Source: a bacterium (GTDB lineage Bacteria > Zhuqueibacterota > Zhuqueibacteria > Zhuqueibacterales > Geothermadaptataceae). Taken from it: a stretch of DNA of 64,000 nt. The DNA lies in the NCBI GenBank assembly GCA_024275575.1, contig JAJRYV010000081.1:1-64000 (forward strand). Reading direction: 5' to 3'. Positions 1 to 64,000 of this stretch are shown piece after piece (position 1 is the first letter of the stretch; each line of letters begins with the position of its first letter). The notes under the pieces were generated by a model. The model saw only the letters and a program-made list of their open reading frames with translations. It ran no database searches and was not told where the DNA came from. The position numbers were made by a program, and so were the translations under genes.

Positions 1-3000
1 AGGCTGGGAAAAATCGATTACGCCTTGCAGGCAGGACGCAGTTTTCGTGCCGATCTTGCCCGGGAACTGGCAAAGGATGAAGCTTTTGCCGGTGAATTTG
101 CCGATGTCGCACCAGTGATCATTTTTCAGGGCACGGTGCATGGTGGGGCCTCGGGCGCTGTGGCGACACGGGTCAATTTTATCGGTGTGGATGATCGTTT
201 TCGAAAATTTTATAAAACCAACGCTCCCGCTTTTGAAAATGCCGCACAATCCGGTGCCATTTTGAACGAGGCACTGATGGCGGAGCTCGACGCCGCACCT
301 GGTGATGAATTGCTGTTGCATTTCGAAACGCTGACGCAGATTCACAAGGAAGCGCTTTTCGGCAGCAGCGAATTCGCCGATATCGCCCGCAGTCTGCGTA
401 TTAAAATTTCACACAGCCTGTCCGACGAAGGCGCCGGCGGTTTCAGCCTGGCGATACACCAGAGCACGCCGCTGAATGTTTTCCTGCCGCTACCGCTTTT
501 GCAGCAGGCTGCCGGGCTCGGGACTCAGGTCAACTGCCTGCTGGTTTCGGCGCGCAGAACAGATTCAAAAGGTGCCAGTCTTGCAAAGTTGCAGATATCG
601 CTCGATCGAATAGCAACACTGGAAGACCGTAAAATTTCTATCAAAAATACCGGCAATCTGGCCATCCTTGAAAGCAACGATATCTTGCTGCCGAATTCAT
701 TGCGCCGGGTGTTTGCTGAAATCGTCCGCGATTTAAAAATACCGGCGCAACAAGTCTTCTCCTATCTCGCTAACCGCCTCAGCGCCGGTGGCAGACATCT
801 GCCGTATTCAATGGTGACTGCAATCGATCAGATTCCCGGCCCGCAATTTGGTGAATTGCGAAATCTCTTTAGCCAAAAAACAACCTTGCCCGTGGGGGAT
901 GAAATCGTGCTGAATCAGTGGGCCCGCGATGATATGCAGGCGGCGGTGGGTGACACCGTCGAAATGACTTTTTTTCGCGCCGGAGAAAGGGGCAAGGCGG
1001 TTACAGATTCGAGCCGGTTTATCGTCAGTGAAATCGTACGTTTGGCCGGGTTGGCGAATGATCGGGATTTGGCGCCGGAGTTGCCGGGTCTTTCCGACGC
1101 CCAAAAAATGGGGTCGTGGGAACCGCCGTTTCCCGTCGATTTATCGTTGATTCGTGCGAAAGATGAAGATTACTGGGAGCAGTATCGCGCCACACCAAAA
1201 GCCTTTATCGCTTTTAGTCTCGGTGAGAAAATCTGGCGAAGCCGTTTCGGTGACCTCACATCGATTCGTTTTGCAGCGGCGCCCGGTAAATCGTTGTGGC
1301 AAACCATGCAACTGGTCGCAGAAAAATTACAGCAAAAATATCCTGCCGCCAACAGCGGTTTGCAATTCCACGCGGTGAAAAAAGAAATGCTCGCCGCTTC
1401 TGCCGGGGCGACTGATTTCGGCATGCTGTTTTTGTCGATGAGTTTTTTCCTCGTTTTTTCAGCCCTGATGGTCATCTATCTGCTCTTCACCACCCAACTG
1501 GAAAACCGTGGACTGGAACTCGGTCTGCGCAGCGCCCTCGGTTTTCCGGCGAGAAAAATTCGCCGCATTTTTCTTGCCGAGGGATTGCTCATCAGTGTGC
1601 TTGGCTGCCTGCCGGGATTGCTCGCTGCGGCCGGATTTCGTCAATTTATCATCTATGGCCTGAATAACTGGTGGAGCGCCGCGGTCGGAACATCCCATTT
1701 AAAATTTTTCTTCGATGGGCAACAAGTGTTGTTCGGCCTTGCTGTTTCCTTTTCTATCTCATCGCTCACAATCTGGCGTGCCGTGAGTAAAGCCGACCGC
1801 AATCCTGCCGCCGGACTACTGGCAAGAGGTGCGATGCCGCAGCTCGTGCCGGCGCCGAAGTGGGCGCGTATTGCCGCTGTTTTTTTTCTGCTGCTGGCAC
1901 TCAGTTTGGTATTTGCCGCCGCATTCCTCGCCGGCGCCAAAGCAGCTATTTTATTTTCGTTGGCCGGCATGTTTTTGCTCGTTGCCGGACTTCTGCTCTT
2001 TGCAATCTTTTTGCGCAAAAAAGATGAACATCCCTCAAGTCTGGCGATGAACATTCCCGCTTTGGCCGGAAAAAATGCCCGCAGCGCTCCGGGGCGCAGT
2101 TTGCTCGCCGTGGCATTGATATCCAGCGCCTGTTACATCATTATTATTACCGGCGCCAATAAACAGCAAATGAATGCACGAGATACGGGGAAAGAATCCG
2201 GCTCCGGCGGTTTCAGCCACATCGCCCGTTCAGCCATCGCCATCTATACCGATCTGAACGATCCGGATGGCCGGCTTGAGCTCGGGTTCGATGCTCAGGA
2301 GAATATCCGCTTGCGTGAGACACAGTTTTTCTCCTGCCGGTTTTTCCCCGGAGATGATGCCAGTTGTCTGAATTTATACCAGCCGGGCAAACCGGCGGTG
2401 CTCGGGCTGCCTGAGGCGTTTATCCAGCGGCAGGGATTTAGCTTTACAGCAGTCACGCGGGATACGGCAAATCCATGGGACCTGCTGCAGGCACGAGACA
2501 AGAGCGATGTTATCCCTGCAATTCTCGACGCCAACTCTGCTCAGTGGATTCTCAAAGTCGGCCTCGGTGATACGATTTCTTACACCAATCAGGCCGGACA
2601 AACAGTTTTGCTGCAAGTGGCGGGATTGCTTAAAAAAAGTATTTTTCAGAGTGAAATTCTCATCACAGAGAGCAATTTTCGCCGGGTTTTTCCCGAAATC
2701 GCAGGATTCACTTACTTTCTCATCGATGACCCTGTAGCCGCGAGCACGCTGCCCATATTGCTGGAAAAAAAACTGGCGGATTTCGGCTTTGATGTTCGCA
2801 CTACAGCGGCGAAACTGGCGGCATTTCAAAAAGTCGAGAACACCTATATTGCTATTTTTCAAAGCCTGGGCGGCCTCGGCTTAATCTTCGGAACACTTGG
2901 ACTGGGCATCGTTTTATTGAAGAACGCCCTGCAACGGCGGCGGGAATTGCCGCCATGCGTGCCATGGGATTTCTTCAGCGAACGATTTCGCGACTCCTGT

Positions 3001-3224
3001 TGCTGGAGAATGTTTTTCTCCTGTTGTCCGGGATCATTCTCGGTTTGTTCGCTGCTTTTATTTCCATCTTCCCGCGCTTATGGGACAATTGGCACGGCAT
3101 ACCGCTGTTCTCACTTGGTCTAATGCTCTTGTTTGTGTTTATAACAGGTGTGATCACCAGCCTGGCGGCGTTGCATTTTGTTAAAAAAATGCCGTTGATG
3201 CCGGCACTGAAAGAGGCAAATTAG
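1..3224 (+). pseudogene. ABC transporter permease, FtsX/MacB family (5'-truncated by window edge; apparent 1-nt frameshift near 2949)
   Basis: Frame 1 is open from base 1. Long permease-like protein with FtsX-type TM segments. ORF 25..3123 loses homology after 'LQRRREL', while ORF 2955..3224 continues with 'MRAMGFLQRTISRLLLLENVFLLLSGIILG...' in another frame, restoring the MacB-type 'RRREL(A)AMRAMGF' signature. Confidence 0.8.
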
Positions 3225-3256
3225 TTCCACTTTACTGTATTTCTGCTGGTTGAAAC

Positions 3257-4717
3257 ATGCAAATCAAAAGAGACAACCACATCACCGGCATTTCGGCTGC
3301 GGTTTCAAGTCTCGTTGCCGGATGTCTTTTCTACTGGTGGATTTCCTTCGACCCGACCACGGATTTCAAAACCTGGGGCCCGGGGCTGGATAATCGCCCG
3401 CCGGAAAGTGAACTTCTCGCAGCAAAAAAGGCGGCAGCCGAAGTCGTCAAAATCGGTGAATTCGGCGAGCAATTCAGCGGCCACCCATCTTTGCTTTCTG
3501 CAAGCTGGCCGCGTTTTCGTGGCGCTGAGGCTGATAATATTTCCAAAGAAAAAGTACGACTTGCCAACAACTGGGGTGCGCAGGGGCCGCAAAAACTATG
3601 GTCGGTGCCACTCGGCGAAGGACATGCGGGAGCGGCAGTTGCCAATGGGCGCGTCTATGTGCTCGATTACGATGAAGAGCAAAAAGCCGATGCCCTGCGC
3701 TGCTTCTCGCTCGATGACGGCGTGGAAATCTGGCGGCGCTGGTATCGCGTGCATGTTAAACGAAATCACGGTTATTCCCGCACCATTCCGGCAGTCACGG
3801 ATAAGTTTGTCGTCTCCATCGGGCCGCGCTGCCATGTGATGTGTGTCGATGCAATTTCCGGCGATTTTCTCTGGGGTATCGACCTCGAGAAGGATTTTGC
3901 CACAGAGGTGCCCTTCTGGTATACCGGCCAGTGTCCATTGATCGATGACGGCGTTGCGGTGATCGCACCGGGCGGCAAAGCGCTGATGATCGGTATCGAT
4001 TGTGCCAGCGGAGAAATTCTCTGGCAAACGCCCAATCCCAACGGCTGGAAAATGTCCCATTCATCGATCATGCGCGTGGTCTTGTTCGGTAAAGCGATGT
4101 ATATTTACTGCGCCAAAGGTGGTATTTTCGCCGTTTCTGCAGAAAAGGGCGAACAGGGCAAATTACTCTGGCAATCGACGCTGTGGAATGTCTCGGTTTC
4201 CGCGCCCGCGCCGATTGTGCTCGCCGATGGCCAGATTTATGTCGCCGGCGGTTACGGCGCCGGCGCTGCGCTGCTCAAAGTGAATTTACTGAACGGTGAA
4301 TATACAGTGGAGAGATTGCTAAAATACAAACCCGATGCCGGCATGGCAACGGAACAGCAAACCCCTTTGTTGTATAAAAACCACTTTTTTACAATTCAGC
4401 CAAAAGATGCCGGCGTTTTGCGCAAACAACTGGTCTGCTACAGTGCCGACGATATCACAAAACCGGTGTGGAGCAGCGGTGTTGCCAACAGATTTGGCCT
4501 GGGGCCGTATCTGATCGCCGACGGAAAAATATTTGTGCTCGCCGATGACGGTGTTTTGACTATGCTCGAATTATCAACCCAAAAATACAAACAGCTCGAC
4601 CAGGCGCGTATCATCCCCGACGGTACCGATGCCTGGGGGCCGATGGCGCTGGTCGCCGGCAGATTGCTCTTGCGAGATTCACATCAGCTCGTTTGTCTCG
4701 ATGTCGCAGCAAAATAA
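3257..4717 (+). CDS. PQQ-like beta-propeller repeat protein, N-terminal membrane anchor/signal
   Basis: N-terminal hydrophobic segment; repeated 'G.IYVAGGYG', 'ASGEILWQT', 'DGVEIWRRWY' PQQ-type blade motifs. Confidence 0.8.
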   Translation: MQIKRDNHITGISAAVSSLVAGCLFYWWISFDPTTDFKTWGPGLDNRPPESELLAAKKAAAEVVKIGEFGEQFSGHPSLLSASWPRFRGAEADNISKEKVRLANNWGAQGPQKLWSVPLGEGHAGAAVANGRVYVLDYDEEQKADALRCFSLDDGVEIWRRWYRVHVKRNHGYSRTIPAVTDKFVVSIGPRCHVMCVDAISGDFLWGIDLEKDFATEVPFWYTGQCPLIDDGVAVIAPGGKALMIGIDCASGEILWQTPNPNGWKMSHSSIMRVVLFGKAMYIYCAKGGIFAVSAEKGEQGKLLWQSTLWNVSVSAPAPIVLADGQIYVAGGYGAGAALLKVNLLNGEYTVERLLKYKPDAGMATEQQTPLLYKNHFFTIQPKDAGVLRKQLVCYSADDITKPVWSSGVANRFGLGPYLIADGKIFVLADDGVLTMLELSTQKYKQLDQARIIPDGTDAWGPMALVAGRLLLRDSHQLVCLDVAAK

Positions 4718-4730
4718 CCTGAGGATTGTG

Positions 4731-5705
4731 ATGCAGGGTTTTTTCAAAACATTAAAATATGTCGCCATCGCTTTGGCCGGCGTGGCAATCGTTGCCGGTT
4801 TGATGAGCCGCGAGGGTCTGTTAGGCGACCGAAACAGCAAGCGCACAGACCCCGGACTCATCAGTTTCGCTGAATTCATCAAACCCATCGATCCGCAAAT
4901 GATCGGCTATCGTGAGAGTGCCGGTTTCCCGCTGCCGTTTGAACAGGCTACTGCGCTAGCAGTCGATAGTGCGGATAATCTTTATGTGGCCGGTGATTCC
5001 AGCCTGTTGATTTTCGACAGTACCGGCAAGCAAAAATCGCAGATCGCTCTGCAAAACAAAGTCTTCAGCCTTAGCGTTTTTGCCGCTCGAATTTACCTCG
5101 CTCAAGCCGATTGCATTCAGGTTTTGAATCTTGCCGGAAAACCGCTGGAGCGCTGGAGCGAAGTGGCGGCCGGGGTACACTTTACTTCACTTCTGGCCAT
5201 GGAACAAGGCGTGTTTGCCGCTGATGCGCGCAACAAGGTTATCTGGCATTATGACTATAACGGCAAGCGGATTAAAGCGATCGGTCAACGCGATATGCAA
5301 AAAGGTAAATTAGGATTCATCGTGCCGGGGCCGTTTTTTGATATCGCCCGCGGTTACGCAGACCAGCTCTGGGCTGTGAATCCCGGCAAACACCAGTTGG
5401 AGAATTATACTATCGCCGGTGAGTTGCGCTCATCCTGGCGCCGGGTTTCGGTAGATATCGATGGTTTCTGTGGCTGCTGCAATCCGGTTCAAATAGCGAT
5501 TCTGCCCGACGGTGCCTTCGTGACCTGCGAGAAAGGCATTCCACGGGTGAAAGTGCATGAACCCTCCGGCGACCTGCGCACGGTTGTCGCCGGCCCCGAC
5601 CAATTTGCCGAGGGTACCGTCATCGCCGATGTGGCCGTCGATTCGCAGAACCGGGTGTTGGTGCTGGACCCGGTGAGAAAAACGGTGCGGGTTTTCAAAA
5701 AATAG
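4731..5705 (+). CDS. NHL/SMP-30-like beta-propeller protein with N-terminal TM anchor
   Basis: Start set at ATG 4731 ('MQGFFKTLKYVAIALAGVAIVAGL'). Blades such as 'ATALAVDSADNLYVAGDSSLLIFDSTGK' and 'IADVAVDSQNRVLVLDPVRKTVRVFKK'. Confidence 0.75.
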   Translation: MQGFFKTLKYVAIALAGVAIVAGLMSREGLLGDRNSKRTDPGLISFAEFIKPIDPQMIGYRESAGFPLPFEQATALAVDSADNLYVAGDSSLLIFDSTGKQKSQIALQNKVFSLSVFAARIYLAQADCIQVLNLAGKPLERWSEVAAGVHFTSLLAMEQGVFAADARNKVIWHYDYNGKRIKAIGQRDMQKGKLGFIVPGPFFDIARGYADQLWAVNPGKHQLENYTIAGELRSSWRRVSVDIDGFCGCCNPVQIAILPDGAFVTCEKGIPRVKVHEPSGDLRTVVAGPDQFAEGTVIADVAVDSQNRVLVLDPVRKTVRVFKK

Positions 5706-5784
5706 CTGCAGGTTTCAGCCTGCGGCGGAATTGGCCCAAACAAGACATTAAGTTTGACCTCTGGTTATTAAAGGAGACCCCAAG

Positions 5785-6030
5785 ATGCCAATATTTTACC
5801 AACCAATGCAACGCCGGGAATTTTTTAAAACATGCGCCCGCAATGTGACTTTTGCGCTTGTCAGTTTATTGGGGTTGTTTCTGGTTTATAAAAAGCGGGA
5901 TAGCAACGGCGTGCATGTGTGCATCAACGACGGCCTGTGCCGCGGCTGCCGCAAATATAATGGTTGTATTTTGCCCCGGGCTGTTTCCGACAGGCAAGCG
6001 AATTATACCAACGAGCGAGTTGAATCATGA
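5785..6030 (+). CDS. Small Tat-like membrane/periplasmic protein with CX5CX2CX5C motif
   Basis: 'MQRREFFKTCARNVTFALVSLLGLFLVYKK' (RRxFF plus hydrophobic stretch) then 'CINDGLCRGCRKYNGCILPRA'. RBS-like 'aaaggaga' upstream; stop overlaps the start of the next gene. Confidence 0.7.
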   Translation: MPIFYQPMQRREFFKTCARNVTFALVSLLGLFLVYKKRDSNGVHVCINDGLCRGCRKYNGCILPRAVSDRQANYTNERVES

Positions 6031-6602
6031 ATGAAAATGTGAAACGCCGCGATTTTTTCAAAAACAGCTTGCGCGCCACGCTGGCCCTGGGACTGGGCGG
6101 CATCGCAACTTTTGCCATGCGCAAACTGAGTTCTCGCAACACCGTCTGGCAAATTGATCCTGAAAAATGTGTCCAATGCGAGCAGTGTTCGACCCGATGC
6201 GTGCTCGACCTCTCCGCCGTTAAAGCGGTGCACGCTCACGATATGTGCGGCCACTGCGATCTATGCGGCGGCTACCACCGGCCTGACGCCAAAGCGCAGG
6301 ACACCGCCGCCGAAAACCAGCTCTGCCCGACACGCGCCATCAAACGCACTTTCGTCGAAGACCCCTATTTCAGCTATACCATCATCGAAGAAAAATGCAT
6401 CGCTTGTGCCAAATGTGTGAAGGGTTGTGCCGCTTTCGGCAACAGCTCCCTTTACCTGCAGGTGCGTCATGACCGCTGTCTCAATTGTAACGAATGCGCC
6501 ATTGCCAAAGCTTGCCCGGCGGCGGCATTTCGACGCGTACCCTCAGATCAACCCTATTTACTCAAAAGCAAACAGGCCGCGACATGGCACGCAAAAATGT
6601 AA
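6027..6602 (+). CDS. Tat-exported 4Fe-4S ferredoxin-type protein (NapG-like)
   Basis: 'KRRDFFKNSLRATLALGLGGIA' Tat signal; 'CVQCEQCSTRC', 'CGHCDLCGG', 'CIACAKCVKGC', 'CLNCNECAIAKAC' clusters. Confidence 0.85.
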   Translation: MNENVKRRDFFKNSLRATLALGLGGIATFAMRKLSSRNTVWQIDPEKCVQCEQCSTRCVLDLSAVKAVHAHDMCGHCDLCGGYHRPDAKAQDTAAENQLCPTRAIKRTFVEDPYFSYTIIEEKCIACAKCVKGCAAFGNSSLYLQVRHDRCLNCNECAIAKACPAAAFRRVPSDQPYLLKSKQAATWHAKM

Positions 6603-7921
6603 TTAAAAAGTACAGCCCGGCCTTCGGCATCGCGCTGATGCTGTTGTTGATGATCGGCTCGTTTTATGCGCAAGACCGCTTCCCGCGACCGGAATTTGAA
6701 AGCGGTTATCAACGCCCGCTGACGACCACACCCGGCCCGCAAGCGCGCTTTTTCGAGGTGTTCGATATTTTCGTTTTAATCGCTGCTCTCGGTGTTGCAA
6801 GCTATCTCGCATTTAAAAAACGCTCGCGCAGCGGCATTTTCTGGATGACGGTTTTTTCCGCCGCTTATTTCGGTTTTTTCCGCAACGGCTGTGTCTGCGC
6901 CATCGGTTCGCTGCAAAATGTTTCGGCGGCCGTTTTCTACCCCGGTTATTTTATCCCACTGAGCGTCATCGCGTTTTTCGTTATCCCGTTGATTTTTGCA
7001 TTGTTTTTTGGCCGCACCTTTTGCTCCTCCGTTTGCCCGCTCGGTTGTATACAGGATCTGGTACTGCTCAAAGCGGTGAAAGTCCCTCGCTGGCTTTCGG
7101 AAATTCTGGGCGTTGTGCCTTATATTTATCTCGCTCTCGCTGTTTTGTTTGCCGCGACCGGCTCGGCATTTATCATCTGCCGCTATGACCCATTTATCTC
7201 TATTTATCGCATGACCGGTGATTTCAACACGCTGCTGTATTCGTTCGGTTTTGTTGGTTTAAGCGTATTCGTCGGTCGGCCCTACTGCCGTTTTTTGTGC
7301 CCTTATGGTGTGCTGCTCGGCTGGATGTCCGGCCTGTCGAAACACCATGTCACCACAACGCCGAACAATTGTGTACTGTGCCGCCTTTGCGAAGATGCCT
7401 GTCCCTTCGATCACATCGATAAACCGGCGAGCGGCAAAATCGGTATTGCCCACTCGACGAATCTGAAACGCATCGCTACGGTGATCGTTTTGATTCCGCT
7501 GATCAGCACTGCGGCCGGCTGGGCGTTGTCCGAAACGCACCTGATTTTCTCTCGCATGCATCCCACCGTCAGGCTGGCCGAGGAAGTTTTGCTGGAAGAT
7601 GCCGGCGGCCGGAGAACGACTTCCTTAGAAACGCGGACTTTCCGCAGCAAAGACAAAACAAAGCAGGAGTTGATCGACCAGGCGCGAGAAATTCAAAACC
7701 AGTTTTGCCTCGGTGGCTGGTTTGCCGGCGGTTTTCTGGGATTGCTGTTCAGCATAAAAATCATCAAATTCTCCATCGTCCGGCCGCGTGCTGATTATGA
7801 AATAAACAAAATCTCCTGCTATTCCTGTGCCCGCTGTTTCGAATCCTGTCCCAACGAACATGTACGATTAGGAAATTTGAATAGTGAACCAGTTCTCGAT
7901 ATTAAACAAATTACACCTTAA
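6584..7921 (+). CDS. NosR/NapH-like membrane 4Fe-4S protein
   Basis: Multiple TM segments, 'CVCAIGSLQN', 'FCSSVCPLGCIQD', 'YCRFLCPYGVLLG', 'CVLCRLCEDACPFD', and C-terminal 'CYSCARCFESCPN'. ATG at 6584 chosen over the upstream ORF start. Confidence 0.8.
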   Translation: MARKNVIKKYSPAFGIALMLLLMIGSFYAQDRFPRPEFESGYQRPLTTTPGPQARFFEVFDIFVLIAALGVASYLAFKKRSRSGIFWMTVFSAAYFGFFRNGCVCAIGSLQNVSAAVFYPGYFIPLSVIAFFVIPLIFALFFGRTFCSSVCPLGCIQDLVLLKAVKVPRWLSEILGVVPYIYLALAVLFAATGSAFIICRYDPFISIYRMTGDFNTLLYSFGFVGLSVFVGRPYCRFLCPYGVLLGWMSGLSKHHVTTTPNNCVLCRLCEDACPFDHIDKPASGKIGIAHSTNLKRIATVIVLIPLISTAAGWALSETHLIFSRMHPTVRLAEEVLLEDAGGRRTTSLETRTFRSKDKTKQELIDQAREIQNQFCLGGWFAGGFLGLLFSIKIIKFSIVRPRADYEINKISCYSCARCFESCPNEHVRLGNLNSEPVLDIKQITP

Positions 7922-9581
7922 AAAGGAAACACTTTACAATATTTGCCGCGGTGTGGCCATCGTCGCAGCCGTCTTTTCATTTGTCATGTGTACCTTGCTC
8001 ATCACCAATTATCTGCAATCGCGCATGCTGGACCCACTTGAAAATCCCGCACTTGAGCGCCTGATTTCCCAATTGCAGGATAATCCGCAAGATATGCAAT
8101 TAAAAGCGCAAATTCGCGAAATCGACCTGCTGTCGCGCAAAGCGTTATTCATCAATCAGTGGCAGATTCGCACCGGATCAACTATTTTGCTCGCTGCGGT
8201 AATTCTTTTGTTGATCACACTGAAGACGATGGATACCCTGCAAACTAAATTGCCCGATCCGCAGGGTTCGCTGGATGATAATGAGGCATGGTACTTATCG
8301 ACAAAAATCAGACAGGGGATTGCCGCCCTGGGGCTCTTTTTAATTGGAACGGCTGTCATTTTTGCCATGCTTTCTTATAGCGAATTGGCGGAAACCGATA
8401 AAAAGATGCACGCGGCAACCGCCTCGCCGCAGGATTTTGCCCGCAACTGGGCAAATTTTCGTGGGCCGGGCGGCCTCGGTATCAGCCCTTCGAAAGCAGC
8501 TCCGGTTGCATGGGATATCAAATCAGAAGCGGGAATCCGTTGGCATGTCCCTGTGCCGAAACCCGGTTTCAATTCACCGATATTATGGGGTGAGAATATC
8601 TTTCTCTGTGGCGGGGATAAAAACAGCCTGGCAATATTCTGTTACAATATTATTGATGGAGAATTATTGTGGCGAAGCCGTGTCGATGATCCAAATGACA
8701 AAACGCTGGCTGAATTTCGTCCCCAGCATGATACCGGTTTTGCCGCGCCGACAATGGCGACAAACGGCCGTTTTGTTTTTGCAATTTTCAACACCGGCCT
8801 CATTGCCGCCTGTGATTTTAACGGCAATCTCATCTGGACAAAAAACCTCGGCGTGCCGGAAAATCACTACGGCCATTCATCTTCACTAATCGTCTTCGAA
8901 AACCTGCTTATCGTGCAATATGACCAATCGGCAAACGCCCGTTTGCTTGCATTGGACACGATGTCCGGCAGCACGGTTTGGCGCGTTAAGCGTGAGATCA
9001 TATCCTGGTCATCACCGGTGTTAATCAATTTTGACGGACGCTGTGAACTCATCGTCACCGATTGCTTTTCGGTGACTTCATTTGACCCCAAAACCGGGGT
9101 GAAATACTGGCAAGTGGATTGTCTCGATGGCGAACATGCTCCCTCGCCGGCATTTGCCGCTGATATGCTGGTGGTCGGCAATGAATATTCCCAGGCAACA
9201 GGCTTGCGCCTCGGCAAGGACACGCCGGAATCTGTCTGGGAATATTATGATGACCTGCCCGACGCCGTCAGTCCGCTGGCAACCGATGAATTCGTCTTTT
9301 TTGTCGCCAGTTATGGTGTTGTAACTTGTCTTGATATCAAATCCGGCGAGCTGCTGTGGACACATGATTACAAGAAAAATATCTATGCTTCGCCGATTTT
9401 ATCCGGCAAAAATATCTATCTGCTCGACCGCAACGGCACGATGCATATATTCTCTGCGGCAAAAGAATTTAAAAGTATTGCAGACCTGCCTTTAGGCCGG
9501 AAAGCCGCGGCCACCCCGGTCATCATCGACGGCCGAATTTATGTGCGCATGGAAAAGAGTCTGATCTGTATCGGTGAGTAA
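7884..9581 (+). CDS. Membrane-anchored PQQ-like beta-propeller protein
   Basis: Two N-terminal TM regions, then PQQ blades ('NIIDGELLWRSRV', 'DIKSGELLWTHDYKKNIYASPILSGKNIYLLDRNGTMHIF'). Overlaps the 3' end of the preceding gene. Confidence 0.8.
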   Translation: MNQFSILNKLHLKKETLYNICRGVAIVAAVFSFVMCTLLITNYLQSRMLDPLENPALERLISQLQDNPQDMQLKAQIREIDLLSRKALFINQWQIRTGSTILLAAVILLLITLKTMDTLQTKLPDPQGSLDDNEAWYLSTKIRQGIAALGLFLIGTAVIFAMLSYSELAETDKKMHAATASPQDFARNWANFRGPGGLGISPSKAAPVAWDIKSEAGIRWHVPVPKPGFNSPILWGENIFLCGGDKNSLAIFCYNIIDGELLWRSRVDDPNDKTLAEFRPQHDTGFAAPTMATNGRFVFAIFNTGLIAACDFNGNLIWTKNLGVPENHYGHSSSLIVFENLLIVQYDQSANARLLALDTMSGSTVWRVKREIISWSSPVLINFDGRCELIVTDCFSVTSFDPKTGVKYWQVDCLDGEHAPSPAFAADMLVVGNEYSQATGLRLGKDTPESVWEYYDDLPDAVSPLATDEFVFFVASYGVVTCLDIKSGELLWTHDYKKNIYASPILSGKNIYLLDRNGTMHIFSAAKEFKSIADLPLGRKAAATPVIIDGRIYVRMEKSLICIGE

Positions 9582-9764
9582 AAGAAAATAGCACTATATT
9601 AAACTGTAACGCGTTCACCGCAGGTATGGTCAAATTTCATAGTTACCGGCATGCTTTAATGGCCCGTGCATGTAAATCCTATCGATCGCTAAAACAAAGA
9701 GTTACACTACTCGCTGCAAGTTTGTCTGCTTTTGGCCCGGGTGTTGCTTTTCCTGAGATATCAT

Positions 9765-9908
9765 CTATGGTATTCCGGTTCTTCCGAACGGCTTGAAGAC
9801 GAAGGCGAGGTGCCGGGCCTGACCCAAATCGGTTATGCGCGCTCCGAAGACGGCGTTCACTGCATCAAAGATGTGAACAAACCTGTCCTTCGCAAAGGCG
9901 CATCCTGA
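9765..9908 (+). pseudogene. Fragment of GH43/GH130-like five-bladed propeller glycosidase
   Basis: Reading from 9765: 'LWYSGSSERLEDEGEVPGLTQIGYARSEDGVHCIKDVNKPVLRKGAS*' resembles the 'WYSG...IGYA.S.DG.HW' motif of these propellers. No start or upstream domain. Confidence 0.55.
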
Positions 9909-10445
9909 ATGACCTTATCGCGGTACCGAATAGAAATCTGCGCTTGGTCAACAGCGATGTGCAGGCCTGGAATTTTTATCCTGCCGGCAATACCAATATT
10001 ACCATTCAAAATTGCATCTTCGGGGAACTAATTTCCGGAGACAGCGCTTCCGTGCGCATCGACAATTCCGTGTGTGACAGCAGCGGCGGCTACCTGGGCG
10101 CTTTCGGGCAATCGCTTACCATCGTCTTCAGGTCGATTATAAGCACGCAGGTTATCGCTCGTGAGCGGGGCCGTTCTGGTGGGCGCTCTTTCCGCTTTTA
10201 CCGGGCCGGAAGTCGATGCCGATGACAATTCCATCATGGCGATTTTGAACACCTCAACTTTCGCACAACCGCAAGCGCATAGCGGTGCGATGATTTTTGA
10301 GGAGCATATGCCGCCGGTGGAAAGTTTTGTGGAGAGTGAAACCGCCATCAAAGGCACAGCGAGAATAAGTGCCGGCCAGCTCAACCCGGTTCAATTGACA
10401 GCAAAAGAATTCACGCAGACGAAAAAACTTTTGCTCGTCCGATAA
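9902..10445 (+). pseudogene. Frameshifted beta-helix-like protein remnant joined to the last residues of a C-terminal sorting domain
   Basis: Frame 2 gives 'ILNDLIAVPNRNLRLVNSDVQAWNFYPAGNTNITIQNCIFGELISGD...'; frame 0 continues as 'SGAVLVGALSAFTGPEVDADDNSIMAILNT...' and ends '...AKEFTQTKKLLLVR*', like 'ENGFSQTKKLLFLK*' at 18477. Confidence 0.55.
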
Positions 10446-10497
10446 GATGCTGATTGGAAAATAATAAAAAACATTTTTAATTACTGATGGCGAAGTC

Positions 10498-10813
10498 CTG
10501 TTCCCGACTAAAAACAATTTCGTCGAAGATTTTGAGAGTTATTCCACGTTCACCGACCTGTTTGTCAAATCCGTTTCCGACACCCACTTGTATTGGAATA
10601 GTTTTACTCTCCAAAGTACATTTTAAATTCAGCAATGAAAATGATGGTATGATTGAACTATGGCAAGACGGCGTTCTATTAATTTCCACGACAGGAATTG
10701 ATTTGCCGACCTCGAATGTAATTCAAAATGTACTTGAAGTCGGCATTACCGCAACACCCATCGGCTGCGTATTATTGCTCGATAATATGAGAATTTCGGA
10801 AACGCCTTTTTAG
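10498..10813 (+). pseudogene. Remnant of a concanavalin-like (LamG/DUF1080-type) protein, frameshifted
   Basis: Frame 1 'LFPTKNNFVEDFESYSTFTDLFVKSVSDTHLYWNSFTLQSTF*' is continued in frame 2 by 'KFSNENDGMIELWQDGVLLISTTGIDLPTSNVIQNVLEVGITATPIGCVLLLDNMRISETPF*'. Confidence 0.55.
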
Positions 10814-10958
10814 CTTGAATAATGCATCAGATACGTCTACTCTGCGAGAATAATAATGACTAAAACAGAAATACTTTCCTGTTAAATAAAAATTCCGGAC
10901 AATAATTTTTGTTTACACTTCGTATACCTTTTCAGATGAATACAAAACGGAGAAGATT

Positions 10959-11510
10959 CTGGAAGAGCAGCTCATAGAAAAATGCCGGAACGGAGACACG
11001 GCTGCGTTCGCAACCCTGGTAAGGTGTTACGATCGCCGATTGTTCACCTACCTATGGAAAATGAGTGGTGACAGAAATCTTGCGGAAGACTTATTCCAGG
11101 AGGCTCTGATCAAGGTGTGGCAGGGAATCGGTAAATTCGACCGGCGGCATAAATTTTCTTCATGGCTCTTTGCCATCGCCCACAACGTTGCCATCGATGG
11201 CCTGAGAAAAAACAAAACACGCAGGAATTTCATTCACATTGAAGAGTTGGCCGAGCTGCCGGCGGAAGACGAAAGCAGCGGCAATCCCCACTTAAGACTC
11301 GTCGCACGGGAATCGAGAGAAAAATTGTACAAGACGGTTGAACGATTGCCTGAAAAACAAAAGAACGTTCTCCTGTTGCGATTGCATGGTGAAGTGAAGT
11401 TCGAGGAGATTGCAAAGCTGACCGGCGAACCGCTAAATACGGTGTTGGGACACATGCACTGTGCTGTTAAAAGAATCAAAAAAAGGCTGAGGGATACCGA
11501 TGGAACCTGA
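10959..11510 (+). CDS. ECF-type RNA polymerase sigma-70 factor (non-ATG start or small indel at 5' end)
   Basis: In-frame extension upstream of ATG 11040: 'LEEQLIEKCRNGDTAAFATLVRCYDRRLFTYLWKM' then 'AEDLFQEALIKVWQ' (region 2) and 'LPEKQKNVLLLRLHGEVKFEEIAKLTGEPLNTVLGHMHCAVKRIKKRL' (region 4). No ATG in frame near the true N-terminus. Confidence 0.8.
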   Translation: MEEQLIEKCRNGDTAAFATLVRCYDRRLFTYLWKMSGDRNLAEDLFQEALIKVWQGIGKFDRRHKFSSWLFAIAHNVAIDGLRKNKTRRNFIHIEELAELPAEDESSGNPHLRLVARESREKLYKTVERLPEKQKNVLLLRLHGEVKFEEIAKLTGEPLNTVLGHMHCAVKRIKKRLRDTDGT

Positions 11511-12099
11511 CTTAGACAACATCTGCGCAAACTTTAAGCGGGAAATGTGGTTTTATCTCGATCAGAGTTTAGCGCAGTCAAAAAGAGTCTATTGGGAAAA
11601 TCATTTAAAGGCGTGCAGTACATGCCGCAGGCAGTTGCACGAAACCGAACAGGCCCTGTCTTTTTGTGCGAGCGAACCCCTGGCCTGCCTTGACGAAAAA
11701 GTTCTCAGCGGCATGTTGGAGCGGGCTGTCGCTAAAAGCCGGCGACAGATTTTCTCAGAATGGATCCGAAGAACCCTGACTCTCTCCGGCGTTTCTTTTC
11801 CTTTTCCTGCTTTTGGTTTTGCCAGGATAGCAGTTGGGGCCGCAATGATCGCTTTTATTGCCATAGTGTTTCTTGTTTTCCTCAAGTCCGATCCGGTTGC
11901 CGTGCCGAATCAAGACATTATCAGTTGGAAAGCTGAAGCCATCGATTTACGGATTAACCGGGTGGAAAGCTCGATACAGCGCCTGCAAAGCAAAAAAAAA
12001 CGCCGCACGCTTGGGCAGAATCGCTGGCGAAGCAATATTCGGTCCCTTGGCCGGCGGGTGGAAAAAATTCGCAGCAAATTGTGTGAATCGTCAATGTAA
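11500..12099 (+). CDS. Anti-sigma factor, zinc-finger HC2 type, single TM
   Basis: Overlaps the sigma gene; 'HLKACSTCRRQLHETEQAL' with upstream Cys/Asp region and a TM segment 'IAVGAAMIAFIAIVFLVFL'. Confidence 0.7.
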   Translation: MEPDLDNICANFKREMWFYLDQSLAQSKRVYWENHLKACSTCRRQLHETEQALSFCASEPLACLDEKVLSGMLERAVAKSRRQIFSEWIRRTLTLSGVSFPFPAFGFARIAVGAAMIAFIAIVFLVFLKSDPVAVPNQDIISWKAEAIDLRINRVESSIQRLQSKKKRRTLGQNRWRSNIRSLGRRVEKIRSKLCESSM

Positions 12100-12143
12100 A
12101 ATCCGGTAGCGTCAAGATTTGCATGAAAAAAATGTAAGATAGG

Positions 12144-12180
12144 AAGTGCGACGCACCTGGCAAGTGCGACGCACTTTTTT
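12144..12180 (+). terminator. GC-rich hairpin plus T tract between anti-sigma gene and downstream gene
   Basis: AAGTGCGACGCAC-CTGGC-AAGTGCGACGCAC-TTTTTT. The two GTGCGACGCAC arms pair except for one central A:A, followed by a T run. Confidence 0.6.
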
Positions 12181-12197
12181 CCCGAGAGGAGATTAAA

Positions 12198-12773
12198 ATG
12201 AACAGACTTAAATCCATTATTCTGTTTCTCTTGTTGACAAGCGCACTATCCGGAGCGTTTGCTCAGGAAAACACTCCGAAACCGCAGACGTCCCATCCTG
12301 CGGATAAATTCTCCCCTGATAACGAACAAATGTATTTGAGCAAACTGCCGGAGAAAACCCGGCAAGCGCTGGGCGGAATTAAGAATTTCCATAAGGATAA
12401 ATATTATGAGCTGCTGCATCTTGCTTATTTTGAATCCCTGGAAATTTCAGAGTTATTAGAAAGTGGAAATAAAGAACTCGCTGGGATGTATCGAAGAATT
12501 TTAGACCTGGAGGCGATTTCCCGTACCGCCGGGATAAGATATGAATACGCAGGTTCTGAAGAAAAAACTCAAATTAAAGCGGAACTGATGCCGGTCCTCG
12601 AAGAGTTATTCGAGATACGCGAAAAAGCGAGAAAAAAAGAGATAGAGCGGTTGGAAAAAGAGCTGGCGGAATTGAAAAAAGCGCTTAAAGTGAGACGGGC
12701 AAACAAAACGAAAATCGTTCAATCCCGGTTTGGCGAGCTTTTGGGAGAGAACAAGTATCTCGAGTGGGAATAA
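12198..12773 (+). CDS. Secreted coiled-coil protein associated with the sigma/anti-sigma pair
   Basis: Signal peptide 'MNRLKSIILFLLLTSALSGAFAQ', helical charged C-terminus 'EIREKARKKEIERLEKELAELKKALKVRR'. Confidence 0.6.
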   Translation: MNRLKSIILFLLLTSALSGAFAQENTPKPQTSHPADKFSPDNEQMYLSKLPEKTRQALGGIKNFHKDKYYELLHLAYFESLEISELLESGNKELAGMYRRILDLEAISRTAGIRYEYAGSEEKTQIKAELMPVLEELFEIREKARKKEIERLEKELAELKKALKVRRANKTKIVQSRFGELLGENKYLEWE

Positions 12774-12822
12774 GACCGCATTGCGAATGACTTTAATTGA
12801 ACTATAAATCAGTTTTTCAGAA

Positions 12823-12890
12823 GCCACTGATATGCACGGATAAACACTGATTTTAAAAATATCCGTGTTCAATCGGCGTAAATCCGTGGC
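12823..12890. repeat. Imperfect inverted-repeat intergenic element ('...CACGGATAAACACTG...ATCCGTGTTC...AAATCCGTGGC')
   Basis: GCCACTGAT...ATCCGTGGC ends are inverted with one mismatch; internal CACGGAT/ATCCGTG arms. Related to 16193..16287. Confidence 0.55.
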
Positions 12891-13031
12891 TAACATACGA
12901 TCGCGCCTGGATTTTAATAATGGAAGTTATCTTTTTTTCATTGAGAAATACTATTCGAATTTACTCTTCTCTGTTCTCTCGGCAGCTCTTTTACAAAATT
13001 TAAGGGAGTCATCATCTTAAAAGCATTAAAA

Positions 13032-14061
13032 TTGCTAATCGTTTTGCTATTTTTCGCCGCCTGTTCAAAATCCAATAGCGTAGACCCTGAAAATAATGAT
13101 CCTGTTTTTACCCTCCCCTTTTCTTCATCCTCAATCTGGAACCGCGCAATTCCGGCAGGCGCAGAATATGTGGATGTACAGCAAGCCATTTGGGGCGATT
13201 CTACGCAGGCTCCGGCAAGTCTTTATCCTGATTTGGTCACCATCTGTTACGTGGATTCATCTCAGCCTGCGGTCAATTTCCGCTTGAACCAGGGCTGGAA
13301 TTACCCCGAACGTTCACAGCGGCGCAGCGCTTTTTCAGCGCAGATTATCACCGGATGCCGGCAGCGAAGTACGCTACCCGAAAAACGGCAATGCGCTTTA
13401 TGCGATCATCGACACGATAACCGGGCTTGCAGACGAAGGTTTGGGAGCCTGGCGTGAACCTGGGGGAGATTTTTTGACTTTTTACGACAGTGGAAAGCTG
13501 CATAACATTGATATAATCAATGGTGACGGCCTTGCCGGCCCGCGCGGCTCCGGCCTATCCGCACTCGGCGGTGCGATTCGTCTGCATGAGCTGAACACCG
13601 GTATTGAGCACGCAATGGCTATTGCGCTCAGCAGCAGGCGATACTCGAAGGACAGGCACTATGTTTGGCCGGCGTCCCGCGGTGATGGTTTTGCATCGAA
13701 TCCAACATCTGGTTACCTGGGCGCTAATTCTTATTACACCATGGGAACGTTGCTGGCGATTCCGCATGATATCGATATCGAAGCACAGCAATGGCAGACG
13801 CCGCAAGGGTATATTATCGCCGGAGCCGCGCAAACCCACGGATGGTACATCGTCGATTCAGGCACTGGAGAATGGGGCGGACATGCCATTGCTATCGGCC
13901 TCGAGCGCCAGGCGGCTTATAATGATCTCGGCCTGACAATCGATCCGGTGACAAATGATCGGGAAGTCAATCCCGGGAAAATTGACATTGCAGGGTTTAC
14001 GGCTGATATTCTACAAATCTTGCGTCTTGTGAAAGCAGTGAAAAGCGTAAGTTTTAAATAA
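13032..14061 (+). pseudogene. Lipoprotein of unknown function, broken by a frameshift near 13305
   Basis: Lipobox 'MLIVLLFFAAC'. ORF 13032.. runs to '...LNQGWNYPE' and then continuity passes to frame 1: 'NVHSGAALFQRRLSPDAGSEVRYPKNGNALYAIIDTITGLADEGLGAWREPGGDFLTFYDSGKL...' to 14061. Confidence 0.65.
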
Positions 14062-14167
14062 ATAGAATGTTACTAAAGCGCTGCCGTATCTCGTTCAGCA
14101 CATCAGGTGGACGCTGAACAGATACGCGCCACTACCCCAATGGATACTAAAAAACAGGTGTAATAAT

Positions 14168-15538
14168 ATGAAAAATAGATTAATTCTGTTGATCGTTGCA
14201 ATGATGCTACCAGGCAGCACGGCCTGCCAGAAAAAAAATCCGGTAGAGCCTGATACGGGCAGCTTTTTCTCCTCAAAAAGAGTGATTAAAACAGCCCTCG
14301 CTGACTACGGCCATCACAGCCTGGATGCTAATTACAAAACGTTCATCAGCAATAATTTTGACTACATCATTTCGGGCGACCGGCAACTAGATTTTGCTTT
14401 TTATAAAAACATAAATTCTGATATTGTTATCTTCTGTTATTTTAACAGTTATCTGCATGCTCTCGATCAGCCGGCGCCTGCATCCGAACGGGCCTACCTG
14501 CATGATTTGTCAAATCCTGCCAATAAAAACGCCCCCACCAAACGTCTCGGAAGGTTTTTTGAGAATGATTTTTATTACGCTATGAATCCGGGCAGCAGTG
14601 AGTGGCAGGCACATTCGCTGAAGCAGATTAACAACATTCTGAACAACGGATTTGACGGAGTTCACATCGATGACGTCTTCTCCCATCTCATGCACGAGGA
14701 TCATTTTGGCGCCGGCCAGCCCATGGTTATCGGCCGGCCGGATAATTATTCGGAATTTTCTACAGTCCCTGCCTGGTATGACGCGCAGCAATCGCACACC
14801 GACTGGAAAGCCTACCTTGCCTTTCTCAAGCAAAACATTGCTGAAAAAATTATTTTTAACGGGGTTAACGATCTGGCGGAAAACCTTCAGCCCATCAATC
14901 CTTCGTACCATCCAATAAATTACCTGGATGTTACCGATGGCTCTGTTCATGAGGGTTTTGTTTACAACGGCAAGTGGGTCGCCAATCCGGATGATGGTTT
15001 TTGGGGAGATGAGTACTGGGAAGCTATTGTCGATCAGCTAATCAAAATTCCGGCAGACAAAATTCATGGCGTTGTGTCTTACGGTGACGCCAATTACTGG
15101 AAAAGCCGGATATATTCCTTTGCTTCATTTTTGATTGGATATGATCCTGACCGGACGGTTGCTTTTTCCTATACCGCCAATGAATTTACACTGACTTATC
15201 TGCCGGAATGGAGCCTGAACATTGGAGCGCCGGTCGAATCGTTTTCTTCCGTATTGGAATACAAAGACTCTGGGATCAACATTTTTTCGCGAAAATTTGA
15301 AAATGCCCTGGTTTTGGTCAACCCGTACAGCGCTGCAACCAGAGAGATTGCAGTCGACGCCGGCTATTACCTGCTGAAAAAATCAGGCGATGTAAATATC
15401 AAAACTATCGATGGCAGAATAAAAGTCGCTATCGGTGAAAATGATCAATTGAAATTTGAACCTGTTTCTTCTGTGCAGTTGCAAGGTTACTCGGCAGTTA
15501 TTTTGATGAAAAACAATCCAATATCAAAAAGGAATTGA
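14168..15538 (+). CDS. Putative glycoside hydrolase-like lipoprotein (GHL15-type TIM barrel)
   Basis: Lipobox 'LPGSTAC'; 'NNGFDGVHIDDVF', 'IIFNGVNDLAENL', 'VVSYGDANYWKSRIYSFASFLIGYD' consistent with putative glycosyl-hydrolase TIM barrels. Confidence 0.55.
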   Translation: MKNRLILLIVAMMLPGSTACQKKNPVEPDTGSFFSSKRVIKTALADYGHHSLDANYKTFISNNFDYIISGDRQLDFAFYKNINSDIVIFCYFNSYLHALDQPAPASERAYLHDLSNPANKNAPTKRLGRFFENDFYYAMNPGSSEWQAHSLKQINNILNNGFDGVHIDDVFSHLMHEDHFGAGQPMVIGRPDNYSEFSTVPAWYDAQQSHTDWKAYLAFLKQNIAEKIIFNGVNDLAENLQPINPSYHPINYLDVTDGSVHEGFVYNGKWVANPDDGFWGDEYWEAIVDQLIKIPADKIHGVVSYGDANYWKSRIYSFASFLIGYDPDRTVAFSYTANEFTLTYLPEWSLNIGAPVESFSSVLEYKDSGINIFSRKFENALVLVNPYSAATREIAVDAGYYLLKKSGDVNIKTIDGRIKVAIGENDQLKFEPVSSVQLQGYSAVILMKNNPISKRN

Positions 15539-16134
15539 AAATGATCAGAACCACCCTGGTAACCATACTTGTTATTTACGGATGTAGCAATAGCATCACT
15601 ACACCGCCAACGCTGGAACCGTCAGGACGCAGATTACGAGTCATTGTAGAGGATAAATATCCTGACAAGAGTGTAATTATCGGTGGAACAACTGGTTCAT
15701 GGGCTTTTGGCGCCAATACAGGTTTAATTTTAGATCGTGAGTTTAGCTATGTAACCCCGGAAAATGATTTTAAACAATCAACTATCCACCCTGATCCAAC
15801 AACCTGGGATTGGACTCGATCCGATGCATGGATTCAACACATTGCCGACAACAGTCAAATTTTAAGAATGCACAGTCCTATTAGTCGACAATGTTCCGGC
15901 TGGGCAAAAGATGATAGCAGAACTGCCGCAGAACTTGAAGAACAGGCAGCAACCTATAAGGCGATTCTTGAGACGCTATTAGAAAAACGTTCCACTGGAA
16001 AAGTTGCCTGGAATATTTGGCATATCGATGATGGCAAAGGTTGGAACATACATTGGTACCCATCACTTTTCAAAGCAGATTATTCACCAAAACCGGCATA
16101 TTATGCCATTCAGGAAGCTTTAGAAAACAAATAA
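15535..16134 (+). CDS. GH10 xylanase-like lipoprotein, internally truncated
   Basis: 'FSYVTPENDFKQSTIHPDPTTWDWTRSDAWIQHI...ILRMHSPISRQCSGWAKDDSRTAAELEEQ' (GH10 N-terminal half) joined directly to 'TYKAILETLLEKR...GWNIHWYPSLFKADYSPKPAYYAIQEAL' (GH10 C-terminus). No catalytic 'NE' or 'TELD' segments. Confidence 0.65.
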   Translation: MKMIRTTLVTILVIYGCSNSITTPPTLEPSGRRLRVIVEDKYPDKSVIIGGTTGSWAFGANTGLILDREFSYVTPENDFKQSTIHPDPTTWDWTRSDAWIQHIADNSQILRMHSPISRQCSGWAKDDSRTAAELEEQAATYKAILETLLEKRSTGKVAWNIWHIDDGKGWNIHWYPSLFKADYSPKPAYYAIQEALENK

Positions 16135-16192
16135 CAAATTGTTACTTTTGAATAGGAGAGTATTATTTGAAACTGCACACACAAATTTATTT

Positions 16193-16287
16193 GCCACAGA
16201 TTCTCACAGATGAAACACTGATTTTTAAAGCAGCATGATTAAAGCAAAACAAAAAATGATTCATGAAGATCTGTGTCCATCTGTGGC
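16193..16287. repeat. Inverted-repeat intergenic element related to 12823..12890
   Basis: Perfect 9-bp ends GCCACAGAT...ATCTGTGGC, internal CACAGAT/ATCTGTG arms. Confidence 0.55.
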
Positions 16288-16359
16288 TGAAAGAAAAATC
16301 ACCATAATGTGTGTGTTTAATAACTTCTTAATTTGACTTGAAGGAGAATAATACCAAAA

Positions 16360-18477
16360 ATGCCCAATCGGAATTTAGTTTTATCGCTGGTTTTCATTTC
16401 ATCCACATCGCTGGCGGCTCAGAACAATTCAGTGCAAAGCACACCCACAATTACGATCAACACGGGCAATATTATCAAACCGGTGCAAGCCAAATTCGGC
16501 ACTGGCGTCGGTTCTTTGCACCGCGGCCCGGGCTGGCCGCCGGTCGACTTAGCCAACCCGGATTTGCTCGACCTGTTCAACGAAGTCAAACCCGCTTTCA
16601 TAAATCTGCAATACACCAATGCGCCCGGTTCAGTGGAGAATGTGATCGGCTTGCCCTTTTACCCGGAAAGCACCGGCGAATTTTCCCAGCGGCTTTCTTA
16701 TATCGAGCTGATTCAGAAAATGGGCATCGATAGCAACAGCGCCGGCGCGCAGGGTGATTTATACGCTTTGTTCACCTCCCCTGATACCTTCGCGGGAGCG
16801 CCGACGACAATCAATGGCGTGAACTATTATACCTATAAAGAGATATGCAGTCGACCGCCGCATAAAAACTATGACGATATGCTGCAATTTTTCGAACGTC
16901 TGGACGAAGCGCCGCAGATATTTATCAGAGTGCCCACCGTGTTTATGACTTATATCGACGATCCACTTCCCCACAATGGCAACACGCGAGCGGAGATCAG
17001 CGTTGATCTCGATCCGCAAACCGGCGCACAGATGGTGCATTATTTCAACGACCCGCCGACAACCGAGCTCGGCAAGCTGCGCGCGGCAAACGGGCATCCC
17101 GAGCCTTATAATGTGAAGTATTTTATGTTAGGCAATGAAATCTGGTGGCCGCAGGTTGATTATGGCCTGTCCATCGAGCGCGTCGTCAACCAGACGATTG
17201 CTTTTGCGCAAGCCATGAAAGCAGCCGATCCGACAATCACCCTTGTTTTTAATCCGGTAAATGATGCTTTCCCGGAAAGTTTTCTGAGAAGGTCGGACCC
17301 AGTTAATGGGCCGTTTATTGAAAAACTGCGAAATTTCAACACCGAAGTCATTCCAAGAATAAAAGATGATATAGATGCCGTTGAGTTTTTTCAATACGGT
17401 TTGGCCATTGGCGACGGCACAATTCTTCCTCCCCTCGACAATGAAAGTTGGGAATCCTCAATGGCGCTGAATTTTATCCATGCCAGGTACGATAACGCCG
17501 GACTGCACCGTAACATCGCCGACCGGTTTGGCCTGGAAACGCTGATGATTATGGGTGAGTTCAGCGGCCCTTCCGCGCGTTTGGGCGGCGCCATATACGA
17601 CGCTGATTATATGATTTACCTGCTCAACAACGATTATGATATCTTTGTCGCCAATTGGAATGCAGGTTTAATAGAAACGAATTATTATGGTCTGCTCAAC
17701 CAGGATGTTTTCAACGCCAGGCCACCGATCAGAAGACCCAATTTCTACACTTTGAAAATGTTTACCAATTATTTCGGTGATACTATAGTTGAGTCAGTTA
17801 TTTCGGCCCCGCCCTTGTTTGACGCGCAATCATTTGATACCGGCAGCTTTCTGCTTTATCCAGCGGCGCAGGATGTTCCGGCTTTAAACTGCATCGCCAC
17901 CACGAAAGATGATAAACTCTGTTTGATGGTCATCAACCGGTATATGGATAACGATATCCAGTCACAAGTTGTGCTCAATGATTTTGCCCCGACCGGGTCT
18001 GCTCGGGTGTACACGCTCAACGGCCCATCAATCGATGCTACCAATGAAGTGGTTGCGGAAAACGTGACTATCACGGAATCGACTATTGACAATGCCTCGG
18101 CTTCTTTTTCTTTTTCGTTCGAAAAACATTCTGTGACAGTGATGGATTTTAGTGGTTCAATGACGGCAGTGGAAGAGAGCGCAGGCCGAATCCCCAGGCA
18201 GTTTCGGTTGATGCAGAATTTTCCCAATCCTTTTAATCCAAGCACAACCATTGAATATGAGTTAGCAGTTTCCGCGCATGTTGTTTTACGTCTTTACGAT
18301 ATGCTTGGGCGGGAAATTATGACTTTGGCAGATGAGAACCAATCTGCCGGCCGCCATTCGCTCGTATGGGATGGAAGGGACAATTTGGGAAATCCGGTTA
18401 TTTCAGGCGTCTATTTTTATCGTTTGAGAGCGGAAAATGGGTTTTCCCAAACTAAAAAACTGCTGTTTTTGAAATAA
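16360..18477 (+). CDS. Secreted glycoside hydrolase (alpha-L-arabinofuranosidase/GH51-like) with C-terminal sorting domain
   Basis: Signal peptide; 'NVKYFMLGNEIW' motif; C-terminus 'FRLMQNFPNPFNPSTTIEYELAVSAHVVLRLYDMLGREIMTL...GVYFYRLRAENGFSQTKKLLFLK'. Confidence 0.6.
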   Translation: MPNRNLVLSLVFISSTSLAAQNNSVQSTPTITINTGNIIKPVQAKFGTGVGSLHRGPGWPPVDLANPDLLDLFNEVKPAFINLQYTNAPGSVENVIGLPFYPESTGEFSQRLSYIELIQKMGIDSNSAGAQGDLYALFTSPDTFAGAPTTINGVNYYTYKEICSRPPHKNYDDMLQFFERLDEAPQIFIRVPTVFMTYIDDPLPHNGNTRAEISVDLDPQTGAQMVHYFNDPPTTELGKLRAANGHPEPYNVKYFMLGNEIWWPQVDYGLSIERVVNQTIAFAQAMKAADPTITLVFNPVNDAFPESFLRRSDPVNGPFIEKLRNFNTEVIPRIKDDIDAVEFFQYGLAIGDGTILPPLDNESWESSMALNFIHARYDNAGLHRNIADRFGLETLMIMGEFSGPSARLGGAIYDADYMIYLLNNDYDIFVANWNAGLIETNYYGLLNQDVFNARPPIRRPNFYTLKMFTNYFGDTIVESVISAPPLFDAQSFDTGSFLLYPAAQDVPALNCIATTKDDKLCLMVINRYMDNDIQSQVVLNDFAPTGSARVYTLNGPSIDATNEVVAENVTITESTIDNASASFSFSFEKHSVTVMDFSGSMTAVEESAGRIPRQFRLMQNFPNPFNPSTTIEYELAVSAHVVLRLYDMLGREIMTLADENQSAGRHSLVWDGRDNLGNPVISGVYFYRLRAENGFSQTKKLLFLK

Positions 18478-18574
18478 GAGCACTGAGATTGCGCTCCACG
18501 CTGCACATCCGATAGCTCCGACGGGTTCACAGCGGCGCTGAGAATGATACGTCAAAATTACAGAACTTGGCAGG

Positions 18575-20143
18575 CTAACGCAGGGTGCCGTTGGATAATT
18601 CACATTCATAAACTTTATTTGAAATAAAAACCTGCACCAGACTCTTGTCGACGCGCCCCTCATCGGCTTCTCTTTGCAAAATATCCAGGGTTTCCTGCAC
18701 AGATACGGCTTTTTTATAAGGCCGGTCTTTTGCCGTCAAAGCGTCGAATATGTCACAAATTGCGATGATGCGACCCTGAATATTGATTTCATCGGCTTTG
18801 AGTTTAAAAGGATAACCGCTGCCGTCGAGCCGTTCGTGGTGTACGGCGGCGATTTTCGGTACGCTTTCCAGGTCTTTGCTGAAGGGAATATTTTCGAGAA
18901 TGGCCAATGTCTTTTTCACATGATCCTGCATCTCGTAAAATTCCTTATCCGTCAAATTGCCCTTGAGAACAGATAAAATCTCGACTTCTGCATTGGTGAG
19001 GTAGGCGCAGCGCTTGCCCGATAAATCGGTGTAGGTCTTGCCGGCGATCTGTTTAATTCTTTTCAGGTTGCCGGCATTTAATCTGTCAGGGTTATTGATC
19101 GATTTAATGAATGCCAAATCATCCTCGATTTCCGCCAGTTTTTCCTGCAAATTCAATTCGAGTTTTTTACTGCGCCGGTTCGCCAATCCCAGCGTTTGCA
19201 AAAGATGGCGTTTTTTGTGCTCGGTTTTATTCTGTTCGAGAATTTTTATCATCTCGAAGCGGTATTCGATGACCTTGATTTGCTCTTTGTTCAGTTTGTG
19301 GGTTTTTTCGAGAATAGACTCATGCACGCCGATTTTGCCGATATCGTGCAGCCAACTGGCGATGCGCATTTCTTCGATCTCTGCGGCTGAAAATTTCATA
19401 TTGGCCAAAGCGCCGTCTTCGGTGCCGTTCACAGCCCGCATCAGCGCGACGCTGTAATCTGCAACGCGGCCGCTATGCCCGGCGGTGGAGGGACTCCGCG
19501 CGTCGATGGCTTTAACCGAATAACGTACCAGTGCGCGAAAAACACCCTGGATATTTTCGATGAGTTGGGCATTGCGAATGGCAACAGCGGCCTGGCTGGC
19601 AACCGAATGGATGAGGGTTTCGTGTTCTTTTTTGAAAGGAACCGTGTGCCCGTTCTCATCGAGGCTGTTGATCAATTGCAGCACTCCGATGATCTCGTCG
19701 GTATGATCGCGCAAGGGCACGACGAGCATCGATTTGCTGCGGTAGCCCATTTTGATGTCAAAATCGCGATTGAGCCGATACTCGACATGCGGTGATATTT
19801 TGTAGGCGTCTTTGATGTTTAAAATGTTGCCGGTAATAGCAACATAACCTCCGATGCTTTCTTTCGTCAGCGGTAAATAGGATGCATGAAATCCTGCAAC
19901 TTTGCCGTTGCGGCTGGCAAGGGATCGGGTTTGGGAGACGGCGAATTTGAGTTTATTTCCTTCGCGCACATACAAACTGCCGCCATCAGCATTGGTAAAA
20001 CTTCGGGCCTCACTTACAATTAAATCTAACAAGCGGTGTAGCTGGTGTTCACTGGAAAGCGCAATTCCGATGCGGTTGAGCCTCGAAATGAGACTCTCTA
20101 ATTCCCGCTTATTTAAAGATGAGGACAATGCTGTATTGACCAT
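18575..20143 (-). CDS. GAF domain plus HD-GYP domain protein (putative c-di-GMP phosphodiesterase)
   Basis: GAF-like N-terminal half; 'ASWLHDIGKIGV', 'VHHERLDGSGYP', 'GRIIAICDIFDALTAKDRPYKKA'. Confidence 0.85.
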   Translation of the reverse strand: MVNTALSSSLNKRELESLISRLNRIGIALSSEHQLHRLLDLIVSEARSFTNADGGSLYVREGNKLKFAVSQTRSLASRNGKVAGFHASYLPLTKESIGGYVAITGNILNIKDAYKISPHVEYRLNRDFDIKMGYRSKSMLVVPLRDHTDEIIGVLQLINSLDENGHTVPFKKEHETLIHSVASQAAVAIRNAQLIENIQGVFRALVRYSVKAIDARSPSTAGHSGRVADYSVALMRAVNGTEDGALANMKFSAAEIEEMRIASWLHDIGKIGVHESILEKTHKLNKEQIKVIEYRFEMIKILEQNKTEHKKRHLLQTLGLANRRSKKLELNLQEKLAEIEDDLAFIKSINNPDRLNAGNLKRIKQIAGKTYTDLSGKRCAYLTNAEVEILSVLKGNLTDKEFYEMQDHVKKTLAILENIPFSKDLESVPKIAAVHHERLDGSGYPFKLKADEINIQGRIIAICDIFDALTAKDRPYKKAVSVQETLDILQREADEGRVDKSLVQVFISNKVYECELSNGTLR

Positions 20144-20280
20144 TTTCCTTCCTCCATGTTTGAGTCAGAACAATACAGTCTTGCCTTTTTTCATTAGCAA
20201 AAAGTAAAAACAAAATATAACGAAGATGAAATGCATAATCAAGGTTAAGTTTTTATTGTTATGAGTCTCATCCTTTGCAT

Positions 20281-21216
20281 TCACGCCTCTTTTTCACCAA
20301 AATAGAAAAACTGTCCCAGCAGACGGACGTAAGAACTCCACTTGACGCCGTCTTTATGCTCGCGTTTTTTGATGCGGTAAAACGCGTTCAGTTTGGAGTC
20401 GGTTTCATCAGCATAGTAGAGAATGAATCCTTCGGCAGTCATGGGCACAACCGGTGAGGCTTGCTCCAGCTTGCCCTGGTGGCTGAGAATTAAATGCTGC
20501 AGCCGAGTGTTCAGTTCCTCCGGGAATGCCGGGATTTTTTTGATTTTTTCGACGACAACCTGGTTGCCGATGACGATATGCCCAATGAGCCGCCCGGCAT
20601 CAGTGTATTCGAAAGTGGGGCCGTGCTGGTAGGATTGAATTTTGCCGATGTCGTGCAAGAGCGCTGCTGCCAACAATAAATCCTGATCAACTTGGGGATA
20701 AAGCGGGCAGAGTTTTTCACAGATTTTCGTCACACCGATGGTGTGCTCCAGCAGGCCGCCGCGGTAGCCGTGATGCCACATTTTACCGCCCGGTGTTTCG
20801 CAAAATGCGCTGCGAAAGTCATCATCTTCGGTGAATTTACGCAGCAGTGATTTTAAAAACGGATTGACGAGATGATCTGCGAGTTCGCTGTATTCCGCCC
20901 AGAGTTTGTCGATTTCTGCAGCGACCGCCGGCACGAGATCAGCCATGTCGACCTCATCTGAAGGCACAGCCTGACGGATGCGCTGAATACTGATTTGCTT
21001 TTGTCCCTGATAGGACTGCACCTGCGCTTTGATTTTTACCACTTCGCCGACGGTAAGGCTTTCCGCTACGCGGTCTGCATTTTCCCAGACATTGCCGGAA
21101 ATATGACCGCTGGAATCGCTGATATCGATAGCGAGGTAAAAGCCTTTATTATCGCGACGATTTTTCAGATCGGCACGCCGCAAAACGTAAAAACCGGTAA
21201 TTTCCTCTCCGAGCAT
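20281..21216 (-). CDS. 3'-5' exoribonuclease YhaM-like protein (OB fold plus HD domain); likely original start at 21249 interrupted by TAG
   Basis: 'EEITGFYVLRRADLKNRRDNKGFYLAIDISDSSGHISGNVW' OB fold; 'YRGGLLEHTIGVTKICEKL', 'LLLAAALLHDIGKI', 'LILSHQGKLEQASP' HD domain. Confidence 0.8.
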   Translation of the reverse strand: MLGEEITGFYVLRRADLKNRRDNKGFYLAIDISDSSGHISGNVWENADRVAESLTVGEVVKIKAQVQSYQGQKQISIQRIRQAVPSDEVDMADLVPAVAAEIDKLWAEYSELADHLVNPFLKSLLRKFTEDDDFRSAFCETPGGKMWHHGYRGGLLEHTIGVTKICEKLCPLYPQVDQDLLLAAALLHDIGKIQSYQHGPTFEYTDAGRLIGHIVIGNQVVVEKIKKIPAFPEELNTRLQHLILSHQGKLEQASPVVPMTAEGFILYYADETDSKLNAFYRIKKREHKDGVKWSSYVRLLGQFFYFGEKEA

Positions 21217-21428
21217 GAATTCAGCGATATGTCTGTTTTGCTATGGCATGATTAACCTCCCGGTAATTGATCACAGGAAAAAAATTGCATCTTTTCTCAT
21301 CCATCTGAAATTGTGGGATGAATTTTTGCTTTTTTAAAAGATAGGAATGTTTTAATCGGAAGCAATATCTATCAGTTCCCAAGCCTGATTTGACCGGCGC
21401 ACAAGCCTATTCCGACGGGGTAAGTCTT

Positions 21429-22343
21429 TTAGATGCCAGCTGCTGTTTTCTCATCCACCCCCCACGACAGGGCGCGGTAATCGAATTTGCCGGCGCTGAT
21501 GATGTTGAATTTGACGATTTCAAAATTCGGGCTGAGATCGAAATCACGCGGTAAAATCTGGGAATAGTGACGCATGATCAATTCACCGCCGTAAGGGTTT
21601 TTTTTCTGTTTTAAACCGTTAAACTCCGTCGGGCTGACGGCAGGCGCAACAGGATAACCCACGAGTTGAAAGGCACGGGCGATCATGCCGGAACAGATAA
21701 CCTGATAGATATTGCGGTTGCCGAGACAGGCTTGCACGCTGCGTTCTTTGCGTGGTATCAACCAGCGTGGCATCAGCATGATCGCCAGATCGACGATGTT
21801 TTGCTGGTCGTATTTCAGACCGATGCTGTTGATCACATGATGCAGCACCACCTGCAGATCGTTTTTGCGAATTTTATACGGCCGGCAGATCCGGATATTG
21901 TAGGCTTCATATTTATCGAGAGGATTGACGACGACACCCTGACCTGTCAGCGCTTCGATGATCAGATGTTGCGCTCTGTCGCCGAATTTTTTCAGGTATT
22001 TTTCCCGGTAGGGGCTGTCTTTGCGGATGAGTTCATCACCGACATACAGGGCGATATGACTCCAGTGGCTGCTGGAAAACAGTTTGATGATCTTGCTCAG
22101 CTCGGTGCGTCCCTCGACGAGCACGAGGTCGCCCTTTTGAATGTATTTAAACAGATTATCCATATTATTATAAATCAGCCGGCGATATGATTTATCATCA
22201 TTATCCAGCTTTTGCAGTATTTTTGCACGAAAACGACGAAAATGTTTGTGGAAAACACCCCACGGTGTACTGCGGATGTTCAATCTTTGCAAAATTCGGC
22301 GGAGGGTCAGTTTTAAAATAATATGCAGTCTGCGCCAACTCAT
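21429..22343 (-). CDS. YiiX/NlpC-P60-like cysteine hydrolase
   Basis: 'IQKGDLVLVEGRTELSKIIKLFSSSHWSHIALYVGDEL' and 'YQVICSGMIARAFQLVGYPV'. Start at ATG 22343 with AGGA upstream. Confidence 0.65.
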   Translation of the reverse strand: MSWRRLHIILKLTLRRILQRLNIRSTPWGVFHKHFRRFRAKILQKLDNDDKSYRRLIYNNMDNLFKYIQKGDLVLVEGRTELSKIIKLFSSSHWSHIALYVGDELIRKDSPYREKYLKKFGDRAQHLIIEALTGQGVVVNPLDKYEAYNIRICRPYKIRKNDLQVVLHHVINSIGLKYDQQNIVDLAIMLMPRWLIPRKERSVQACLGNRNIYQVICSGMIARAFQLVGYPVAPAVSPTEFNGLKQKKNPYGGELIMRHYSQILPRDFDLSPNFEIVKFNIISAGKFDYRALSWGVDEKTAAGI

Positions 22344-22639
22344 AAGTTTTTCCTGGAGTAAAACATTTGGAATTTGTATTTTTATTTTGAAAATTAAAGT
22401 ATTGAAGCAAGATAAGACATGCTCTTCTCGCATTCAAATTAAAAAAGTTCAATATCGATTCAAATTATTTGTGACACTTTCTTAAACCGGATTGCAATCC
22501 GGATTAATCCCATCTGTGCTGGCACACCTGTCGCCGGAATTCATCGAAAGCCTGATGAATCGCCTCACATCGCTGTACGAAATATCATAATTCGAATTCA
22601 TTTTTGCGGGATGATAGTGTAAAACAAAAGGAGTAAAAA

Positions 22640-23101
22640 GTGGCCAAACTCACATTAAATGTCAATGGAAAAACGTACACAGTCGATGTTGCTGCCGACA
22701 CACCGGTGCTGTGGGTTTTGCGCGATAGTCTCAAACTCACCGGCACAAAATTCGGTTGCGGCATGGCGCAGTGCGGTTCGTGTACCATCCTGCTCGATGG
22801 TGTGGCCGTGCGCTCTTGCACCATGCCGGTTTCCATGCTTGTCGGCCGCAAAGTGATCACCATCGAAGGCGTGGCCGAATCGAAGATTGGAGCGGCACTG
22901 CAGAAAGCCTGGCTCGCGGAAGATGTGCCCCAATGCGGATATTGCCAATCCGGACAAATAATGGCAGCGGTGGCCCTGTTATCGAAAAACCCCCATCCCG
23001 GCGATCAGGATATCAATGCTGCCTTAAATGGCCAGCTTTGCCGTTGTGGAACCTACCAGCGCATTCGCAAAGCCATTCACCTCGCGGCGGCGGAGGTGTA
23101 A
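22640..23101 (+). CDS. iorA: (2Fe-2S)-binding subunit of molybdenum hydroxylase (isoquinoline 1-oxidoreductase alpha-like)
   Basis: '[20 protein letters not shown]', '[16 protein letters not shown]', '[18 protein letters not shown]'. GTG start. Confidence 0.85.
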
Positions 23102-23102
23102 A

Positions 23103-25298
23103 ATGAATATGAAAAAATCGATTTCCCGCAGGAATTTTATCATCAACAGCAGCAAGGCCGGTGGCGCCCTGATGCTCACTTTTGCGCTACCGTTGAAAAA
23201 ATCTCCCCTGGTGGCTGCCTCTGAAACGGATTTTGAACCCAATGCATTTATTCGAATTTCGCAAGATAACGAGATAACGCTGTGGGTCGCCCGCTCGGAT
23301 ATGGGGCAGGGTGTACGCACGGCTTTGCCGCTTATTCTCGCCGAAGAGCTGGAAGTCGATCTCGATAAAGTGAAAATAGAACAGGCAGACACCAATCGCG
23401 ATTGTGGCAAAATGGGCACTGGCGGCAGCACCAGTGTGAAACAAAGTTACCTACCGCTGCGTCAGGCCGGGGCGGCAGCGCGGGAAATGCTCATCAGTGC
23501 GGCGGCAAATCGTTGGAAAATCGAACGTTCAAAATGTATTGCTGAAAACGGTTTCATCATTCACAGAGGAAACAGTCGGAAACTGAGCTATGGGGAATTG
23601 GTTGCTGAAGCGGCAGTTTTACCGGTGCCGGAAGCAGCGCCGCTGAAAGAGAAGAAAGATTTTAAACTTATCGGCAAATCGCGCGGTCATCTGGATACGT
23701 TTGCAAGAATTTCCGGCACAGCGAAATACGGCATCGATCTGGAATTACCGGGCATGCGTTATGCCAGCGTTTTGCGGGCGCCGGTTTTCGGGGCAAAAAT
23801 CAAGTCGTTTGATGACGCAGCGAGCCGTTCGATTGCCGGCGTGCTTGAGGTTTTTAAAATTGAACGTCGCGGCAGCGGGGTACTACTCAGCGAAGGCATC
23901 GCGGTGGTAGCGGAAAACTACTGGGCTGCTTACAAAGGCCGCATGCTGTTGCAGGTGGATTGGGATTTGGGTGATAACGAAAAACTGGGCAGCGCTGATA
24001 TTCGTAAACAATTTATCGCCGATGCAAAAAAAACGGGCGTCGATGCCCGCAGCGTCGGCGATGCGGAAAAAGCATTTACCGGCAGTGAAAAGAAAATTGA
24101 ATCGATTTTTGAGGTACCGTTTGCTTCCCATTCGCCGTTCGAGCCGATGAATTGCCTCGCCGATGTACGCCCGGATGGTGTCGATATCCGGGGATCGTTG
24201 CAGAGCCCGCAGTGGGTGCAAAGCGAAATTGCCCGTGAGCTCGGTATAGAAAAAACACAGGTTACTGTGCATGTTTCTTTGCTCGGCGGTGGTTTTGGGC
24301 GTCGTCTCGAACCGGATGTGGCAAACGAAGCGGCACTGATTTCGAAAAAAATCGCCGCACCGGTAAAAGTCATCTGGACGCGGGAAGACGATACGCAACA
24401 CGGATTATACCGCCCGGCGAGTTATCACGTCCTGCAGGGCGCTCTTGATAAAAAAGGCAAACCGCTGGTTTTTTCGCACAAAATTGTCGCGCCGTCAATT
24501 TCCGGCTGGCGCTGGCCCGATGCCGTTAAAAACGGCCTGGACAATTCGATGATGGAAGGCTTAAAAAATCTGCCTTATAATTTCCCCAATCTGAAATTGA
24601 CTGGCGTCATTTCCAACACACCGGTGCATTGTGGCTGGTGGCGCTCGGTTTACAATTCACAAAATGCCTTTGCCAACGAAGTTTTTATGGATGAACTGGC
24701 TCGACTTGCCGGGCAGGATCCGTTTGAATTTCGTCTGGCGCTGCTCGCCGGGCCCAACCGTGAATTGGATCACTATCATACGCATCGCCTTCGTAAAACA
24801 CTGGAGATGGTGGCGAAAACCGGCAACTGGGGTAAACCGGCGCCGGGACGGTTTCAGGGCATCGCTTGCCACGCCTGCTTTTCCAGCTATGCCGCAGAAA
24901 TCATGGAAATATCAGTGGAGAAATCCGGCGCTTTTCGTCTGCATAAAGTCACCTGCGTCGTCGATTGCGGCACGGTAATCAACCCCAACGGTGTGCGTGC
25001 GCAGGTCGAAGGCGCTATCGTTTATGGGCTTTCAGCGGCAGTCAAAGATACGATTACTATCCGCGATGGCAGGGTCGAACAAAGCAATTTTCACGATTAC
25101 CGCATTTTGCGCATCGATGAAATGCCGGCAATCGAAGTACTGATCATCGATAGCGAAGAAGCGCCTACGGGCATGGGCGAACCGGCATTGCCGCCCGTCG
25201 CCGCCGCTCTTTCGAATGCGATTTTTGCTGCAACGGGTAATCGTATTCGCAAGTTGCCGGTCACTGCCGCAGCGATCAGCGGTTCTTCCGAAAGTTAA
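23103..25298 (+). CDS. iorB: Molybdopterin-binding subunit of xanthine dehydrogenase family (isoquinoline 1-oxidoreductase beta-like), Tat signal
   Basis: 'ISRRNFIINSSKAGGALMLTFALPL' Tat signal; 'DMGQGVRTALPLILAEELEVD', 'GGGFGRRLEPD', 'GMGEPALPPVAAALSNAIFAATG'. Confidence 0.85.
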   Translation: MNMKKSISRRNFIINSSKAGGALMLTFALPLKKSPLVAASETDFEPNAFIRISQDNEITLWVARSDMGQGVRTALPLILAEELEVDLDKVKIEQADTNRDCGKMGTGGSTSVKQSYLPLRQAGAAAREMLISAAANRWKIERSKCIAENGFIIHRGNSRKLSYGELVAEAAVLPVPEAAPLKEKKDFKLIGKSRGHLDTFARISGTAKYGIDLELPGMRYASVLRAPVFGAKIKSFDDAASRSIAGVLEVFKIERRGSGVLLSEGIAVVAENYWAAYKGRMLLQVDWDLGDNEKLGSADIRKQFIADAKKTGVDARSVGDAEKAFTGSEKKIESIFEVPFASHSPFEPMNCLADVRPDGVDIRGSLQSPQWVQSEIARELGIEKTQVTVHVSLLGGGFGRRLEPDVANEAALISKKIAAPVKVIWTREDDTQHGLYRPASYHVLQGALDKKGKPLVFSHKIVAPSISGWRWPDAVKNGLDNSMMEGLKNLPYNFPNLKLTGVISNTPVHCGWWRSVYNSQNAFANEVFMDELARLAGQDPFEFRLALLAGPNRELDHYHTHRLRKTLEMVAKTGNWGKPAPGRFQGIACHACFSSYAAEIMEISVEKSGAFRLHKVTCVVDCGTVINPNGVRAQVEGAIVYGLSAAVKDTITIRDGRVEQSNFHDYRILRIDEMPAIEVLIIDSEEAPTGMGEPALPPVAAALSNAIFAATGNRIRKLPVTAAAISGSSES

Positions 25299-25329
25299 AC
25301 GAAAAGAAATTCCCGCAGGGCGGCGACAA

Positions 25330-27777
25330 CTATCGCAATAATAACAGTTTGCGGGTTTTGACGATATTGCCAACCTGCATGCGGTAGAGATAGGTACCCG
25401 AGCTCACATCCCGGCCAAAGGAATCAGTGCCGGACCAACGACAAGTATGGTTGCCGGCGCCGGCAACGGCATCAAATAATACGTCTACAGTTTGTCCTTT
25501 GAGGTTCAACAAATGCACCTGAACTCTGCTGCCGGCATGTTTTTCAGGAATCAAAAATGAGATAATCGTTTCCATATTGAAGGGATTCGGATAATTTTGC
25601 TGCAGATTTAAAACAGTCGACAGAGCCTCATTTTCCGCTTCGGCAACCGCTGTCGTATTCATCGTAATCGGGATATCCGGCGCAGCAGAATCATCAGTGA
25701 TAATTTGTACTGCGGAAGCGATTAGCTCTCCGTCCTGCGGGATTGATGTTGGCGAAAGTCTGATGTCGCCAATTTTTTCACCGCTTGTAAAACCCTCCAG
25801 ACTGGCTAACGCCAGATATGCTTCATCACTGTTTTCGGGATTTAAAACGGCTTGCTGCTGTTTGGCCGCGGTATAAACGAGCGCCGAAGCCGGTGCCTGT
25901 TGCCACTGTAAAGTCAGGTTTACCGCTTTAATTTTCGTAGCATTTTGCGCAGCAAAAAGTGAAATGATCAGTGCGCCGTTTTCATCAGCAGCCGCGATGA
26001 TTTCAAGCGGCTGCGATTCGGCTGCTTTGGGCAGGCTGCTTTGCTGCCAATTGCCGGTGACGTCACCAAAAATAAAGGCGATAAAGTTCTTTGTCGCCTG
26101 ACCGACGAGATCGAATTGATGTGAAGCGGGATTAAAACTCCATTCACCGGTTGCGGCAGTCGCGCTGGTGAAAAATGCTGCATATCGCAAAACCGCCATG
26201 GCGTCCGCACCTGAGATCAAACCGTTGCCGTCGACATCGGCGGCCAGCTTTTGCGTCGGTGTGAGCTCACGTAAAAAAGCGGCGCTTTGCATAATCGCCA
26301 ACGCATCCGAGGCGCTGATCGCATTACCCGTGCCGCCGGTTTTTGCAGGTATAACCGTGTAATGACCGCGGAACAGCCCTTTGAACGCATAAGCGCCGGC
26401 CGCATCGGTTACGGCTGCCGCCTGTTCCGGCCCCTGAAGTTTGACGGTAACAGCGGCGACGGCTTGATTGTTGGAAAAATATGAAACCGTTCCATCGATT
26501 TCGTCCCGTGCAATTGTGCGAACCGTACCATCGATCAATATGATCGCGGGACTGCACATATCCTGTAAATCATTCGTCGAAAGATAGGTGTGCGTGCAAG
26601 TCGAATCAAAAAGAACCGGCGTTGTGGAATCGGGCAGGCCGACCGCTTTAAATTGCAACAATGCAATCTCAAGCTCAGCGCCGGATAATGCTGTGACTCC
26701 ATCACCCGCAAGTTGAAAAAGTGCATTGGCATTCGTGCCCGGGGGCGCTGCAAACGGTAAATTGCGGTTGATTTGTACGATCGATAAACCTGCCGTGTCA
26801 GTGCCGGGGAATACATCCTGCAGCCGGAGAGCGCTGCTATCCCAGGCAACGGTCACCTGCACAAAACCGATATTTTCGGCATTTTTCAAAGTCAACGGCA
26901 TTGCCACGACAGCGCCGATTTGGGCGTCGGTCTGGGTGGGAAAGGACAATATGGCAACCGGTGAAAGCACATGCACCCATACTGCTTGCGAAGTTCCGAC
27001 ATTTAATTCGCCATCGGTTGCCCGGGCGAGCAGGGTATACCACCCCGGATTTTGCGGCAGCCAGTCGAATTTCCACTGCTCAAAAGAGCCGTTGACTTTT
27101 TCCACGGTTTGCCATGTCAAACCGCCATCAAGGCTGATTTCTACTGAAATCACACCTGAACCGCCGCTGTCGGCCGCGGTGCCGGTCACGGTGATCAGTT
27201 CGAGACCGAATTCACTCGTATCTGCAGGAAAGGTGATTTCACCGGTTGGCGGGATTGCATCGCGCAGTGTGATTTCGCCATCGATGAAATCAATTTGTGC
27301 GCCGGAGAGATCGACAAGATTTATCGTTGTCAGAAACGAATGCCCCAATCGTCTGTCGATATGAATTGAGCTTTTGGCAGTGAATGTATCCTTAACATCA
27401 AATAGCAGTTTTGCAATTTCAAGGTTTTCACCCCTAATCGACTGCGTGCCGCCCCCGGAAAGCTGAAAAAGCACCTGCCGGTTGGCCGTGCTGTCTTCAG
27501 TTGCCAGCACCAGACTGGTGTTGATGAGTCCCAACTGCAAACCGGCGGCATCGCTTCCGACCCGGATATTGGGCGCTGCAAGCTGGAGAGCCATCGTATC
27601 AAATTCTACGATGATCTGAACAAAAGCGATATCCTGATCACTCGATAGATAGACCGGTATTTCGATGCTGTCACCCGGCGAAACAGTCAAACTGTCCACT
27701 GCGATTTGGTTTTGCGCCCAAAGTATCCCGTTGATAAACAAGAGTATCGCAGCAAAGAGAATTCGTTGTTTTTTCAT
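25330..27777 (-). CDS. Secreted protein with two cohesin-like domains, dockerin-like module and C-terminal sorting domain
   Basis: Signal peptide; 'AVDSLTVSPGDSIEIPVYLSSDQDIAFVQIIVEFD...' and second similar domain; 'ADVDGNGLISGADAMAVLRYAAFF' (dockerin/EF-hand); 'LQQNYPNPFNMETIISFLIPE...GTYLYRMQVGNIVKTRKLLLLR'. Confidence 0.75.
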   Translation of the reverse strand: MKKQRILFAAILLFINGILWAQNQIAVDSLTVSPGDSIEIPVYLSSDQDIAFVQIIVEFDTMALQLAAPNIRVGSDAAGLQLGLINTSLVLATEDSTANRQVLFQLSGGGTQSIRGENLEIAKLLFDVKDTFTAKSSIHIDRRLGHSFLTTINLVDLSGAQIDFIDGEITLRDAIPPTGEITFPADTSEFGLELITVTGTAADSGGSGVISVEISLDGGLTWQTVEKVNGSFEQWKFDWLPQNPGWYTLLARATDGELNVGTSQAVWVHVLSPVAILSFPTQTDAQIGAVVAMPLTLKNAENIGFVQVTVAWDSSALRLQDVFPGTDTAGLSIVQINRNLPFAAPPGTNANALFQLAGDGVTALSGAELEIALLQFKAVGLPDSTTPVLFDSTCTHTYLSTNDLQDMCSPAIILIDGTVRTIARDEIDGTVSYFSNNQAVAAVTVKLQGPEQAAAVTDAAGAYAFKGLFRGHYTVIPAKTGGTGNAISASDALAIMQSAAFLRELTPTQKLAADVDGNGLISGADAMAVLRYAAFFTSATAATGEWSFNPASHQFDLVGQATKNFIAFIFGDVTGNWQQSSLPKAAESQPLEIIAAADENGALIISLFAAQNATKIKAVNLTLQWQQAPASALVYTAAKQQQAVLNPENSDEAYLALASLEGFTSGEKIGDIRLSPTSIPQDGELIASAVQIITDDSAAPDIPITMNTTAVAEAENEALSTVLNLQQNYPNPFNMETIISFLIPEKHAGSRVQVHLLNLKGQTVDVLFDAVAGAGNHTCRWSGTDSFGRDVSSGTYLYRMQVGNIVKTRKLLLLR

Positions 27778-28005
27778 GTGTAATTCCTCAGCGTTTTAAC
27801 CGGCAGACAGAAAAAGAATGACTGCATGCCGGTTGATTATTCGTCTTTCGTTCAGCCATATCCGCTTGGCGGGATTTTCTTCCTGCTTGTCAACCGTGGT
27901 AATCCCACCGTCGGATTCCATCGGGGATTCCCCGTAGATGCAGCACGTGAGCTTAAATCCCGATGAGCATATTGGGGCTGAATAGATACGATTATTCAGC
28001 GATAA

Positions 28006-31000
28006 TTATTTCAGCAGCATTAATTTACGGGTTTTTACCTCTGCTCCAACCTGTAACTGATACAGATAAACGCCGGAACTGACGACATTTTTCAGGTTAT
28101 CGCGGCCGTCCCAGATCACCTCATGTTGTCCGCTGTCGAACTTTTGTTGCAGTAAATCGCGAACTTTGATGCCGGTGATCGAATAAATTTGCAATTTGCC
28201 CGCCTGGCCGTCAAGTTTTTCCGGGATGGCGAATTTGATACGCGTCTCGATATTGAATGGATTGGGGTAATTGCTGTAAAGAGTGATTTTCTCGGGAAGC
28301 GCCGGCTGTCCCTGATCCGATCTGACATCTTCAACGACTGCGGGATAATCATTGATAACAGCGATGATTTCATTGGTGAGAAATGGCCGGGTGAAATCTT
28401 GCTCAGAGCCCTGCAAACGGAATTCACCGATTTTTTCACCTTGCCCAAAGCCCTCAATGCCGGCAAACGCGATGTGAGTTTGTCCCTGCTGCAACGGCGA
28501 GCAAACAGCCACCGCACCACCTTGCGGGATGAAAATCGGGTTCGATTTGGGTATAAAATTCCAGCGAATGGAGAGTTGTCCGCTATTTGCCGTGTTTTTT
28601 GTATTACCGGTAAAAAGTTCGAGAATGCGCACATTCTCACTTTCCCTACGCAGTTTCCATTCGAGTTTTACCGGAGCAATAATTTTCGGGGCGCTATTGC
28701 CGGCCCAACTGCCGTTGATGTCACCCAGGATGTGAGCGGTGAAATCGAAAGTGCTGTTAACTGTCGGGTTCACTTGCCCGTTTTCCGGTGCAAAATGCCA
28801 TTCACCACATCCGGCCAGCCCGGTCTGCACAAAAGCGAGATAGCGCAGAATAGCGACGACATCCGCACCGGTGACGTTGCCGTTTTTATCAACATCTGCC
28901 GCAATTTTCTCACCGGCGTTCAAATTGGTGATAAAAGCAATGGCGCGCATGGCGATGAGTGCATCCGAACCCGTGATCGCCGAACCAATGTTCCCCGATT
29001 TGCTCGCAGCGATATCATAAGTTGTCGCTGCGAGATTGGTCAAATTATATAGACCAAGTGAATCGGAGATGACACTTTTGACAAACTGATTATTTTCTTT
29101 CAGCTCAATCGTTGCATTGGCGACCGGTTTCGCGCCGGCAAAATAGGCCACGCTGCCGGTGATGGAACTGGATTGCGAAATCACAATATTGCTGCGGTTG
29201 GTGTGCAATGTATTGCCGCACATGTCAAACGGATCACTCGTTGTCAGAAAAGAGTGTGTACAATCTTTATCCAGTTCCAGGGGTGAATAAGTATTGACCG
29301 GTCCTGTTGCTTTAAAAATCAGATTTAAAATATGGATAGAATTGCCACTGATGGAATTGGCTCCACCCCCCGAAAGCTGCACGACGACATTTTTGTTGGT
29401 ACCCGGGGTCTGTGGTTGGAAAACCGGATTTGCGTTGATCTGTCCGATGGAAAATGCAGGGACATCCACACCGGTTTGTGCGTCGACAAATTCAACCAGG
29501 TTGCCATCAAAATCAAAAGTAAGCTGCAGCAAGCTGATATCCTGCGCCGTCGACAGATGCACCGGAATGACGACGTTGTGCCCCTGACTGGCATCAACGC
29601 TGGGTGGCGTATGAATGGTGGCCTCCGGCTGCAATGCCGTCAGGCAGACGTTGTCAAAACGTGAGGTGCTTTTGAAAACATTAAAACCGATATAACCGCT
29701 CTGCCAGGTATTATCCGAGAATTCGAATACCGGGTTTCCGTCTGCCCGGACTTTGATAATTGCACCGTCGTATTCGACACGAATATGGTGGTAATAATTA
29801 TCATCAACATAGTCCTGGCTCACTTTTTTTAGAAGTGTACCGTTGCCGTTTATAAGTTTATACAGCTCGACTGAGCCAACACCGAATTTGAGATAATAGC
29901 CGTTATCGTTGCCATCGGCGAGGGTTTGTACACTGAAGAGCAGAGTATAGTTTTTGTATGTATTTGCCGTTGAACGGGCATCGAATTCGATGGCAAAATC
30001 ACCCCATTTTTTATTGGTGAGCAAACTCCATTCGTCACCGCTGGCAGCAGTGTGCAGGTTATAAACATTGGAGCCGTCGGCATATTTGACTTCCCAATAG
30101 CCCGGATTGGACGGTTGCCAGCCATCGGCATTGCCGTCTTCGAAATCATCGGCGAAATCGCCGTTGCACGGCGGCAACTGTTCACGAATGAAATAAGTCG
30201 CAGTCGTCGAAATTAACCCGATGTTATCGTCGGCCTGAATATAATATTCGATGCCGGCTGCGGTCATGGCATTCGCCGGAATGGTCGTCTGATAAGTGCT
30301 ACCATTTACCGTCATCTGCATCATTGTGAAAGCAGCCGCACCTTTGATGCGGTAATACAATTCTGCTTTGGAGACGTAATCCGTATTATCAAACACACTC
30401 GCTGAAATCGTAACAGCGCTGCCGGTTGTGGCGCTGTAAACCGGGGTATGGGTAATTTGCGGCGGGCTATTGCCACTGGCCGCACAGGTCTCGACGCTGA
30501 AATCATCGAACCACGCTTGGTCATTGTAAGAACCGATACCGACCTGCCCGACGCCAAATGTCTGGTTATCTGCCGTCATAATTATCTGGTTGTCGTAATA
30601 GACGCTAATTGTGCTGCCTGTTCGTGTAATCTGAACATCATGATAAGCGCCATCCCCCATGGTGGCAGGATCATACATTGCTAATTCCGTGCGGATGCCG
30701 TTTTCGATAATGTGCAATCCGGTAAATTCCTCTTTGCTGTTGTAGCCCACGTAATAATAATTATTTTCATCCTGAAAACCGAAGATGAGCGCCAGATCAG
30801 CAAAATAATTGGTCGGCCCGGCGGTTTCGGTTTTAGCAGCACATTTTAGAGTAAAATCATCATAATATTTCCCATTAACCACTGCATATTCCCCTAACCG
30901 TTGACCATCTGGCGAGAGATACTGAGTGGTATTAATGTAGAATTTCATATTGCCGTTGTCATTTAGAAATGACCAGCGATTCGCATTATAAAGTGTCCAT

Positions 31001-33843
31001 TCGCTTGCATTACCATCTTCGAAAGTATCCGTAAATTCGGTTGGACAAGGACCGACAGGTGTAACATTAATCGCATAAACAGCTGTTTGCAGCGAGAGCC
31101 CGAGGTGATCTTTTGCGGTGATAAAATATTCCACACCGCTGGTTGTCACAGTATTTGCAGGAATCGATGCTACGTATTTGCTACCGGAAAGCGGCATGTT
31201 GACCAGGGAGTACTGGGAAGTCCCCTTTTTGCGATAGTAGAGTCGAACATAGTCCACATAATCGGTGTGATCTGTAACTGACGCAGCAATATTTATTATG
31301 CTCCCAGGTGCAGCTGTGGTGATCGGCGTATGATGGATGACCGGCGGCAAATTGTTTGTTGGTGTGCAGCTTGTGGTAATCTGAAAATCATCAAAATAGG
31401 CCTGATCGTTATAGGAGCCGAATCCCATTTTCCCCGGGGGAATGCTGAGATTACTCTTGCTGCCGACGAGAAAACCATCGTAATAAACATCAAGAGTTGA
31501 ACCGCTTTTTTCCAGATGAATGAGATGAAATTCATTATCGTAAATATCTGCATCGATGTTGAATAAGGTCGAACGGACATTGTTTTCAATGCGAAAAACC
31601 TGGCTCCATGCTTTATCGGCATTGATCATGACATAATAATAGTTCTGCGCATCGACATAGCCGAAGACGACGGCAAAATCTGCAAACGCATTGCTCTCTA
31701 ATGGTTCCGGGGATTTGGTATAAACCGAGAGTTTAAAATCATCATAATTTTGCGAATTTAAAATTGACAGCTCGCCAAGTGCTTCGCTGCCTACAGGCCC
31801 AAAGCTGGTCGTGTTTATACCGTAGTAATAATAAGCTCCTTCCTGCACAATTTCCCAGCGCCCCGGGTTCATCGGCAGCCAGCCGTTAGCATTACCGTCT
31901 TCAAAATTATCAGCAATATCCGGTGGGCAATTGCTGCTGCCACCGCCGCTTGTTTGCAGCAAATAAACTCCGTTTATCGAAGCTGTCCCCAGATCATCTG
32001 TCGCGCGGATGTAATACTCCACTCCGTTTGTCGTGATAACATTGCCGGGAATGGAAGCTGAATAATTACCACCGGTATAGTTCATGGGTTTCGAGGAATA
32101 AAGCAAGGTGCCGTACTTGCGGTAATACAGGCGGACTTCAGCGACATAATTGGTGTAATCGGTGACTACAGCCTCGATCGTTGCCGGGTTACCTACCGTA
32201 CCGGAGAGCACCAGATTATGTGAAATCGCCGGTGGCTGGTTGGGTAAAACGGCAATCTGCAAGGGATACAGGCTGGCATCCAGTTGCGGGAAAGTGGCGG
32301 TTGTTTGCCCGTCGGTCGCTTTAATGTAATAGTCGATCCCAGGATTCAAAACCGCACCAGCCGGTATCGTTGCCCGAAAAATATTATTACCGATATTGAC
32401 CATGATAATCGAATAATAAATCGAGGTGCCGGTGGTTCTGTAATAACAAGTCACATTTTGCACAAAAGGCTGGCTGGCATCAGTGACTTTAACCTCGATC
32501 ACGATGGGGGTATTTTGTATCTGTCCGGCATTGCTTAAATTGAGCGTCCCATTGGTGATCGTAATAACCGGCCAACCGAACCCATAGTAGCCGAAGACAT
32601 TTTTATTCTGCCCCAAAGCCGAAGTGTTAATGCGCACTTCACGCAACCCTCCGGTTGTTATCGCATTGGTGGTGCGGTATTGCACGATGTATGAGCTGGT
32701 TACATCCTGCAGAATGGCGTCGAGAATTTCATCATACGGCCCAACAACGGATTTCAAAATGCCGCCGGTCGCTCCGCGAATACTGTTGGGGCCGCAATAA
32801 TCCGTCTGTGAAGTACCGTATCCACAATCGACCGCGGTATGGACAGTAATGCCGTTGCTTTGACAAACAGAAATACTCGGGGCCAGGTTGTCACCGTTGC
32901 TGTCTTCGTCGGTAATCAGGAGAAAATGGCGCTGGCTTGCGGGGCGGAAACTGAATTTCGTTGCCGCATCGTAAACCGCCTGCAACCCATGTTCATAGCC
33001 GCCGCTTACGGCAAAGGAATTGAGCATCTGTTTGAAATATTCAACATCAGCAGTAAAATTACCGTTGTTCATCAACTGCACTTCGCCGCTAAGGCCATGC
33101 CCGAAACGCACGAGTCCGAGACGAAAATCAATGTTTTTGATCACCAACTGATCAACAAAATTATTGATATTATTGATGACGGCCTGCTGCTCTTCCCACA
33201 TACTGCCGCTGTCATCGATGAGAAATATCATGTCGAGAATGCGCGTTCCACCGCCTGTTCCCGCAGGCGTTACATCGAAATAATCGAGCTGGCGCGCACC
33301 GTCTTCATAGGCTTTAAAATTCGCCACGGTCAAATTATCGATACCGGCCACGCCGTCTGAAACGTCGATCGTCGAATAGATGAAAGGAAAGTTTTGCGCG
33401 TTCAGCGAGCGCATGGAGACCTGCAAATTCGTTGTTATGTTCGCAGGCGTTGTTTTTGCCAGAACCTTATCGCCATATTTTTTCAACGAGACCTTGCCGA
33501 GAAAATCTTCTGTTCCCGAAGCGAGAATCTGTGTATTTGTATCGATCTGATGAACCGCAATCGTATAATCTGCTTGCTTGTCAAAATTAGTAAATTCGAC
33601 GGACTGTTGCGCGGAAACTGTACGAACTGTCTCCACCTGTGTCTGTTCATTTTTTAATACGATCTGGAACTGACCATTGGTATTGACCGCATACCACTTT
33701 ACCTGCAGTACCCCGGTATCCGTCAGCTTGGCCGTGACATCAAAATCCTGAGCGAATACTTGAAAATTGCTGAAAAAATAAATTGAACTGATAAAACAGA
33801 AAAGCCTGCACCACCGAGAAAAAATACGTCGTTTACTGATCAT
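28006..33843 (-). CDS. Giant surface protein: VWA domain, repeated Ig-like and concanavalin-like modules, cohesin-like, dockerin-like and C-terminal sorting domains
   Basis: 'LDMIFLIDDSGSMWEEQQAVINNINNFVDQL' (MIDAS); repeated 'ISASVxDxTDYVxxxxLYYRKxGT...EYYIxAxDxxG'; repeated 'DDFEDGNAxGW...'; 'GHNVVIPVHLSTAQDISLLQLTFDFDG'; 'AADVDKNGNVTGADVVAILRYLAFV'; 'LYSNYPNPFNIETRIKFAIPEKL...GVYLYQLQVGAEVKTRKLMLLK'. Confidence 0.8.
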   Translation of the reverse strand: MISKRRIFSRWCRLFCFISSIYFFSNFQVFAQDFDVTAKLTDTGVLQVKWYAVNTNGQFQIVLKNEQTQVETVRTVSAQQSVEFTNFDKQADYTIAVHQIDTNTQILASGTEDFLGKVSLKKYGDKVLAKTTPANITTNLQVSMRSLNAQNFPFIYSTIDVSDGVAGIDNLTVANFKAYEDGARQLDYFDVTPAGTGGGTRILDMIFLIDDSGSMWEEQQAVINNINNFVDQLVIKNIDFRLGLVRFGHGLSGEVQLMNNGNFTADVEYFKQMLNSFAVSGGYEHGLQAVYDAATKFSFRPASQRHFLLITDEDSNGDNLAPSISVCQSNGITVHTAVDCGYGTSQTDYCGPNSIRGATGGILKSVVGPYDEILDAILQDVTSSYIVQYRTTNAITTGGLREVRINTSALGQNKNVFGYYGFGWPVITITNGTLNLSNAGQIQNTPIVIEVKVTDASQPFVQNVTCYYRTTGTSIYYSIIMVNIGNNIFRATIPAGAVLNPGIDYYIKATDGQTTATFPQLDASLYPLQIAVLPNQPPAISHNLVLSGTVGNPATIEAVVTDYTNYVAEVRLYYRKYGTLLYSSKPMNYTGGNYSASIPGNVITTNGVEYYIRATDDLGTASINGVYLLQTSGGGSSNCPPDIADNFEDGNANGWLPMNPGRWEIVQEGAYYYYGINTTSFGPVGSEALGELSILNSQNYDDFKLSVYTKSPEPLESNAFADFAVVFGYVDAQNYYYVMINADKAWSQVFRIENNVRSTLFNIDADIYDNEFHLIHLEKSGSTLDVYYDGFLVGSKSNLSIPPGKMGFGSYNDQAYFDDFQITTSCTPTNNLPPVIHHTPITTAAPGSIINIAASVTDHTDYVDYVRLYYRKKGTSQYSLVNMPLSGSKYVASIPANTVTTSGVEYFITAKDHLGLSLQTAVYAINVTPVGPCPTEFTDTFEDGNASEWTLYNANRWSFLNDNGNMKFYINTTQYLSPDGQRLGEYAVVNGKYYDDFTLKCAAKTETAGPTNYFADLALIFGFQDENNYYYVGYNSKEEFTGLHIIENGIRTELAMYDPATMGDGAYHDVQITRTGSTISVYYDNQIIMTADNQTFGVGQVGIGSYNDQAWFDDFSVETCAASGNSPPQITHTPVYSATTGSAVTISASVFDNTDYVSKAELYYRIKGAAAFTMMQMTVNGSTYQTTIPANAMTAAGIEYYIQADDNIGLISTTATYFIREQLPPCNGDFADDFEDGNADGWQPSNPGYWEVKYADGSNVYNLHTAASGDEWSLLTNKKWGDFAIEFDARSTANTYKNYTLLFSVQTLADGNDNGYYLKFGVGSVELYKLINGNGTLLKKVSQDYVDDNYYHHIRVEYDGAIIKVRADGNPVFEFSDNTWQSGYIGFNVFKSTSRFDNVCLTALQPEATIHTPPSVDASQGHNVVIPVHLSTAQDISLLQLTFDFDGNLVEFVDAQTGVDVPAFSIGQINANPVFQPQTPGTNKNVVVQLSGGGANSISGNSIHILNLIFKATGPVNTYSPLELDKDCTHSFLTTSDPFDMCGNTLHTNRSNIVISQSSSITGSVAYFAGAKPVANATIELKENNQFVKSVISDSLGLYNLTNLAATTYDIAASKSGNIGSAITGSDALIAMRAIAFITNLNAGEKIAADVDKNGNVTGADVVAILRYLAFVQTGLAGCGEWHFAPENGQVNPTVNSTFDFTAHILGDINGSWAGNSAPKIIAPVKLEWKLRRESENVRILELFTGNTKNTANSGQLSIRWNFIPKSNPIFIPQGGAVAVCSPLQQGQTHIAFAGIEGFGQGEKIGEFRLQGSEQDFTRPFLTNEIIAVINDYPAVVEDVRSDQGQPALPEKITLYSNYPNPFNIETRIKFAIPEKLDGQAGKLQIYSITGIKVRDLLQQKFDSGQHEVIWDGRDNLKNVVSSGVYLYQLQVGAEVKTRKLMLLK

Positions 33844-34332
33844 TGAACGAACCCTCCAGCCTGAATTTTGGGATTTCAACTATGTGATTTTTTCGTTACA
33901 CAGCTGCGCTACGAATAAACCGCAGGCAAGATCACTAACCCGAAGTTCATCGTTTACAGAGCTATTGAAAACCAAACCAATGACATGTCGCCTGACAATA
34001 AATTCCATAACATCGTGGTTTCCAGAAGATGAACTGTTGAAAGCCGATGATATGGTCTGAGTGAGTATTTAATTAAAAAAAAAGAATGCAGCTTCCCTGC
34101 GAAAAAAAAAGAATGAATCACCCTGATGCATCTATATTAAAGACTTTTTTAATAAATGCAACCGTTTTATCTTTCAGGAACAACAGACCGCAGTTAAACA
34201 ATAAATCCCATCGATTGTTTTTGTCCGGAAATAATCATCCCCATAGCAATTCTCTTCAATTACTTTGTTTTGCAGGTACCTCATTCTGAATATAATCCAT
34301 CATTCCCCTGTATTATTTGTTGATTTTTTTCG

Positions 34333-36684
34333 ATGTCCGTCGTATTAAAAGCTAAAAAGCTGGTGCGCATGTCCCCGGATGAGTGGCGACACCGCATCAG
34401 AGAATACCGTGAAGCCTATCAGGAACGGAGAAATTTCGAGGCTGAAATCGCTAAAATTTGCGCTTCTGAATTCGATTTCTTCACCCCTGAATTCGCCGCA
34501 ATTCACAGCCAATTATTAAAAAATGACCTGACGGGTCTTCTTGCTTCGCCGGAGGCCATGCGGCAGTTTCCCATTCCCCTGAACCACCGCAAAGGCACAC
34601 TTTTCCAACTGCTCTATCCGCATGAATTCATTCGCAGTATCGACCGTGCGGATCAGTTTCTCACAGGTCGCTTCAAATATATGGGCATCGAATGCCATTT
34701 CCCGGAAAATATCCCCTGGCAAGCAGACCCTGTTTCGCAGCAGCAATATCCCGCGGGTTTTTACCGAGATCTGCAAATTTTTAAAAATCGGCCGGGACAG
34801 GATATCAAACATATCTGGGAAATAAATCGCTTACAGTTTCTCATCGAAATTGCCAAAGCGGCCTACCTCACCGGCGAGGAAAAATACCGCGCAAAACTGG
34901 AATTCCATCTGCGCGACTGGTTCGAAAAAAACCCCTATAAAACCGGCGTCAATTGGACCAGTGCGCTGGAAGTCGGTGTGCGGGCATTTTCCCTTATCTG
35001 GATTTTTAATTTCTATGTCGCAGCCGCAAACCCGTCTGCGGAAATCGTCCTTATTCTGCTTAAATTGCTCTATCTCAGCGGGCGTTTCATCAAAGACAAT
35101 CTCTCGCTCTATTTCAGCCCATACAACCATCTGATCGGTGAAGTTGCTGCGCTTTTTATGATCGGTTATCAATTTCCCCTTTTTAAAAATGCCGCTGACT
35201 GGCAGAGCGAAGCCTGGCAAGTTCTCGATGAGCAGATCGAAAAACAGTTCAGCGCCGACGGCGGCACGGTGGAACAGGCGACATTTTATCATCATTTCAC
35301 CCTGGGATTTTACCTGCAATGCGCTAACACCAAACGAATCAACGGCGAACCGGTTGCACAACGCGTCATGAACCAATGCGAACGTTCTATCGAATTTGCC
35401 ATGCAGATGATGCGCCCCGATAGAACCCTGCCGTGGATCGGTGATATCGACAGCGCACGATCCCTTTATTTCAGCGAACCGGCCAACTGGAATTTTACCA
35501 GCTTTCAGGGTATTGGTGCGGTATGGTTCGAACGCGGTGACATGAAAGCCGTCGCCGGAAAACTCGGGGAGGAGGCTTTCTGGCTGTTGCCGCAAAGCGA
35601 ATTTGACAAATTCAACAGCGTGGAAACTCAACCACCGCAAAACCTTTTTTACAGCCTCGGTAGTTCGGGTTACACCATCATGCGCGATGGCTGGCAGGCC
35701 GATAGCCATTTTAGCTACATTGATTGCGGTCAAATCGCCGATGGACTTTTCAAAAGCGGTACGCCCTCCGCAGCGCACGGCCATGCCGATTTGCTGCATT
35801 TTGAGATTTGTGCTTTTGGTGAGAACTTGCTCATCGATCCCGGATTTTGCAACTATCGCGGCGATCTCGAGTGGCACCGCTATTTCCGCAGCAGCGCGGC
35901 GCATAATACGCTGACGATCGATGGCCTTTCCCAACTGGACCATGTGGGCATTCTAAACTGGAGTAACGCACCGGAGTTTTTTCCCCTGCAGCGGTTCGCT
36001 GGTGAATTCTGCGTGGCATTTGCCGGGGAACACCACGGCTTTAAAAGACTGCCCGCAAAAGCCGTGCACCGCCGCTATTTTTTGTTTGTTGAACAAAAGT
36101 TCTGGCTGACTTTTGATTGTATGCACAGCGTGCTGCCACCACAAAACCGGCAACAACACTGTATCGAAGCCCATTTTCACACAGTCGATTATGCGGAAAT
36201 TCAGCTCAGCGGTAAATCGCCAGCATCTTTTCTCATTCAGGGAGAGAGCGCCACATTACAGGCGAATTTTGCCACACGCGAAACGCTTTCCGTTGAATGT
36301 TCGACGGACCGCGGCGGCGATAGCCCGGAAAAAGGCTGGATTTCACCGACTTATCGTGAAAAAAAACCGGCGTCTATCGTCCGTGTTGCAGCCGACTGCA
36401 CGCTACCGTTTGAAATGATCGGTGTGTATTTGCCGGAAAAAATCGCAGCCGAAAAGCAATTTTCCTGCAAGATGATAAAAAATGGATTTTCCGTGCAGTC
36501 ATCAGATTGTCAATACATGATTGAATTAATTTCTCTGAATGAGCAGAATGGCAGCATCGCTGTGAAACAGGGTGTGCGCATCAGTAAAATCTCTGCTAAC
36601 TTGCAGCAAGCCATTTTCCTGCAAAGTTTGGCCGGGCCGGAAAACAACAGCGGTTATGTCACCGCACCGATCATTAAAATTTAA
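34333..36684 (+). CDS. Heparinase II/III family polysaccharide lyase
   Basis: 'W.RF.HP.EFIRSIDRADQFL'-type N-terminal helical region; 'NHLIGEVAALFMIGYQFP'; 'GTPSAAHGHADLLHFEICAFGENLLIDPGFCNY...HRYFRSSAAHNTLTIDG'. Confidence 0.85.
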   Translation: MSVVLKAKKLVRMSPDEWRHRIREYREAYQERRNFEAEIAKICASEFDFFTPEFAAIHSQLLKNDLTGLLASPEAMRQFPIPLNHRKGTLFQLLYPHEFIRSIDRADQFLTGRFKYMGIECHFPENIPWQADPVSQQQYPAGFYRDLQIFKNRPGQDIKHIWEINRLQFLIEIAKAAYLTGEEKYRAKLEFHLRDWFEKNPYKTGVNWTSALEVGVRAFSLIWIFNFYVAAANPSAEIVLILLKLLYLSGRFIKDNLSLYFSPYNHLIGEVAALFMIGYQFPLFKNAADWQSEAWQVLDEQIEKQFSADGGTVEQATFYHHFTLGFYLQCANTKRINGEPVAQRVMNQCERSIEFAMQMMRPDRTLPWIGDIDSARSLYFSEPANWNFTSFQGIGAVWFERGDMKAVAGKLGEEAFWLLPQSEFDKFNSVETQPPQNLFYSLGSSGYTIMRDGWQADSHFSYIDCGQIADGLFKSGTPSAAHGHADLLHFEICAFGENLLIDPGFCNYRGDLEWHRYFRSSAAHNTLTIDGLSQLDHVGILNWSNAPEFFPLQRFAGEFCVAFAGEHHGFKRLPAKAVHRRYFLFVEQKFWLTFDCMHSVLPPQNRQQHCIEAHFHTVDYAEIQLSGKSPASFLIQGESATLQANFATRETLSVECSTDRGGDSPEKGWISPTYREKKPASIVRVAADCTLPFEMIGVYLPEKIAAEKQFSCKMIKNGFSVQSSDCQYMIELISLNEQNGSIAVKQGVRISKISANLQQAIFLQSLAGPENNSGYVTAPIIKI

Positions 36685-36700
36685 CAGGACATAGCAATAA

Positions 36701-37831
36701 TTGGTAAGCAAACATTTGAAAATTCTGGAAATATCAAGTTACCCTCCACCGCGGGCAGGCTGGGGTATGCGGGTTTATTTTCTCAAAAAAGAGCTGGAAA
36801 AACGCGGCGATATCTGTGTTGTGCTCAACACCGGCAAAGGCCGTTTTCTCACCGGCCGGGATTTTGTCCCGGTTTTCAGCGGGCTGGATTATGTAAAAAA
36901 AATCTTTCTTTACCGTTTGCAAGGTTTTACCGTACACATGCATCTGAACGGCGATTCGCCCAAAGGATTCGTGCTCACTTCCCTCGCTCTGTTGATCAGC
37001 CTGCTCACATTGAATCGCCCGGTGATCACTTTTCACGCCGGACCATTGCAGCAATATTTTCCACAGTCACGGGCGCCGCGGCTCAATTTACTCTACAAAT
37101 TTATTTTTACCGTACCGCGCCATATTATTTGCAACAACGTGCTGGTGAAAAAAGCCATCATGGGTTACGGCATCGATGGGAAAAAAATCGTGCCGATTCA
37201 GGCATTCAGCAGGCAGTATTTACAGTTTGAAAAAGTCCGGCTGTCACCGGCGATGGAGGATTTTTTTCAGCGTTTTTCCAACATAGCGTGCAGTTATGTC
37301 TTTTTCCGCCCCGAATTTTTTATCGATGACATGCTCGATGCAACTGCAGAGATCGTGGCTCGCAATGATAAATTTGGGTTAATTATCATGGGCTCGGACA
37401 TGGGTTCGGAGAGGCAAAAAGTACGTGTCAGCGAACTTGGCATCAGCGATCACGTGCTCTTTGCCGGCGATCAGGATCACGATGCCTTTCTGAGCATCAT
37501 GAGCCGTTCGAAGCTGTACTGGCGCACGCCGGTGAAGGATGGCGTCGCTTCCTCGGTTCTCGAAGCGCTTTCCCTGGGAACACCAGTGGTTGCGAGTGAA
37601 AACAATACCCGCCCGGAAAGTGTGATAACATACGAAAATTCAGATATTAACGATATGGTTATAAAAGTGCTGGGCGTGATCGAAAATTATGACCATGCAC
37701 AGGCAAAAATTATTAAACCGCTGGTGCCGAATACCATTGATGAGGAAATTGACGTCCTCGCCAACCGCCGTGCGGCAGGCGCCGGCACAAATTTAAACAT
37801 CAAAACAAAAGAAAGCCTGTCGCAGGCTTAA
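36701..37831 (+). CDS. Glycosyltransferase (GT4-like)
   Basis: 'ILEISSYPPPRAGWGMRVYFLKKELEKRG' N-terminus and 'VKDGVASSVLEALSLGTPVVASENNTRPE' C-terminal donor-site motif. Confidence 0.75.
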   Translation: MVSKHLKILEISSYPPPRAGWGMRVYFLKKELEKRGDICVVLNTGKGRFLTGRDFVPVFSGLDYVKKIFLYRLQGFTVHMHLNGDSPKGFVLTSLALLISLLTLNRPVITFHAGPLQQYFPQSRAPRLNLLYKFIFTVPRHIICNNVLVKKAIMGYGIDGKKIVPIQAFSRQYLQFEKVRLSPAMEDFFQRFSNIACSYVFFRPEFFIDDMLDATAEIVARNDKFGLIIMGSDMGSERQKVRVSELGISDHVLFAGDQDHDAFLSIMSRSKLYWRTPVKDGVASSVLEALSLGTPVVASENNTRPESVITYENSDINDMVIKVLGVIENYDHAQAKIIKPLVPNTIDEEIDVLANRRAAGAGTNLNIKTKESLSQA

Positions 37832-37848
37832 ATTCAGGAAGGAACAAA

Positions 37849-39153
37849 ATGAAGATTTCTGTTTTTGGAATGGGATATGTCGGCTGTGTTTCTGCCGTCT
37901 GTTTTGCTGATATGCAGCATGAAGTTATCGGCGTCGATGTCAATTTGCAGAAGCTCGATTTGATCAAAGGGGGGCAGTCGCCCATTATCGAACCCGGTTT
38001 GGATGAGTTGCTGGCGCAGGTCATCAAATCGGGCCATTTACAAGTGACCGATAGCGCCGATTTTGCCATTAAAAACAGCGATGTTTCGATGATTTGTGTT
38101 GGCACCCCTAGCCTGCCCAACGGCAGCCTGGACACGCACTTTCTTCTGCGGGTGATGGAGCAGATCGGCGCCAGCTTACGCGCTATCGGGCATTATCACG
38201 TGGTGACCATTCGCAGCACTCTGTTACCCGGCGTCGCGAAGGAGGTAATCATCCCGTTGCTTGAGCAGGTCAGCGGTAAAACAGTGGGTGAAGATTTCGG
38301 TGTCGTCGTCAATCCGGAATTTTTACGCGAAAGTTCAGCGATCGACGATTTTCGTAATCCGCCATTCACCCTGGTTGGGCAGTTCGATCAACGCAGCGGT
38401 GATGTGCTGGCGCAGGCTTATGACCTCATCGCGCGGCCGGTTTTTCGTACCGGCCCCGACGCCGCTTCGATGATCAAATATGCCAGCAATAATTTTCATG
38501 CCCTGAAAGTCGCTTTTGCCAATGAAATCGGCGCCATATGCAACCAGCTGGATATCGACAGCCAGCAGGTGATGAATGTCTTCTGTGAAGACCGCAGCCT
38601 GAATATTTCCAAAACCTATCTGCGTCCAGGTTTTGCTTTTGGCGGCTCCTGCCTGCCGAAAGATGTACGTGCTTTGAATTATGCGGCAAAACACCGCGAT
38701 ATCCATACGCCGTTGTTAAATTCCATTTTGCCAAGTAACGATGACCACATTCAGCGGGCGATCGATACCGTACTGTTGCGCGGCAATCGCAACGTCGTCA
38801 TGCTCGGGCTCAGCTTCAAACCCGGGACCGATGATCTGCGCGAAAGTCCGCTGGTGCGGGTGGCCGAAACCCTGATCGGCAAGGGCTATAAATTAAAAAT
38901 CTATGATGAGGAAGTCATCACCTCCAATCTCGTGGGCAAAAACAAGGAATATATCGAACGTATGCTGCCGCACATCAACGATCTGCTCACTAATGATATT
39001 GAGACGGCGCTACAGGATGCCGAAACCGTTATCATCGGTAAACGCCTGAAAAACATGGATGAAATTTGCGGCATGTTCGAAGAAAATCAGTTCGTGCTCG
39101 ATCTCGAGTACGTTGCTGACTGGGCGCCAGCGGAGAGTGGAAAAATCGTCTAG
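37849..39153 (+). CDS. GDP-mannose 6-dehydrogenase-like nucleotide-sugar dehydrogenase
   Basis: 'MKISVFGMGYVGCVSAVCFA', 'KYASNNFHALKVAFANEIGAICNQL', 'RPGFAFGGSCLPKDVRALNY', closer in pattern to AlgD than to Ugd. Confidence 0.8.
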   Translation: MKISVFGMGYVGCVSAVCFADMQHEVIGVDVNLQKLDLIKGGQSPIIEPGLDELLAQVIKSGHLQVTDSADFAIKNSDVSMICVGTPSLPNGSLDTHFLLRVMEQIGASLRAIGHYHVVTIRSTLLPGVAKEVIIPLLEQVSGKTVGEDFGVVVNPEFLRESSAIDDFRNPPFTLVGQFDQRSGDVLAQAYDLIARPVFRTGPDAASMIKYASNNFHALKVAFANEIGAICNQLDIDSQQVMNVFCEDRSLNISKTYLRPGFAFGGSCLPKDVRALNYAAKHRDIHTPLLNSILPSNDDHIQRAIDTVLLRGNRNVVMLGLSFKPGTDDLRESPLVRVAETLIGKGYKLKIYDEEVITSNLVGKNKEYIERMLPHINDLLTNDIETALQDAETVIIGKRLKNMDEICGMFEENQFVLDLEYVADWAPAESGKIV

Positions 39154-39154
39154 A

Positions 39155-40135
39155 ATGCAAATGAGCGATAAAAAAATCTGTTACATCTCCTGGGCTGAAA
39201 ACTGCAGCCGCAGCGATCATACGGCGCGCGAGCTCGGCGGCAGCTCACACATGATTTATATGCCCGGTCTCGGCAGCCATGCGGCGACGATCATCTTTAA
39301 ATATTGCGGTCAGTTTTTCATGACGCTGCGCACCCTGCTGCGCGAAAAACCGGGCGCTGTTTTCATAATGTCGCCACCGGTTTTTGCCGTTCTGCCGGCC
39401 TGGATTTATAAAATTTTCACTGGTGTGCCATTCGTCATCGATACCCACAGCGCCGCGCTGCTCATGCCGCGCTGGCGTCATTTTCAATGGCTGCAACATT
39501 GGCTCGAACAGCGGGCAGCGACGACAATCGTGCACAACGAGCATCTCGCCGCAATCGTTCGGCAAAATGGTGCTCATGCGACCATCGTTCGCGATGTGCC
39601 GGTGAAATTTCCGACGGGTGAAAAATTTAATTTAAACGGCGAATTTAACATCGCCGTGGTCTGTTCATTTAATTACGATGAACCCGTTGAAGCGCTTTTC
39701 ACTGCAGCGGCAAAATGCAAAAATATGCATTTTTATGTGACCGGCAACCCCAAACATCTCGACCCTGCCCTGAAAGCCCAAAAACCCGGCAATGTTACGC
39801 TGACCGGATTTCTTTCCGATTCTGCCTACGGAGATTTGATTTGCCATGCCGACGTCGTGCTTACCCTCACCACACGGGATCACACAATGCTGCGTGGCGC
39901 CTGGGAAGCGATTTATCAGAAAACGCCGGTGGTCATTTCCAACTGGCAAATTCTACAAGAAAATTTTCCCGAGGGAGCGGTCCACGTCGATAATTCTGTT
40001 TCCGCTATCGTGCAGGGGCTCGAAATGATGCGGAAAAATCATAATGTGTTTAAGTCCGGTGCGGAAAATCTATGCGCAGCAAAGCAGAACCGCTGGCTTG
40101 AAACCAAAAAACACATTCTCGAACGCCTTAACTGA
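39155..40135 (+). CDS. Glycosyltransferase
   Basis: 'MSDKKICYISWAENCSRSDHTARELGG...', 'PFVIDTHSAALL', 'DHTMLRGAWEAIYQKTPVVISNWQILQENF'. Start ATG 39155 right after the preceding stop. Confidence 0.7.
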   Translation: MQMSDKKICYISWAENCSRSDHTARELGGSSHMIYMPGLGSHAATIIFKYCGQFFMTLRTLLREKPGAVFIMSPPVFAVLPAWIYKIFTGVPFVIDTHSAALLMPRWRHFQWLQHWLEQRAATTIVHNEHLAAIVRQNGAHATIVRDVPVKFPTGEKFNLNGEFNIAVVCSFNYDEPVEALFTAAAKCKNMHFYVTGNPKHLDPALKAQKPGNVTLTGFLSDSAYGDLICHADVVLTLTTRDHTMLRGAWEAIYQKTPVVISNWQILQENFPEGAVHVDNSVSAIVQGLEMMRKNHNVFKSGAENLCAAKQNRWLETKKHILERLN

Positions 40136-40323
40136 TTCGAACATCCCACCCGTTTTACTACACGCTGGTTTTCCAATTTATCTTTTGTGGTCGTTTTTTT
40201 TCTTACTTTTTATAAAAATACGCAAAGATATCAGATAAAGGTCGATTTATTAGAAATGCGCCGGGAATCGGCAATATGGAAACCGGTTTTAACATGCAAG
40301 ATTAAAATTTCTTCGGAGAAAAA

Positions 40324-41286
40324 ATGGCTGCAGAAACTGATATTTTATTGGAAACCGGCACCAATGAGCTAGAACTCATCGAGTTCTCATTAAAATATCC
40401 TGATACCTACGGCAAGATGATCTACCAGTCGTTCGGCATCAATGTCGCTAAAGTCAGGGAAATTATCCGTGTGCCGCAGATCACCAAATTGCCGGGACAA
40501 CACGAAACGCTTCTCGGTATTTTTAAATTACGCGATGAGCTCATCCCAGTTATGAACCTTGCCGACTGGTTATATCATTACAAAGAGCGTGATGACAAAC
40601 AAAAGCTGATCGTGACGGAATTCAATGCACTCAAAGTCGGTTTTATCGTGCATGACGTGGAACGTATTCATCGGCTTTCGTGGATGCAGGTTGAATCGCC
40701 CGATAATATCAATGACCTGGATTTCGACAATTCATCTGTTGTCGGATTAATCAAATCGCAAGAGAAAATCATTTTGATGCTCGATATCGAAAAAATTCTC
40801 GCGGAAATCAATCCTGATCTCGGCATCAACGCGATGAGCGACAAAATTATCCAGGCTGATACGGAACGGAAAATTCTGTTGGCAGAAGATTCAGTGACCA
40901 TTCGTAATATGCTAACGCAAAAACTGAGGGCCGCAGGGTATCAAATTAAATCCTTTCATAACGGGCTCGCAGCCTGGGAACATCTGCAGGAATTGGCCGT
41001 CTCGATTGAAGACCCCGGCGATATTTTTCAAACTTACGACCTGGTTATCACCGATATTGAAATGCCGAAACTCGACGGCTACAGCCTGACAAAAAATATC
41101 AAAACACACGAGAAACTGAGCGGTCTGCCGGTCATAATTTTTTCCTCGATGATCACCGATGATGCGCGCCATAAAGGTGAATCCGTCGGCGCTGATGCAC
41201 AATTTTCCAAACCACAAATCGATTGCATTCTCGACAGTATGGAAGAAATTATCAAAAAAAGAGATGAAAAAATCGTTGCCGTCTGA
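40324..41286 (+). CDS. cheV: Chemotaxis protein CheV (CheW plus response-regulator receiver)
   Basis: CheW-like 'FGINVAKVREIIRVPQITKLPGQHETLLGIFKLRDELIPVMNLADWL' and REC 'ILLAEDSVTIRNMLTQKLRAAGY...LVITDIEMPKLDGYSLTKNI'. Confidence 0.85.
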   Translation: MAAETDILLETGTNELELIEFSLKYPDTYGKMIYQSFGINVAKVREIIRVPQITKLPGQHETLLGIFKLRDELIPVMNLADWLYHYKERDDKQKLIVTEFNALKVGFIVHDVERIHRLSWMQVESPDNINDLDFDNSSVVGLIKSQEKIILMLDIEKILAEINPDLGINAMSDKIIQADTERKILLAEDSVTIRNMLTQKLRAAGYQIKSFHNGLAAWEHLQELAVSIEDPGDIFQTYDLVITDIEMPKLDGYSLTKNIKTHEKLSGLPVIIFSSMITDDARHKGESVGADAQFSKPQIDCILDSMEEIIKKRDEKIVAV

Positions 41287-41361
41287 TTTTTTTTTGGGAA
41301 CCAATATATTTTATTCGGGTAAACACTTTGAACGACGATTTATGCATACTCTCCTCCTCTG

Positions 41362-41395
41362 CAAAGAAGGCCTGTTTCAGGCCTTCTTTGTTTTT
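41362..41395 (+). terminator. Intrinsic terminator downstream of cheV
   Basis: CAAAGAAGGCCTG-TTT-CAGGCCTTCTTTG, perfect 13-bp stem, followed by TTTTT. Confidence 0.85.
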
Positions 41396-41614
41396 ACGCC
41401 CGGCAGGTTCCTGTCGGGGCTTTCACCTTTTTGGGATAGCGTGTTCACCGCTGCATACGTGCTATTTTTTCCTTGCTATTGTGCTGCCGAATAAATACAA
41501 TTTTAGAATTTTTTTTCATAAAAATTGAGTGATGAGCTGATTTTCTGCCGGCATATCGATAATTCAAGACGAACGGCCAAGCGCAAATTGCTCAGATGAC
41601 GAGAAAGGATTTTT

Positions 41615-44122
41615 ATGCCTCGCCCGTTTAAGTTGTCAGTTTTTTTTATCATAGCGATACTCATTTTCACACCTTTTGCCCTGCCGCTTCTGAACGCCCG
41701 GCAGCAATCGATGAACGCCGCTGAACTTTATCAGGCGATCAAAAAACTGAACACCCTGGGCAGCGTGCTCTATTTTGCCGCCCATCCCGATGACGAGAAC
41801 AATCCACTGCTCGCCTGTTTTTCCAACGAAATGATGCTGCGCACGGCTTATCTTTCACTCACACGCGGTGATGGCGGACAGAACCTGATCGGCATTGAAA
41901 AAGGTGCGCTCATCGGCCTGATCCGTACGCAGGAATTGCTGCGCGCACGTGAAATGGAAAAAAGCGAACAATTTTTCAGCCGGGCTATCGATTTTGGTTA
42001 CACAAAAAACGCGGACGAAACGCTCAGGTTTTGGGATCATGAAAAAGTTCTAGCCGACGCCGTATTTGTCATCCGAATGTTCCGGCCGGATATCATTATC
42101 ACCCGTTTCCCCACTACCGGGGAAGGACGGCATGGGCAACATACCGCCTCGGCGATTATCGCGGAGGAGGCCTTCGATGTGGCCGGGGATTATGACCGCT
42201 TTCCCGAACAATTGCAATATGTCAGCCCATGGCAACCGAAAAAATTGTTCTGGAATGCCTGGGAACAGGTATTGCCGGCAAAAAATATCGATACGGCGTC
42301 GCTACCGATGATCGACGCAGGTGTTTATAATTCCGTGCTCGGAAAATCTTATGCTGAGCTGGGCGCCGAAAGCCGCAGCCGGCACAAAAGCCAGGCCATG
42401 GGCACTGCGAAAAAACTGGGGAGCTGGCCCAGTTATTTCGTGCAAATCAAAGGATTACCGGTGCGCCGCAGCCTGTTTGATGATATCGATATTTCATGGC
42501 GTAGAATTCCCGGGAGTGAACCGGTCGCGAGGCATATTCAAAACGCTCTGAAAAATTACGACCCGCAAAAGCGTGAAACAATGCTGCCGGAATTGCTCGC
42601 AGCTTACAGAGCATTGGATAACCTGCCAAAATCATTCTGGGGTGATTTTAAAAAAGAACAGCTCGCAGAAATTATTCGTGAATGCGCCGGTCTGAAATTT
42701 TTTGCACTGGCCGCTGATTACACCGCAGTGCCGGGTGGTGAGATCAAAATTACGAGCACGGCCATTTCGCGCTGCAGCATAAAGGTAAATCTCGTGAAAT
42801 GTGCTTTGATTTTGCCGCAAATGAACTTGTTATCACCACGGGAATTGCCACCCAATGAACCGGAGACTCAGACAAATTCTATCCGCATCGCCGATGACGC
42901 CGCTTTTTCGCAGCCGTACTGGATGGAATCGACGCCACAAAAAGGGTTATTTCCCGTTGCCGACCCCGCTAAAATCGGGCGTCCCCTGTCACCGTCATCG
43001 CTGCAAGTTCGCTTCACTTTTTCCATCGATGGCGCCGGGTTGAGTTTTATCACCCCGGTACAATTCAAATGGCTCGACCAGCGTGACGGCGATAAATTTC
43101 GTGACGTCATCATCGCGCCGCCGGTCACTCTGCATTTTGATGAAAGAGTGCATGTGTTTACAAATACCGAACCGGTACACCTGCGGGTCACGGTGAAATC
43201 GAATATTGATAATGTACGGGGGCAGGTGAGTCTGAGCACCCCGGCCGGTTGGCAAGTTTCGCCGACGCAAATTTTTGCTATCGGCAAAAAATATGAGGAA
43301 CAACGCCTTGAATTTTCCGTGACCGCGCCACAGCAGGGAGGAATCGGCAGCATTTCGGCGAGTGTTGAATTTGCCGGGAAAATTTATACACAGCAGCAGA
43401 TCACCATTGCTTACGATCATATTCCGATACAAAATGTATTGCGCCCGGCAGCGCTCAAAGCTGTTTGTGTGCCATTAAAAAAGCGCTCGCGGCGGCTGGC
43501 CTATATTTCCGGCGCCGGCGACGAAATCCCGGAAATTTTACGTTCCATCGGTTATGCAGTGGAAATGCTCAGCAGTGACGACCTCGACAAAAAAGACCTG
43601 AGCCCATTCGACGCCATCATCGCCGGGGTGCGGGCCTATAATACGCGGCCGGAACTTGCACAAAAAAACAGCCGTTTGCTCGATTACGTGAAAAATGGCG
43701 GCACTTACGTGGTGCAATACAACACCAGCTACGCTTTGCAAACGGAAGCCATCGGCCCGTATCCGTTTACCATCAGTCACGATAGAGTGACTGTTGAAGA
43801 AGCGCCAATGCAAATGCTCGATAGCAACCATCCGGTTTTCAACACACCGAATAAAATTACCGCAGCGGATTTTGCGGGCTGGGTGCAGGAACGCGGACTC
43901 TATTTTTCTGATAAATGGGATGCGCGCTACCGGCCACTTCTCGGCTGCAACGATCCGGGTGAAGAGCAAAAACGGGGCAGTTTACTTTATACCCGCTACG
44001 GCAAAGGGGTTTTCATTTACACCGGGTTGTCTTTTTTCCGCCAGTTGCCGGCCGGTGTGCCGGGGGCCTATCGTCTTTTTGTCAATTTAATCGAGGCAGG
44101 AAAACGGATATATGAGAGGTAA
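41615..44122 (+). CDS. PIG-L family deacetylase with large C-terminal extension (NEW3-like and ThuA/GATase-like regions)
   Basis: 'VLYFAAHPDDENNPLLACFSNE', 'AYLSLTRGDGGQNLIG', 'TTGEGRHGQHTASAIIAEEAF'; C-terminal 'SPFDAIIAGVRAYNTRPELAQKNSRLLDYVKNGGTYVVQYNT'. Confidence 0.8.
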   Translation: MPRPFKLSVFFIIAILIFTPFALPLLNARQQSMNAAELYQAIKKLNTLGSVLYFAAHPDDENNPLLACFSNEMMLRTAYLSLTRGDGGQNLIGIEKGALIGLIRTQELLRAREMEKSEQFFSRAIDFGYTKNADETLRFWDHEKVLADAVFVIRMFRPDIIITRFPTTGEGRHGQHTASAIIAEEAFDVAGDYDRFPEQLQYVSPWQPKKLFWNAWEQVLPAKNIDTASLPMIDAGVYNSVLGKSYAELGAESRSRHKSQAMGTAKKLGSWPSYFVQIKGLPVRRSLFDDIDISWRRIPGSEPVARHIQNALKNYDPQKRETMLPELLAAYRALDNLPKSFWGDFKKEQLAEIIRECAGLKFFALAADYTAVPGGEIKITSTAISRCSIKVNLVKCALILPQMNLLSPRELPPNEPETQTNSIRIADDAAFSQPYWMESTPQKGLFPVADPAKIGRPLSPSSLQVRFTFSIDGAGLSFITPVQFKWLDQRDGDKFRDVIIAPPVTLHFDERVHVFTNTEPVHLRVTVKSNIDNVRGQVSLSTPAGWQVSPTQIFAIGKKYEEQRLEFSVTAPQQGGIGSISASVEFAGKIYTQQQITIAYDHIPIQNVLRPAALKAVCVPLKKRSRRLAYISGAGDEIPEILRSIGYAVEMLSSDDLDKKDLSPFDAIIAGVRAYNTRPELAQKNSRLLDYVKNGGTYVVQYNTSYALQTEAIGPYPFTISHDRVTVEEAPMQMLDSNHPVFNTPNKITAADFAGWVQERGLYFSDKWDARYRPLLGCNDPGEEQKRGSLLYTRYGKGVFIYTGLSFFRQLPAGVPGAYRLFVNLIEAGKRIYER

Positions 44123-44157
44123 TGCATGGTGTTGCCGTGAGCGCAATCTCCCCGCTA

Positions 44158-44265
44158 AAGTTTGGCGGCCGCAACGCCTCCGGCGAGGTTTTACCCAGCG
44201 GTTATTTTTACACCCTGAGTTCAAAAAGAGTGAGGCAAATCCGGCATATGCAGCTATTAAATAAG
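44158..44265 (+). pseudogene. Orphan fragment of a C-terminal sorting (FlgD-Ig/T9SS-type A-like) domain
   Basis: 'KFGGRNASGEVLPSGYFYTLSSKRVRQIRHMQLLNK' matches the '.W.GR...G..V.SGVYFY.L......TRK..LLK' end seen in the intact proteins here. Confidence 0.6.
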
Positions 44266-44275
44266 GATCAGACCC

Positions 44276-45424
44276 TCAGGGTTTCAAAGCTTCCTCGCCG
44301 CCGAAACAAAACAGATCGCCGTTAACATTGCCGAAGACTAAGTGATTTCGCCCGATAGCCGGTGCCGCAATAATGGCCGCCCCGGTATCGTATTGCCACA
44401 GAACCCGGCCTGATTTGAGTTCAAGCACGTATAGTTTCCCGGCATCGTTGCCGAAATAGACGCGCCCTCCGCTGATCACCGGGCTTGAATCGATGCGGGC
44501 ACGGGTCGCGAATATCCACTTTGTTTTGCCGGTTGCCAAATCGATGGCATGCAGAAGTTTATCCCGCCCGCCGATGACCAGCAGGCTGTCGCTCACAGCA
44601 GCGCTACTGAAAAACGGCATGCGGCGTTTCTCGCGTTTGTAAATCCATAAAATTTTCTTGCGGCGCAAATCAACAGCGCGTACTTAATCGACCATGCTGC
44701 CGAAATACGCTTTATCTCGTACTATCGTCGGCGAAGCGGCAACATAACCACCGATGCTAAACCGCGAAATTTCTTTTCCTGTACGGGCTGCAAAGATGCG
44801 CATAAAACCGTCGCAGCCGGTGATGACAACACGGTTTTTATATACTGCCGGCATGCTGTTGATATATCCGCCGGTTTCGAATTTCCATAATAATTTACCG
44901 GATTTTTGCGACAAGCAGTAAAGATAGTTGTCATAAGCGCCAAAGTAGAGATAATCTTTATAAAAATTGGCCGCACCGATGATATTCGCCTCGGCCTGAA
45001 ATGCCCAGAGCTCGCCGCCGTTTTCCGCCGACACAGCATAAAAAGTCCCGGCTTCATCACCAAAAAAAATTTTCTGTTCATGGAAGGAAGGACTGGAAAG
45101 AATTTCATCACCAGTTTTGTAAACCCAATCGGTTTTACCGCTGCGCAAATCGAGCGCGCGCAGCAGGCTGTCGCGGGCGGTAAAATAGACCGTCCGTCCA
45201 ATGATTATAGGTGAAGATTCGATGCCGCCGGTCGCTTTGAAACGCCATTTTAACTTTAACGCCCCGCGAATCGGCACGGCTGTGACGCCGGTGAGCGCCT
45301 GATTGCCACGGCATAGCGGCCAGTCGCTCGTGACTGGTTTTTGTGCCTGTCCCGGAGAGGGCAAGACGAGAGTTGCCAACAAAAGGAGTAAAAAAAATAT
45401 GCCGGAAAGATAGGGTCGTTTCAT
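44276..45424 (-). pseudogene. Secreted PQQ-like beta-propeller protein interrupted by one in-frame TAA
   Basis: ORFs 44684..45424 and 44276..44668 are in the same frame and collinear: '...AYFGSMVD*VRAVDLRRKKILWIYKREKRR...'. Stop at 44684..44686. Confidence 0.75.
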
Positions 45425-45572
45425 TTTATCCTGAATTATTTACATAACTTTATTCGAATGTAACTGTTCGATATACCAGACGGACGCTGAGCTTGCCAAG
45501 CGGGAGCATTTCTTTGTCACTTTGTATGAATAATAAAGGTTAAATCGGGCACATCCGGAAATGCACCTTTTC

Positions 45573-45662
45573 TGTCATTTCGAACAGTGTTTTTTAGTGT
45601 GAGAAATCTTTGCTGCGCTCAATGCTGAGGATTTCTCCGCTGAAAAACGCGTCGAAATGACA
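45573..45662. repeat. REP/MITE-like long inverted-repeat intergenic element
   Basis: Outer ends TGTCATTTCGA ... TCGAAATGACA (11 bp perfect); inner GAGAAATC ... GATTTCTC. Confidence 0.65.
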
Positions 45663-46017
45663 ATTCCGCATGGATACTAAATATTTAAAACTTTCACCAA
45701 ACAAGCAACAACTTCTCACCGGCAATCAAGCATCGCTGGTCGCGCCGGTTTTTCAATTGTCCGTGTGGGGCGAGCTGCGGGGAATTTAGGCGATGCCAGG
45801 GGCGGCGTAGACTCTGAGCTGGGAGTTGCCCGGTTTCTGAACGGACTTGAATCTGTCCTCTGCTTTCCAGGAAGGGGAATAGATTCGGTTAATATGTTCT
45901 ATTTTATACTTGCAAATGCGCTGATTAATTCTATTTTTATGCAAATATTTTAATTTTTATGATAAATAAATGATTTACATGTCTTGATTTTTTTGTATAA
46001 AAATACAGGAGTCGCTC

Positions 46018-47271
46018 GTGAAAGTAAACAAAGTCGTGCTCGCGTATTCAGGCGGGTTGGATACTTCCATCATCATCCCGTGGTTAAAGGAAAACTATGG
46101 CTGTGAAGTCATCGCGGTGGCGGCGGATCTTGGGCAGGGCGCCGAGTTGGACGGGCTGGAAGAAAAAGCGTTAAAAACCGGTGCCGGCAAGTTGTATGTC
46201 GAGGATTTACGTCAGCAATTTGTCGATGATTTTCTTTTTCCGATGTTGAAATCCGGGGCGGTTTATGAGGGTAAATACCTGTTGGGAACTTCCATTGCCC
46301 GGCCGCTCATCGCGCGGCGGCAGGTGGAAATTGCGGAAAAGGAAGGTGCTGATGCATTGGCACATGGTTGTACCGGCAAGGGCAACGATCAGGTGCGTTT
46401 CGAGCTCACCTATAAAGCCTTCAATCCCAAACTGAAAGTCATCGCGCCGTGGCGGTAATGGGATATCCGTTCGCGTGAAGACGCCATCGCCTATGCTGAT
46501 GCACGAAATATCCCCATCACGGCAAGCCGGGAAAAAATTTACAGCCATGATGATAATTTATGGCATCGCTCCAGCGAAGGCGGTGCCCTGGAAGACCCGT
46601 GGAAAAGTGCGCCGGAGGAAGTCTATAACCTGAGCGTTTCGCCGGAGCAGGCGCCGGACCGCGCCACTGTGATCACCATCGAATTTGTGCAAGGCATTCC
46701 GGTCGGCATCAACGGAGAGAAAGTCAATTCGCTGGAACTGGTGATGCGGCTCAACAGATTGGGTGGCGAAAACGGTATCGGCCGCATCGACATTGTTGAG
46801 AACAGGCTGGTGGGGATGAAATCACGCGGGGTGTACGAAACGCCGGGTGGTACTATTCTCTACGCGGCACATCGCGAACTTGAAAGTCTCGTTTTAGCGG
46901 CGGATATTTTACGCTATAAAGATGAACTGGCGTCCAAATATGCGGCACTCATTTACAACGGCCAGTGGTATACACCGCTGCGCCAAAGTATGGAGGCCTT
47001 TATCGAAAAAACGCAGGAGAAAATAACCGGCACGGTGCGGCTGAAACTTTACAAGGGCAATTGCATCATCGAAGGCCGGAAATCGCCCTATTCGTTGTAT
47101 CGCGAAGACCTCGCCACATTCGGCGAGGACGATATTTATGAACAAAAAGACGCGGAAGGATTTATCAATTTGTTCGGTCTGCCCTCGAAAGTGAAAGCGA
47201 TGATCGAGCTTGAAGGCGATGTGCCGCCGCATTACGAGCATCCGGATTATAGCAAATTCAAACGGGATTAA
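46018..47271 (+). pseudogene. argG: Argininosuccinate synthase with single in-frame TAA
   Basis: '[23 protein letters not shown]', '[14 protein letters not shown]', then '[26 protein letters not shown]' and a collinear C-terminus in the same frame. Stop at 46456..46458. Confidence 0.85.
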
Positions 47272-47272
47272 A

Positions 47273-48655
47273 ATGGCGGCAAAAAACAAAGTCTGGAGCG
47301 GCCGCATCGCCGGAGAAGTCAGCCCATTGATGGAGCGTTTCAGTCGCTCGGTGGAAAGCGATTTTCTCATGTGGCGGGAAGATATTGCAGTGAATCGCAT
47401 TTGGGCGGAAGCGCTGGCGGAAATCGGGATATTTTCAACAGGGGAGCTACGCTCAGTGCTTGACGGTCTCGATAAAATCGCCGCTGAAATGGCGGCAAAT
47501 GTGTTCATGTTCGAAGCTGCGGATGAAGATATTCACGTGGCCATTGAGCGTCGATTGACGGAAATTTGCGGTGAAACCGGCGCGCGAATTCACACCGGTC
47601 GCAGCCGCAACGATCAGGTCGCCACCGATGCTCGCCTGTTTCTGAAACGACGATCGGCCGATTGGCTGTGCGAGATTACGCATTTACAAGAGACGCTCTT
47701 ACGCATGGCAAAAGCACAGACCAGGGTGATTTTACCGGGTTATACCCATTGGCAACAAGCGCAGCCCATTCTTCTGTCGCACTATCTTCTGGCGATTTTC
47801 TGGGGCGTCGATCGAACGATTGATCGTCTGCAGAACTATCTGCATCAAATCGACTTGTGCCCCCTCGGCTGCGGTGCGCTGGCGGGCAGCGCTTTTCCCG
47901 TCGACCGGCAGCGTATCGCGCAAAAGCTGGGCTTCCGCGAAGCGTCACCCAACAGCATCGATGCCACTGGAGATCGGGATTTTTGTAGTGAGCTGCTTTT
48001 TATCATCGCTACATTCTTCACCCTACTCAGTCGCGTTGCTGCCGAGATGCAAATCTGGAACACACTGGAATTTTCATTTATCGAATTTTCCGATGCTTTT
48101 GCCACCGGCAGCAGCATGATGCCGCAGAAAAAAAACCCTGATGCCATGGAATTGATCCGTGGGAAATCGGCTGCTGCAATTGCTGCGGCAAATCAGCTGC
48201 TCATTTTACAAAAAGGTCTGCCGCTGACCTACAACCGTGATTTGCAGGAGGATAAAAAAATCACCTTTGCACAGCTCGAAGAGGTTATTCTCGCCACCGC
48301 AGTTTTCCGGGAAGCGCTTTCCGGCGCCAGGTTTAATGCAGAGCAAATGGAAAAAGCACTGGAGCCGGGATTGCTGGCGACTGATCTGGCGGATTATCTG
48401 GTGAAAAAAGGCATGCCTTTTCGCAAGGCGCATGAAGTAATTGGCAAGATCGTGCAGCATTCAATTGCTGAAAAACTTGAATTGACCGATTTCGCGCTGG
48501 AGCAATTCAAAAAATTCAGTGATCTGTTCACTGAGGATGTTTTTGAAATTCTGAAATTTTCATCCAGCATCGCTCAGCGGAATGTCCCGGGTGGTACGGC
48601 TGAAAAAGCGGTGCGTGAACAAATTGTCCGGGCAGAGAAAAACCTGCAAAAATAA
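47273..48655 (+). CDS. argH: Argininosuccinate lyase
   Basis: 'WSGRIAGEVSPLMERFSRSVESD', 'HTGRSRNDQVATD', 'GSSMMPQKKNPD'. Confidence 0.9.
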   Translation: MAAKNKVWSGRIAGEVSPLMERFSRSVESDFLMWREDIAVNRIWAEALAEIGIFSTGELRSVLDGLDKIAAEMAANVFMFEAADEDIHVAIERRLTEICGETGARIHTGRSRNDQVATDARLFLKRRSADWLCEITHLQETLLRMAKAQTRVILPGYTHWQQAQPILLSHYLLAIFWGVDRTIDRLQNYLHQIDLCPLGCGALAGSAFPVDRQRIAQKLGFREASPNSIDATGDRDFCSELLFIIATFFTLLSRVAAEMQIWNTLEFSFIEFSDAFATGSSMMPQKKNPDAMELIRGKSAAAIAAANQLLILQKGLPLTYNRDLQEDKKITFAQLEEVILATAVFREALSGARFNAEQMEKALEPGLLATDLADYLVKKGMPFRKAHEVIGKIVQHSIAEKLELTDFALEQFKKFSDLFTEDVFEILKFSSSIAQRNVPGGTAEKAVREQIVRAEKNLQK

Positions 48656-48781
48656 TCTGAAAATGTTCCGCATCGCAGGCATAATCGTCAGGTGAAGGAC
48701 ATGAACAAACTAATTCATCGCAATAATTTATCCCGCCAGGGACAGGTGAAAATAGCCCGGCGATTCATCACTGGGTTGCAT

Positions 48782-50896
48782 TTACTGCCCTGCCTCTAAA
48801 ATTATTTTGGCAAATTCATCGCTGCTGAGGGTTTTGTCTTTGAGCCGCACGCCTTGCGGCTGTAGCAAGCTTTCTGCGGAAGACAGCCAAAAGCCGTTGT
48901 GTTGCATGCTCACTTCTTTTGAAAAATTCGCCCATTCGCCGGATTTAATCTGGATGGATGAAATCGCCAGAGCATGTAATGCATAAATATTTTGCCGGCG
49001 CAACAGATGCATGGCTTCGCGGGCAAAAGGCTCATAAGTAAATAGCAAGACCGGTTTTCCCGGGCTGGAGAGTCCGCGCAGCAGCCCCATTTCATACCAG
49101 TTGCCCGGCAGGTTCGGCAGGAACAGGCCCCAGCAAAATTCAGGGGCGAATGCTTCAACCCGCTCTCTCAGGCGGCGGGCGAAACGCTCGGTTTCTTCCA
49201 TTAAAATTTGATAATACAACGGCAGCAATGCATTGTCGAGCAGAAAGGAAAACCGCTGGTCGGCCGGCGTTTCGACAAAATCGCGCAGCAGTGAATCGGG
49301 CGCGAAACCGCGGGCGCTTTCACGGAAAAACGCCGCTGTTTCAGCCGAGAACTCATGGGCGTTGGTGTAACCGTTGGATCGCGTCAGGCCGTAGAAATCA
49401 GTATCGATGATAAAACCTTTCAACGAGGCAAACTCACTGGCATTTTCAGCAATTCTTGTGAGCGGTGTCCAGAATCCCTGCTGCCAGAAAACCCGGTCAA
49501 GCGGCGACCAGACAGGCTCTTGCATATTTTGGAAATTTTTGCTTTTGCCGGCGGGCCGGCGGAAATCACGATAGTCAAGACCGGCAAACCAGTTGTTGTT
49601 TATCGCAGTGAATTGCTCACTTATTTCGAGCCACAACGCTTTGATTTTGCCACTTTCTTCTGCTGAATAAAATTCCCCGCCGGCAAAGGCCTGCGGTGCC
49701 GCGATGGCCCAGAAAAGGTTGCAGCCTGATTCTGCAAAAAAATAAACCAGCAGGTCTATTTCTTCCAGTCTTTTTGCCGCTGCGATGATCCGTTCCCTGC
49801 TGCGCAAAGGTGTTAGCCTGCCCCAAATAGCTTTGATGCCGTCACGTAAATAATTTTTCATCACCGGGGAGGTGATTCGGGCAGCAAAATATTTTTCTGA
49901 TTGCAGAAGTTCGGCCTTGCTGATATGGCTGATTTTTTTGAGGTTAACGGTTTTCACCGGGAGAAAATCGCTTTTCGGCACTTCGGGCAGTGCGGCCCAA
50001 TGCGGCAATTGTGAGTCGGAGCGTGATTCCAGCGCGGAACTGGCGATCACCGGTGTGAGCAGCATTTTTTGACCCTGCAGGATTTTCGTAAACCGCAAGG
50101 CGATATTCCGCAGGAATTCCTGTGTGTTGCGACGCAGTTTTTTATCGAAAAAGGGGCTCGCATTGCGTTCGTTCGTCGCACCAAAAACATGAAACGCCTT
50201 GCGCGGTATGATCAGGATTGGCGCGTTTTCACCGGTGATGACACTGAGTTGAAAAGGGCCGGGGTAGGTGATTTTGCCTTTTTTAAACGATGCTGCCGGA
50301 AAACTTTCAGCCACAAGTTCGAGATTGGCGCCGCGTAAAATGCGCAACGGCATGAGTTCGCCGAAAGCAACAGTGTCGGTTTTCGAATAAATCCACTGTT
50401 CGTGGCGGCGTACACGGCCAAATTCGCCCATCAAGCTGCGATATCGCAGTTTTTTTTCCTGCGCATGCAGTTCACTGATTTCGATATTCAGGCGTAATTC
50501 GCGTAAAAACTGATTCATCGCATGTCGGTCATCGTTACCGCGCCCATTCAGTGAGCTGGAAAATGCCAGCACGATGCCCTTGCCGGCAGCATAGAATTGC
50601 TTCATGATATCCACGTCTTCACGGGTGATGCGGGTGCCGGCCGCCAGCGGGGTGGGGCCGCCTAAAATCATCAGCATGTCGTAGTTTGCCAAATCCGATT
50701 GCAGCAGATACGGATGATAACGACGGTATTGCACCTCGCAACCGGCAGCCAGCCACGGCCGGGCATAGGCTGCTTGCAAAATCGGGCTGGACATGTTTTT
50801 ATCGAGCAGCAGCAAGCGGTGATGTTTTACCTGTCCCGGCAATAAACTGCAGGTTGTGATGAAGATGGTGAAGATGATCAAACGAAGATTTGCCAT
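48782..50896 (-). CDS. Large secreted protein of unknown function with GATase-like N-terminal region
   Basis: Signal 'MANLRLIIFTIFITTCSLLPG'; 'NYDMLMILGGPTPLAAGTRITREDVDIMKQFYAAGKGIVLAFSSSLNG'; remaining ~550 aa not recognised. Confidence 0.6.
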   Translation of the reverse strand: MANLRLIIFTIFITTCSLLPGQVKHHRLLLLDKNMSSPILQAAYARPWLAAGCEVQYRRYHPYLLQSDLANYDMLMILGGPTPLAAGTRITREDVDIMKQFYAAGKGIVLAFSSSLNGRGNDDRHAMNQFLRELRLNIEISELHAQEKKLRYRSLMGEFGRVRRHEQWIYSKTDTVAFGELMPLRILRGANLELVAESFPAASFKKGKITYPGPFQLSVITGENAPILIIPRKAFHVFGATNERNASPFFDKKLRRNTQEFLRNIALRFTKILQGQKMLLTPVIASSALESRSDSQLPHWAALPEVPKSDFLPVKTVNLKKISHISKAELLQSEKYFAARITSPVMKNYLRDGIKAIWGRLTPLRSRERIIAAAKRLEEIDLLVYFFAESGCNLFWAIAAPQAFAGGEFYSAEESGKIKALWLEISEQFTAINNNWFAGLDYRDFRRPAGKSKNFQNMQEPVWSPLDRVFWQQGFWTPLTRIAENASEFASLKGFIIDTDFYGLTRSNGYTNAHEFSAETAAFFRESARGFAPDSLLRDFVETPADQRFSFLLDNALLPLYYQILMEETERFARRLRERVEAFAPEFCWGLFLPNLPGNWYEMGLLRGLSSPGKPVLLFTYEPFAREAMHLLRRQNIYALHALAISSIQIKSGEWANFSKEVSMQHNGFWLSSAESLLQPQGVRLKDKTLSSDEFAKIILEAGQ

Positions 50897-51015
50897 GATA
50901 TCGAAATCCTTTTCTAAAAATCCCTGTGAGGCTTTGGGGGGCACCAACACCGAATAATCCCTTTAAAAATATCAGCAACGGCAGGTGATTGGAGAAAATC
51001 GCGTCAGTTGTCGTC

Positions 51016-52212
51016 TTATTTGACGAATTGCGCGAGATAGGCGGAAAATTCAGCCGCTGGCTGATAACCGATGGCGCGGGAAATTTCACGGCCGCGGTAA
51101 TCGAGGATAACCGTGGTGGGGTAGCGGGTAATATCGTAAATTTTGGCCAAACGCCTTTCACTGTCTCCATCGAGGCGCAAGCAGATAAAACGGTCGGAGA
51201 GACTGACGATTTCGGCGTCGCGATAGGTGCGCTCGTCCATGGTGATGCAGGGGCCGCTCCAGCGGGCATTGAATTTGATCAGCACCGGTTTGCGGGCGCG
51301 CCGCGCACGTTGTTTCGCCTTTTTCAACGAAGATAACCATTGGATTTCCCGTGCCGCCCGCGGTCGTTGCGGCTCTTCGAGATAGGGGTTATCACGGCTG
51401 AGGTCTTCCTCTTTTGAAAACTCGGGAACTCTTCGTTTTAAAAAAATGCCATGGCCGCTGCCGTCAATTTTCAAAATTTCAAAGGCATTTTCTCCGAACC
51501 AGGCAAGCTGGGTCATATCGCGAAAGTGGTTAAAATGAACCTCGGCAAAATCGGCATTTTCGCTTTGAAAAATCGCCCAGCTATCCCGGGCGTCAAAAAA
51601 ACCGTTACAGTCATCATCGATGACAATAACACTGAGATTTTGATCATCGAATTCGAAATTTCCCTGGCGCCAGCTATTACGCAGGAAATGGGCGGTGGTG
51701 GGCAGCCCCCGTACAGGTTGCCAAAAATAGAGCCGCCCCCGGATATATTCCCTGGTTCTTTCTTTTTTCGCCTGAAAATCATAGGTGAGCAGTACCGAAT
51801 CAAATTCGACGTAATGGCGGTTTCGCAAGGCGATAAACTTTCCGCGGGATAGGGGATAGTCGGCATCATTGGTCAAATCATCATCGCCATTTTCATCAAA
51901 AATGAAGCGGTTGTGATAGCGGTCTTTGGGCGAGTTTTTATCGAGGAGAAAGTAGCGTTTTTTGCCGGTATTGCCCATTTGGAAAAAGCCGGCCACCGCC
52001 TGCGAGGTCAGACGCCCAGGTAAAATCAATTGAGCATCGAGAGAATCGATGGGATCGAGATCGACGGATTTGGGCGTGACATAGGGCAAGTGACGGCGCC
52101 CATCGCCATCTTGTTGTTGTAATTCAATCTCAAATGTCCCGCGGTCGCAGGCTGAATTTATCAGAATGAAAACAAACAAACCGGTACGGGCAATATTTTT
52201 ACAGATTTTCAT
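51016..52212 (-). CDS. Thioredoxin-fold lipoprotein with WSGPC active-site variant
   Basis: N-terminal 'LFVFILINSACDRG' lipobox; C-terminal 'KPVLIKFNARWSGPCITMDERTYRDAEIVSLSDRFICLRLDGD...RYPTTVILDYRGRE'. Confidence 0.75.
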   Translation of the reverse strand: MKICKNIARTGLFVFILINSACDRGTFEIELQQQDGDGRRHLPYVTPKSVDLDPIDSLDAQLILPGRLTSQAVAGFFQMGNTGKKRYFLLDKNSPKDRYHNRFIFDENGDDDLTNDADYPLSRGKFIALRNRHYVEFDSVLLTYDFQAKKERTREYIRGRLYFWQPVRGLPTTAHFLRNSWRQGNFEFDDQNLSVIVIDDDCNGFFDARDSWAIFQSENADFAEVHFNHFRDMTQLAWFGENAFEILKIDGSGHGIFLKRRVPEFSKEEDLSRDNPYLEEPQRPRAAREIQWLSSLKKAKQRARRARKPVLIKFNARWSGPCITMDERTYRDAEIVSLSDRFICLRLDGDSERRLAKIYDITRYPTTVILDYRGREISRAIGYQPAAEFSAYLAQFVK

Positions 52213-52325
52213 TTTTTAAACGCAGTTATTTTATACTGAATTGAAATCGATTGATTCTCTTTATATACCGACAAAATATACCAGCAAAACACCGGTTTTC
52301 AGTTTATCTGGCGGAGAAATTATCA

Positions 52326-53261
52326 TCATTTTCCCCGGGTTTGCTGCGGCTGCAGATCGTCATAAATCCACCGGGAAATAGCGGCGATTGCATGCTCGGC
52401 CTTTTCCGGATCGGCGATGCCTTTCGTCAGCACGACGAGAACACAAGCTCGCCGGGCGGGCGGAAAAATGATGGCGCAATCGTGGCTGATCGCTGTGATC
52501 GAGCCGGTTTTGTTCGCCACTGTAACGCTATCCGGAATGCCGGCAGGAATTTTTTTGCGATAGGCCTGACGCGACATGATTTCGAGCATCTGCGCACAAC
52601 TTTTTTCAGAAGCAGCGGCGGCGGTGGCAATCGCCGTCATGATCAGACGCATATCGCGGGCATTGGTGTAATTGCTCCAGCCCTTGCGAAAGGCTTTGAT
52701 GTCTTCAACACCGCGCAGCACCTGAATAGTATCAGCGCCCAGCGCGCGCATGGCTGCGGTGACGTTTTTTGCATCGACCAATTCGATGAGCAGGTTTGTC
52801 GCAAGGTTGCTGCTGTGAATGATCATCTCCTCGATCAATGTCAGCAGCCGTACATTTTGGCCAAGGGAATCGTAGAGCGATTCACCACCATCACGGCGCA
52901 GGTCGAGGGAAAAGCGGCTGCTGTCGACGATGCTGTAGAATTCATTTTTCACCGGAATCTTATCCGATAAAATCAGCGCTCCCGCATCGACGCGGCGAAA
53001 GAGTTCGATCATCACCGGCACTTTCATCGTGCTGGCCGCATGCATCATCGTTTTGGCATTGAAATCAAATTCCTGCTGCGTCTCAAGATCGAAAAATGAG
53101 ACTGCGATTTCCGCCTTCAGGCTATCGGCCAGTTTGGATATTTGTACGGTTAATTTTTCCGTGTTCAGCATCGGCATTTCAGGCCCTTCGCATCCACAAA
53201 TAGCGATGAAGACGATTGGCAGCATCAGCCTGAGTCCTTTACTCTGAATGCAGGTGCTCAA
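52326..53261 (-). CDS. Serine hydrolase, class A beta-lactamase-like
   Basis: 'MHAASTMKVPVMIELFRRVD' (SxxK), 'IHSSNLATNLLIELV' (SDN-like), 'VANKTGSI' (KTG). TTG start preceded by AAAGGA. Confidence 0.75.
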   Translation of the reverse strand: MSTCIQSKGLRLMLPIVFIAICGCEGPEMPMLNTEKLTVQISKLADSLKAEIAVSFFDLETQQEFDFNAKTMMHAASTMKVPVMIELFRRVDAGALILSDKIPVKNEFYSIVDSSRFSLDLRRDGGESLYDSLGQNVRLLTLIEEMIIHSSNLATNLLIELVDAKNVTAAMRALGADTIQVLRGVEDIKAFRKGWSNYTNARDMRLIMTAIATAAAASEKSCAQMLEIMSRQAYRKKIPAGIPDSVTVANKTGSITAISHDCAIIFPPARRACVLVVLTKGIADPEKAEHAIAAISRWIYDDLQPQQTRGK

Positions 53262-53263
53262 TT

Positions 53264-53485
53264 TTATCCTTTCAGCATCTTGACAATATCATTTTCCCGG
53301 GGAAAACTGCCGGTGTTTTTCTTTGAATAAATCAGATCGTTTTCATGCATGATTTCGAATACACCACCGCCGGATTCGATTAACTCGACCTCGGCACCGG
53401 GAATTTCTTTTTCGATTGCGGCTTTCAAACTGAGAGCTCTGGGTGCAAAATTTCAAACAACACAATATTCAATGGAAACATTCAT
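53264..53485 (-). CDS. SelW/Rdx family selenoprotein (UGA at 53453..53455 decoded as Sec)
   Basis: Reverse strand: M N V S I E Y C V V [UGA] N F A P R A L S L K A A I E K E I P G A E V E L I E S G G G V F E I M H E N D L I Y S K K N T G S F P R E N D I V K M L K G stop. CxxU at the position of the Rdx CxxC/U redox motif; sits 9 nt after the ABM gene stop and abuts the next gene. Confidence 0.85.
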
Positions 53486-53494
53486 TTTTTCTCC

Positions 53495-53827
53495 TCAACC
53501 CTTTGATTTGGTAAAAAAACGATTGTGTTCAACTTTACAAATATGCAGTGAAAAAGCATCGTACCATGCCGTTTTGCCTTTTGCCTGCGCTATTTTATGG
53601 CGCGGATTGTTTTTCCAGCGCAGGATATCTTCTTCCGATTGCCAGTAGGAAACGGTTATCCCGGCGGCGGCGCTGCGCACGGATTCAGCGCCGAGGAAAC
53701 CCGACTGCTTTTCCGCCAGGGCAATCATTTCATCCGCCATTTTTCCATAATCTGCACTTTTTTTCAAATTCAGTTTGGAAGTAAAAATTACCGCGTAATA
53801 AGGCGGCTGAGGAACGTCTGTAAACAT
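53495..53827 (-). CDS. Antibiotic biosynthesis monooxygenase (ABM) family protein
   Basis: 'YYAVIFTSKL...YGKMADEMIALAEKQSGFLGAESVRSAAAGITVSYWQSEEDILRWKNNPRHKIAQAKGKTAWYDAFSLHICKVEH'. Confidence 0.8.
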   Translation of the reverse strand: MFTDVPQPPYYAVIFTSKLNLKKSADYGKMADEMIALAEKQSGFLGAESVRSAAAGITVSYWQSEEDILRWKNNPRHKIAQAKGKTAWYDAFSLHICKVEHNRFFTKSKG

Positions 53828-53830
53828 TGA

Positions 53831-54949
53831 TTAGCCAATCAAGTTTTCCGGATTTAACGGCTGCAAGTCCTCGGGTACGAAAAAGCCGTCTTTGCGAATA
53901 AGCACATCGTCGAAATAAATCTCACCGCCGCCGCAATCCGGGGTTTGCCGCATCACCATGTCCCAGTGGACTTTGGAGCGGTTGCCGTTGTCCGCATCTT
54001 CGTAGGCCTGCCCCGGGGTAAAATGAAATGATCCGGCAATTTTTTCATCGAAGAGAATATCGAGCATTGGCCGCGTTACGTGGGGGTTAAAACCAATGGC
54101 AAATTCGCCGATGAAACGCGCGCCTTCGTCGGTGTCGAGAATCTCGTTGAGTTTTTCGTTTTTGTCACCCGTCGCAGCGATGATTTTGCCGCCTTTAAAT
54201 TCCAGGCGGATATCGGCAAATGCGGTGCCCTCGTAAATCGTTGGTGTATTATATTGAATGACGCCGTTGACGCTGTTGCGGACAGGTGCGGTAAAGCATT
54301 CGCCATCTGGGATATTGTGCTCGCCGCCACAGGCAATAGCCGGGATGTCTTTGATGCTGAACGAGATATCCGTGCCGGGCCCGGTGAGACGAACTTTGTC
54401 GGTGCGGTTCATCCATGAAACGAGCGCCTTGCTGTGTTCGGCCATTTTGCCATAGTCGAGGGTACAGACATCGAAATAAAAATCCTCGAATGCTTCAGTG
54501 CTCATGCCGGCCTGCTGGGCGAAGGAGTGCGAGGGGTAGCGCAAGACAACCCATTTTGTATTCTTTACACGCATATCAAAATGCACCGGTTTGACATAGT
54601 AGCTTTTGTAAAAGCCCATTTGCGGCGTCGGTACATCGGACATTTCCATGATATTCTGTCCGCCTCGGATACCGATATAAGCCTGCATGTGCTGCATGCG
54701 GTCGACATCCATTTTCCCCCAGTTTTTAAAGCCGTCTTCAGGTAGATTTTTCACGAGAGAGCGGGTTATTTCATTGTTTTTGATGGTGACAAAAGGCACG
54801 CCGCCTTTATTTTTAACGAGTTCGATGAGCTCGACCACGAGCTGGTGCGGTGTATCGATCGCTTCGATGAGGATATTTTCACCTTTCTGCAGGCGTGTTG
54901 AATGGTTGATGAGCACTTCAGCCAATTGACGATGTCGTGGGTCTTTCAT
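53831..54949 (-). CDS. Aminopeptidase, M29 family
   Basis: 'LAEVLINHSTRLQKGENILIEA', 'IACGGEHNIPDGECFTAPVRNSVNGVIQYNTPTIYEG', 'KVHWDMVMRQTPDCGGGEIYFDDVLIRKDGFFV'. Confidence 0.8.
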   Translation of the reverse strand: MKDPRHRQLAEVLINHSTRLQKGENILIEAIDTPHQLVVELIELVKNKGGVPFVTIKNNEITRSLVKNLPEDGFKNWGKMDVDRMQHMQAYIGIRGGQNIMEMSDVPTPQMGFYKSYYVKPVHFDMRVKNTKWVVLRYPSHSFAQQAGMSTEAFEDFYFDVCTLDYGKMAEHSKALVSWMNRTDKVRLTGPGTDISFSIKDIPAIACGGEHNIPDGECFTAPVRNSVNGVIQYNTPTIYEGTAFADIRLEFKGGKIIAATGDKNEKLNEILDTDEGARFIGEFAIGFNPHVTRPMLDILFDEKIAGSFHFTPGQAYEDADNGNRSKVHWDMVMRQTPDCGGGEIYFDDVLIRKDGFFVPEDLQPLNPENLIG

Positions 54950-55133
54950 GATGCCCCTCAAGGGTTTATTGAATCGGTTTGTACAAATTTTTAGAATTGC
55001 AAATATAGGGAAAGCAGGTTTGAATGTCAAGCTACACGTAATTGCTGATAAAAACTTGCAACTCTATGGGAAATAGATTATATTCGGCATTCTTTTATTC
55101 GGACCAAACGCAATAAATTATTTAAGTAACGAT

Positions 55134-55892
55134 ATGGATGAAGGACAGATAAAACACCTGCTGCAGCGGTTTCAAAAAGGTGAAATCGATGAAAACGAGG
55201 CGGTTAACAATTTAAAAACGCTGCCGTTCGAAAATCTGTCTTTCGCCAATATCGATCACCACCGTGCTTTGCGCCAGGGCTGGCCGGAGACTATTTTTTG
55301 CGAAGGCAAAACCACCGCCCAAATCACCGCCATCGCGGAACGCATTCTTAAAAATGAGAGCCGGCTCTTAGCAACACGCATTTCCTACGCAGCGGCGTCT
55401 GATTTGTTGGTGCGCTTCCCTGATTTAAACTACAATGAAACAGCGCGCACCATTGCTTCTGTTCCACAGATAAGCAGCTGTGAAAAAGCAGTGAAAATTG
55501 CGGTTCTTTGCGCTGGAACCAGCGATATTCCGGTCGCTGAAGAAGCCGTGGAGACATTGGCCGCGCTGTCGATCCCCTGCACGCAAATTTATGACGTCGG
55601 GGTCGCCGGGATTCATCGTTTGTTCGATCAACTTGAGCAGTTGCAGGAAGTGGATCATATCATCGTCTGTGCCGGCATGGAAGGCGCTCTGGCAAGCGTG
55701 GTCGGCGGACTCGTTGGTGTGCCCATCGTCGCCGTACCGACTTCTGTGGGATACGGCGCCAGTTTTAACGGTCTCGCAGCATTACTGGCGATGCTTAATA
55801 GTTGCGCTGCGGGCATTTCAGTGGTGAATATCGACAACGGCTTTGGTGCCGCCTGCGTGGTTGCACGGCAGGTTTATCATAATAACAGGTGA
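55134..55892 (+). CDS. larB: Nickel pincer cofactor biosynthesis protein LarB
   Basis: 'HRALRQGWPETIFCEGKTTAQI', 'AVLCAGTSDIPVAEEAVETLA', 'VCAGMEGALASVVGGLVGVPIVAVPTSVGYGASFNGLAALLAMLNSCAAGISVVNIDNGFGAA'. Confidence 0.85.
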   Translation: MDEGQIKHLLQRFQKGEIDENEAVNNLKTLPFENLSFANIDHHRALRQGWPETIFCEGKTTAQITAIAERILKNESRLLATRISYAAASDLLVRFPDLNYNETARTIASVPQISSCEKAVKIAVLCAGTSDIPVAEEAVETLAALSIPCTQIYDVGVAGIHRLFDQLEQLQEVDHIIVCAGMEGALASVVGGLVGVPIVAVPTSVGYGASFNGLAALLAMLNSCAAGISVVNIDNGFGAACVVARQVYHNNR

Positions 55893-56061
55893 AGCTGTTG
55901 AAATAAGGGCTTTTTACATTGAGCCTGCTTAAATACAGATTTACAGTGATGAGAAACAGGCGTTGGATAACCCTGCCAGGGTTGTTCTGCCTGAAAAATG
56001 TCACTGCTTTGGCGAACCATTATTATCAAAAAGATTTTTACCAAATGAGCAGGAGGATATT

Positions 56062-57222
56062 TTGAATATTCATGAATATCAGGCGAAAGACATCTTGCGG
56101 CAATTCGGCGTGGTCGTACCGGAGGGCAAAGTTGTCACAGCGCCTTCGGAAGCTGTCGCTGCTGCGAAAGCATTAGGCACTTCCATCGTTGTTGTCAAAG
56201 CGCAAATTCATGCCGGCGGCCGCGGTAAAGGTGGTGGTGTGAAAATGGCAAAAAGTCCTGATGAAGCGGGCAAAATCGCCCGCGAAATCATCGGTATGAA
56301 TCTCGTAACACATCAGACAGGGCCGGAAGGCAAGAAAGTTAATAAAGTCCTGGTCGAGCAGGGCCTTGATATCGCCCGCGAACTTTATGTCGGCATCACG
56401 CTGGACCGTACTGTCGGGCAACTGGCTTTTATGGCCAGTACCGAAGGCGGCATGGAAATCGAAAAAGTGGCTGCCGAATCACCGGAAAAGATTTTGAAAG
56501 AATGGATCGACCCGGTAGCGGGGATGCGCCCGGCGCAGGCGCGCAAGCTGGCGTTCGGCCTGGGATTATCGGGTGATGCTTTTAAAAACGGCGTCAAATT
56601 CATGATGGCACTGTATAAAGCCTATACCGCCACCGACGCTTCGCTTTTTGAAATCAACCCGCTGGTTGTCACCAAAGACGGCCGCGTGCTGGCTTTGGAC
56701 GCCAAGATCAACTTTGATGACAACGCGCTCTACCGCCACAAAGATTTTTTCGAACTGCGGGATTATGATGAAGAAGAACCCCTCGAAGTCGAAGCGAGCA
56801 AATACGATTTAAACTATATCAAGCTGGATGGCAACGTCGGCTGCATGGTTAACGGCGCCGGTCTGGCCATGGCGACGATGGACATCATTAAACTCAACGG
56901 CGGTGAGCCCGCCAATTTTCTCGATGTGGGCGGTAACGCCAGTCCGGAAACCGTGGAAAACGGCTTTAAAATCATCCTGGCCGATCCCAATGTGAAAGCT
57001 GTTTTGATCAATATTTTTGGCGGTATCGTGCGCTGTGACCGGGTGGCCAAAGGCATCATTCAGGCTGCGAAAAATGTCAGCATCAAAGTGCCGCTGGTGG
57101 TTCGCCTGGCGGGAACGAATGCCGAAGAAGCGGCGAACTTGCTGGCGAAATCTAGCGTGAAAATGGCCGTCGCGACCTCGTTGAAAGAGGCGGCGGAAAA
57201 AGTGGTTGCAGCCATCGCCTGA
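56062..57222 (+). CDS. sucC: Succinate--CoA ligase (ADP-forming) subunit beta
   Basis: '[22 protein letters not shown]', '[18 protein letters not shown]', '[43 protein letters not shown]'. TTG start with AGGAGGA RBS. Confidence 0.92.
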
Positions 57223-57298
57223 GCCGGCGACCGTTTTTTTACGTTGCTAAACAGAAGATTGTTTTTGTTTTATCCCTATTTGAAAACAGGAGGATACT

Positions 57299-58171
57299 TT
57301 GAGTATTTTAATCGATAAAGACACACGTCTCGTCGTCCAGGGCATTACCGGCAGCGAGGGCGCTTTTCATTCTGATCAAATGCTGGAATACGGCACCAAT
57401 ATTGTCGCCGGCGTGACCCCGGGAAAAGGCGGGCAGAAATTCCGTGACCGCGTTGCGGTTTTTAACACTGTTGCGGACGCCGTTAAAGAAACCGGTGCCA
57501 ATGCTTCGGTTATTTTTGTGCCACCGCCTTTTGCCGCTGATGCGATCATGGAAGCTGCCGATGCCGGCATCGGCGTCGTTATCGCGGTGACTGAAGGCAT
57601 TCCCACCGCAGATATGGTCATCGTGAAAGCCTTTCTTGCCTCACGCAGTACCCGCCTTGTCGGGCCGAACTGTCCCGGTGTGATCACACCGGGGGAATGC
57701 AAGATCGGCATCATGCCGGGATTCATCCACAAAAAAGGCCGTGTCGGCGTCGTTTCAAAATCGGGTACACTGACTTACGAAGCCGTACATCAACTTTCAG
57801 AGCTCGGCATCGGCCAGTCGACCTGTATCGGTATTGGTGGCGACCCGATTATCGGTACGACGCATGTCGACGCGTTAAAATTGTTCAACGCCGATCCTGA
57901 TACCGACGCTGTCATCGTCATCGGTGAAATCGGCGGTACGGCGGAACAGGAAGCCGCCGAATATATCAAAGCAGAAATGACCAAACCCGTCGTTGCATTT
58001 ATCGCCGGACGCACCGCGCCTCCGGGGCGCCGCATGGGGCACGCCGGCGCTATTATTTCCGGCGGCAGCGGCACTGCCGATGAAAAGATGAATGCACTGA
58101 GCGCTGCCGGCGCTTCTGTCTGTGAAAGCCCGGCCGTCCTTGGCGAAACCATGCAAGGGTTGCTGAAATAA
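57299..58171 (+). CDS. sucD: Succinate--CoA ligase (ADP-forming) subunit alpha
   Basis: '[33 protein letters not shown]', '[20 protein letters not shown]', '[23 protein letters not shown]'. Confidence 0.92.
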
Positions 58172-58212
58172 ACACGCAACATAAATTTTGTAATTTTAAG
58201 GAGTCTTTCAAC

Positions 58213-58635
58213 GTGAGTCAAACTTTGGCAATCATCAAACCCGACGCTGTCGGCGCGAATCATACAGGTAAAATTATCGACCGGTTTTTGCAGGCCGGTT
58301 TCCGTATCCTCGGCATGAAAATGGTGCGATTAACCAAAGAAACCGCTGGTGCATTTTATGAGGTGCATAAAGAGCGGCCATTTTACGGCGAGTTGGTAGA
58401 ATTCATGTCCAGCGATCGTTGCGTGGTTTTGGCGCTGGGAAAAGAAAACGCTGTTGCCGACTATCGCCAATTGATCGGTGCAACCAATCCGGCGGAAGCT
58501 GAAGACGGCACGGTCCGCAAGCAGTTTGCAACCAGTATCGGCAACAACGCGGTTCATGGTTCGGATTCGGATGAAAACGCCGCAATTGAAATCGGCTTCT
58601 TTTTCAGCCGCAGCGAACTGGTACAAACATCGTGA
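58213..58635 (+). CDS. ndk: Nucleoside diphosphate kinase
   Basis: '[36 protein letters not shown]', '[20 protein letters not shown]'. Confidence 0.93.
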
Positions 58636-58759
58636 ACATAACTACCGGATGAAATCGTTGCCTCCGGCAGCGCACTTTTGATGCTCAGAAACGCATTTAA
58701 ACGGGTTAAAATGATCAGCCTGGCACTGCATTCTCTCGAAATATCAATTTGGAGGCGGT

Positions 58760-59239
58760 ATGAAAAATCACAAAATCATGCACTTGCTTCTGCTAATTGT
58801 AGTGCTTGGGGTTGCTTGCAATAGAGACGAAAAAGAACCGGCGCAAAAGGCTGTTACGGAAGAAATGCAGTTAGCGCAACCGCAGCAGGCAGATTCGGTA
58901 GCCCATGTGCAAAAGAAAACGATTGTCGAACCGGTTAAAAAGCAGCAAAAACACGAAGAAAAGAACATCTCTGATTATACGATATATTTCACCCCGGATG
59001 GCCGCTATACGTTGCAGCTTTCTTCCTGGAAAACCAGAACTTATGCTGAACGTGACAAACTCCGTTTTTTCGATGCCGGCTTCGATTGCCGCATCGATGA
59101 GGTCGTGCTGCCGCAAACCGGCGAAAAATGGTACCGGGTTCGTATCGGCCGTTTCCGTACGCTCCAGGCAGCGCGAGAGTTTGCGGATAAATATATCAAT
59201 GAATTGCTGGAAGAACCGGCGTGGATTGATTATCGTTAG
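58760..59239 (+). CDS. SPOR-domain lipoprotein
   Basis: Lipobox 'LLIVVLGVAC'; 'RYTLQLSSWKTRTYAERDKLRFFDAGFDCRIDE...KWYRVRIGRFRTLQAAREFADKY'. Confidence 0.75.
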   Translation: MKNHKIMHLLLLIVVLGVACNRDEKEPAQKAVTEEMQLAQPQQADSVAHVQKKTIVEPVKKQQKHEEKNISDYTIYFTPDGRYTLQLSSWKTRTYAERDKLRFFDAGFDCRIDEVVLPQTGEKWYRVRIGRFRTLQAAREFADKYINELLEEPAWIDYR

Positions 59240-59497
59240 TTCTTCAAAATTAAAAATTTGAGTACTATATGTAAGCAGTAGCAGTTAAGAAGACTGCTTG
59301 CTGCAACTGCTGCTGCCTGCACCCACAAAATTAAACTTGAAGCACCATTAGGCTTTCATTTTGTAATGGTTTTTCAATAGCGGTAAGATGCGGTATAATG
59401 AATATTGTTCAGTCAATCCGGATGAAGTAAGTTAAAGTTTTGTTTCAAGTTATTGGTTTGACTGCCTGCTCTTCGCTTTCGAGCGCAGACTTTTTGC

Positions 59498-59526
59498 TTG
59501 ACTTACAAGCGAATTAATTTTAAATT
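59498..59526 (+). promoter_or_regulatory. Sigma70-like promoter upstream of yceD-rpmF
   Basis: TTGACT - 17 bp - TAAATT, 26 bp upstream of ATG 59552. Confidence 0.45.
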
Positions 59527-59551
59527 TGCGTTCTTTTTTGCAGAGTGGAAA

Positions 59552-60052
59552 ATGAAAATACGTGTTTCACATTTAAAAGATGGTCTGTACACAGACCATC
59601 TTTTGGATTCGGCTGCGGCGTTCGGCTTTGAAAAGCCGGAGGCCTTCTGTGATAAAGTTTCCGTCGATTGTCAGATTGATAAACGCGCCAGTGATTTTTA
59701 TATAAGGTTTAATGTAAAAACCAGGGCGCTGTTAACTTGTGATCGTTGTCTTGAAAAATTTGCTTTTCCCATCGACGACCAGGGCAATGCGCTTTACACG
59801 GCAAATGAGAAGTTGCTGAAAGATGACTCCGAACAGATACATCTGATTCAGGACGGCCAGCCGGAAATCGATCTCAGCGCCGATATACGGGAAACGGTTT
59901 TATTGGGCCTGCCCATAAAAAACCTTTGCAAAGATGATTGCAAAGGCCTTTGTTGCTGTGGGCAAAACCTGAATTTTGAAGCCTGCAAATGTGAAACAGA
60001 AACGATCGACCCGCGGTGGGCGGCATTATCAAAATTGAAAAAATCTGAATAA
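59552..60052 (+). CDS. yceD: YceD family protein (DUF177)
   Basis: 'LLTCDRCLEKFAFPID', 'LCKDDCKGLCCCGQNLNFEACKC', directly upstream of rpmF. Confidence 0.85.
   Translation: MKIRVSHLKDGLYTDHLLDSAAAFGFEKPEAFCDKVSVDCQIDKRASDFYIRFNVKTRALLTCDRCLEKFAFPIDDQGNALYTANEKLLKDDSEQIHLIQDGQPEIDLSADIRETVLLGLPIKNLCKDDCKGLCCCGQNLNFEACKCETETIDPRWAALSKLKKSE
59575..59604 (+). promoter_or_regulatory. Perfect 14-bp inverted repeat (terminator/attenuator-like hairpin) inside the yceD coding start
   Basis: AAAAGATGGTCTGT-AC-ACAGACCATCTTTT. Confidence 0.6.
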
Positions 60053-60078
60053 ATTTTATATAACAAGGAGAAACCACA

Positions 60079-60258
60079 GTGGCTGTACCGAAAAGACGTA
60101 ATTCACCGCAACGACGTGACAAACGCCGGACACACTGGAAATTGACAGCGACGAACGTGTCGGAATGCAATAATTGTCATCAACCCAAATTACCGCACAG
60201 AGCCTGCCCCAATTGTGGCTATTACGACGGACGTTCGGTTTTTATTCCACAAAACTGA
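60079..60258 (+). CDS. rpmF: 50S ribosomal protein L32 (Zn-ribbon type)
   Basis: Manual translation from GTG 60079: 'VAVPKRRNSPQRRDKRRTHWKLTATNVSECNNCHQPKLPHRACPNCGYYDGRSVFIPQN*'. Not in the ORF track. Confidence 0.93.
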   Translation: MAVPKRRNSPQRRDKRRTHWKLTATNVSECNNCHQPKLPHRACPNCGYYDGRSVFIPQN

Positions 60259-60397
60259 TAGCGATTTACGGCAAAACCTTTTGGGCTTTCAGGGCTGGAA
60301 ACTTTTGTCAATAATATCGATTGAAAATGAACTCATGTTTGCTGTTGAAGATGTGATGAAAGCGTTTTTTGCCGAAGCAGGAATTGATGGATAGAAT

Positions 60398-61429
60398 ATG
60401 AAAATAGCTCTGGATGCGATGGGCGGGGATAAGGCCCCCCGGGCATTGATTGAAGGCGGTTTAATTGCCAGTACGCAATGTAATGGCGCGATTGAGGTGG
60501 TTTTTGTCGGCGACCGGAAAAGGATCGCGGATGAAATTAACCGGCACAAAGAATTGACCAGGAAAGCGCGTTATTCGATCGTTCACGCCTCTCAAGTCGT
60601 CGAAATGGGTGACAGTCCTTCAACTGCGCTAAAACGCAAGCCTGACTCCTCCATTTTTGTTGCTCAGAAATTGCAAAAAGAAGGGAAGGTCGATGCCGTA
60701 GTCAGCGCCGGCAATACAGGAGCAACGATGGCTTCGGGTTTGTTGACCCTGGGCAGGCTGAAAGGTGTGCATCGCCCGGCGATCGGCACATTCGTTCCCC
60801 ATGAAGATGATTTTACCTTTATCATCGATGTCGGTGCCAATGTGGATTGTAAACCCCGTAATCTGGTGGAATTTGCCATTATGGGGTCGATTTTCACCTC
60901 CAAAATCATGCGTAAAGAACGCCCGAAAGTTGCACTTCTGAGTATTGGGGAAGAAAAGAAAAAAGGCAATGAATTGACTTTGCAGGTTCATGCTCAGCTT
61001 TCACAATCCAGTCTGAATTTTATCGGCAATGTGGAAGGCAACGATATTTTGAACAGTGAGGCCAATAGCATCGTCTGTGATGGATTTGTTGGAAATATAC
61101 TTTTGAAATTTGCCGAAAACCTTGCCGAAGTGCTCGGTGCCCAGATCAAACGCAATATGAAAGGCAGTAAAATTGCCCTGCTTGGCGGCATACTGATGAA
61201 ACCGGTTTTCACCAAAGTGAAAAAAGCATGGGATTATGAAGAATACGGCGGCGTACCCCTCTTAGGTGTTAATGGTGTTGTTATCATTTCTCATGGTCGC
61301 TCGACCCCAAAAGCAGTTTCCAATGCAATATTAAAAGCGCGAGAAATGGTTGATACGAATATCAACGAAACGATACAACACGAATTAGTAGCCTTGCGAG
61401 GAATGGAAGTTGTCTCTGAAAATGCCTGA
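60398..61429 (+). CDS. plsX: Phosphate acyltransferase PlsX
   Basis: 'MKIALDAMGGDKAPRALIEGG', 'VSAGNTGATMASGLLTLGRL', 'DVGANVDCKPRNLVEFAIMG'. Confidence 0.93.
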   Translation: MKIALDAMGGDKAPRALIEGGLIASTQCNGAIEVVFVGDRKRIADEINRHKELTRKARYSIVHASQVVEMGDSPSTALKRKPDSSIFVAQKLQKEGKVDAVVSAGNTGATMASGLLTLGRLKGVHRPAIGTFVPHEDDFTFIIDVGANVDCKPRNLVEFAIMGSIFTSKIMRKERPKVALLSIGEEKKKGNELTLQVHAQLSQSSLNFIGNVEGNDILNSEANSIVCDGFVGNILLKFAENLAEVLGAQIKRNMKGSKIALLGGILMKPVFTKVKKAWDYEEYGGVPLLGVNGVVIISHGRSTPKAVSNAILKAREMVDTNINETIQHELVALRGMEVVSENA

Positions 61430-62402
61430 AACGGTTTTACTTGGAACCGGTTACGAAGTCCCTGAAAAAATATTGACCAATCACGACCTGGAAAAAATGG
61501 TCGACACCAACGACCAGTGGATTCAGGAACGCACCGGTATAAAAGAAAGAAGAATAGCCTCATCTGATTTAACCACCTCTGAACTGTGCACGCGTGCGGC
61601 ACGCAAAGCCTTACAGGACGCCAATTTACAGCCGGAAGATATCGATCTCATCCTGATCGGCACCGTCACCGGTGATGCGCTTTTTCCTTCCACAGCCTGC
61701 TATGTGCAGGAAAAACTTGGTGCCTGCAACGCTGCCGCGATGGATTTGCAGGCCGCATGCGCCGGATTTCTTTATGTGAGCACGGTCGCCGATGCCTTCA
61801 TCATCAGCGGTAAAGCGAAAGTCGTGCTCGCCATCGGCGGCGAGATCCTGAGCCGCATCGTCGATTGGAATGATCGCTCCACCTGCGTTTTGTTCGGTGA
61901 TGGCGCCGGCGCCGCAATCTGGGGCGCGGCAAATGATTCTGGCAAAGGCATCATCGATACTTATATGAAAAGCGATGGCCGCCTGACGGAATTGCTCTGC
62001 TCCTACGGTGGTGGAACGAATTATCCAATGCAGGAAGCGATTGAGAAAAATGTTCAGTTTATCCAGATGCAAGGGCAGGAGGTTTTTAAATCGGCCGTGA
62101 GGGCTATGAGCGAGGCCGTTTTGACTATTTTGAAAAAAAACGATCTCACTGGTGATGATATCGATGTTCTGATCCCGCATCAGGCAAATATCCGCATTAT
62201 GAACGCAACAGTGCGCAAGACGAAAATTGATGAAAACAAGGTTTACGTCAATGTCGATCGCTTTGGCAACACCTCGGCTGCGTCTATACCTATCGCACTG
62301 GCGGAAGCGCGACAGAGTGGTGCGATCAAAGCGGGACAACTGGTTTTGCTGGTCTCTTTCGGTGGCGGATTTACCTGGGGTTCTTTGCTGCTGCAACTTT
62401 AG
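61422..62402 (+). CDS. fabH: Beta-ketoacyl-ACP synthase III
   Basis: 'GTGYEVPEKILTNHDLEKMVDTNDQWIQERTGIKERRIA', 'DLQAACAGFLYV', 'IPHQANIRIMNA', 'FGNTSAASIPIAL'. Confidence 0.93.
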   Translation: MPETVLLGTGYEVPEKILTNHDLEKMVDTNDQWIQERTGIKERRIASSDLTTSELCTRAARKALQDANLQPEDIDLILIGTVTGDALFPSTACYVQEKLGACNAAAMDLQAACAGFLYVSTVADAFIISGKAKVVLAIGGEILSRIVDWNDRSTCVLFGDGAGAAIWGAANDSGKGIIDTYMKSDGRLTELLCSYGGGTNYPMQEAIEKNVQFIQMQGQEVFKSAVRAMSEAVLTILKKNDLTGDDIDVLIPHQANIRIMNATVRKTKIDENKVYVNVDRFGNTSAASIPIALAEARQSGAIKAGQLVLLVSFGGGFTWGSLLLQL

Positions 62403-62507
62403 GTGAACGCTGCTGAGCAGCAGACAGGCTCGCCACCCGTTTAGCTGTATGCACAGTTATGGTTTAATCATGATAAACGCTTTTTGCTTAATAAAGGAAG
62501 TAAACTT

Positions 62508-63425
62508 TTGATCGCATTTCTCTACCCTGGACAGGCCTCGCAGTATGTCGGCATGCTCAAAGACCTCGTTGAAAACTATCCACTTGCTGCGGAAATGGTT
62601 GAAGCGGCAGAGCAAATTCTCGATTTTGATTTGAAAACAGTTTGTTTCGAGGGCTCGGAAGAAAAACTGAAGCAGACCTATATCACCCAGCCGGCTATTT
62701 TTGTGCACAGTTGCATCGCCACGGCCTTGCTGGCTGAAAAAGGCATCAAACCGGATTGTGTGGCCGGGCACAGTCTTGGCGAGTATTCTTCACTTGTCGC
62801 TGCCGGTGTGCTGGAATATATCGAAGCGCTTAAACTGGTGAAAATCCGCGGTGAAGCCATGCAAAAAGCGGGAGAAATTCAGCCGGGAACGATGGCTGCC
62901 ATTATTGGTATTGAGAATGATGCAGTGGAAAAACTGTGTGCGGCGGCTGCGGAAGCCGGTATTGTCAGGCCGGCAAATTATAACTCGCCGGGTCAAATTG
63001 TTATTTCGGGTTGCCTGGAAGGTATCGAAAAAGCGGTGCAAATCGCGGTGGAATTCGGCGCCAAACGCGCCGTGCCTCTCATCGTTGGTGGGGCGTTTCA
63101 CTCGCCGCTGATGGAGAGCGCCGGGCAGCCATTAAAAGAAGCGATTCACAATACACGATTTAAGGATGCAGCCGTTCCGCTTTATTCCAATGTTGCCGCG
63201 AAACCGGTACGTCAGGCTGAAAAGATTAAAATACTGCTCGAGCAGCAATTGACCAGCCCGGTTTTGTGGGCGCAATCGATGGAAAATATGCTGCGTGATG
63301 GTGCGGAAAAATTTTATGAAGTCGGCCCGCAGCGTATTTTGACCGGGCTGCTACGCCGAATCGACCGCAAAAAACGAGTCAAAGGAATCGATACTGTCGA
63401 AGATTTAAAAAACCTCATCGATTAA
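62508..63425 (+). CDS. fabD: Malonyl CoA-ACP transacylase
   Basis: 'IAFLYPGQASQYVGM', 'VAGHSLGEYSSLVAAGVL', 'GGAFHSPLME'. Confidence 0.93.
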   Translation: MIAFLYPGQASQYVGMLKDLVENYPLAAEMVEAAEQILDFDLKTVCFEGSEEKLKQTYITQPAIFVHSCIATALLAEKGIKPDCVAGHSLGEYSSLVAAGVLEYIEALKLVKIRGEAMQKAGEIQPGTMAAIIGIENDAVEKLCAAAAEAGIVRPANYNSPGQIVISGCLEGIEKAVQIAVEFGAKRAVPLIVGGAFHSPLMESAGQPLKEAIHNTRFKDAAVPLYSNVAAKPVRQAEKIKILLEQQLTSPVLWAQSMENMLRDGAEKFYEVGPQRILTGLLRRIDRKKRVKGIDTVEDLKNLID

Positions 63426-63452
63426 ATAATTTAATTTTAGTTAAGGTTAAGC

Positions 63453-64000
63453 ATGAACACTTTGCAGGATAAAATCGCGATCGTCACCGGCGCTTCCCGC
63501 GGCATTGGCCGGGCAATCGCACTGCAACTCGCGGTTGCCGGGGCAAAGGTTGTTTTAACGGCAACCTCACAAGCAGGCGCGGACAAAACGGCTGCGGAAA
63601 TCGGCAGTGCAGGTGGTCAGGCATATGCCCGTGTGCTGAATTTGAACGACGCTGCAGCCATCAGCGAATTTATTTCTTCTGTACATAAGGAATTTGGTCG
63701 TATAGATATTCTTGTAAACAATGCCGGTATCACCCGCGATAATCTTCTCATTCGCATGTCTGCACAACAATGGCAGGAAGTCATCGATGTCAACTTATCC
63801 GGCGTTTATTACGCTATTCGTGCGGCGGCCAAACCGATGATGCGCCAGCGCGCGGGAAAAATCATCAATATCACCTCAATCGTTGGGCAGATCGGCAACG
63901 CCGGGCAGGTAAACTACAGCGCTGCAAAAGCAGGAATAATCGGCATGACAAAGGCCGTTGCAAAAGAGTTCGCAGCGCGCAATATCCAGGTCAACTGTGT
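63453..64000 (+). CDS. fabG: 3-oxoacyl-ACP reductase (3'-truncated by window edge)
   Basis: Manual translation from ATG 63453: 'MNTLQDKIAIVTGASRGIGRAIALQLAVAGAKVVLTAT...NNAGITRDNLLIRM...YSAAKAGIIGMTKAVAKEFAARNIQVNCV'. Confidence 0.92.
   Translation, partial: MNTLQDKIAIVTGASRGIGRAIALQLAVAGAKVVLTATSQAGADKTAAEIGSAGGQAYARVLNLNDAAAISEFISSVHKEFGRIDILVNNAGITRDNLLIRMSAQQWQEVIDVNLSGVYYAIRAAAKPMMRQRAGKIINITSIVGQIGNAGQVNYSAAKAGIIGMTKAVAKEFAARNIQVNC

Follow-up and report, generated by a model that had tools for sequence, protein, structure and literature searches.

A UGA-interrupted frame in a compact gene row

The window analysed here, a stretch of 64,000 nucleotides of bacterial DNA, carries on its minus strand a row of genes for an M29-type metallopeptidase, an ABM-type monooxygenase-like protein, a small protein of the SelW/Rdx type and a beta-lactamase-like serine hydrolase, with gaps of 3, 9 and 2 nt between successive genes (Table 1). 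The SelW gene is missing from the open reading frame listing of the window. Its frame runs from an ATG at 53485 to a TAA stop at 53266–53264 and holds a single in-frame UGA, codon 11, which occupies the second redox position in a CxxU motif (C8-V-V-U11). With this codon read as selenocysteine (Sec), the product is MNVSIEYCVV-U-NFAPRALSLKAAIEKEIPGAEVELIESGGGVFEIMHENDLIYSKKNTGSFPRENDIVKMLKG, which starts MNVSIEYCVVUNF and ends KMLKG. A preliminary description of the locus had given a 73-residue frame with this start and one UGA, separated by 9 nt from the ABM stop and by 2 nt from a downstream TTG; on re-reading, the frame proved exact and both spacings correct. The TTG start of the downstream gene is putative.

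Table 1. Features of the SelW locus, in coordinates of the window.
Feature	Position	Strand	Basis
Candidate SelW/Rdx selenoprotein gene, 73 aa	53264..53485	-	Frame and Pfam Rdx; frame kept in 48 loci
In-frame UGA, read as putative selenocysteine, residue 11 of the CVVU motif	53453..53455	-	TGA conserved in relatives
Putative bSECIS-type apical hairpin	53421..53437	-	Covariation and wobble/codon constraint; weak single-sequence energy
GGAG ribosome-binding motif, 5 nt 5′ of the SelW ATG	53491..53494	-	Sequence
ABM-type monooxygenase-like protein, 110 aa, upstream neighbour	53495..53827	-	Pfam ABM, 8.2e-07
M29-type metallopeptidase, recurrent upstream neighbour	53831..55030	-	Pfam PF02073, 2.2e-51
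Beta-lactamase2-type serine hydrolase, lipoprotein-like N-terminus, recurrent downstream neighbour	52326..53261	-	Pfam PF13354, 2.8e-53

Long frames that the window yields under UGA = Sec were collected and four of them were read; no second hidden selenoprotein emerged. In these four the UGA codons fall close to the start, ahead of where the protein appears to begin.

Family and predicted fold of the product

For the family and structure searches, the UGA was translated as a residue. Pfam Rdx (PF10262) matches with E = 8e-19 and 68.1 bits against a cut-off of 22.6, covering profile positions 1–72 of 74, and the NCBIfam model CXXU_selWTH matches at 1.2e-15. The best NCBIfam model, NF041051 (SelT/SelW/SelH family (seleno)protein, Campylobacterota type), aligns along the full length of the protein at 7.2e-25; its 87.0 bits are one bit short of the curated cut-off of 88, and the model is named for another lineage.

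An AlphaFold model made from 19 sequences, the protein's own and related ones, has a pLDDT of 96.9 and places the CxxU pair at the end of predicted strand E2-8 in a thioredoxin-like fold. The top structure match in the PDB is the SelW-related 2fa8 (TM 0.92); 2obk, 2ojl and 2p0g are also matched, and MIEN1 (2ljk, TM 0.80) and mouse SelW (2npb, TM 0.72) appear lower down. A sequence search of the PDB agrees with the structure search and matches several of the same Rdx proteins. The Rdx/SelW membership first proposed from the letters of the gene is thus borne out by the Pfam match and by the SelW-related folds, and the product would be a small, probably cytosolic, thioredoxin-fold redox protein of this family.

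Conservation of the UGA codon

A search of the window's own genome and of 59 relatives, 60 genomes in all, found the SelW gene in 38. Across the phylum, 43 of 82 genomes carry an Rdx gene, and TGA occupies this codon in all 43; it is also present in five other contigs, labelled Hydrogenedentota, Planctomycetota, Deltaproteobacteria, KSB1 and unnamed bacterium. Every locus with readable sequence has TGA (48/48), with the frame conserved on both sides of it. Relatives that keep the frame on both sides do so at roughly 37–63% protein identity, and even in genome G051, where an N gap has removed the N-terminal part, the TGA and the downstream frame can still be read.

These data bear directly on the simplest alternative, that the UGA is a true stop codon or a sequencing error and that the locus either is a pseudogene or encodes a 10-codon peptide with dead sequence behind it. 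Genome-wide reassignment of UGA is ruled out, since UGA ends ordinary genes in the window, the ABM gene among them, and a lone frame of 73 codons could decay; both points are what a genuine stop would lead one to expect. Random error or decay would not, however, be shared, and the same UGA is found in 48 loci with the frame kept on either side. We consider this alternative practically untenable and retain the reading of the UGA as a Sec codon.

A cysteine codon (TGT or TGC) at the aligned position in relatives had been suggested as a check. None was found among the Rdx genes of the 82 phylum genomes, every one of which is of the UGA form. Cys homologues of SelW-like proteins do exist elsewhere, with 56 in marine data (PMC2398784). 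A scarcity of such homologues, few or none in Sec-using organisms, has already been noted for SelW-like proteins (PMC1794560), and the Sec-only pattern in the phylum is therefore expected. One genome (G050) has an extra SelW-like copy (L076, contig C144) that keeps the UGA and meets a TAA after 47 codons; it is possibly a decaying paralogue or an assembly error.

A constrained hairpin downstream of the UGA

In the window, the sequence 3′ of the UGA can form a hairpin with six stem positions, one of them a C-A mismatch common to family f1 sequences, and an AGUUU loop at 53431–53427 that begins 21 nt after the UGA. The hairpin was assessed in a gap-free alignment of 43 sequences extending from the UGA to +47, in which columns 19–24 pair with columns 30–35 around the AGUUU loop and the loop G is invariant. 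Paired cells make up 82.9% of the stem as against 68.6% in shuffled alignments, and cells with compensatory double changes number 42 as against 15.5. The covariation score is 0.403, compared with 0.146 for shuffles and 0.05–0.16 for versions of the stem slid along the alignment. None of 500 shuffles reached the observed double-change count or covariation score, although the aligned sequences are related and not independent, so that shuffle counts are not to be read as probabilities. Compensatory change occurs in four of the six stem pairs, and wobble column 21 pairs with column 33 as CG, UA, AU and GC. RNAalifold recovers the same stem core on its own.

Codon choice points in the same direction. 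Codon +8, when it encodes Ser, is AGU in 34 of 34 cases, whereas AGU makes up 9% of Ser codons in neighbouring long frames; when it encodes Arg or Gly it is AGG, CGU or GGU, which keeps the loop G. A final C at codon +7 and a final UG at codon +9 are each found in 47 of 48 loci, and most other wobble positions around the hairpin are free to vary. Taken at the level of compared sequences, these patterns indicate that the hairpin is constrained as RNA. A hairpin folded by hand in the preliminary description had the right position and the right loop, AGUUU, and now has the backing of covariation and codon constraint.

The element is weak in the window's own genome. When the UGA region was folded as a single sequence, no signal was obtained (z = +0.90), and the argument for the hairpin is for this reason a comparative one throughout. 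Its energy ranges from -3.2 kcal/mol (26 nt) to -4.4 kcal/mol (48 nt) and fails the search filter of the published bSECIS model, set at -7.5 kcal/mol or lower (PMC13188914), so that bSECISearch-type filters may overlook it. Relatives that pass the filter include L040 (-10.7) and L057 (-11.1), and the upper-stem pairing of the bSECIS consensus is seen across the relatives; a subset of bSECIS elements is known that does not fit the model (PMC13188914). A scan of the window with Rfam at gathering thresholds returned no matches.

Selenocysteine genes in the genome and the phylum

The genome from which the window comes (4.96 Mb in 144 contigs, 97.7% complete) contains a tRNA-Sec of 65.9 bits with anticodon tca (UCA), located on contig C138 (L023, 2511–2606, minus strand). 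The same contig carries selB (4.9e-103), a 639 aa open frame. A selA gene is present at 7.5e-161, and selD at 4.5e-102 lies on contig C75 (L019, 1396–2445, minus strand). An in-frame UGA also occurs within selD, in an STCGU motif (CGU), with a strong GGUC-loop hairpin directly downstream; candidate selenoprotein genes that contain UGA thus number at least two in this genome. The preliminary description had proposed a search for selA, selB, selD and tRNA-Sec, and all are present. With selA, selB, selC and selD all found, and with relatives that carry UGA at the aligned position and a conserved frame beyond it, its reading of UGA as Sec is supported. In passages of a survey of KSB1 (PMC9012183), selA, selB and selD are reported, and selC is not.

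Among the seven SelW-bearing relatives that have no selA above the cut-off, five have a tRNA-Sec above it. Across the phylum, selA occurs in 36 of 43 genomes with SelW and in 27 of 39 without it; this difference is not significant (Fisher p = 0.19), because selA is common in the phylum anyway.

One relative appears to go against the pattern. G064 (98% complete) has a UGA-type SelW with an intact hairpin (L077, contig C9), and no selA, selB or tRNA-Sec was detected in it above the cut-off. A UGA gene in a genome of this kind is what would be predicted if the codon were read through by a near-cognate tRNA, for Trp or Cys, with no part played by the Sec machinery. Near-cognate readthrough is nevertheless very improbable as an account of the family. 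The UGA stands exactly where SelW proteins carry Sec or Cys as a redox residue, the hairpin that follows it is constrained at the RNA level, and the window's genome has all the Sec genes together with a second UGA-containing protein, SelD. The two other sampled genomes of G064's own family, G063 and G065, have selA, and loss of the Sec genes of G064 in a draft gap or a misbinned contig is consequently the likeliest explanation; it is possible instead that SelW is a relic gene there.

Neighbouring genes

Neighbourhoods were compared by tblastn of the window's neighbours against SelW flanks of about 1.5 kb, which are sometimes cut by contig ends. The ABM gene adjoins SelW in three loci only, those of the window's genome and two genomes of its genus, and ABM–SelW was rejected as a conserved unit. 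With the window counted, 22 loci have the M29-type peptidase upstream of SelW and 18 have the beta-lactamase-like protein downstream of it, and the recurrent wider arrangement consists of these two genes on either side of SelW. Spacing in the window suggests an operon. The operon of ABM, SelW and serine hydrolase put forward in the preliminary description accordingly holds for its tight spacing in the window and for the recurrent beta-lactamase-like gene, but its ABM member is confined to the genus.

The beta-lactamase-like protein scores 111 bits against the 200 of the NCBIfam class A cut-off, and at this distance below the cut-off the name of a resistance enzyme is unwarranted. By eye, it keeps STMK, SSN and KTG motifs. 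Two genes downstream of SelW, the window encodes a 398 aa protein (51016–52212, minus strand) with what looks by eye like a thioredoxin-like C-terminal stretch (FNARWSGPC); relatives of this protein are also found downstream of SelW in L026, L027 and L031.

The recurrence of the two neighbours raises the question of whether SelW acts as a unit with the M29-type peptidase and the beta-lactamase-like lipoprotein, in a dedicated redox or peptide-processing operon to which ABM was added in the genus. Such a unit would add to the selenoprotein explanation and would not replace it. The gaps of a few nucleotides in the window, the 22 loci with M29 and the 18 with the beta-lactamase-like gene are in its favour. 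Many SelW loci have other neighbours, however, intergenic distances are often >100 nt, and genes can inherit a common position without having a function in common. On balance we regard the unit as unlikely, and a stronger version, in which the Sec-only SelW of the phylum would be a dedicated redox partner or regulator of the adjacent peptidase and lipoprotein, as more doubtful still. If such a partnership did exist, it would make the physiological partner of a bacterial SelW accessible to genetics; as it stands, the M29-type gene that recurs beside SelW gives a modest lead to the function of bacterial SelW.

Discussion

We conclude, with a probability of roughly 96%, that the gene encodes a SelW-type selenoprotein whose UGA-11 would be decoded as Sec under the guidance of the downstream hairpin. 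Family membership, conservation of the UGA, the machinery genes and RNA-level constraint on the hairpin can be read from the DNA; from them we infer actual Sec insertion and redox chemistry. SelB carrying Sec-tRNA-Sec(UCA) would bind the AGUUU-loop hairpin and insert Sec at UGA-11; hairpin-guided insertion by SelB is an established bacterial pathway (PMC9312934). Cys8 and Sec11, where strand 1 ends, would then make up the CxxU redox pair, which probably cycles between a selenenylsulfide and a selenol-thiol state.

The gene provides a clear selenocysteine target for a phylum-level lineage of the Calditrichota/KSB1 type. A search of the available literature found no paper joining Calditrichaeota with selenocysteine, and the passages of the KSB1 survey that bear on this (PMC9012183) name no selenoprotein target. 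Standard gene calling should miss the Rdx gene across the phylum because of its in-frame UGA. The hairpin further shows that covariation and codon constraint can still pick out bSECIS elements whose folding is too weak to pass the usual energy cut-off.

SelW-like selenoproteins have been described in bacteria since 2005, when they were reported from the Sargasso Sea (PMC1088965). In the Global Ocean Sampling data they outnumbered every other prokaryotic selenoprotein family, with 427 sequences and a CxxU motif (PMC2398784), unannotated members were found in Epsilonproteobacteria (PMC4607533), and a 2026 review lists SELENOW-like proteins with PF10262 and CxxU (PMC13188914). The window gene shares with these proteins (PMC1088965, PMC2398784, PMC13188914) the Rdx fold, a predicted Sec at the second CxxU position and a UGA followed by a bSECIS hairpin. 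Like other SELENOW-like genes, which annotation often misses (PMC4607533), it was unlisted. It differs from them in host lineage, neighbours and exact sequence, and its hairpin, with CAGUUUG as a conserved loop segment, is weak in the genome of the window. The product has the same fold as the solved Rdx proteins from Agrobacterium (2fa8) and Pseudomonas (2obk), mouse SelW (2npb) and MIEN1 (2ljk), with TM values of 0.72–0.92, but is shorter at 73 aa, and no Cys form of its gene was seen in the phylum. On these grounds we can say with confidence that the gene is a well-supported addition to the SELENOW-like family known since 2005, and not a new kind of selenoprotein.
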